From: Bacteroidota bacterium | GTDB taxonomy: Bacteria > Bacteroidota > Ignavibacteria > Ignavibacteriales > Ignavibacteriaceae | Direction of reading: 5' to 3' | Length of the DNA stretch: 35,323 nucleotides | Assembly (NCBI GenBank): GCA_021783875.1 | Contig: JAJXTM010000005.1 | Span: 1-35,323, forward strand | Part shown: in pieces, positions 1-35,323 of the stretch | Numbering within the stretch: the stretch's first letter is position 1 | Layout: the number at the start of each line of letters is the position of its first letter | The notes under the pieces: model-generated | What the model was told of the DNA's origin: nothing | Seen by the model: the letters and a program-made list of their open reading frames with translations, nothing else | Databases searched by the model: none | Program-made: the position numbers and the translations under genes

Positions 1-50
1 GCTTTTTGAGCTCCGGGAATATCTAGTGTTTTACGTTGTTCTTTTGCCAT
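1..50 (-). CDS. fliG: Flagellar motor switch protein FliG, N-terminal fragment (continues off the left edge)
   Basis: Reverse strand from ATG at 50 reads MAKEQRKTLDIPGAQK, which runs off the window; position directly after fliF fits the flgBC-fliEFG order. Confidence 0.6.
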   Translation of the reverse strand, partial: MAKEQRKTLDIPGAQK

Positions 51-52
51 AA

Positions 53-1648
53 TTATATAAACTCGTCTTCATGAAGCCAGGCATTTATAAGTTTTGCTGC
101 TTCGACCGGGTTTTTAGAAACGTAATTAGAAATTTTATCTTGTTGTGCTCTTTTTCGGACTGCCTCATCGGATATTTCATCCTCTAAGTCTCCAATCGGA
201 AGCAAGTTTCTTTTTACATTCATTCCCAATTGCTGAGTCTGTTTGACTCCGGCTAACTCAGGTACTCCGAACTGGGAGTTACCTATTCCACCGCTATATG
301 TCCCGATCATTATTTTTTCATTTTTTAATTTTTTCATCAATCCTTTTAACAGAAATAATGCAGCAACAAATGCAGCCAACATCATGATCGGATTCATTAG
401 TTTTTGAGGATCATCGAATATGCCAGGTTTAGATATTTTATCCATAGTGAGATCTTTTGTCTCAAACGGTATATTAACAATTGAAATTTGATCATTTCTG
501 GATGAGTCAACTCCGACAGCACTTTTGATTATATCCTCAAGTTTAAACATATCATTTTGTGACCGCGGTTTATAAACTGTCTGTACATCATTTCCTTTTT
601 TTACTTCCGTCGGTACATCATTAATTACAGCAGCTACGCTTAAACGTTTTATATTTCCTGAACCTTGTATGACTTTTTGAATTGATTTACTAATTTCATA
701 ATTGGTAGTCGAATTCTGCGTTTGCTGCGCTGAAGAATCACCCATGCTTTTCCCGTTATTATCCGTCTTAATCGTTTGTTCACTTATTGCGACTTGTGAA
801 TTAGGATCATATGACTCCATAGTTTTCTCTACCTGATCAAAATCAAGATCAGCATTAATTTCGACCATAGAATTTCCGTAACCAAGTACATTATCCAGCA
901 TACTTTGGGCTTTTTGTGCTAGATAATTTTCAATTGATCTTTTAATTTCATATTGTTTTGAACTTGCAACAGCCAATGGATCATCGTCGTCCTGTTTAGA
1001 AAGAAGTTTTCCCTGTGTATCAATTAAAGTAACTTTACCCGGAGATAATCCTTCAACGCTGCTTGAGACAAGATTTAATATTGCTGATATATTATTCTTT
1101 GAAATTGAGTAGTTGTTTCTTAACTGCAAGACTACAGCGGCGGTTGTCGGTTTTTGTTCATCTTTAAATACAGATTTTTGCGGAATTACAATATGAACCC
1201 GGGCTCCCTGAACTCCATCAATTTCCATTATTGATTTAGCAAGTTCACCTTCAAGCGCTCTTTGATAGTCAAGCTTTTGCATAAAATCACTCATTCCCAT
1301 AGTGTTTTTATCAAAAATTTCATAACCTACGACACCAGAGCTGGGTATACCTTTGGAAGCTAAAGATAATCTAATTTCATAAACTTTATCCTTTGGAACT
1401 GAGATAGTCTTCCCGTTATCTGTAATTTCATATTGAACCTTTTGAGTTGTTAACTGATCGACAATTTTGGAAGCATCATCCTGGGATAGATTAGAATATA
1501 AAGGTGTATAAGTTGGTTGATTCAAAATTGAAAACAAAACAATAAATATTACCGCAGTAATTGCAACAGTAACTCCTATTGCAATTTTCTGCTGAAGAGA
1601 CAATTTGTTGAAAATATTTACAACAGCGCTTAAGGGATTATCTCGCAT
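53..1648 (-). CDS. fliF: Flagellar M-ring protein FliF
   Basis: 531 aa; N-terminal TM, YTPLYSNLSQDDASKIVDQL and GYEIFDKNTMGMSDFMQKLDYQRALEGELAKSI motifs, C-terminal TM. Confidence 0.97.
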   Translation of the reverse strand: MRDNPLSAVVNIFNKLSLQQKIAIGVTVAITAVIFIVLFSILNQPTYTPLYSNLSQDDASKIVDQLTTQKVQYEITDNGKTISVPKDKVYEIRLSLASKGIPSSGVVGYEIFDKNTMGMSDFMQKLDYQRALEGELAKSIMEIDGVQGARVHIVIPQKSVFKDEQKPTTAAVVLQLRNNYSISKNNISAILNLVSSSVEGLSPGKVTLIDTQGKLLSKQDDDDPLAVASSKQYEIKRSIENYLAQKAQSMLDNVLGYGNSMVEINADLDFDQVEKTMESYDPNSQVAISEQTIKTDNNGKSMGDSSAQQTQNSTTNYEISKSIQKVIQGSGNIKRLSVAAVINDVPTEVKKGNDVQTVYKPRSQNDMFKLEDIIKSAVGVDSSRNDQISIVNIPFETKDLTMDKISKPGIFDDPQKLMNPIMMLAAFVAALFLLKGLMKKLKNEKIMIGTYSGGIGNSQFGVPELAGVKQTQQLGMNVKRNLLPIGDLEDEISDEAVRKRAQQDKISNYVSKNPVEAAKLINAWLHEDEFI

Positions 1649-1651
1649 ATT

Positions 1652-1942
1652 TTATACCGGTATTTGTGTCAACTGTTTATACATATCTAATGTTTGATTC
1701 CGAATTTCAATTAGCAAATCAAGACTCGTTTTCGCCTTTTCACCGGCTATCATTACATCCTGAATTTCAACATTGCCTCCTGTAACAAATTGCTTTGTTA
1801 ATTGATCCTCATTCTCTTGATCCTTGTTAACTTGCCCGATTAAACCTGTCAAAATATTTCCAAATCCGGAGTCATCCGTAGGATTTGTCTTATTCGTATT
1901 TATTAATTCAGGTATAGTGTTTTGTATAGAAGTAATTTGCAT
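1652..1942 (-). CDS. fliE: Flagellar hook-basal body protein FliE
   Basis: 96 aa; C-terminal VEIQDVMIAGEKAKTSLDLLIEIRNQTLDMYKQLTQIPV is typical of FliE; between flgBC and fliF. Confidence 0.92.
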   Translation of the reverse strand: MQITSIQNTIPELINTNKTNPTDDSGFGNILTGLIGQVNKDQENEDQLTKQFVTGGNVEIQDVMIAGEKAKTSLDLLIEIRNQTLDMYKQLTQIPV

Positions 1943-1944
1943 AA

Positions 1945-2214
1945 TTATCCTCGCTTGTCGAACATTGAACCAATTTTAACACCGGACATTTTTCCGCTTT
2001 TTTGATAAAAATGATAGTCCGATATTTCACTTTTATTTTGCGGATAAAGATCTATAAAATATTTTTTTTCATCCTGAGATAGATTTATCTCGACTTTATT
2101 ACCGATATTCTTTGATTCAGCTTTCTGAGTATTAGCATTAGTTTTTGCATATTTGACATTACCGGTAGAAACTTGCGGATTATAATTGCCGATCATATTA
2201 GTTGAAATTCTCAT
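1945..2214 (-). CDS. Small uncharacterised protein within the flgBC-fliEF operon
   Basis: 89-aa ORF fitting between fliE and flgC with 2-4 nt gaps on the same strand; no family recognised. Confidence 0.75.
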   Translation of the reverse strand: MRISTNMIGNYNPQVSTGNVKYAKTNANTQKAESKNIGNKVEINLSQDEKKYFIDLYPQNKSEISDYHFYQKSGKMSGVKIGSMFDKRG

Positions 2215-2218
2215 TTAA

Positions 2219-2719
2219 TTAAATTCCTAAAGAATCTTTGACCATTTGTTTAGATGAATTTAGAGCGGTTAAATTTGCTTCATAACTTCTTGTAGCAGAG
2301 ATCATGTCAACCATTTCAGTAACAACATTTACATTTGACTGTTGAATATAACCCTGAGAATTTGCATTCGGATTATCGGGCTGGTAAACAAGGTCACCTA
2401 ATTTCTGATCTACTACTTCGCTTGCTACGGGAACTGAATTGCTTCCTGATAAATTATTCTGCATAAGTTCAGGGTTTGCAATTTGATTTTGGCTAGTAGT
2501 TTCAAGCCCAAGTGTAGGAAGTTGGACAGAAGAATTATTTACAAAAGGATTCTTTTGAGCTACTACTTCCAGATATTTTCTTTTATAAGGTTGACCGTCG
2601 GCAGTTTGGGTTACGTCTGCATTTGCAATATTTTCGGCTATAAGATTCATTCTTTTTCTTTGAATACTTAAACCGGCAGCGCTAATATTAAATCCGGGGA
2701 AATTAGTATTTACTTTCAT
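2219..2719 (-). CDS. flgC: Flagellar basal-body rod protein FlgC
   Basis: 166 aa; FNISAAGLSIQRKRMNLIAENIANADVTQTADGQPYKRK and C-terminal NVVTEMVDMISATRSYEANLTALNSSKQM. Confidence 0.96.
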   Translation of the reverse strand: MKVNTNFPGFNISAAGLSIQRKRMNLIAENIANADVTQTADGQPYKRKYLEVVAQKNPFVNNSSVQLPTLGLETTSQNQIANPELMQNNLSGSNSVPVASEVVDQKLGDLVYQPDNPNANSQGYIQQSNVNVVTEMVDMISATRSYEANLTALNSSKQMVKDSLGI

Positions 2720-3102
2720 GCTGGTGTTCCTTTAATTACACTATCTATATCTTTGAAATAATCACCTATTTTATTTGCTGCAAAACTATAATTGAGTTGA
2801 TTCTGTGCAAGATTCGCCATTTGTTTATCAATATCAACGTTGTTAACCTCGGACACTTTATCGGTGCTATTATCTGTTATTATTTCATAAGGAGGTGTTG
2901 AATTGTTTTCTGATTCTACAGGTTGTAATCCATCTGCAGTTTTGAGATAAGAACTCATATTCTCATTTAGCACATTTTTGAAAACAACATCTTGGCTGCG
3001 GTAATTTTCTGTGCCTATGTTTGCAATGTTCTGAGAAATTATTTTATTTCTTTGAGCACAATAGCTCGCAAAATCCTGTAATAATTTTATTTCACTTGGC
3101 AT
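2716..3102 (-). CDS. flgB: Flagellar basal-body rod protein FlgB
   Basis: 128 aa; RNKIISQNIANIGTENYRSQDVVFKNVL; overlaps the flgC start (ATGA). Confidence 0.94.
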   Translation of the reverse strand: MPSEIKLLQDFASYCAQRNKIISQNIANIGTENYRSQDVVFKNVLNENMSSYLKTADGLQPVESENNSTPPYEIITDNSTDKVSEVNNVDIDKQMANLAQNQLNYSFAANKIGDYFKDIDSVIKGTPA

Positions 3103-3133
3103 AACAGACCTAATAATGTTTATTGAAGTGAGG

Positions 3134-3148
3134 TCAAAATGAATGCCA
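3134..3148 (-). promoter_or_regulatory. Candidate sigma54 (-24/-12) promoter for flgB-flgC-orf-fliEFG
   Basis: Minus strand TGGCATTCATTTTGA against consensus TGGCAyrNNNNTTGCw: TGGCA and TTG match at the right spacing; about 30 bp before flgB. Confidence 0.4.
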
Positions 3149-3225
3149 ATAAGGAAGCAGTGTTTTATTAAGGTAGAATAGGAATGATATAGAAAGTGTG
3201 GCTAAATTCGGACAGTTGTTAATTA

Positions 3226-3471
3226 TTATTCAGAATAATCCAGGATAATTGATTTTGTTTGACCACATGAACAGACAAACTTTATTTCTTTAATTGAATC
3301 ATTTGCGTCTTTTTTCAAAATAATTTTTACCCCTTCATGGCTCTCTTCTTCGACCGATATTTTTGTTTTGCCAAACATTTGTGCTTTATCTGATTTAATT
3401 AAGTTTCCGTTAAGTTTAGATTTTTCAAAACTAAACTCTCTGTACAATTGTTCTTCAAAATCATTTTTCAT
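3226..3471 (-). CDS. Small uncharacterised protein with a C-terminal CSCG motif
   Basis: 81-aa ORF starting 1 nt after the cheB stop; ends IKEIKFVCSCGQTKSIILDYSE. Confidence 0.7.
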   Translation of the reverse strand: MKNDFEEQLYREFSFEKSKLNGNLIKSDKAQMFGKTKISVEEESHEGVKIILKKDANDSIKEIKFVCSCGQTKSIILDYSE

Positions 3472-3472
3472 A

Positions 3473-4558
3473 TTAAAACACTTTATTAATTATTTCCGGA
3501 ATTTTTTCAAGCGGCGCAATAACATCGGATAATCCAGCGTCAACTATTGCTTTAGGCATTCCAAAGACAACGCAGCTTTGTTCATCCTGTGCAAGGCTAT
3601 AACCGCCTAAACTTTTTAATTTTTTAATACCTTCAAATCCGTCTTTCCCCATACCCGTCATTATTACACCTAAAGTATATTTACCATAAACATCAATAAC
3701 GGAATCCATCATTACATCCACAGACGGACAATGCAGAGTCGAAGACGGCTCTTTAGAAATAACAATATTAGTTCTTCCAAAAGAGGAATTATTTAATGTC
3801 ATATGGAATCCGCCCGGAGCAATGTATACGAATCCCGGGCGAACTAATTCGCTGTCTTCAGCTTCTTTAACTTCAAGCTCACTTAGACTATTTAATCTTT
3901 CGGCAAGTGATTTTGTAAATTTCGGAGGCATATGCTGCACGATGAAAATCGGACAATTAATTTTTTTTGATAAAAGAGGAATAACTTTTTGCAAAGAGAA
4001 TGGTCCGCCAGTTGAAATACCTAATGCAATCGCCTTATAATTCATCCTTGGTAATTCACCACGCGCAGATATAAGAATCTTTTCTGGAGTTGTTTGAAGA
4101 TTTAATCTATGTATTCGATTTAATCTATTATGTATAACATTATGTTTAACAATCTCCTTAATTTTTGCAACGAGTTCCTCTTTTATCTTAATGATGTTCA
4201 CATTTACAAAAGACAATTCTTTAGGGATAAAATCCACGGCGCCTAATTCTAAAGCCTTGATCGTAATATCAGCGCCTTCCGTAGTAAGAGAAGAAACCAT
4301 TAAAACAGGAGTAGGACAGTCTTTCATAATCTTTGAAAGGGCTGTAAGACCATCCATTTTCGGCATTTCAATATCGAGAGTAACAATATCAGGTTTTAGG
4401 GATTTAACTAAATTATATCCCTCCAGGCCATCTTTCGCAGTTGCAATTACCTGGATATCAGGATCGCTTTCGAGAAGAATAGAAATAGATTTTCGCATAA
4501 AAGCAGAATCGTCAACGACGAGTGCTTTAATTTTATTATTTATAGTGTTAGTTGGCAA
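3473..4558 (-). CDS. cheB: Chemotaxis response regulator protein-glutamate methylesterase CheB
   Basis: 361 aa; receiver domain (VVDDSAFMRK, TLDIEMPKMDG) plus methylesterase motifs (GISTGGP, IVQHMPPKFTKSLAERL, MTGMGKDG). Confidence 0.97.
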   Translation of the reverse strand: MPTNTINNKIKALVVDDSAFMRKSISILLESDPDIQVIATAKDGLEGYNLVKSLKPDIVTLDIEMPKMDGLTALSKIMKDCPTPVLMVSSLTTEGADITIKALELGAVDFIPKELSFVNVNIIKIKEELVAKIKEIVKHNVIHNRLNRIHRLNLQTTPEKILISARGELPRMNYKAIALGISTGGPFSLQKVIPLLSKKINCPIFIVQHMPPKFTKSLAERLNSLSELEVKEAEDSELVRPGFVYIAPGGFHMTLNNSSFGRTNIVISKEPSSTLHCPSVDVMMDSVIDVYGKYTLGVIMTGMGKDGFEGIKKLKSLGGYSLAQDEQSCVVFGMPKAIVDAGLSDVIAPLEKIPEIINKVF

Positions 4559-6317
4559 GTTTATTAATCAATTCGCTTATATCAACAATCATTACAACAG
4601 TACCGTCGCCCATTATAGTAGAGCCTGCGATTCCTGTAATATTCCCTAAATAGCTGCCCAGTGATTTAATTACCACTTCCTTTTGTCCGCAAAGTTCATC
4701 GACTTTAATACCAAAAATTTTTTCAGCTAAGCCGACAACTACAATATATTGCCAAATTTTATCATTAGCGGATTTGCAATCGCTATAAAGGAGATTATCG
4801 ATTGCAACTAAGGGAATTACATTGTCCCTTCTTCTAATAGCTTCATGTTGGTTTATTGTATATATTTCTTCTATATGAACACGAAGAACTTCAATAACGG
4901 AGTTCAATGGAATTACAACTGTTTCAGAATTTACTTTTACTACCATTCCCGGAATAATTGCTAAAGTTAAGGGAAGTTTGACAATAATTTTTGTACCTTT
5001 TCCAACGACCGACTCAATATTAATTATACCGCGCAATTTGGTAACATTAGTTTTGACAACATCCATTCCAACACCGCGACCCGATACATTTGTGACAACT
5101 TCGGCTGTAGAAAATCCCGGTGCAAATATTAGATTATATGATTCCTGTCTTGTCAATTCTTTTGCCTTTTCCTTGGAAATTATACCCTTGGAAACTGCTT
5201 TTTCTTTAATAAAATCGGGATCTATACCTTTACCATCATCTTCAATAGTAATGATTATTTGATTCCCTTCCTGTTCGGCTGATAATACTACTGTCCCTAT
5301 CGGATTTTTTCCTATATCTTTTCTTTTATTAGGAGATTCAATTCCATGATCAAGAGAGTTGCGAATTAAATGAACTAATGGATCATTAATTTCTTCAATT
5401 AATGTTTTATCAAGTTCAGTATCTTCTCCTTTGATAATAAGATTAACTTCCTTTTCGGTTTCTCTGGCTAAATCTCTGACTAATCTCGGAAAACGGTTAA
5501 AGACTTTCCCAATTTTAACCATTCTAGTTTTCATAACAACTAGCTGAAGCTCATTAGTCATTAAATCTATTTGTTTTGTGGCATCTGCTAAATCTCTTGA
5601 TAATTTAGTCCCTTCATGTTCTAGAGCAACCTCAGAATTAACTTGAGCTAGACGGTTTCTGCCTAGAACTAATTCAGATGCTATATTTAATAATTCATCT
5701 AATCTTTCTACATCAACTCTTATAGAATTATCGACTTTTTTTGCCATTGCAACTGACGAAGGTTCCTTTGAAACAATAATTTTTGCTTCTAGTTCATGAT
5801 TAGTATTAGAATCAGGGTTTTCAATTTTTTGCTCTTTTTCAACCGGGACATCCTTTGTATTGATTGTTTTATCGGGAGCAGAATCAGAAATTTTATTATC
5901 AAGTTTGTCTAGTAATAGAGTAAGTAATTCTACTGTTTCATCAATTGGAGCGTCTTCATTAAAATCTACTTCAATAGATGAAAGAAGTTCTTTTATTTTA
6001 TCGTAGGCGACAAGAATTCCATCCATTAGCTCCGGAGTAAGTACAGCTTCGCCTTTTCGCAGTTTGTTCAATAAATCCTCACAGCGATGCGTCACTTGAG
6101 TTAGCTTGTCTAAACCAAGGAAGCCTGAGGTCCCTTTAATAGTATGAAAAGATCTAAAAACTTCATTGAGAAGATCGCTGTCATTTGGTTTATTCTCGAG
6201 TTCAATAAGATTAAGGTCCAATTTTTCAAGAATCTCTTTTGTCTCGACAATAAAACTATCTACGATTTCCTTCATTTCAGGATCTCGAAGCATCGAATAT
6301 TTGTTATCTTGGCTCAT
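4548..6317 (-). CDS. cheA: Chemotaxis histidine kinase CheA
   Basis: 589 aa; P1 (FRSFHTIKGTSGFLG), P3 dimerisation, HATPase (HLIRNSLDHGIE, GRGVGMDVVKTN) and CheW-like C-terminal domain. Confidence 0.97.
   Translation of the reverse strand: MSQDNKYSMLRDPEMKEIVDSFIVETKEILEKLDLNLIELENKPNDSDLLNEVFRSFHTIKGTSGFLGLDKLTQVTHRCEDLLNKLRKGEAVLTPELMDGILVAYDKIKELLSSIEVDFNEDAPIDETVELLTLLLDKLDNKISDSAPDKTINTKDVPVEKEQKIENPDSNTNHELEAKIIVSKEPSSVAMAKKVDNSIRVDVERLDELLNIASELVLGRNRLAQVNSEVALEHEGTKLSRDLADATKQIDLMTNELQLVVMKTRMVKIGKVFNRFPRLVRDLARETEKEVNLIIKGEDTELDKTLIEEINDPLVHLIRNSLDHGIESPNKRKDIGKNPIGTVVLSAEQEGNQIIITIEDDGKGIDPDFIKEKAVSKGIISKEKAKELTRQESYNLIFAPGFSTAEVVTNVSGRGVGMDVVKTNVTKLRGIINIESVVGKGTKIIVKLPLTLAIIPGMVVKVNSETVVIPLNSVIEVLRVHIEEIYTINQHEAIRRRDNVIPLVAIDNLLYSDCKSANDKIWQYIVVVGLAEKIFGIKVDELCGQKEVVIKSLGSYLGNITGIAGSTIMGDGTVVMIVDISELINKLAN
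5869..5895 (-). promoter_or_regulatory. Candidate sigma28 promoter internal to cheA
   Basis: Minus strand TAAA-N15-CCCGATAA: TAAA ATTTCTGATTCTGCT CCCGATAA. Confidence 0.35.
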
Positions 6318-6319
6318 AA

Positions 6320-7093
6320 TTATGAAAATAATTTATCAATTTCGTCTTGAGTAGTTTTATTTAAACTACTGCTGACTAGAGAATCGGCTACATCCTGTTT
6401 TTCAGTTGACTTTGTATATTCTGCATTTGGATCAAAAGTTGCCCCTTTGGGAATAGAAATATTTAGGATACTCGATTCTTTAGTCTCTGACTCATTTAGG
6501 TTTTGAATTAAAGATGAAAGTTTTTCTCTTACTGATTCAATAAGATGATTAACAGCTGCCAGTTGTTGAGAGGTTATATCCTGGACCTGCAAGGAAAGCG
6601 TTATATTATTTACATCATTGCGTGTTTTTTGAAAAACATTTAATATTTTTGGAATTTCTTCCCGGATCATATCTAACTTTTCATATTTTTCTATTAGCTC
6701 AATTACTTCAGGCGAAGCATTGATAGACTCCTTAATTTGTCCCCAAATCTTTTTCTTTTCATCTTCCATTTTTTGGATCGATTTTACATCTGTTTCAATT
6801 TTTTCAATTTCCAGAGAAATTGAATCTACAATATCTAATATCTCTGTAGTGGCTAACTCAGTTGCACTTGAAACATTATTTATCTGGTCCTTTGCTTTAG
6901 GAATTTTTACAGCAGTATCTGATATAGATGTATTTATAGTTTCAAGCAAAGGAACAGTTTGTTTCATAAAATCAATTATACTTTGAATAATGGGAATATA
7001 TTTTTCCCCATAAGAGAAAGCGACTTTTAAATCGTTTAATCTATTAAAAAGATCCGCCATGCTGTTTAGTTGTTTCATATATTTCCTATACAA
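6320..7093 (-). CDS. cheZ: CheZ-like chemotaxis phosphatase
   Basis: 257 aa; long helical protein with SLQVQDITSQQLAAVNHLIESV, resembling the CheZ QDLTGQ active-site helix, and a short C-terminal QDEIDKLFS peptide; between cheA and cheY. Confidence 0.75.
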   Translation of the reverse strand: MYRKYMKQLNSMADLFNRLNDLKVAFSYGEKYIPIIQSIIDFMKQTVPLLETINTSISDTAVKIPKAKDQINNVSSATELATTEILDIVDSISLEIEKIETDVKSIQKMEDEKKKIWGQIKESINASPEVIELIEKYEKLDMIREEIPKILNVFQKTRNDVNNITLSLQVQDITSQQLAAVNHLIESVREKLSSLIQNLNESETKESSILNISIPKGATFDPNAEYTKSTEKQDVADSLVSSSLNKTTQDEIDKLFS

Positions 7094-7463
7094 TCTGAAC
7101 TATTTGATCAATTTTTTCTTTTAATATTTGCGGTGTAAAAGGTTTAACTACATAATTATTAACTCTAGCCTGAAGCGCTTCAAGTATATCTTCTTTTACG
7201 CCCCGGGTAGTGACCATTAAAATCGGAAGTTTGTTAAATGTTTCATTACTTCGAATAGCTTTTACCAATTCCAATCCTGAAAGAACAGGCATATTCCAAT
7301 CCGTGATTACAAAATTTATGGTATTATCAGCTCCCAGCTTTTCAAGCGCTTCTTTACCGTCGCCGGCTTCGACAAAATCACTATAGCTTAAGCTTTTTAA
7401 AGAATTAATAACAATTCTCCGCATTGTAACGGAATCATCAACAACAAGAAATTTTAAATCCAT
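7086..7463 (-). CDS. cheY: Chemotaxis response regulator CheY
   Basis: 125 aa single receiver; VVDDSVTMRRI, ITDWNMPVLSGLEL, VTTRG, NNYVVKPF. Confidence 0.93.
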   Translation of the reverse strand: MDLKFLVVDDSVTMRRIVINSLKSLSYSDFVEAGDGKEALEKLGADNTINFVITDWNMPVLSGLELVKAIRSNETFNKLPILMVTTRGVKEDILEALQARVNNYVVKPFTPQILKEKIDQIVQIV

Positions 7464-7475
7464 AATAACTAATCC

Positions 7476-7841
7476 TTAATTTAGATATTTTGAAACTTCA
7501 TATACAACCCTTTTAGGGTCAAAAGGCTTTATTAAGTAAGAATTTGCCCCATATGAGATTCCTTTCTGAATTTCCTCACTACCCCCAAGAGAGGAAAGAA
7601 TTATAATCGGAATTTCTTTCAATTCCTCATTTCCTCTAATTGCTTTAATTAATTCAAATCCATCCATATTAGGCATATTTAAGTCTGTAATCACCAAATT
7701 TATCTTTTCGCTTGGCAATTTTTCTAGAGCTTCCATACCATCGGCACAGGAGATAATTTCAAAACCTTTCATGGTAAGTGCAAAGGAAACAAACTTTCTA
7801 ATAGACGGCGAATCGTCGGCTACAAGAATTACTTTTTTCAT
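7476..7841 (-). CDS. Second CheY-like single-domain response regulator
   Basis: 121 aa; VADDSPSIRKFV, VITDLNMPNMDGFELIK, LSSLGG, NSYLIKPF. Confidence 0.92.
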   Translation of the reverse strand: MKKVILVADDSPSIRKFVSFALTMKGFEIISCADGMEALEKLPSEKINLVITDLNMPNMDGFELIKAIRGNEELKEIPIIILSSLGGSEEIQKGISYGANSYLIKPFDPKRVVYEVSKYLN

Positions 7842-7850
7842 GTTAAATAT

Positions 7851-8747
7851 TTACTCCTTTTTATAACCAATTGTTTTAGGATAGCTAACAACCGAAAAAG
7901 CCTTTGATATCATGTGTAAAGTTTCAGCATATCCAATAAAGAAATATCCCCCTTTATTCAAAGAGTTATATAAACTAGACACAACCTTCATTTTTGATTT
8001 GATATCAAAATAAATTAAGACATTAGCGCAAAAAATTATATCAAAGTTAATCATAGATTTCATTGCCAAATCATCAAAAAGATTAAGTAATTTAAATGTG
8101 ACAAACTTTCTGATATCGGGATTAACTTCAAATGAATTCCCGGATTGAACAAAATACTTCTTCAAATAATAAATTGGGGAATTTCTAATAGAATATTCCC
8201 GATATTTTCCCTCTTTAGCAGTTTCTATAACTGCATGATTGATATCAGTGCCGATAATTTCAAAATCAAGATCTGGATATTTTGGTTTTATTAAATCCGT
8301 AATGATCATAGCAATAGAGTAAGCTTCTTCACCGCTTGATGAAGCAGCGCTCCATATTCTAATTTTTGGTTTACCCAATTTTCGTTTTGCAGCAATAATT
8401 TCGGGTATAATAGATGAGACAAGTGCATCGAGCTGGGGTTGATTTCTAAAGAAAAAAGTCTCATTTATGGTAATCGCTTCATATAAATATTTTTTTTCGT
8501 TAATTGAACCATTGCTGCTTTTTAGATAGACTAAATAATCATCATAAGAACCTAATGAAAGGAATGTCAATCTTTTCTGTATACGGCTTTCTAAAAGATA
8601 TTTTTTGTTATCTTGAAAATATATTCCGCAATTATCATAAATATATTTTCGTAGATTTTCAAAAGAAGAATCTGAAAGTTTGACACCAACTACTTGTTTA
8701 CCGAAAGATTGTACTTCAGAAGCTAAAGCATTATTTAATTGAGTCAT
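7851..8747 (-). CDS. cheR: Chemotaxis protein methyltransferase CheR
   Basis: 298 aa; INETFFFRNQPQLDAL, IRIWSAASSSGEEAYSIAM, FDIIFCANVLIYFD, GGYFFIGYAETL. Confidence 0.96.
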   Translation of the reverse strand: MTQLNNALASEVQSFGKQVVGVKLSDSSFENLRKYIYDNCGIYFQDNKKYLLESRIQKRLTFLSLGSYDDYLVYLKSSNGSINEKKYLYEAITINETFFFRNQPQLDALVSSIIPEIIAAKRKLGKPKIRIWSAASSSGEEAYSIAMIITDLIKPKYPDLDFEIIGTDINHAVIETAKEGKYREYSIRNSPIYYLKKYFVQSGNSFEVNPDIRKFVTFKLLNLFDDLAMKSMINFDIIFCANVLIYFDIKSKMKVVSSLYNSLNKGGYFFIGYAETLHMISKAFSVVSYPKTIGYKKE

Positions 8748-8772
8748 ATTAATTTTCTGATTTTTTGGTTAA

Positions 8773-10155
8773 TTACGCCACAGACTTTTGTGAAAGAATA
8801 AACCTAGCCCGTTCGCTTACCATTTCTTCTTTATCAGAAGAAAGCTTTACTATTCCTTGTTCAGCTTCGCTAGAATCAATTGTACTCAGGATATCCAAAA
8901 GGCGCAATTTATTCCATACATTCTCATCTTCTAATATTTTATCAAGGAAAAGGATAGCAATTTTTTGGTCAAATGCGAAAAGAATTTCAGTCGTGAGCTT
9001 TCTTATTTCTTCATCAGGGTTATCAATGCATCTAGTAAATGTATCTGTTAAATTTCTTAATTGAATGCTTGTTAAATAATTCTTAAAAGCACCTTCTTCA
9101 ATTGAAATGATTTCCAGAGATAATTCGAGAAGGCTTTTTAAGTTTGCTGAGTCTTCATTCAGAATCGATATGAGTGCTTCAAAAAAGGTCGAAGGTTTTT
9201 CTAATATTTTTGGCTTAATAATTTCATCTGTTTCAAAATCATTACCATAAATTTTAAGACACGACAGTAATGTATCTTCCCCATCAAACAAAGTAAGAAG
9301 ATTTGCTGCTGCCTTGCGATATTTTTCAGGTGCTTCATCAACTGTTTTCAGCACCATATTCTTCATTCTTTCATCATAAGGGACATTTAATTCAAATTTT
9401 TCTTTAAGACTATTAATTGACTCAACTGCAGGCCAGGTTAGTGGTCCGTCAATTTCATTTAATTCAGATAATAGAAAGAAAAAAGCTTCTTCGTTACCGA
9501 TGAGTCCGAGACTTTCAATCATTGAGAATTTTGTAAGCTCATCTTCTTCATTGTACTTTAGAAAAATAAAATCCAGAGCTTTAGGAGTACCGATTTTCCC
9601 AATTGCTTCAATAATTGTAGGTTTATAAAGTTCATTTCGTTCATAAACTAGTAAGATAGTATCTAATGCTTCTGAATAATTTAAATTTCCGAGAGCCTCG
9701 ATACATGCCATTACGACATTATCATTAAAATTATTTTTCAAGATATCTAAAATAGCCGGAGCTGACTTTATATCCCCAATAAGACCCAGAATATCAATTA
9801 AAAATTTCTTATCATCATTATTCGAAACTAAAAGGGCGTCAGTCATCGGACCAACAGAATTACTTCCGATCTTTAATAAAATCTCACCCGCAAGATTTCT
9901 GGTTGAAATATCATTTGAAGATATATATTGTACTAAACACTTAGATACAAAAGGATTAGAACTAGTTGAAAGCATTAAGTCCACAGAATTTCGCACACCT
10001 TTATCAGTGTCACTCACTAATGAGCAAACAGCTTTAACTGAATCTTCATCTAGATTATCATTCATTAAGGTTTCGACAGCCATACTTCTAATTGCGGGAT
10101 CAGTTGAAATTAATTGGCTTAGCGGATTCCCGTGTAAATTTGCTAATTGATCCAT
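8773..10155 (-). CDS. HEAT-repeat protein heading the chemotaxis operon
   Basis: 460 aa; repeated IEALGNL, IEAIGKIGTPKAL, IESLGLIGNEEAF units typical of PBS-lyase-type HEAT repeats. Confidence 0.85.
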   Translation of the reverse strand: MDQLANLHGNPLSQLISTDPAIRSMAVETLMNDNLDEDSVKAVCSLVSDTDKGVRNSVDLMLSTSSNPFVSKCLVQYISSNDISTRNLAGEILLKIGSNSVGPMTDALLVSNNDDKKFLIDILGLIGDIKSAPAILDILKNNFNDNVVMACIEALGNLNYSEALDTILLVYERNELYKPTIIEAIGKIGTPKALDFIFLKYNEEDELTKFSMIESLGLIGNEEAFFFLLSELNEIDGPLTWPAVESINSLKEKFELNVPYDERMKNMVLKTVDEAPEKYRKAAANLLTLFDGEDTLLSCLKIYGNDFETDEIIKPKILEKPSTFFEALISILNEDSANLKSLLELSLEIISIEEGAFKNYLTSIQLRNLTDTFTRCIDNPDEEIRKLTTEILFAFDQKIAILFLDKILEDENVWNKLRLLDILSTIDSSEAEQGIVKLSSDKEEMVSERARFILSQKSVA

Positions 10156-10209
10156 TAGTAAAAGCTTCCTAAATATTTATAAAAATTTATCTTTAGCTTT
10201 AACATTTTA

Positions 10210-10236
10210 TTATCATAATTCTTAATAATATATTTA
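10210..10236 (-). promoter_or_regulatory. Weak candidate sigma28-like promoter for the HEAT-cheR-cheY-cheY-cheZ-cheA-cheB operon
   Basis: Minus strand TAAA-N15-TATGATAA; spacing as in the other elements but the -10 has TG in place of CG. Confidence 0.25.
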
Positions 10237-10251
10237 AAATATTCTAGAAAA

Positions 10252-10323
10252 GTTCAAAATTAGTGCCGGAAATTATTCTTTTCTTATTGCAAATCTTCAA
10301 AAAAAGAAAGACTAATTTTGAAC
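10252..10323. repeat. 13-bp perfect inverted repeat with a 46-nt spacer in the intergenic region
   Basis: GTTCAAAATTAGT (10252-10264) and ACTAATTTTGAAC (10311-10323) are exact reverse complements. Confidence 0.85.
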
Positions 10324-10435
10324 ACTATTAGCCAACTGAAAAACTTTATACAATTTAAATTTTAACTTTAGATTAACCTAAGTATGTCTCTAATTTAATC
10401 CATTACAGCCGGAATTTATTTTTATGTCTTATTAT

Positions 10436-10648
10436 TTATAATATTCCATTTGAATTGAGAAACGGAGTATATTTTTTATCTGTCCCAATAATATGATCAA
10501 TCAACCATTTTTTAAGGAATGACTGGATTTCCTGAGAAAGGACAACATTTCCAGAAGTAAGTTTTTTCTTAAATTCCATAACCTGTTTCACTAATTCGAC
10601 ATGCTGAATTTTATGCTGGTACAAATCCGGATAACTATTTTTCTTTAT
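10436..10648 (-). pseudogene. Truncated tandem hemerythrin (C-terminal half only)
   Basis: Frame gives IKKNSYPDLYQHKIQHVELVKQVMEF...SQEIQSFLKKWLIDHIIGTDKKYTPFLNSNGIL, the C-terminal half of a bacteriohemerythrin, with no DEQH or HFxxEE half upstream; contained in ORF 10436..10699. Confidence 0.7.
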
Positions 10649-11039
10649 GGCTAAAAATCGGACTATATTGTTTATCGACTCCACCAATATGTTCAACAAG
10701 CCATTTTAGCAGGAAATTCAACAATTCTTTAGCAACAATATCCTGACCTTCATCAAATCTTTTTACAATTTTGCTCACTTCAAATATTAGGTCATCATGA
10801 ATTGTTTTATGCCATTTATATCCATGGTAGTCATGCTTAATCATCATATTTTCTTCAAATACGAAATGTGATTTGGTATAAGAGATAAGGTCTTTAAGAA
10901 TAATCCCTATCTTTTCTTTTTCATTGTTTTCTTTAATTGCGTTATTAAGATCATTGATCATATTGAATAATTTACGATGCTGTTCATCGATGCTCTGAAT
11001 TTTCACACTAAACGTATCTGACCATTTTATGAGAGACAT
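10635..11039 (-). CDS. Bacteriohemerythrin
   Basis: Start at MSLIKWSDTFSVKIQSIDEQHRKLF; ligand motifs DEQH, HFVFEENMM, HKTIHDD, HIGGVD. The listed ORF extends to 11072, but MSLIKWSD is the typical start. Confidence 0.9.
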   Translation of the reverse strand: MSLIKWSDTFSVKIQSIDEQHRKLFNMINDLNNAIKENNEKEKIGIILKDLISYTKSHFVFEENMMIKHDYHGYKWHKTIHDDLIFEVSKIVKRFDEGQDIVAKELLNFLLKWLVEHIGGVDKQYSPIFSHKEK

Positions 11040-11133
11040 ATTTAACTCATTGAAGCAATTAATAAATACCAATAAATAGTTAAATTCAAAAGATTACAAT
11101 TTATACGCTAGCATTTAGTTACTAGAAGTTAAA

Positions 11134-13218
11134 TCAGGAATTAACATATTGATAATTATGTTTTTCCTTAATTTTAGTATTTCCCGCATTAGATATCTTG
11201 AAATGATCAATAAGTTTTTCAAGATTATTTGTCAAATTACTTAGATCCTCTGCACTTCTTGCAATTTGCTGTGCGCCGGAAGCGCTTTGCTGAGTGACAC
11301 TGCTAATTGATTCAACATTTTTACTAATTTCTTCAGCAGAAGCAGATTGTTCTTCACTAGCTGCAGCGACCAATGCAGCAACATCCGAAACTTTTTGCGC
11401 TTCGGAAATAATATCTCTTAAAACTTCACCGGCTTTATTAGCTAATTCTTTACCCGAATCCACTTCTGATTGACCTTGCTTCATCGAATTTACAGCTTCA
11501 ATAGTATCTTTTTGAATTTGTTTAATCATTCCGGCAATTTCTTTTGTAGCTTTGGTGGTTCTTTCAGCTAATTTTCTGACTTCATCGGCAACAACAGCAA
11601 ATCCTCTTCCTTGTTCGCCTGCACGTGCAGCTTCGATTGCCGCGTTCAGAGCAAGAAGGTTGGTTTGATCTGCAATATCATCGATTACTTGAATTATTTC
11701 ACCTATAGCATCACTGCTTTTGCCAAGTGCTTCAACAGTAACCGCTGATTTTTCGACTACTGTCGCAATTCGCATCATTCCTTGAATTGTATCTTCAACT
11801 ACCTGACCACCGGTAGAAGCTTTATCTCCAGAACTTTTTGCTGTTTCTGCAGCAATTGAAGCATTTTTTGTATTATCAATAATTGTTTTAGTCATTTGTT
11901 CAATAGCTTGTGCGACTTCAACAGTCTGATGGGTTTGTTCGCCGGCTCCTGCTGCCATTTCCTCAACACTAGCAGAGATTTGATTAGATGCGCTAGCAGT
12001 TGCTAGAATTGACTCTTTAACCTTTTGAAGAGCTTCGGAAAGAGATTCGTTCACTGTATTAATGCTATTTTTAATTACCTGATGATCCCCTTTATATGCA
12101 CCACTGACTCTAGCTGTAAAGTCTCCTTTAGCCATAACTTTTAGAACATCAGTAGATTCATTTAGAGGAGCAACAATCGCATCAAGAATTGAGTTTATAC
12201 CATTTATTAATTTCCCCCATTCTCCTTCAAATTTAGAAGAATTTCCACGCAAATTAAGATTTCCATCTTTATTTGCTTTTATTAATATGTCCGCTTCTTG
12301 CAAAATATCACTAATAGTATCAATTTCCTTATTAAATGCGATTGCTAAAGAATCCCTTTCTGACGTGAGTGGAACTTTAATAATTATTCCGGAAGCAATT
12401 TGTTCGGCAACTTTTATTTTTTCGACTTGGGCATTTTGAAGAATTCTTAGTTTATCAGCTAAATCTCCAATTTCATCCTTTGAATTTTCTTGAATTTTTA
12501 ATTCATAATTACCTAATGCAAATTCTTTAACAATATCTCTTAATTTTTCAAGAGGTTTAGTAATTGCGGGAGCTAAGAAAAAAACACTAATTAAAAATAT
12601 TGCAGCACCTACAGCCATTGAGATCAGCATAAATATAATAGAACTATTAACAGAAGCAGTTGAATCCGATTTAATTTGTTCAGCATTTGCAGAAAGGATT
12701 TTTTCAATTTCGTTAAATTTATTTTGAAGCTTCGCACCCACATCCTCACCAGAAGAAGTAGCAATATCGGCTGCCATGTCATAAATTTTTGTAGCTGAAG
12801 CGCTTAATATAGCATCGGCAACCAGACTTTTATAATCACCCCAAATATTCTTAATTTCGGTTAATTCTTTTTTAGTATCCTGATTTAAATTAGATTTTAA
12901 TAAAGAATCTAAATCCCTATCGACTGAAACTTTTAAGCTATTATATTCAGCTGCATTAGTAGAAAATTGCGATGCAAAAGCTGGCATCGATAATTTCATC
13001 ATTAAAAATTGAGTTTTTTGGAAATCAGCGTGAATCTTGTTTATTGAATTTGTAGGATCGATATAATTTTGAAATATTCCGTTTTTAACATTTTCCATTT
13101 TGTTCAACTGTAAAAGACCGATAATTGCTACAAGTGTAGAAACTATTGCAAGAATTGAAAAACCTCCCTGAATTTTTCTCATAAATTTTATGTTGGAAAA
13201 CCACTTCACTTTGATCAC
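11134..13218 (-). CDS. Methyl-accepting chemotaxis protein
   Basis: 694 aa; N-terminal TM, periplasmic helical domain, TM, HAMP, signalling hairpin [43 protein letters not shown]. Confidence 0.97.
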
Positions 13219-13252
13219 CTAAATGTTAATTAAATTATAATATATTTTTTAT

Positions 13253-13636
13253 TTATCTAAGTTTAAAATCAATGGGCAATGAAAGTTTTACTTTGACCGG
13301 TTGTCCACCTTGTTTACCCGGTGAAAACTTAACCTCTTTAATTCCATTTACTGCAGCTTCATCGCATCCACCACCGATTCCTTTGAGAACTTTTACGTCA
13401 TCTACATGTCCTTGCTGATTTATAAATACTAACACGTAAACTTTCCCTTCTACTCCGGCATTCTTAGCCATCTCAGGATAGCTAATGTGTTTATAAATAG
13501 ATTCCATTCCGCCAACCGGCTGAGGCATTACTTCTGCGAACGGTAAATAACCATCAGATTGAGCACTTACTTTTGAGTATGTGAATAAAATCATCAAGAA
13601 TGCTAATAATGAAATTAAGTTAAGTTTATTCTTCAT
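13253..13636 (-). CDS. Secreted protein with TonB C-terminal-like domain
   Basis: 127 aa; N-terminal signal-like segment, then YPEMAKNAGVEGKVYVLVFINQQGHVDDVKVLKGIGGGCDEAAVNGIKEVKFSPGKQGGQPVKVKLSLPIDFKL. Confidence 0.85.
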   Translation of the reverse strand: MKNKLNLISLLAFLMILFTYSKVSAQSDGYLPFAEVMPQPVGGMESIYKHISYPEMAKNAGVEGKVYVLVFINQQGHVDDVKVLKGIGGGCDEAAVNGIKEVKFSPGKQGGQPVKVKLSLPIDFKLR

Positions 13637-13695
13637 TTTCGTTCCTTATAACAAGTATACTGATTATTAAATTTTTTATAAAATTTATAGGTCAA

Positions 13696-14181
13696 TTATG
13701 CAACCTCCGAAAGGGATTTTTTTTCACTGTTTGAAAGCACCTTTTCAATATCAATAAGAGTAATTAATCTATCTTCAAGCTTACCTACAGCCATTATAAA
13801 CTCTGAATTAATTCCAGTAACCAATTCAGGAGGTGGTTCCGTTATATTCGTCGGAATTCTTAGTACTTCTTTTACCGCGTCAACAATAAAACCAACTGTT
13901 TTATCTTTAACTTCAACTACAACAATTCTAGTATTTTTGTCAAATTCTTTTGTGGATAAACCAAGTTTTGTTCTTAAATCAATTACGGGAATAACTCTAC
14001 CTCGCAGATTTACAACTCCGCTAACAAATGCCGGCGCATTTGGAACTTTTGTGATTTGAAGCATTCTATTAATTTCTTGAACAGACAATATATTTATAGC
14101 GAATTCCTCGCTGCCAATCATAAAGCTCACTAATTGCAGTAATTCCGAAGTCCCCTTTTTAGAATCCTCCAACTTAGACAT
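13696..14181 (-). CDS. cheW: Chemotaxis coupling protein CheW
   Basis: 161 aa; FAINILSVQEINRMLQITKVPNAPAFVSGVVNLRGRVIPVIDLRTKLGL. Confidence 0.95.
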   Translation of the reverse strand: MSKLEDSKKGTSELLQLVSFMIGSEEFAINILSVQEINRMLQITKVPNAPAFVSGVVNLRGRVIPVIDLRTKLGLSTKEFDKNTRIVVVEVKDKTVGFIVDAVKEVLRIPTNITEPPPELVTGINSEFIMAVGKLEDRLITLIDIEKVLSNSEKKSLSEVA

Positions 14182-14243
14182 TTTGACTCCTAAAACATTT
14201 TATACTAATTAATTACAAATTTATCCGGTTTATCTCTAGGATA

Positions 14244-14270
14244 TTATCGAAAAATATTTAAATTATTTTA
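14244..14270 (-). promoter_or_regulatory. Candidate sigma28 promoter for cheW-tonB_C-MCP(-hemerythrin)
   Basis: Minus strand TAAA-N15-TTCGATAA, about 60 nt upstream of cheW. Confidence 0.6.
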
Positions 14271-14391
14271 GAGATTTTTAAAGAAATAATTTAGTCATAA
14301 GAATTTTTGGGGGAATAGCGCATTTCTGTAAGCGTAAAGAATTTGGTTCAGGAAGATTTTATACCATTTTTTGAATAAATTTGAGTAAAAT

Positions 14392-14418
14392 TAAAAATAA
14401 TCATTTATTTTTCGATAA
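14392..14418 (+). promoter_or_regulatory. Candidate sigma28 promoter for the receiver-PAS-kinase gene
   Basis: Plus strand TAAA-N15-TTCGATAA, about 50 nt upstream of ATG 14469. Confidence 0.6.
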
Positions 14419-14468
14419 TAAAATGATATTAGCAGAAAAATACAAGAAATAAAAAGTAAGTTTATATA

Positions 14469-16460
14469 ATGGGAAAAATTAAAATTCTAATCGTAGAAGA
14501 TGAAGAAAATATTGCTTTTTCTTTAAAAGAAACATTAGAAGATTTCGGATATCAAGTGGTTTCAATTGTTGATAATGGAGAAGATGCCATTAGTACAGTA
14601 GTTGAAGAAAAAGTAAACCTTATATTGATGGATATTGTTTTAAAAAGTGAAATGAGCGGGACAGAGGCGGCAAAATTAATTTGGGCTAAATTTAATATCC
14701 CTATTATTTTCTTAACCGGATATTTGGATAGAGAACTTGTTGATAAAGCAAAAATATCAGAGCCATTTGGATATATCTTAAAACCATTTAATGAACGCGA
14801 ACTTTTTGCTATTATTGAAATAGCGCTTTATAAATTTCAGATTGAAAGAAAGACTCACCAGTTAAACTCACTATTAAAAATTGCAAGAAATATTAATCAA
14901 ACGATAAATAAAGCTGAAGATTCCCATAAATTGATAAAAAAGGTATGCAAACACTTTATTAGCTCTGACGATATTTTAAGTGCATGGGTAATATTAATAG
15001 ATGATTTAAATAATGTTACATCAATTATTGAAGAGGTTCCTGAAAAAAAATTCCGGCAAATAGAATCGGATTTAAGCAGAATAGAATTTCCACAATGGGT
15101 AAGAAAAGTTTTGACAGAAAAACAGATATTAGAAGTTCCATATTCAAATGCATCCAAAAACAGAATTACTTTTCTAGATACTTCTGAAAAATTTATAAGT
15201 ATAAGGATTGAATCAAGGGAGAAAATTTTTGGAATATTGAATCTGATTTTTAAAGATCGAAATATAGAGAATGAAGAAATATCACTATTGTTAAGTATTT
15301 CTAATGATATTGCTTTCTCGCTAAGTTCTTTTGAGATTCAGGAAAAAGTAAAGTTGACCGAAGAAGCCTTAGTTGAATCTGAGAAGAGATATATTCAATT
15401 CATTAAGACTACTCAAAACGCAATAATTATTCATCAATCTGGAAAAATCATATTTGCTAATGATGCTTGTCTTCAGCTTTTTAAAGCTTTCAATGAAAAT
15501 GATCTATTAAATAAGAAATTATCTGACTTTTTTTTATTTGTAAATGAATCTACTATATTGCAAAAAAATGAGCAAAGGGATTTGCAGAACTTTCTTCAAG
15601 AGCAAAAATTGATACAGTTAGACGGTTCCATAATTGACGTCTCAATAAGTTCAAGCCCAATAGTTTTTCAAAATGTAAATGCGGATCAATTGGTTATAAA
15701 AGATATTTCAGAAAGAATAAAATCAGAAGAAGAAATAAAACGCTATTCAAAAGAATTAGAAGAATCAAATGCAAGTAAAGATAAATTCTTTTCAATTATT
15801 TCTCATGATTTACGCAGCCCATTTCAAGGATTATTGGGATTAGCAAATATAGTTACAGAAGAATTTGATGATTTGACAAAAGAAGAATTAAAAGAATTTC
15901 TCGCCAATATAAACAGATCTTCAAAAAATCTTTTTAATTTAATCGATAATTTGCTTCAGTGGTCAAGACTGCAAAGAAAAAAAATTGATATTGAGCTTAT
16001 TCAAAATAATTTATATTCTGACATTTATTATAATATAAACTTATTAAAACCAAATGCTGATTCAAAATTCCTTAGCATCATTGTTGATGTAAAAAAAGAT
16101 TTGGATGTTTATTCTGATTCAAATGCCTTTAACTCAATTCTACAAAATCTACTTTCAAATGCCATAAAGTTTACAAAACCCGGGGGTAAAATCGAGATTT
16201 CTGCAATAGAGAAAAATGGTTTTATTGAAATTATTATATCTGATACCGGGGTTGGTATTCCTGAAGAAGTAATCCCGTTATTATTTAGAACCGATAACCA
16301 GCATTCCACACAAGGGACAGAAAAAGAGACAGGAACGGGACTTGGATTAGTCATATGCAAAGAATTAGTGGAAATGCAGGGTGGGAAAATCTCTGTAAAA
16401 AGTAAGAAAGACTTTGGAAGCTCCTTTGCTTTTACATTAAAAATGGTAAAACCTACTTAA
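14469..16460 (+). CDS. Receiver-(GAF-like)-PAS-histidine kinase
   Basis: 663 aa; N-terminal receiver ILIVEDEENIAF and LILMDIVL, PAS segment, HisKA FFSIISHDLRSPFQG, HATPase DTGVGIPEEV and GTGLGLVICKELVEMQGG. Confidence 0.93.
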   Translation: MGKIKILIVEDEENIAFSLKETLEDFGYQVVSIVDNGEDAISTVVEEKVNLILMDIVLKSEMSGTEAAKLIWAKFNIPIIFLTGYLDRELVDKAKISEPFGYILKPFNERELFAIIEIALYKFQIERKTHQLNSLLKIARNINQTINKAEDSHKLIKKVCKHFISSDDILSAWVILIDDLNNVTSIIEEVPEKKFRQIESDLSRIEFPQWVRKVLTEKQILEVPYSNASKNRITFLDTSEKFISIRIESREKIFGILNLIFKDRNIENEEISLLLSISNDIAFSLSSFEIQEKVKLTEEALVESEKRYIQFIKTTQNAIIIHQSGKIIFANDACLQLFKAFNENDLLNKKLSDFFLFVNESTILQKNEQRDLQNFLQEQKLIQLDGSIIDVSISSSPIVFQNVNADQLVIKDISERIKSEEEIKRYSKELEESNASKDKFFSIISHDLRSPFQGLLGLANIVTEEFDDLTKEELKEFLANINRSSKNLFNLIDNLLQWSRLQRKKIDIELIQNNLYSDIYYNINLLKPNADSKFLSIIVDVKKDLDVYSDSNAFNSILQNLLSNAIKFTKPGGKIEISAIEKNGFIEIIISDTGVGIPEEVIPLLFRTDNQHSTQGTEKETGTGLGLVICKELVEMQGGKISVKSKKDFGSSFAFTLKMVKPT

Positions 16461-17844
16461 TATTTTTTGTTACTTCTATTCCCAATTGTTCCATCCTATA
16501 TCGAAGCTTCGATCTGGAGAGACCTAGAATTTTTGCGGCCTTAACTTGATTCCCGTTTGAGATTTTTAATGTTTTCTGAATTAAAGTCTTAAGAACGACA
16601 TCAATAGCTATACCTTTTGGAGGGATTTGAAGAATAAATTTATTTTCATCTTCTTTTTGAGATTCAGTATTTTTAATAAGAAAACTGAGATGAAAATCTT
16701 TAAGTTCATCATCTTCTATTAAGAGCACTGCTCGCTCAATTACATTTCTTAATTCGCGTACATTTCCTTTCCAATAATATGAAGTTAATAATTCCATTGC
16801 TGAGGAATCAACTCCTCTTATCTTCTTATTAAATTTCGCAGCAAATTCTGTAAGAAATGAAAGTACAAGAATTGGAATATCTTCTTTTCTTTCTCTTAAA
16901 GGAGGAATTAAAATTCGTGCAACATTCAATCGATAAAATAAGTCCGCTCTAAAGTTACCTTTTTCTACTTCTTCTTCAAGGTTGCGATTTGTAGCAGCAA
17001 TTATTCTGACATTAATAGCAATTTCTTTTTCGCCTCCAACTCGATAGAATTTTCTTTCCTGAAGAACTCGTAATAATTTAACTTGAAGATCTAGAGAAAG
17101 CTCTCCGATTTCATCAAGTAAAATTGTGCCTCCATTTGCAAGTTCAAATTTTCCTAGTTTTGTTTTTTGAGCTGCACCAGTAAAAGCTCCCTTCTCATGC
17201 CCAAATAATTCACTTTCAGCTAATTCTTTAGGAATTGCAGAACAATTAATCTGAATAAAAGGACCTTCTTTTCTGGGACTTCTTTGATGTATAAATTTTG
17301 CGTACACTTCTTTACCAGTACCGCTCTCACCTTCCAAAAGAATTGTTGTATCTGGACTCACAGAAAGTTTTTCAACAGAATTAATTAACCTGATAATCTT
17401 AGTACTTTTGCCAAAAAAATCTTTTGTTAATTCATCACTTTTAATTATTTGGTGCAGTTTTTCAACCTCAGCTCGGAGCTGTAATCCTTCTAAAGCTTTA
17501 TTAATAACTAATTGAAGTTGATCTATATCAATCGGCTTTAATAAAAAATCAAAAGCACCAGACTTAATTGCTGTAACTGCAATTTTAACGTCCGAATAAC
17601 CGGTAATCATGATTACGGGGATATGATAAAATTTTTGTTGAAATTGTTTAAGTATGTTTAAACCATTGTGCGTAGTTAAGTAAATATCAAGTAAAATAAT
17701 ATCCGGTTGGAATTCTTCCGTTTTTAAAATGGCTTCTCCTCCCTCTTGACAAGTATCTACATCATATCCAAGTTTTGCCAATAACTTTTTTAGTGAAAGG
17801 CACACTAAATCATCATCATCTACAATAAGAATTCTAAAGCTCAT
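16453..17844 (-). CDS. Sigma54-dependent response regulator (FlgR/FleR-like)
   Basis: Receiver ILIVDDDDLVCLS; AAA+ GESGTGKEVYAKFIH, ELFGHEKGAFTGAAQK; C-terminal HTH. Start placed at MSFRILIV (17844); the listed ORF start at 17937 reads inside the upstream kinase. Confidence 0.93.
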   Translation of the reverse strand: MSFRILIVDDDDLVCLSLKKLLAKLGYDVDTCQEGGEAILKTEEFQPDIILLDIYLTTHNGLNILKQFQQKFYHIPVIMITGYSDVKIAVTAIKSGAFDFLLKPIDIDQLQLVINKALEGLQLRAEVEKLHQIIKSDELTKDFFGKSTKIIRLINSVEKLSVSPDTTILLEGESGTGKEVYAKFIHQRSPRKEGPFIQINCSAIPKELAESELFGHEKGAFTGAAQKTKLGKFELANGGTILLDEIGELSLDLQVKLLRVLQERKFYRVGGEKEIAINVRIIAATNRNLEEEVEKGNFRADLFYRLNVARILIPPLRERKEDIPILVLSFLTEFAAKFNKKIRGVDSSAMELLTSYYWKGNVRELRNVIERAVLLIEDDELKDFHLSFLIKNTESQKEDENKFILQIPPKGIAIDVVLKTLIQKTLKISNGNQVKAAKILGLSRSKLRYRMEQLGIEVTKNIK

Positions 17845-18550
17845 TGTTTTTTTGCATAAGATTAGGATTAAATTTGATAAAAAACTTTGTTCCGACCCCA
17901 AGAGTACTTTCAAAATATAGATCGGCTTGATATTCAAGAAGCAGCATTTTACAAACGCTCAATCCGAGACCTGTTCCTTTTTCCTTACTAGTAAAGAAGT
18001 CCTGGAAAATTTTGTCCTTATCATCATCATTGATTCCGACACCAGTATCTTCGATCTCCCAAATAACAAAATCAGTATCTTGGCGGTAAGTTTTTATGGC
18101 AATATTACCTCCAGTTTCGCAAGATTCAATGGCATTACTTATTAAGTTTAGAAAGACTTGTAGAAGTTTACTTTTATCATAGTAACCTAATGGAAGGTTA
18201 TTATCAGGAAATAATTTAATATAGACATTCTTTTTAAGTGCATTGGGAAGCATTATATCTACAGCATTGCGTGTAATTTCATTAATTGAGCATTCATTAT
18301 TATAATTTGAATTTTTTCTGGCAAATGTCAGTACATTATCTATTAAATAATGAATTCGTAAAAATGCATCTGTGCAAACATCAACAGATTCTATTGCCTC
18401 AGACGGTAAATCTTTTTCTATCATTTTTAGATAGTCTAAATTAAGCTTTATGGCGGAAAGTGGATTGCGGATTTCATGCAACAAACTAGCAGTTAATTTA
18501 CCCATTAATTGCAATTTGTTATCCTGAACGTTATCTAAGGTTTGTGACAT
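17834..18550 (-). CDS. Cytosolic histidine kinase (FlgS/FleS-like) paired with the sigma54 regulator
   Basis: 238 aa; LLHEIRNPLSAIKLNLDYL, HATPase EDTGVGINDDDKDKIFQDFFTSKEKGTGLGLSVCKMLL; no transmembrane segment; overlaps the regulator start by 11 nt. Confidence 0.9.
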   Translation of the reverse strand: MSQTLDNVQDNKLQLMGKLTASLLHEIRNPLSAIKLNLDYLKMIEKDLPSEAIESVDVCTDAFLRIHYLIDNVLTFARKNSNYNNECSINEITRNAVDIMLPNALKKNVYIKLFPDNNLPLGYYDKSKLLQVFLNLISNAIESCETGGNIAIKTYRQDTDFVIWEIEDTGVGINDDDKDKIFQDFFTSKEKGTGLGLSVCKMLLLEYQADLYFESTLGVGTKFFIKFNPNLMQKNNEL

Positions 18551-18679
18551 TGGTTTCAGTAAAATGCTATCAGAAATTTAATTTATTTGCTTCCATATAA
18601 TAAAAATTTGCATTCTAATTAGCAAACTATCACAGCATTTTAATTTAGACAAATTTGAATTTCCCCCAAAATAAGCGAA

Positions 18680-18940
18680 TTATAATTTTAAGTCTTTTAT
18701 AATCTTATCAGCAACATTACTAATAACCTGGTCAGAATTGTAAAAATTACTTTGAATTTTTGATTTCACAGCCTCAATTTTAGAATCAGATGATTGAGAA
18801 CTCTGAATATTTTTAGCTTCAGCAGATAATTCCAATTTATCTTTTGATTTTGGCTCTGTGCTTTCCGTGGATTCTTTTGGTTTTGTAGAAGTAGAATCTT
18901 TTGGAAAATATGCTTGATTTCCGAGCGGATTAATTTGCAT
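18680..18940 (-). CDS. flgM: Anti-sigma28 factor FlgM-like
   Basis: 86 aa; C-terminal DKLELSAEAKNIQ...KIEAVKSKIQSNFYNSDQVISNVADKIIKDLKL fits the FlgM sigma-binding region. Confidence 0.8.
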   Translation of the reverse strand: MQINPLGNQAYFPKDSTSTKPKESTESTEPKSKDKLELSAEAKNIQSSQSSDSKIEAVKSKIQSNFYNSDQVISNVADKIIKDLKL

Positions 18941-18943
18941 CGT

Positions 18944-19276
18944 TCACCTATAATAATTAATTAACTTTGCTTTATTTTTTAATATCGCAATTTGTTTGCC
19001 GACTTCGGCAAACTTATTTTTTCTATCTGTGTATAAATTATCGAAAGTTTCCTGAATTTGTTTAGTTAAATCAACCAATAAAGGGTTATAATTTTCTAAT
19101 TGCTGTATAGGATAGGAATTTTTCAACTGTAATTTTAAGAAATTATAACTTTCCATCAAAGTTTTTGCGCTATTAAGATTATCATCAAAGTTCAAATCAT
19201 TTACGCTTTTTAACTTTTCCAATGCTTGTTCTAATAATATTCTTAAGGAATTAATTTCATCAATTAAATTTTTCAT
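18944..19276 (-). CDS. FliT/FlgN-like flagellar export chaperone (by position and helical character)
   Basis: 110 aa, all-helical, between fliD and flgM. Confidence 0.5.
   Translation of the reverse strand: MKNLIDEINSLRILLEQALEKLKSVNDLNFDDNLNSAKTLMESYNFLKLQLKNSYPIQQLENYNPLLVDLTKQIQETFDNLYTDRKNKFAEVGKQIAILKNKAKLINYYR
19038..19064 (-). promoter_or_regulatory. Candidate sigma28 promoter inside the fliT-like ORF, driving flgM
   Basis: Minus strand TAAA CAAATTCAGGAAACT TTCGATAA (N15), about 100 nt upstream of the flgM ATG. Confidence 0.5.
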
Positions 19277-19279
19277 TTC

Positions 19280-21091
19280 TTAAAATAACTGTCCTGTACT
19301 ATTATATATTGATTGCATATTAGTCAAAGTAGTCAATTGTGCTTGAAGTTGCTGATATTGAAGCGTCATATTATTAGCAGACGTGTTTATATTGTTTTGT
19401 GCAGAAGTTATCCGATCATTAAGACTTGATATATTATTTTGATAAGAATTCTGTGTTAAAGTTAAATAACCGCCAGCACCAAGATAAGGAGCTATAAATT
19501 TGTTTAAAGTATTTGCAATTCCATTTGTAGAATTAAATATAGCTTCGACTTGGGAAGCATTATTTGTAATTGCCGTTTGAAGTTCGTTTGTGTTTGAAAC
19601 ACTTAAGCCACTATTTGGATCAAATGAAATTCCTATTTGAGTTAGGTAATTTAGATTTCCCGCAGGAATTCCGCTGACAACTGAATACCCGACAGAACCA
19701 AGACCGCTTAATAATGCACTACCATTTGAATCACCCATGAAAACACCTCGATTGGAGGTTCCGGGTGAAGAATTTGATTTTATATAAGTATATGCGGTAT
19801 TAAATTTAGTTATAAAATTTTGAATTTCAGTTTGGATAGTCTTTGTATCTGTACCAATTGATAAATTTACAGTTGTATCTGTGGGCTGCATTACTGAGTT
19901 AAGGTTGAAGGTAACGCCTGTAACTAAATCGCTTACACTATTGTAATCCCTTTGCAAACTAAGACCATTGTAAGAAAACTTTGCATTAAGAAGGTTGTTT
20001 GCGCTTGTAATATCCGAATACATATATCCGGCTGTGTTAGGAGTAGTAGATTGGCTAAAAGTAGGTCTTGTACTACCTAAATTTAATCCAACAGAAGTTA
20101 GAGCTGTTCCGGTTACATCAGATATATTCATAATTCTGTTGTCCAAACCGGTTTGAGTAGCCGTTAATGATAACTGTGATTCCGAAGAAACAGGAGAAAA
20201 TACAGAAGCAGTCACAGATCCGGCAGCAGATTTTTCTTTGGTTGCGGCAATACCAAGATCCCCAACTATATTATATCCTGAAGTATTAGAAATAGAAATA
20301 TCATTCGAATTATTATTTACTGTCATCTGCAGCATTTCATTTCCCGGAATGTTAGGATCAGCGACAACTTTTGCTGTTACACCGGAAACATTTGAATTTA
20401 CTTGACTAGCAATATCATTTAATACTTGACCATAAGTGGTATCACCGCTATTGAGGGTTATAATGGTGTTTGTTCCAGAAGAACTTGTACTACTTGCACT
20501 GCCTGTAGTATTTAAATTTATTGTAAAAGAAGCCGCACCTCCAGAATAAGTAGCAGTAGCAGATTTTGAACCAGAAGTTATAACAGCTTGATTAGAATTA
20601 ATTGCTGCTGCAATTTTTTGCATAACTGTTTGGTTGGTTTCAGAGGAACCAAAAGTAACATAAACATCACTTTGCGTTTGTCCTCCGTATCCATCTCCGG
20701 TATTTACTAGAAAATGATGAGTACCTGTTATTGCATTTGCCGTTGCCGATGTCATATCGGGAGAAATCACAGTATCGTTTTGAGCCATCTGATTTACTCT
20801 AACACTTGCCACACCAACAGAGGCAGCTCCGGTCGCAGTAGCAGATACAAATGTTGAATTTGATGATGTAGCTAGTTTAGAGGCAAAGACTGATGTATTA
20901 TCATTAACTTGGAGAGTCGCAAGTTCTGTCTGCAAAGCACTAAGGTTAGTACTTAAAGTGCCGTAAGAAGATATAATATTCTGATAATTTTGAACTTGAG
21001 TCTGTAGAGGAGCTACAGAAATATTTGACTGATTTGTAACATAAGATTGAACCAAAGATGATATAGTAGATGAAGATAAAATTCCAGCCAT
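19280..21091 (-). CDS. fliD: Flagellar cap protein FliD
   Basis: 603 aa; N-terminal MAGILSSSTISSLVQSYV, C-terminal LNDRITSAQNNINTSANNMTLQYQQLQAQLTTLTNMQS; next to fliS and flagellin. Confidence 0.93.
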   Translation of the reverse strand: MAGILSSSTISSLVQSYVTNQSNISVAPLQTQVQNYQNIISSYGTLSTNLSALQTELATLQVNDNTSVFASKLATSSNSTFVSATATGAASVGVASVRVNQMAQNDTVISPDMTSATANAITGTHHFLVNTGDGYGGQTQSDVYVTFGSSETNQTVMQKIAAAINSNQAVITSGSKSATATYSGGAASFTINLNTTGSASSTSSSGTNTIITLNSGDTTYGQVLNDIASQVNSNVSGVTAKVVADPNIPGNEMLQMTVNNNSNDISISNTSGYNIVGDLGIAATKEKSAAGSVTASVFSPVSSESQLSLTATQTGLDNRIMNISDVTGTALTSVGLNLGSTRPTFSQSTTPNTAGYMYSDITSANNLLNAKFSYNGLSLQRDYNSVSDLVTGVTFNLNSVMQPTDTTVNLSIGTDTKTIQTEIQNFITKFNTAYTYIKSNSSPGTSNRGVFMGDSNGSALLSGLGSVGYSVVSGIPAGNLNYLTQIGISFDPNSGLSVSNTNELQTAITNNASQVEAIFNSTNGIANTLNKFIAPYLGAGGYLTLTQNSYQNNISSLNDRITSAQNNINTSANNMTLQYQQLQAQLTTLTNMQSIYNSTGQLF

Positions 21092-21099
21092 AAAAACTC

Positions 21100-21438
21100 C
21101 TACTTCATTTTAAAAGCATTGAGCCAAGTATCGCGTAATTCACTTAATATTTTAAACACAATAGTTGTATTCTTTTTTCTCATTTGTTCCTGGCAATAGT
21201 CATATAATTGAAATAATCCGGTATTGACAGCTTTGCTTTCTTCAGTGTCCCATTTTAAGAAATTGATTAATTCTTTTATAGCACGATTTGTTTTTTCAAG
21301 ATTATTTTTTTGGCAATTTAAGATAGCAAAATCATAAACTTTAATTAGCAGTTGTTCAGGAGTTGCTTCCATAATTTCTTTAACCAGATATTGGTTTAAA
21401 CGATTAGAATTATTTTTTGCTAGAGTTTGGTTATACAT
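21100..21438 (-). CDS. fliS: Flagellin chaperone FliS
   Basis: 112 aa; EIMEATPEQLLIKVYDFAILNCQ, GLFQLYDYCQEQM. Confidence 0.9.
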   Translation of the reverse strand: MYNQTLAKNNSNRLNQYLVKEIMEATPEQLLIKVYDFAILNCQKNNLEKTNRAIKELINFLKWDTEESKAVNTGLFQLYDYCQEQMRKKNTTIVFKILSELRDTWLNAFKMK

Positions 21439-21470
21439 TTTCTTCTCAATAATAAAAATTTTAATTATAA

Positions 21471-21502
21471 AATCCCTCTTCCGTTTTTGCGAAAGAGGGA
21501 TT
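21471..21502 (-). terminator. Rho-independent terminator/attenuator after flagellin
   Basis: AATCCCTCTT-N12-AAGAGGGATT perfect 10-bp stem just downstream of the flagellin stop, with a T-rich tail on the minus strand. Confidence 0.85.
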
Positions 21503-21518
21503 AGTTAAGATAATAAGA

Positions 21519-22334
21519 TTATCTAAATAGTGCTAAAAGGTTCTGAGGAGCAGTATTAATATTGTACAACTGAGTAGTTCCAATTTGTTGCTGAATCTGA
21601 CCTTTAGTAGCGTTCAATTGAGCCGATGCCATATCCGCATCAAACAGTCTGCTTACAGTAGAGTTAGCATTAGTAACAGCTGAAGTCAAATAGTCGCTTT
21701 TAACATTTAGTCTTTGTACCCAGTTACCTATGCTGCCGAGTGCATCCTGAACTTCACTTTGTAAACTAGTTACTGTGCCACCAATTGCTGAAACAGTTGC
21801 AGAAGTTGCACCTGTTAATGAAGCAATCTGGGATCCCAAAGTGCTCATAGTTCCAAAATTGATAGTAGATGTTTCACTTACACCCGTCTGAAATACAAAG
21901 TTTGCACCGGTTGGCACACTAGCACCACTAAGAAGATTAGTGTTATTGAATTGTGTATTTGAGAATATTGAGCTAACTTCATTGCCAAGAGCTACAATAT
22001 CATTTGCAAGGGATGTTAGGTTCTTAGTCGGGTCATTAGCATCTGTAACCTTTCCCTGAACTTGTATCAAGAGATCGTTGATACTTGAAAGAGCGGATTC
22101 AGCTGTAGATAAGATATCTTTTGCAGAACCGACGTTATTTTGAGCAGATTGCATAATAGCAATTTTTCCCTGCAAATCTTTACCAACTCTGTAGCCTGAT
22201 GTGTTATCGGCAACTGAATTGATTTGTAAACCCGTAGCAAGCTGCAACTGGGCTTTAGCTGTGTTCTGGGTTGTTAGCGCAAGAGCATTGTAAGCTAATA
22301 ACGCGTTGACGTTTGTGTTGATTTGAAATGACAT
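21519..22334 (-). CDS. fliC: Flagellin
   Basis: 271 aa; N-terminal INTNVNALLAYNALALTTQNTAKAQLQLATGLQINSVADNTSGYRVGKDLQGKI, C-terminal DADMASAQLNATKGQIQQQIGTTQLYNINTAPQNLLALFR. Confidence 0.97.
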   Translation of the reverse strand: MSFQINTNVNALLAYNALALTTQNTAKAQLQLATGLQINSVADNTSGYRVGKDLQGKIAIMQSAQNNVGSAKDILSTAESALSSINDLLIQVQGKVTDANDPTKNLTSLANDIVALGNEVSSIFSNTQFNNTNLLSGASVPTGANFVFQTGVSETSTINFGTMSTLGSQIASLTGATSATVSAIGGTVTSLQSEVQDALGSIGNWVQRLNVKSDYLTSAVTNANSTVSRLFDADMASAQLNATKGQIQQQIGTTQLYNINTAPQNLLALFR

Positions 22335-22366
22335 AATATACCTCCGTGTATATTTAATTATTGTTT

Positions 22367-22384
22367 CCGGGATTCCATTCCCGG
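22367..22384 (-). promoter_or_regulatory. Hairpin 2 in the flagellin 5' UTR with ATGGA in the loop
   Basis: Minus strand CCGGGA-ATGGAA-TCCCGG, perfect 6-bp stem. Confidence 0.65.
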
Positions 22385-22395
22385 TGTTTGTTAAT

Positions 22396-22414
22396 TTGAG
22401 GATTCGTTCCTCAA
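22396..22414 (-). promoter_or_regulatory. Hairpin 1 near the predicted 5' end of flagellin mRNA
   Basis: TTGAGGA-N5-TCCTCAA, perfect 7-bp stem, adjacent to the predicted sigma28 start site. Confidence 0.6.
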
Positions 22415-22419
22415 CTTCA

Positions 22420-22446
22420 TTATCGGAGGTTGATTTTAAAAGTTTA
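22420..22446 (-). promoter_or_regulatory. Sigma28 promoter of flagellin
   Basis: Minus strand TAAA-N15-TCCGATAA, against the FliA consensus TAAA-N15-GCCGATAA. Confidence 0.75.
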
Positions 22447-22626
22447 GTATTTTATTTAAAAATATTTCACCTTAATGATTACTTGATGCACACGACAAAA
22501 GTTTTTTATGCAAGAAATACAATATTGATTATTATGTTGAGGGTCTATATTTTTCTTATTACAAAATGCGGAAAAATGGAAAAATATTACTCTTATCCCC
22601 GCAAGTTTATCTATTATTTATCTAGC

Positions 22627-22642
22627 CGATCTAATTAGATCG
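22627..22642. repeat. 16-bp perfect palindrome upstream of the TPR gene (candidate operator)
   Basis: CGATCTAATTAGATCG is its own reverse complement; 42 nt before ATG 22685. Confidence 0.6.
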
Positions 22643-22684
22643 CATTTTTTAATTATTAACAATTTAAGGTTACAGGAGATTTGT

Positions 22685-23449
22685 ATGAAGAAACATTCCT
22701 ATTTATTTGCCATTTTGATTTTCTTTCTTTTCATTTCAGGACAGGGATTTAGCCAAACAATGGACTCAGCTGCGGTTAAACCATTTAACGATGGTTTGGT
22801 TAAATCTCAAAAGGCAAATTATAAAGATGCCCTTGTAGATTTTGAAACAGCATTAAAATTCGATAAGGATTATAGGATATATTATCAAATAGGTTTTGCG
22901 CAGCAAAATTTGAATAATGCAGATGAAGCTATTCAAGCATACAAGAATACAATTAAGGCAAAACCAGATTTCGATGCAGCTTATAATAATTTAGGTAATG
23001 TATACTTCAACAAGGGTGATTACCAAGATGCAATTGATAATTTTCAAAAAGTATTGGACATTTCAAAAGATGATACTATTAAAAATGCCGTAAAATATAA
23101 TATGGCACTAGCTTATACCAATCTAGGAATGGCTGCTGAAAAGGCAAAGAATAATAAAAAAGCAGTATCTTATTTTAGCAAGGCAGTCAGTTATTACGAT
23201 TATGATGCGGCATATTCCTTTCTTGCCAGAGATTATTTTTTGCTAAACCAATTTGATAAAGCCATTGAAGCCGGTCAAAAAGCTATTAAATATAAGAAAA
23301 GCATAAGTGAAGGTGCAGCATATTATTGGATGGGAGTTTCATATAGTAAAAAGAAGGACATGAAAAAAGCTAAGGAGTATTTAGAATTAGCTAAAGCAGA
23401 CCCAGTATACAAATCATTTGCCGAGACGGTATTAAAGTCTCTTAAATAA
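22685..23449 (+). CDS. Secreted/periplasmic tetratricopeptide-repeat protein
   Basis: 254 aa; signal peptide MKKHSYLFAILIFFLFISGQGFSQ and TPR motifs (PDFDAAYNNLGNVYFNKGDYQDAIDNFQKVL). Confidence 0.92.
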   Translation: MKKHSYLFAILIFFLFISGQGFSQTMDSAAVKPFNDGLVKSQKANYKDALVDFETALKFDKDYRIYYQIGFAQQNLNNADEAIQAYKNTIKAKPDFDAAYNNLGNVYFNKGDYQDAIDNFQKVLDISKDDTIKNAVKYNMALAYTNLGMAAEKAKNNKKAVSYFSKAVSYYDYDAAYSFLARDYFLLNQFDKAIEAGQKAIKYKKSISEGAAYYWMGVSYSKKKDMKKAKEYLELAKADPVYKSFAETVLKSLK

Positions 23450-23459
23450 TAATTTAGAG

Positions 23460-23482
23460 CCCCCGTAATTCGGGGGTTTTTT
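23460..23482 (+). terminator. Rho-independent terminator after the TPR gene
   Basis: CCCCCG-TAATT-CGGGGG followed by TTTTTT. Confidence 0.95.
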
Positions 23483-23620
23483 ATTGAAATGCTTTTAGTA
23501 AATCAAGCGAAAAGTGAGCAGTTATTATATATTAAATAACTGGAATATATGCTCGTTAAAAACTCTACCAGCAAAAGGTTGAATTAAAGTAAAATTCATC
23601 TTATTTTTATATCCATACCA

Positions 23621-25216
23621 ATGCTTAATATTATTAAAAATACTCTTCATATTATTTGTGAATTAACTAACAGCAATTCCGCCTTTTTGTTGGAAAGCAA
23701 TAACGGCATTAATAAAATTATTTCAAGTTACACCCAATCCAAAAGTTTGATATTCCAAAAATCCTTTTTGGAATATCTAAAAAAAGAATGCCCGCAAAAG
23801 TCCGAATTAAAGAGATCATCTAAAATTATAGATATTATGGGAGAATACTTTTTTGAATCTTATTATTCCAAAGATTTGGTTTTGAAACCTAAAAAAATTT
23901 GTCTGCTTCTCTTCGCTTCCAAAAAAAATAATTATACAAAAGATAAAATTAATATCATTAATAATTTAGCAAAGCTTTTAAAAAAGGATTTGGCAACTAT
24001 TTTAGCTGGAATCGATAATTTTCAAAAAAATGATATTTCAAAAATTAATTTCCCTTTTGATGTGATTTTTGAATTGGCATTTGATTCAGTAAATGATTTA
24101 ATTTTTTTTCTCGATAAAGATGGACGTTTCTTAAATATAAATCCTTCTGCGGTATCTCATCTTAATTACAATCTAAACGAAATAAAGTCAAAACATTTCA
24201 TTGATATAGTGTCCACGAAAAAAAGCGGGCAATTGGTAAAATCATTTTCAGAAATAATTAGGCAAAAGTCCAGGGTTACCTTCAGCACAGTTTTGATTTC
24301 AAAATTCTTTAAGGAAATTGAATTAGAGGTAATAGCTACCCCTTTTTTGAATGGCAATAATATTGAAGGGCTAATATTGTACGGTAAAAACATTACAGAG
24401 TTACAATCCTATGCCCAAAAGATGAAAGATTCTGAGACAAAATTAATTGAAGCTCAACGAATAATTTCAATTGAGAGAATGCGATCAAAAAGGCAAAAAG
24501 CTTTCCTTGAAGAGATGAATAAAATGAAAAAGGACTTTATATCTAACATTTCTCATGAACTAAGGACTCCTCTGGCATCAATAATTGGTTTTACAGAGAC
24601 AATTTATTCTGAGCCAAATATGGATAATGAAATGAGGAATGAATTTATTCAAATTATTCTTAATGAGGGTAAAAGACTTGCAAAATTAGTTAATGAACTT
24701 TTGGATATTTCTCATTTTGAAGAAACCTCCATAAAAATCATAAAATCCTCCTTTAATATTAGTAATTTAATGCTGGAAGCAATCAAGAATAATCAAACAA
24801 ATATTAATAAGAAAAAAATTATTCTTTCTCATGAAATTCAAGATGAAAATGTTATTTTAAATGGGGATAAAGAAAAAATTTTCCAAGTAATAGATAGCAT
24901 TTTAAAAAACTCAATAAAATATACAGAAGAAGAAGGGCGCATTTATATAACTTCTCAAAGTTTATTTAGGGAATTCGAAATATCAATTAGTGATACCGGA
25001 ATAGGAATTCCTGAGAATAATTTGAAAACTATCTTTCAAAAATTCCAGCGTATAAATTTTATTGACAAAAATACTGAAGAAACAGGTTTAAGCTTGGTTT
25101 TAATTAAACAAATTGTAGATTTACATAAAGGATTTATATCAATACAGAGTAATGAGAACAAGGGCACATCTGTAATTGTTAAATTTCCGAGGGAATTAAA
25201 TAGTTCAATAAATTGA
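23621..25216 (+). CDS. PAS-containing histidine kinase
   Basis: 531 aa; PAS (FFLDKDGRFLNINPSAVSHLNY), HisKA (FISNISHELRTPLASIIGFTETI), HATPase (SDTGIGIPENNLKTIFQKFQR). Confidence 0.93.
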   Translation: MLNIIKNTLHIICELTNSNSAFLLESNNGINKIISSYTQSKSLIFQKSFLEYLKKECPQKSELKRSSKIIDIMGEYFFESYYSKDLVLKPKKICLLLFASKKNNYTKDKINIINNLAKLLKKDLATILAGIDNFQKNDISKINFPFDVIFELAFDSVNDLIFFLDKDGRFLNINPSAVSHLNYNLNEIKSKHFIDIVSTKKSGQLVKSFSEIIRQKSRVTFSTVLISKFFKEIELEVIATPFLNGNNIEGLILYGKNITELQSYAQKMKDSETKLIEAQRIISIERMRSKRQKAFLEEMNKMKKDFISNISHELRTPLASIIGFTETIYSEPNMDNEMRNEFIQIILNEGKRLAKLVNELLDISHFEETSIKIIKSSFNISNLMLEAIKNNQTNINKKKIILSHEIQDENVILNGDKEKIFQVIDSILKNSIKYTEEEGRIYITSQSLFREFEISISDTGIGIPENNLKTIFQKFQRINFIDKNTEETGLSLVLIKQIVDLHKGFISIQSNENKGTSVIVKFPRELNSSIN

Positions 25217-25225
25217 GGTAATTTT

Positions 25226-26608
25226 GTGAACAAATTAATTTTTATAGTAGATGATGAAATTGCTATTTCTAAACTTTTAACCTATTGGGTTAAAGACAAA
25301 TGGAAATATGATGTTGAAGTGTTTTCAAACGGGGAGGACCTTTTAAAAAGGATAGGTGCCAGACCTGATTTGATCCTGCTAGACATAATGCTTCCGGGTT
25401 TAAACGGAATTGATATATTAAAAAGAATAAAACAAATTGACGAAAATCTTCCTATTATAATTTTATCAGCTCAAGGGAGTATAGAAGTTGCGGTTGAAGC
25501 ATTAAAATTTGGCGCATTCGATTATTTTTCAAAACCAATAGATACCCAAAGGCTTGAGCCAGCAATCAAAAATGCTATTAAAAATTATGATTTGCTAAAA
25601 GAACTTGAAAACCTGAAAGATAATGTTAAACGAGAATACAGTTTTGATAATATAATTTCGGCTGACGGAAAAATGCAAGATGTATTTAAGTTAGTTTCAA
25701 AAGTATTAAATAACGATATTACAGTATTAATTCATGGAGAAAGCGGTACCGGCAAAGAATTAATCGCAAGGGCAATCCATTATAACGGAAGAAGAAAAAA
25801 TAATCCTTTTATCGTAGTTAACTGTGCATCGATACCGAGAGAACTTTTAGAAAGTGAATTATTTGGACATGAAAGGGGCTCTTTTACTGGTGCACATCAG
25901 CGTAAACTTGGTAAATTTGAGATTGCAAACGGCGGGACATTGTTTTTAGATGAAGTGGGAGAGCTTGAAATGCTTTTACAGGCAAAATTATTAAGAGTTA
26001 TTCAAGAAAGGGAATTCGAAAGAGTTGGTGGAAATGAATTAATAAAATCCGATGTCAGAATTATATCAGCTACTAACCGTGATTTAAAAAAAGCTGTTGA
26101 TGAAAAAAGTTTTAGAGAAGATTTATATTACAGACTAAATTCTTTTCCTATAAATTTACCCCCTTTACGCCAACGAAGGGGCGATATTTTAGTTTTAGCA
26201 CAACATTTTCTTGATACTTTAAATAAAAAATTACAGAAAAACATTAAAGGATTTACAAAAAAAGCAATAAAATTGATCTACGAATATAATTGGCCCGGAA
26301 ATATTCGGGAAATGGAAAATACCATTGAACGATGTATGATTATTGCTGAAAAAGATACTATTGATTTAGATGATCTTCCTGCGCATATTAAAGCTGCCGA
26401 TATTACAGGCTCGTTTGAATCATCCGGAACTTTATTTATTGATGAGAATATAATTCCTTTCGAAAAACTTAAAGAAGAAGCAATTAAACATGCTCTAAGA
26501 GTAACTGACGGTAATATCGTTGAGGCTGCAAAGAAACTGCAACTTGGAAGAGCTACAATTTACCGTTTAATGGAAAAATATAAAATCGAAAATCGATTAA
26601 GCGATTAA
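25226..26608 (+). CDS. Sigma54-dependent response regulator
   Basis: 460 aa; receiver FIVDDEIAISKL; GESGTGKELIARAIH, ELFGHERGSFTGAHQR; C-terminal HTH EAAKKLQLGRATIYRLMEKY. Confidence 0.96.
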   Translation: MNKLIFIVDDEIAISKLLTYWVKDKWKYDVEVFSNGEDLLKRIGARPDLILLDIMLPGLNGIDILKRIKQIDENLPIIILSAQGSIEVAVEALKFGAFDYFSKPIDTQRLEPAIKNAIKNYDLLKELENLKDNVKREYSFDNIISADGKMQDVFKLVSKVLNNDITVLIHGESGTGKELIARAIHYNGRRKNNPFIVVNCASIPRELLESELFGHERGSFTGAHQRKLGKFEIANGGTLFLDEVGELEMLLQAKLLRVIQEREFERVGGNELIKSDVRIISATNRDLKKAVDEKSFREDLYYRLNSFPINLPPLRQRRGDILVLAQHFLDTLNKKLQKNIKGFTKKAIKLIYEYNWPGNIREMENTIERCMIIAEKDTIDLDDLPAHIKAADITGSFESSGTLFIDENIIPFEKLKEEAIKHALRVTDGNIVEAAKKLQLGRATIYRLMEKYKIENRLSD

Positions 26609-26635
26609 AATTTTTAAATATATTTAGGCTTAAAA

Positions 26636-26974
26636 ATGGACTTTATTAGAGAAAAATATGATGATGTTATTGTAGAATGCGTCAATTTGACAAGAGCTAC
26701 ATTAAAAGAGGCTGAGGAGTTTAAGAAAACGCTAACTCAAGAAATAGAAATGGGGACACTTAAAATTGTCGTTGATTTGACCGAATGTGAATTTATAGAT
26801 TCTACTTTTTTGGGAGCTTTAGTAGTCTCTCTTAAAAAGATTACTGGATTAGGCGGAGACCTGCGCCTAGTCGGGTTTCAACCGGCCGTGCATTCGATGT
26901 TTGAATTAACACGTATGTACAGAGTCTTTGAATCATTCAAGACAAAAGAAGATGCAATTAATAGTTTCAAATAG
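26636..26974 (+). CDS. STAS-domain anti-sigma factor antagonist
   Basis: 112 aa; VDLTECEFIDSTFLGALVVSLKKI...LRLVGFQPAVHSMFELTRMYRVF. Confidence 0.9.
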   Translation: MDFIREKYDDVIVECVNLTRATLKEAEEFKKTLTQEIEMGTLKIVVDLTECEFIDSTFLGALVVSLKKITGLGGDLRLVGFQPAVHSMFELTRMYRVFESFKTKEDAINSFK

Positions 26975-27079
26975 TTTTCACCATTATAATAAATATTGAT
27001 AAATTCTGCCTTTTTAGGTATATGATATTATCTTAATTATTATTGATTTTACAAGTTTTAACCAAAATTTCTGATTGCA

Positions 27080-28648
27080 ATGAGTAATACAAATCCCAAA
27101 ACCATTTTAATTATTGATGATGATGTAACGATACGAAAAATCCTAATCCATAACTTAACCAAGAAACAATATCGAGTCTTCGAAGCAGAAAATGCAAATA
27201 AAGGGTTCGAGCAATTAGCAAATAATAAAATAGATTTGGTCCTTTGTGATGTTACCATGGAAGACATGGATGGATATACGTTTTGCAAAAAAGTTCGGGA
27301 GAATGAAAATTATAGAGTGTTGCCTTTCGTGTTCGTCACAGCTAAAGATTCAATGGAAGACAAATCCAAAGCTATGGATGCTGGTGGTGATGATATTATA
27401 ACAAAACCCTTTAATGTAGATGAATTAACATTAAAAGTTCAAGCATTAATAAGGCGAACCGAAATTTACAAAGTCTATGGCGTAAAAAAGAATCTTGAGC
27501 AATCATTTGCTAGAAATGCGGCAAAAATTTTATTAGTCGACGATGATTCAACTCTTTCTAAACTCTTTCAATATAATCTTAATAAAGCCGGCTTTGAATG
27601 TGAAACAGCCTCCAGTGTAGATGAAGGTTTATATAAAGCAAAAAAAAACACACCGGATTTAATCATTTCCGATATTATGATGCCAAATATTGACGGATAC
27701 CAATTTAGGAAAATGCTTCTTTCAGAACCGGAATTAAGAGCAATTCCTTTTGTATTTCTTTCCTCTAAAAGTGATGAAGAAGATATTCTTGGAGGATATG
27801 ATTTAGATATAACAGATTATGTACTAAAAACTGCCGGACCTCGTGTTGTTGTAGCAAAAGTAACTGCGATAATCCAAAGTCTCGGTAAAGAGAGACAAAA
27901 GATCGTCAGTGAATTGCATAACGCCGCGGACTCATTGCGTATAAAAGTAGTACCGGATAATTTCCCCCAATTTCAAGGCTTTAGTATTCAACATTGGCAT
28001 CAGCCATTTCAAGGCATTCCCGGCGGAGACTTTATTGATTATTATGTACTTGACCAGGAAAATTTAGCTGTAATTCTCGGTGATGTTATGGGGAAAAAAT
28101 GGGGAGCTTGGTATTTCGCTTTCGCTTATGCCGGTTATGTCAGAAGTGCAATAAGAGTAACATTAGAAACGACAAAAGAATTTATACCAAGCCAAATACT
28201 TCAGCAAGTAAATAAATCGGTTTACCAAGATGCTAAAATTTCTGAAGTTTTTGCTACTTTATCAATTGTAATTCTAAATAATAAGACTAAATCTATTAAA
28301 TACAGCGGAGCCGGTGACCTTCCCATTATATACAAAAATCATTTATCAGGAGAAGTAAAAAAACTTCAAGCCAGGGGTCTATTACTAGGATTTGCTGAAC
28401 AGGGAAATTATGAAGATGTGTCATTAAATTTACAGGAAAACGATAAAATATTTTTAGTAACTGATGGGATTATTGAATCTAGGAATTCCACAGGAGAGCA
28501 ATACGGAACATATCAATTAACAAGTGTATTAGAAAATCTTCAAGAAAACCAAGATTCGATACTAGAGTTGAAAAACAATTTTGAAGAATTTACTCAGAAA
28601 AAATTTGAAGATGATATAAGCTTAATAGCTATAGAGTCAATTAAATAA
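27080..28648 (+). CDS. Tandem-receiver SpoIIE/PP2C-type serine phosphatase
   Basis: 522 aa; two receiver domains (LIIDDDVTIRK; ILLVDDDSTLSK) then QPFQGIPGGDFIDYY, ILGDVMGKKWGAW, VTDGIIESRN. Confidence 0.94.
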   Translation: MSNTNPKTILIIDDDVTIRKILIHNLTKKQYRVFEAENANKGFEQLANNKIDLVLCDVTMEDMDGYTFCKKVRENENYRVLPFVFVTAKDSMEDKSKAMDAGGDDIITKPFNVDELTLKVQALIRRTEIYKVYGVKKNLEQSFARNAAKILLVDDDSTLSKLFQYNLNKAGFECETASSVDEGLYKAKKNTPDLIISDIMMPNIDGYQFRKMLLSEPELRAIPFVFLSSKSDEEDILGGYDLDITDYVLKTAGPRVVVAKVTAIIQSLGKERQKIVSELHNAADSLRIKVVPDNFPQFQGFSIQHWHQPFQGIPGGDFIDYYVLDQENLAVILGDVMGKKWGAWYFAFAYAGYVRSAIRVTLETTKEFIPSQILQQVNKSVYQDAKISEVFATLSIVILNNKTKSIKYSGAGDLPIIYKNHLSGEVKKLQARGLLLGFAEQGNYEDVSLNLQENDKIFLVTDGIIESRNSTGEQYGTYQLTSVLENLQENQDSILELKNNFEEFTQKKFEDDISLIAIESIK

Positions 28649-28664
28649 AAAATCAATGTGATTT

Positions 28665-29744
28665 TTAAATTTCGGCAGTAGTTTGTAATTTCTCTGCTCT
28701 ATCAGCAATTTTTAATTGTTCTATCAACTCCTGTAAATCACCTTCCATTATATTAGATAAGTTATAAAGTGTGAGTCCAATTCTGTGATCGGTAACTCGA
28801 TTCTGTGGATAATTATAAGTTCTTATTTTATCGCTACGGTCCCCGCTTCCTACCATAGATTTTCTCTTAGCAGAAATTTCCGCATTTTGCTCTTTAAGTT
28901 TCGCATCATATAAACGAGCACGCAGAACTTTCATTGCCTTTTGACGATTTTTTAGTTGTGATCTTTCATCCTGGCATTGGACAACTATCCCCGTAGGAAT
29001 GTGAGTCATCCTTACTGCAGTTTCAACCTTATTTACATTTTGGCCTCCTGCTCCTCCGGATCTAAAAATATCTATTCGGAGATCATTTGGGTTAATATCA
29101 ATTTGCACATCCTCCGCTTCAGCTAAGACTGCAATAGATGCCGCAGAAGTATGTACACGTCCATTTGCTTCTGTAGCTGGCACTCTTTGAACTCGATGAA
29201 CTCCGCTTTCGAATTTTAATTCACCGAAAACACCTAAACCTGTAATAGAAAATACTACTTCTTTTATCCCACCTAGCCCGGTATCATTAATATCTATTAG
29301 CTCAATTTTCCAACCTTTGGTTTCAGCAAACCTAGAATACATTCTAAATAATTCTCCAGCAAACAATGCAGCTTCCTCACCCCCTGTTCCTGCCCTAATT
29401 TCCATAATAATACCCTTAGTATCATTTGGATCTCTAGGCAATAATAGATATTTAATTCCTTCTTCAAGCTTTTCTTTTTCGGATTCTAGTTCATCCAATT
29501 CAGATTCTGCAAGTTTGCTTAACTCCTTATCTATTCCTGCTTCTATAATTTCTTTATTCCCTTCAATATTTTTAATAACATTAGAATATTTTTCAAAAGA
29601 GTTTACAATTTCAATTAGATCGCTTCTTTCTTTACTTAATGCAACAATCTTATCTCTTTCATTTAGAAATGCTGGATCTGATAGTTGCTGGTTTATTTTA
29701 TCAAACTTCTCTTTTAACTTGACTAATTTTTCTAACAAATTCAT
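28665..29744 (-). CDS. prfA: Peptide chain release factor 1
   Basis: 359 aa; [28 protein letters not shown] and [22 protein letters not shown] (RF1-type PxT). Confidence 0.97.
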
Positions 29745-29783
29745 CTTAAAATATCCATATAAATACTATATTGAATGTCTTCA

Positions 29784-29819
29784 AAACAAAAAGCCCCGGT
29801 AAAATTTTTACAAGGGCTT
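29784..29819 (-). terminator. Rho-independent terminator of the glycosyltransferase gene
   Basis: Minus strand AAGCCC...GGGCTT stem followed by TTTTTGTTTT. Confidence 0.75.
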
Positions 29820-29910
29820 AAATCTCTATTCTTAAATTGAAAAATACTCCTTATAAATACAAAATTACTCTGTTTTGATTTAATATCAAAAGCTAAATTT
29901 TATTTCTAAG

Positions 29911-31227
29911 TTAATAATTATTATCAATTTTTGAATTTAACATGCTTTTAGAAATTAATTCGTAAAAAAGAAAAATAATCACAGGTGTATACTCAAGAAA
30001 AAGAATCCATGTATATTCTTTCCATACTCCGGATAATTGAAAGTTCAACACAGTAAAAACTGTTAGACTAATTAGACCTATATAAACAATTCCACTACGG
30101 TATGGGACAATTGGCAATAATATTGTTAGCCAAGTTAAATACCATGGATGAACTATTGGTGAGAAAATAAAGAGAAAAATAACGGAAAAATAAATTTTAT
30201 CTAGAAGATTCTTTTTACTTAAGATGATAGGCAGATAAGTTGAAAGTAGAAGCAAAGAACAAACAATCCTTGTCTTTTGATTATCATGAATAAAAGAATC
30301 AAGAATATTAAAGACTACTCCATTGAAAGCCCAGTTCTCAGTAAACTTAATCAGTGCTTGAAAAGGTGTTCCGGAGAAAATAAAGGGAATATATAACAAT
30401 GCACAAATGCTAATTGGTATTATAACAGATTTAATTCTATTTAATAATATTTTTTCATCAAAGAAATATATCGGAATAAGAATAACCCCAAGCGGTTTAA
30501 TACAAATTGAGAGACCTAGGAAAATGTAGCTTAATAATTTCTTCTTATCGAGATAGAAATATATCGAAAAAAGAAAAAAAGATAACCCAAAGCCATCTAC
30601 ATGCGCGTCAATGAAAAGTTGGAATATAGGTATAGGGGCCAGTAAATAAAGGAATATATTTTTAGACGGCAGATTAAGCTTTTTAAGTATTAATAATAAC
30701 CCAGATAAAGTTAAAATCTCGAATAATAATTGATAAATTTTCAATCCAAGATAACCTTCTTTTGTTGATAAATAAGCAATAAAAAAAATTGCTTGACTCA
30801 AAGGAGGATAAATCGTTTTCATTTTAGGATAATTAACATACTTAGGGAGATCATCCGAGTGCAGATAAGTAAGAGCAGAGTCATCAGGGGCATACCGATA
30901 TGGGTTTATTCCATAAGTCTCAACTTTCCCATCCCATATATATCTATAATAATCATCAGAACCGATGGGTTGTAAAGTTATAAATGCTAATCTTAATATA
31001 ACAGCTAAAAAGATTAATGCAAATATCTCACTTTTAGATAAAAAATTCTTTACAATATAAAAACTTATAAAGATAAAAATAACTGAAGAAAAGAGATAAC
31101 TATAAGTGTAGCCAATGATTGGTTTCCCATGCAGAGATAATAATGGGATAAAAGAAAGTAAAAATAATAGTAGTAATGAATAAAAATATTTTTGGGGAGT
31201 GAATTTCATTTCATTTTTGTATTTCAT
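29911..31227 (-). CDS. Polytopic GT-C-type membrane glycosyltransferase/mannosyltransferase-like protein
   Basis: 438 aa, many TM segments; early loop GSDDYYRYIWDGKVETYGINPYRYAP typical of DUF2029/GT87-like enzymes. Confidence 0.75.
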   Translation of the reverse strand: MKYKNEMKFTPQKYFYSLLLLFLLSFIPLLSLHGKPIIGYTYSYLFSSVIFIFISFYIVKNFLSKSEIFALIFLAVILRLAFITLQPIGSDDYYRYIWDGKVETYGINPYRYAPDDSALTYLHSDDLPKYVNYPKMKTIYPPLSQAIFFIAYLSTKEGYLGLKIYQLLFEILTLSGLLLILKKLNLPSKNIFLYLLAPIPIFQLFIDAHVDGFGLSFFLFSIYFYLDKKKLLSYIFLGLSICIKPLGVILIPIYFFDEKILLNRIKSVIIPISICALLYIPFIFSGTPFQALIKFTENWAFNGVVFNILDSFIHDNQKTRIVCSLLLLSTYLPIILSKKNLLDKIYFSVIFLFIFSPIVHPWYLTWLTILLPIVPYRSGIVYIGLISLTVFTVLNFQLSGVWKEYTWILFLEYTPVIIFLFYELISKSMLNSKIDNNY

Positions 31228-31328
31228 AAAAAAATATTCTAAAGATAAATGGATAAATTAAAAAATAATGAATTTAAGCATAAAATTAAAGAATTATCAT
31301 TTGAAGTTATGTCACAATTATAATTAAT

Positions 31329-31355
31329 TAAATATCATCGTTTTTTTTTCGATAA
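31329..31355 (+). promoter_or_regulatory. Candidate sigma28 promoter for the 614-aa orphan gene
   Basis: Plus strand TAAA-N15-TTCGATAA, about 75 nt before ATG 31430. Confidence 0.6.
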
Positions 31356-31429
31356 TCAATTAGGAGCATTATGTCCATTTAAAAAATGAATTTGAAAATT
31401 TTAATTAGTTTTAACTAAAAATAACGAGA

Positions 31430-33274
31430 ATGAATAATAAAATAAGCTATAGTGAAGAATTCGAGGACAATGCAATCGGTGCAATTATGTCTTCTAAATT
31501 TAAGAGCTTAGCAAAAGAATTCTTCCAATTGGATATTTCAGAAGGCTTTAACTATGAAAAGATAATTAAGGATAGCTCTCAATTATACAGCTTTAATCTA
31601 CCATTCGAGTTAAATGAGACTTTTATTCGTTTTGAAGACGCTCCAATTTTCTGGATAAAAAGATCCCCGATTATTATTTTATTAGAAAATTTTTACAAAC
31701 TTTCAATAGCCAATTTAAGCGGAAGGAATTACTATAAGACAGTTAGAGATTTTTATACAAAATGGTGGGTCATTAAGTCCGTAGAAGAAAAAAGATACTT
31801 TTCATCTTCAGCAATAAGTTATTTAGAAAAAAAAGCTAATAATAATAATATTCTTTTATTAGTATTTCATGCAATGATATTAGCTTATGATGAGTATATG
31901 TATGATCCTTTGAAATCTTTTGAACTTTTGGAACGTGCAAAGGAGAACATTAACCAATCAAGTATCAATGATGAGTATAAAAATGAAATAATTTATATAC
32001 TCAATATTTGTGAAGGATTTGTTTTTACAATTCAAAATGAATATAAGCTAGCTTATAATTATTTTGAATCAGCCTTAAAAATAAAACCAATAGGAGTGAC
32101 AGGAAAATTTTATTTTGCTTTTATTAACAGTTTAATAGATAATGATCCCATAGCAGAAGACATTTTAAACACTGTATATAGATTCGATTTATCAAGGATA
32201 GAGTATGCGATTGAACAGAACAGCACTGAAATGCTGGATCTTTTATTAAAATATCCTACTTTTAACAACTTCTTTCTATCAGCAGACTTATCATCATCTT
32301 ACGAAGTTATTTCTAACTTTTTAAGAAATATCAAGTCAATGGGCAATTATGATTTGCAAAAAATACGGGCAAACATAAATAATTTTAAAAATTTAAGTAT
32401 AGAAGATTACTACAATGAAGATACGAATTTAAATATAAATTACTTGGAAAAAATATTAAATAATTATTCAAAAAAAGAAAATGCCCTTTTCATAGGAGTA
32501 TCTGAAAAGTTACATACTAGATTCATTCAAACCATCGAGGCAATAATAAATAAAATTAAGGAAAAATATAGTTCAGAGACATTATCCAAACTTCATATAT
32601 ATGATAGTGAAATTCAAAATAAGCTGAATGAAATCCAAGCTTATACAAAAGAAAAAGATGAAGTAAAAAATAGGATTAAAGAACGCACCTCAAAAACAAT
32701 CAGTGCAATTGAAAAAAGAACTGCCGAAAACATAACAATTCTAGAAGAAAAAATTAATAATCTTCAATTTGTTGCAAATTTTGATCCTAAAGCAGCTTTT
32801 CAAAATGCGATGACTTACAATTTGATTTTGTCATTTACAGTTTTTCTGCTAGGAGGTTGTGCAGGATATACAAATAGTTCTTTCGAAGGTATTGGCTCTC
32901 TAAATTCTGCAATGGCAATAATATTAGTTAGCGGGTTAAAATGGGGCATAATAGCTTTTGGAATAGGAGTAGTGATATCTTTAGTGACTGCCGGATTAGC
33001 CGCTTTTGAAGGATCAAATCAAAAGCAAAAACTTTTTCAGAATATAAATAATTTAAAGAAAGAAAAAGATTTTCAAATTGAATATTTTAAAAAAGAAGCC
33101 GAGAACAGTGAAAGATTAAGTGAAGAAAAGATTAACAAGGCAATTGAGGATAAGAAAAAATATATCGATAAGCTGAGAAATGAAAGAGCAAACCAAGAAA
33201 AAAAATATAATGATGAATCAACAATTAAAATGGACAATGAATGCAAACCACTACAAAAGTTAATTGATTTTTAA
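31430..33274 (+). CDS. Uncharacterised coiled-coil protein with two TM helices
   Basis: 614 aa ORF; N-terminal helical region with a TPR-like segment, coiled coil, two hydrophobic helices (NLILSFTVFLLGGCAGY; KWGIIAFGIGVVISLVTAGLAAF), C-terminal coiled coil; no family recognised. Confidence 0.85.
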   Translation: MNNKISYSEEFEDNAIGAIMSSKFKSLAKEFFQLDISEGFNYEKIIKDSSQLYSFNLPFELNETFIRFEDAPIFWIKRSPIIILLENFYKLSIANLSGRNYYKTVRDFYTKWWVIKSVEEKRYFSSSAISYLEKKANNNNILLLVFHAMILAYDEYMYDPLKSFELLERAKENINQSSINDEYKNEIIYILNICEGFVFTIQNEYKLAYNYFESALKIKPIGVTGKFYFAFINSLIDNDPIAEDILNTVYRFDLSRIEYAIEQNSTEMLDLLLKYPTFNNFFLSADLSSSYEVISNFLRNIKSMGNYDLQKIRANINNFKNLSIEDYYNEDTNLNINYLEKILNNYSKKENALFIGVSEKLHTRFIQTIEAIINKIKEKYSSETLSKLHIYDSEIQNKLNEIQAYTKEKDEVKNRIKERTSKTISAIEKRTAENITILEEKINNLQFVANFDPKAAFQNAMTYNLILSFTVFLLGGCAGYTNSSFEGIGSLNSAMAIILVSGLKWGIIAFGIGVVISLVTAGLAAFEGSNQKQKLFQNINNLKKEKDFQIEYFKKEAENSERLSEEKINKAIEDKKKYIDKLRNERANQEKKYNDESTIKMDNECKPLQKLIDF

Positions 33275-33419
33275 TACATTCATGTACCGGTAATTCCCAC
33301 CAACAAAATTTACAATTATTTTTTTATCATATTTAAGCAATTACTAAACTATTTTTATTTTTAAAAATTGATTTTACTCATTAAAAAGAATATTTTTTCA
33401 AAGTAAAAGTGAGGTAATC

Positions 33420-34544
33420 TTGACAACCGAACAAATCATAAGATCAGTTCCAAAAGTTCTTCTTCATGATCATCTCGATGGTGGTTTACGTCCAAAAACT
33501 GTTATTGAATTAGCAAAGGATTTGAAGTATCATAAGCTTCCTACAAAAGATTCGGAAGAATTACAAAACTGGTTTCATATTGGGGCAAATAAAGGTAACT
33601 TAGTAGAATATTTACAAGGATTTGAACATACCTGCGCTGTAATGCAGACTAAAGATGCACTTACTAGGGTAGCTTATGAAATGCTGGAGGATATGAAAAA
33701 TGACGGCGTTTGTTATGTTGAAACAAGATTCGCTCCGATTTTTCATACATCAAAAGGATTATATAACGAGGATGTTGTCAGCGCTGTTTTAGATGGACTA
33801 GAAAAAGGGAAGAAAGATTTTGGTGTAGGCTACGGATTAATCTTATGCGGAATGCGCAATATGAAGAATACGTTAGAAATTGCAGAACTAGCTGTGAATT
33901 TTAGGAATAATGGGGTGGTAGGTTTTGATCTGGCAGGTGAAGAAGGCGGATATCCGCCAAAAAAGCACATTGAAGCCTTTCAATTTATACAACGTTCAAA
34001 TTTTAATATTACTATTCATGCGGGTGAAGCTTTCGGTAAAGAGTCTATTTGGCAAGCAATTCAGTGGTGCGGCGCTCATAGAATTGGTCATGCAACTCAC
34101 CTTAAAGAAGACTTTACTTTTGATAAAGAAGGAAATATTGTTGGCTTCGGTGACTTGGCACAATATGTTTTGGATAAAAGAATTCCGCTTGAAATTTGCC
34201 TACTGAGTAATGTCCATACAGGAGCAGTTGATAGAATAGAAAATCATCCTTTTGGAATTCTATTTAAAGAGAAATTTAGAGTTACAATAAACACAGATGA
34301 CCGGCTTATGAGTGATACAACAATGACAAAAGAATTCATTACTGCTATTGATCATTTTAATTTAAACATAGATGATATTGAAAAAATTACTATAAATTCC
34401 ATGAAATCGGCATTTATTCCATATAAAGAAAGATTAAAGTATATATATAATATTATTAAACCGGGCTTCCAATCAATTAAAGATAAATTACTTTCACTAA
34501 AAACTTATTCAGGACAAAATGAAGAAACTATTCACAAATTATAA
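33420..34544 (+). CDS. add: Adenosine deaminase
   Basis: 374 aa with TTG start preceded by GAGG; LHDHLDGGLRP, ITIHAGEAFG, RIGHATHL, INTDDRLMSDTTMTKE. Confidence 0.95.
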   Translation: MTTEQIIRSVPKVLLHDHLDGGLRPKTVIELAKDLKYHKLPTKDSEELQNWFHIGANKGNLVEYLQGFEHTCAVMQTKDALTRVAYEMLEDMKNDGVCYVETRFAPIFHTSKGLYNEDVVSAVLDGLEKGKKDFGVGYGLILCGMRNMKNTLEIAELAVNFRNNGVVGFDLAGEEGGYPPKKHIEAFQFIQRSNFNITIHAGEAFGKESIWQAIQWCGAHRIGHATHLKEDFTFDKEGNIVGFGDLAQYVLDKRIPLEICLLSNVHTGAVDRIENHPFGILFKEKFRVTINTDDRLMSDTTMTKEFITAIDHFNLNIDDIEKITINSMKSAFIPYKERLKYIYNIIKPGFQSIKDKLLSLKTYSGQNEETIHKL

Positions 34545-34854
34545 TTTCGAATTCGATAAAAATGAAAAAAAGATTCTAAAAACATTTTGTAACCAAAATC
34601 TAAAGCAAATAGAAGGCGATAATAAATATTTTGCTGAGATTAAAGTTTTTAGATCTTTATTGGAAAAACTTGCAAGTGATGTTGAAGTTATAAAATTAAC
34701 AAAAGATGAACGCACTAGAATAAAATTCTCAATTGAAAAAAATATTGAACATATCAATAAAGAGATTAAAAAAAGTTGGTTTTTCAAAAAATGGCTTTAT
34801 AGGTCAATGTTAGTTCAATATGAAAGAATTATAAATAATCATTTTACAGATTAA
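34519..34854 (+). CDS. Small uncharacterised helical protein
   Basis: 111-aa ORF overlapping the add 3' end by 26 nt; no family recognised. Confidence 0.55.
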   Translation: MKKLFTNYNFEFDKNEKKILKTFCNQNLKQIEGDNKYFAEIKVFRSLLEKLASDVEVIKLTKDERTRIKFSIEKNIEHINKEIKKSWFFKKWLYRSMLVQYERIINNHFTD

Positions 34855-34915
34855 CCTTATTACCGCATAAAAAGTAAATGACTCTTTATAATAAATAATT
34901 ATATAGGGAGAAAAG

Positions 34916-35323
34916 ATGATTTCTGAGAAAGATAAGATAAATATTAAAGCTCCCCACGGTTCTTCTTTGTCTTGCAAGGGGTGGATACAGGAAGCAGCGA
35001 TGCGAATGTTAATGAATAATCTTGATCCTGAAGTAGCAGAAAAACCCGAAGAGCTAATCGTTTATGGAGGAAGCGGGAAAGCTGCCCGCAACTGGGATGC
35101 ATACGAAGCTATAATAAAATCTCTGAAAAATCTTGAAAATGATGAAACACTTTTAGTACAATCAGGTAAACCAGTTGGAGTTTTTAAAACCCATTTAAAT
35201 GCACCAAGAGTTATCATATCTAATGCAATGCTAGTACCCAAATGGGCTACATGGGAAGAATTCAGGAAATTAGAACAATTAGGTCTAACTATGTTTGGAC
35301 AAATGACAGCGGGAAGTTGGATT
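34916..35323 (+). CDS. hutU: Urocanate hydratase, N-terminal part (truncated by window end)
   Basis: Reading frame from ATG 34916 preceded by [73 protein letters not shown]...[12 protein letters not shown]. Confidence 0.93.

Follow-up and report, generated by a model that had tools for sequence, protein, structure and literature searches.

Why should a gene for a membrane protein of no recognized flagellar family be preceded by a promoter of the flagellar sigma28 type? The question is posed by an intact open reading frame (ORF) of 614 aa that starts with ATG (31430 to 33274, + strand) in a 35,323-nucleotide stretch of Ignavibacteriales DNA, the whole of which is referred to here as the window. 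An earlier note on this DNA had described both the ORF and a putative promoter at 31329 to 31355, and we found each of them at exactly these positions.

A sigma28-type promoter upstream of the gene

The sigma28 (FliA)-type box before the gene, TAAA-N15-TTCGATAA, lies on the + strand with its -35 element at 31329 to 31332 and its -10 element at 31348 to 31355. The full element reads TAAATATCATCGTTTTTTTTTCGATAA, and the ATG of the 614-aa ORF is 74 bp downstream. Its spacing is identical to that of the window's flagellin promoter and to that of the Escherichia coli sigma28 (FliA) consensus, which is TAAAGTTT-n11-GCCGATAA (PMC2859248). The flagellin promoter (TAAACTTTTAAAATCAACCTCCGATAA; 22420 to 22446, - strand) has the same architecture and is located 86 bp upstream of a 271-aa flagellin gene (21519 to 22334, - strand; Pfam PF00669/PF00700).

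Four exact matches to TAAA-N15-TTCGATAA are present in the window, where 0.08 would be expected, and none of 100 shuffles reached 4. Apart from the 614-aa gene, the matches precede cheW (14244 to 14270, - strand), a receiver-PAS-kinase gene (14392 to 14418, + strand), and an 86-aa flgM-like ORF (19038 to 19064, - strand; inside a small ORF preceding flgM), in agreement with the earlier observation that these elements share one spacing and one -10 sequence. The rest of the 2.83-Mb genome contains six further exact matches, a number equal to the backwards control count for the whole genome. The broader pattern TAAA-N17-CGATAAT was matched 26 times genome-wide, vs 12 times in the backwards control; only 6 of the 26 matches lay between genes and had an ORF on the same strand no more than 300 bp away. 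Four of these six are in the window, before fliC, cheW, the receiver-PAS-kinase gene, and the 614-aa gene.

The 5' leader (31356 to 31429, + strand) carries TTAGGA right after the -10 element. In the gene's genus, the conserved form at this position (31356 to 31370 of the window) is TTTAGGA, and fliC leaders carry TTGAGGA (in the window, - strand below 22419, and in locus L150). An Rfam search of the leader detected no RNA. A small ORF within this untranslated leader was considered and dismissed for lack of conservation. A terminator scan between the 614-aa gene and the adenosine deaminase gene that follows it found none, with a similar scan background.

The sigma factor FliA

On contig C313 of the window's genome, an FlhG/YlxH-type gene is immediately followed by one for a 209-aa sigma factor. 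The match of this protein to the FliA/WhiG model is limited to positions 2 to 78 and 124 to 223, and the protein would be the natural reader of these sigma28 promoters. As a presence marker, the FliA/WhiG model itself (TIGR02479) was uninformative (i.e., all genomes matched it through RpoD/RpoS-like sigma factors, none above the cutoff), and presence or absence was scored instead with the FliA of the window's genome. On this basis, the order's FliA is present in 79 of 114 genomes, following flagellin. The sigma28 motif together with the FliA of the Ignavibacteriales is usable for annotating the flagellar regulon of the order. Two features of this sigma factor and its sites may be recorded: sigma region 3 appears as if reduced (G000, contig C313, 3603 to 4229; L104, 1183 to 1812), and CGATAA is kept in the order's FliA promoters while the preceding GC is not.

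Conservation of the promoter before orthologues

Relatives of the gene were gathered by whole-genome search, and 79 orthologous ORFs with upstream DNA were scored for a sigma28 box. A score of at least 9/10 was reached in 58 of the 79 upstream regions. When their antisense strands were scored, 1 of 79 did so, as did 3.5% of dinucleotide shuffles. The spacer was nearly always exactly 15 nucleotides, most boxes were located 35 to 95 bp before the start, and the box was kept even in a GC-rich genome (L066). Among the other genes of the same loci, 41 of 502 (8%) had a box, many of them being flagellar/chemotaxis or operon-head genes.

In 16 of the 21 exceptions, the box was found instead before the first gene of the apparent operon. 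Fourteen were Melioribacteraceae-type loci, in which the box precedes a gene for a 210- to 217-aa protein, followed by a PAS histidine kinase gene and then by the family gene; in one other exception the gene lies behind a boxed hemerythrin gene and in another behind a boxed cheW. The remaining exceptions were accounted for by the end of a contig, a single weak box, and second copies.

The 210- to 217-aa operon-head protein (MLEKIVNIS..., with a SISPAT motif; L148, 287 to 925; orthologues in L047, L049, L054, L055, and L109 to L118) had no Pfam match. Extra copies of the family were seen in G035 (contigs C307 and C55) and G044 (contig C78). The box is present before the G035 C307 copy and absent from the tandem pair on G035 C55 and from the G044 C78 copy; the G044 copy contains an internal stop.

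Co-occurrence of the family with flagellin and FliA

The protein family is confined to the order Ignavibacteriales. No member was found outside the order in a search of 396 genomes across the phylum, and matches elsewhere in the class were weak and involved TPR residues only. A related-locus search of genome contigs matched only the two nearest metagenome-assembled genomes.

The 114 genomes scored for co-occurrence belong to the order and are >=90% complete (the window's own was taken in as well). Among the 114, the family was present in 77 and flagellin in 76: 74 genomes had both, 35 had neither, 3 had the family only, and 2 had flagellin only. With respect to the order's FliA, 76 genomes had both, 34 had neither, 1 had the family only, and 3 had FliA only. 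Fisher values were 2e-23 for flagellin and 2e-24 for FliA, both of which ignore shared ancestry. More telling than these values are the joint losses within genera, joint presence and joint absence being split inside at least five of them (g1, g8, g13, g33, and g43). In one genome (G344), there was no flagellin and both fliA and the family gene contained internal stop codons, so that its flagellar regulon looks to be decaying. Another genome (G261) likewise has an internal TAA in both genes, with flagellin retained.

Orthologues that lack the element and are widespread in non-flagellated relatives had been named in advance as evidence against a flagellar assignment. What we found is that orthologues keep the element (58 of 79, with 16 more at the operon head) and that the family is absent from non-flagellated relatives. 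Given this comparative evidence, the gene almost certainly belongs to the FliA/sigma28 (late-class) flagellar regulon of the Ignavibacteriales, and the earlier suggestion of an undescribed late-class member appears to stand. In its promoter architecture, in the company of flagellin, cheW, and flgM, and in its loss with fliA, it resembles the class 3 genes of the FliA regulon; it differs in that its product is not known from any described class 3 set. Since the family is missing from approximately 110 flagellated genomes outside the order but within the class, the protein is an accessory rather than a core part of the flagellum.

Predicted structure of the protein

AlphaFold modeling with 40 homologues (mean pLDDT, 88) predicted a TPR-type solenoid carried by a long coiled coil of antiparallel arms, at the end of which is a two-helix membrane hairpin. 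The alpha-solenoid of TPR-type repeats comprises residues 40 to 356 (31547 to 32497, + strand) and is also indicated by the family profile, which matches TPR proteins at 197 to 254, and by TPR models that match members of the family. It is followed by a long helix that forms the first coiled-coil arm (residues 358 to 443; 32501 to 32758, + strand), the membrane hairpin (helices 453 to 482 and 491 to 526; 32786 to 33007, + strand), and the second coiled-coil arm (residues 527 to 613; 33008 to 33268, + strand). The same fold was obtained for the orthologue from Melioribacter roseus (28% identity), giving a pLDDT of 88 in two distant members. The description given beforehand is borne out, i.e., a TPR-like helical N terminus and two hydrophobic helices with long coiled coils on both sides.

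Because there is a single hydrophobic hairpin and no N-terminal signal, both soluble parts should be cytoplasmic, the topology placing the second arm on the same side as the N terminus. The hairpin, with its signature GGxAGYSN...GLKWG, is the most conserved region of the protein (mean conservation, 0.47 to 0.50 vs 0.32 to 0.40 for the solenoid and coils). This would point to a particular partner in the membrane and not to simple anchoring.

TPR repeats, midway along the N-terminal half, were the only named feature found in sequence searches of Pfam, NCBIfam, and the PDB. As previously supposed, there was no match to a flagellar or chemotaxis family in Pfam or NCBIfam, and no methyl-accepting chemotaxis protein (MCP) signaling, CheW, or motor domain was detected. 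The structure and profile searches proposed at the outset returned only TPR-type matches and no curated family for the whole protein. Foldseek matches in the PDB were only partial and generic TPR-solenoid matches (query TM-scores, approximately 0.2), and no functional twin was therefore identified. A weak local resemblance to DUF4407 (PF14362) and LapA-type membrane/coiled-coil proteins extends over the membrane helix and coiled coil; DUF4407 was rejected because its score (12.2 bits) is far under the curated cutoff (31.3 bits). As the protein contains no catalytic domain, its role is assigned by association.

Genomic neighborhood of the family

In most relatives, the family gene comes first in a run of sugar-nucleotide, glycosyltransferase, and methyltransferase genes, all on one strand and with fliC at the end. 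There were 36 cases of a family gene and a listed flagellin match on one contig within 40 kb, in a set drawn from orthologues whose contigs are in the flagellin table rather than sampled at random; in 33 of them, the two genes shared a strand and fliC was the downstream one, at a distance of 0.2 to 35 kb (median, 12 kb). One genome (G029) is a clear exception, its flagellins being on another contig. In another (G030), the family gene is 186 bp before fliC with no glycosyltransferase gene between them. Counted with a small seed set, sugar/glycosyltransferase genes were downstream on the same strand at 38 of 63 loci, downstream on the opposite strand at none of the 63, and upstream within 6 kb at 4 of the 63. 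Many of the 25 loci without a downstream sugar gene end within 3 kb.

The arrangement is illustrated by M. roseus, a motile member of the Ignavibacteriae (PMC3534657). Here, a box is followed by genes for a 212-aa protein, a PAS kinase, and the family protein, and then by those for a UDP-GlcNAc 2-epimerase, an NDP-sugar epimerase, FdtA, RmlD, two TPR-methyltransferases, a 1,462-aa GT2/GT4 protein, and a GT2-TPR protein (the sugar genes being named by identity to L067 orthologues). After the GT2-TPR gene there is a new sigma28 box, followed by fliC, fliS, and fliD. Islands in other genomes contain genes for UDP-galactopyranose mutase, a DegT aminotransferase, FkbM and TylF methyltransferases, and GT9, as well as radical SAM/SPASM proteins and a pyruvyl transferase. 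Judged by these gene contents, the run would be, in everything but proof, a flagellin glycosylation island. Some islands also include, upstream of fliC, very large proteins of 2,100 to 2,700 aa (L149, 6540 to 14630; L153, 5628 to 11966; L156, 6628 to 13833), that of L149 being a multidomain protein with glycosyltransferase, methyltransferase, and TPR parts.

In the window's own genome, the 614-aa gene is followed by an adenosine deaminase gene, the contig ends 2 kb later at 35323, and flagellin is upstream on the other strand. The earlier description of the gene as an orphan is therefore valid for the window's contig only; most relatives have it directly ahead of the putative glycosylation island. 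A search of this genome's contigs (approximately 80% complete) for a homologue of the GT2-TPR protein, the last of the island, gave none that was clear, the best match having 32% identity over 89 residues. As the island was not seen in the window's genome, the functional claim rests on relatives.

Possible roles of the protein

The gene is almost certainly switched on with the filament genes and usually heads a set of sugar-transfer genes before fliC; the protein thus most likely helps to prepare, and probably to glycosylate, flagellin at the membrane. The earlier guess of a motility accessory, sensor, or envelope scaffold is narrowed by this synteny to flagellin handling or glycosylation. Our favored reading, held with modest confidence, is that of a late-class scaffold in the inner membrane, presenting either flagellin or the enzymes that glycosylate it before export takes place; for a scaffold role in glycosylation as such, we consider the case evenly balanced. 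FliA would make the protein and flagellin at the same time. The protein would be held in the inner membrane by its two-helix hairpin with both ends in the cytoplasm, and its solenoid head, carried on the antiparallel coiled-coil stalk, may bind either flagellin or the island's own TPR-containing glycosyltransferases. By keeping these steps close to the export gate, the hairpin would allow flagellin to be modified before its secretion.

Two described systems offer points of comparison. Flagellin glycosylation by the Aeromonas Maf system is cytoplasmic and takes place before export (PMC4065374). In the Maf and flagellar glycosylation islands of Aeromonas, Campylobacter, Pseudomonas, and Clostridium, a block of sugar-nucleotide and transferase genes is likewise located beside fliC; unlike the cytoplasmic Maf enzymes, the new protein is a membrane protein without a Maf or other catalytic domain (no Pfam or NCBIfam match to the Maf domain in any of 40 members). 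The flagellin O-glycosyltransferase FlmG of Caulobacter consists of a TPR domain, which is its flagellin-binding part, and a GT-B domain (PMC7591256). The new protein similarly has an N-terminal TPR-type solenoid and a gene tied to flagellin and sugar-modification genes, and by analogy its head may bind flagellin in the cytoplasm. It differs from FlmG in the absence of the glycosyltransferase domain (no GT-B C-terminal domain was found, the C-terminal half being a coiled-coil stalk and membrane hairpin), in its sigma28 box, and in its restriction to the Ignavibacteriales.

The main rival to a glycosylation scaffold is an export factor with no sugar role, the TPR head docking flagellin (a late substrate) or flagellin-FliS and passing it to the export gate, with the sugar genes as mere neighbors of fliC. 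We think this rather unlikely, given that sugar genes stand between the family gene and fliC behind the same promoter at most loci with enough sequence and that other flagellated orders of the class manage without the family; it does gain from fliC being a steadier partner than the sugar genes and from the loss of the family along with flagellin, and the gene pair of G030, with nothing in between, also fits it. More doubtful is a signaling or motor accessory, i.e., a cytoplasmic scaffold at the pole or C-ring whose partners would be the late-class PAS kinase, CheW, or chemoreceptors. The Melioribacteraceae genes codirectional behind a PAS histidine kinase gene, the single genes behind hemerythrin and cheW, and the other sigma28 boxes of the window, which precede cheW and a kinase gene, would suit such a role; however, these upstream partners vary between families while the downstream sugar genes and fliC are constant, and the protein has no MCP, CheW, or motor domain.

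It is improbable that the protein assembles surface polysaccharide and has only its promoter in common with flagellar genes. The types of sugar and glycosyltransferase genes found downstream also serve O-antigen or exopolysaccharide synthesis, but several genera have lost the family along with flagellin and FliA, and no Wzx/Wzy/Wzz-type gene was found among the proteins scanned. Finally, a chance match of the promoter pattern before a gene unrelated to flagella has next to no probability left. The sequence is TA rich and about half of the genome-wide pattern matches are at control level; comparative genomics nevertheless refutes this explanation, through the exact spacing conserved before orthologues, even in high-GC L066, and through the co-loss with flagellin.

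Returning to the membrane scaffold, we tentatively put forward a more specific form of it. A membrane-tethered, nonenzymatic TPR scaffold might gather flagellin and the TPR-bearing glycosyltransferases and methyltransferases at the export gate and physically couple glycosylation to secretion, in essentially all flagellated Ignavibacteriales and in none known elsewhere. Flagellin glycosylation islands are already known and have been described as soluble cytoplasmic enzymes. A membrane-tethered TPR protein that would be transcribed at the same time as flagellin and whose gene heads the glycan genes makes the coupling of flagellin modification to export testable. Flagella have received little study in the Ignavibacteriales, of which M. 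roseus, at least, is in culture, is motile, and has a closed genome.

Between the flagellar cluster and the 614-aa gene, genes for a STAS protein and a receiver-SpoIIE phosphatase adjoin each other (26636 to 28648 of the window), forming a possible partner-switch module.
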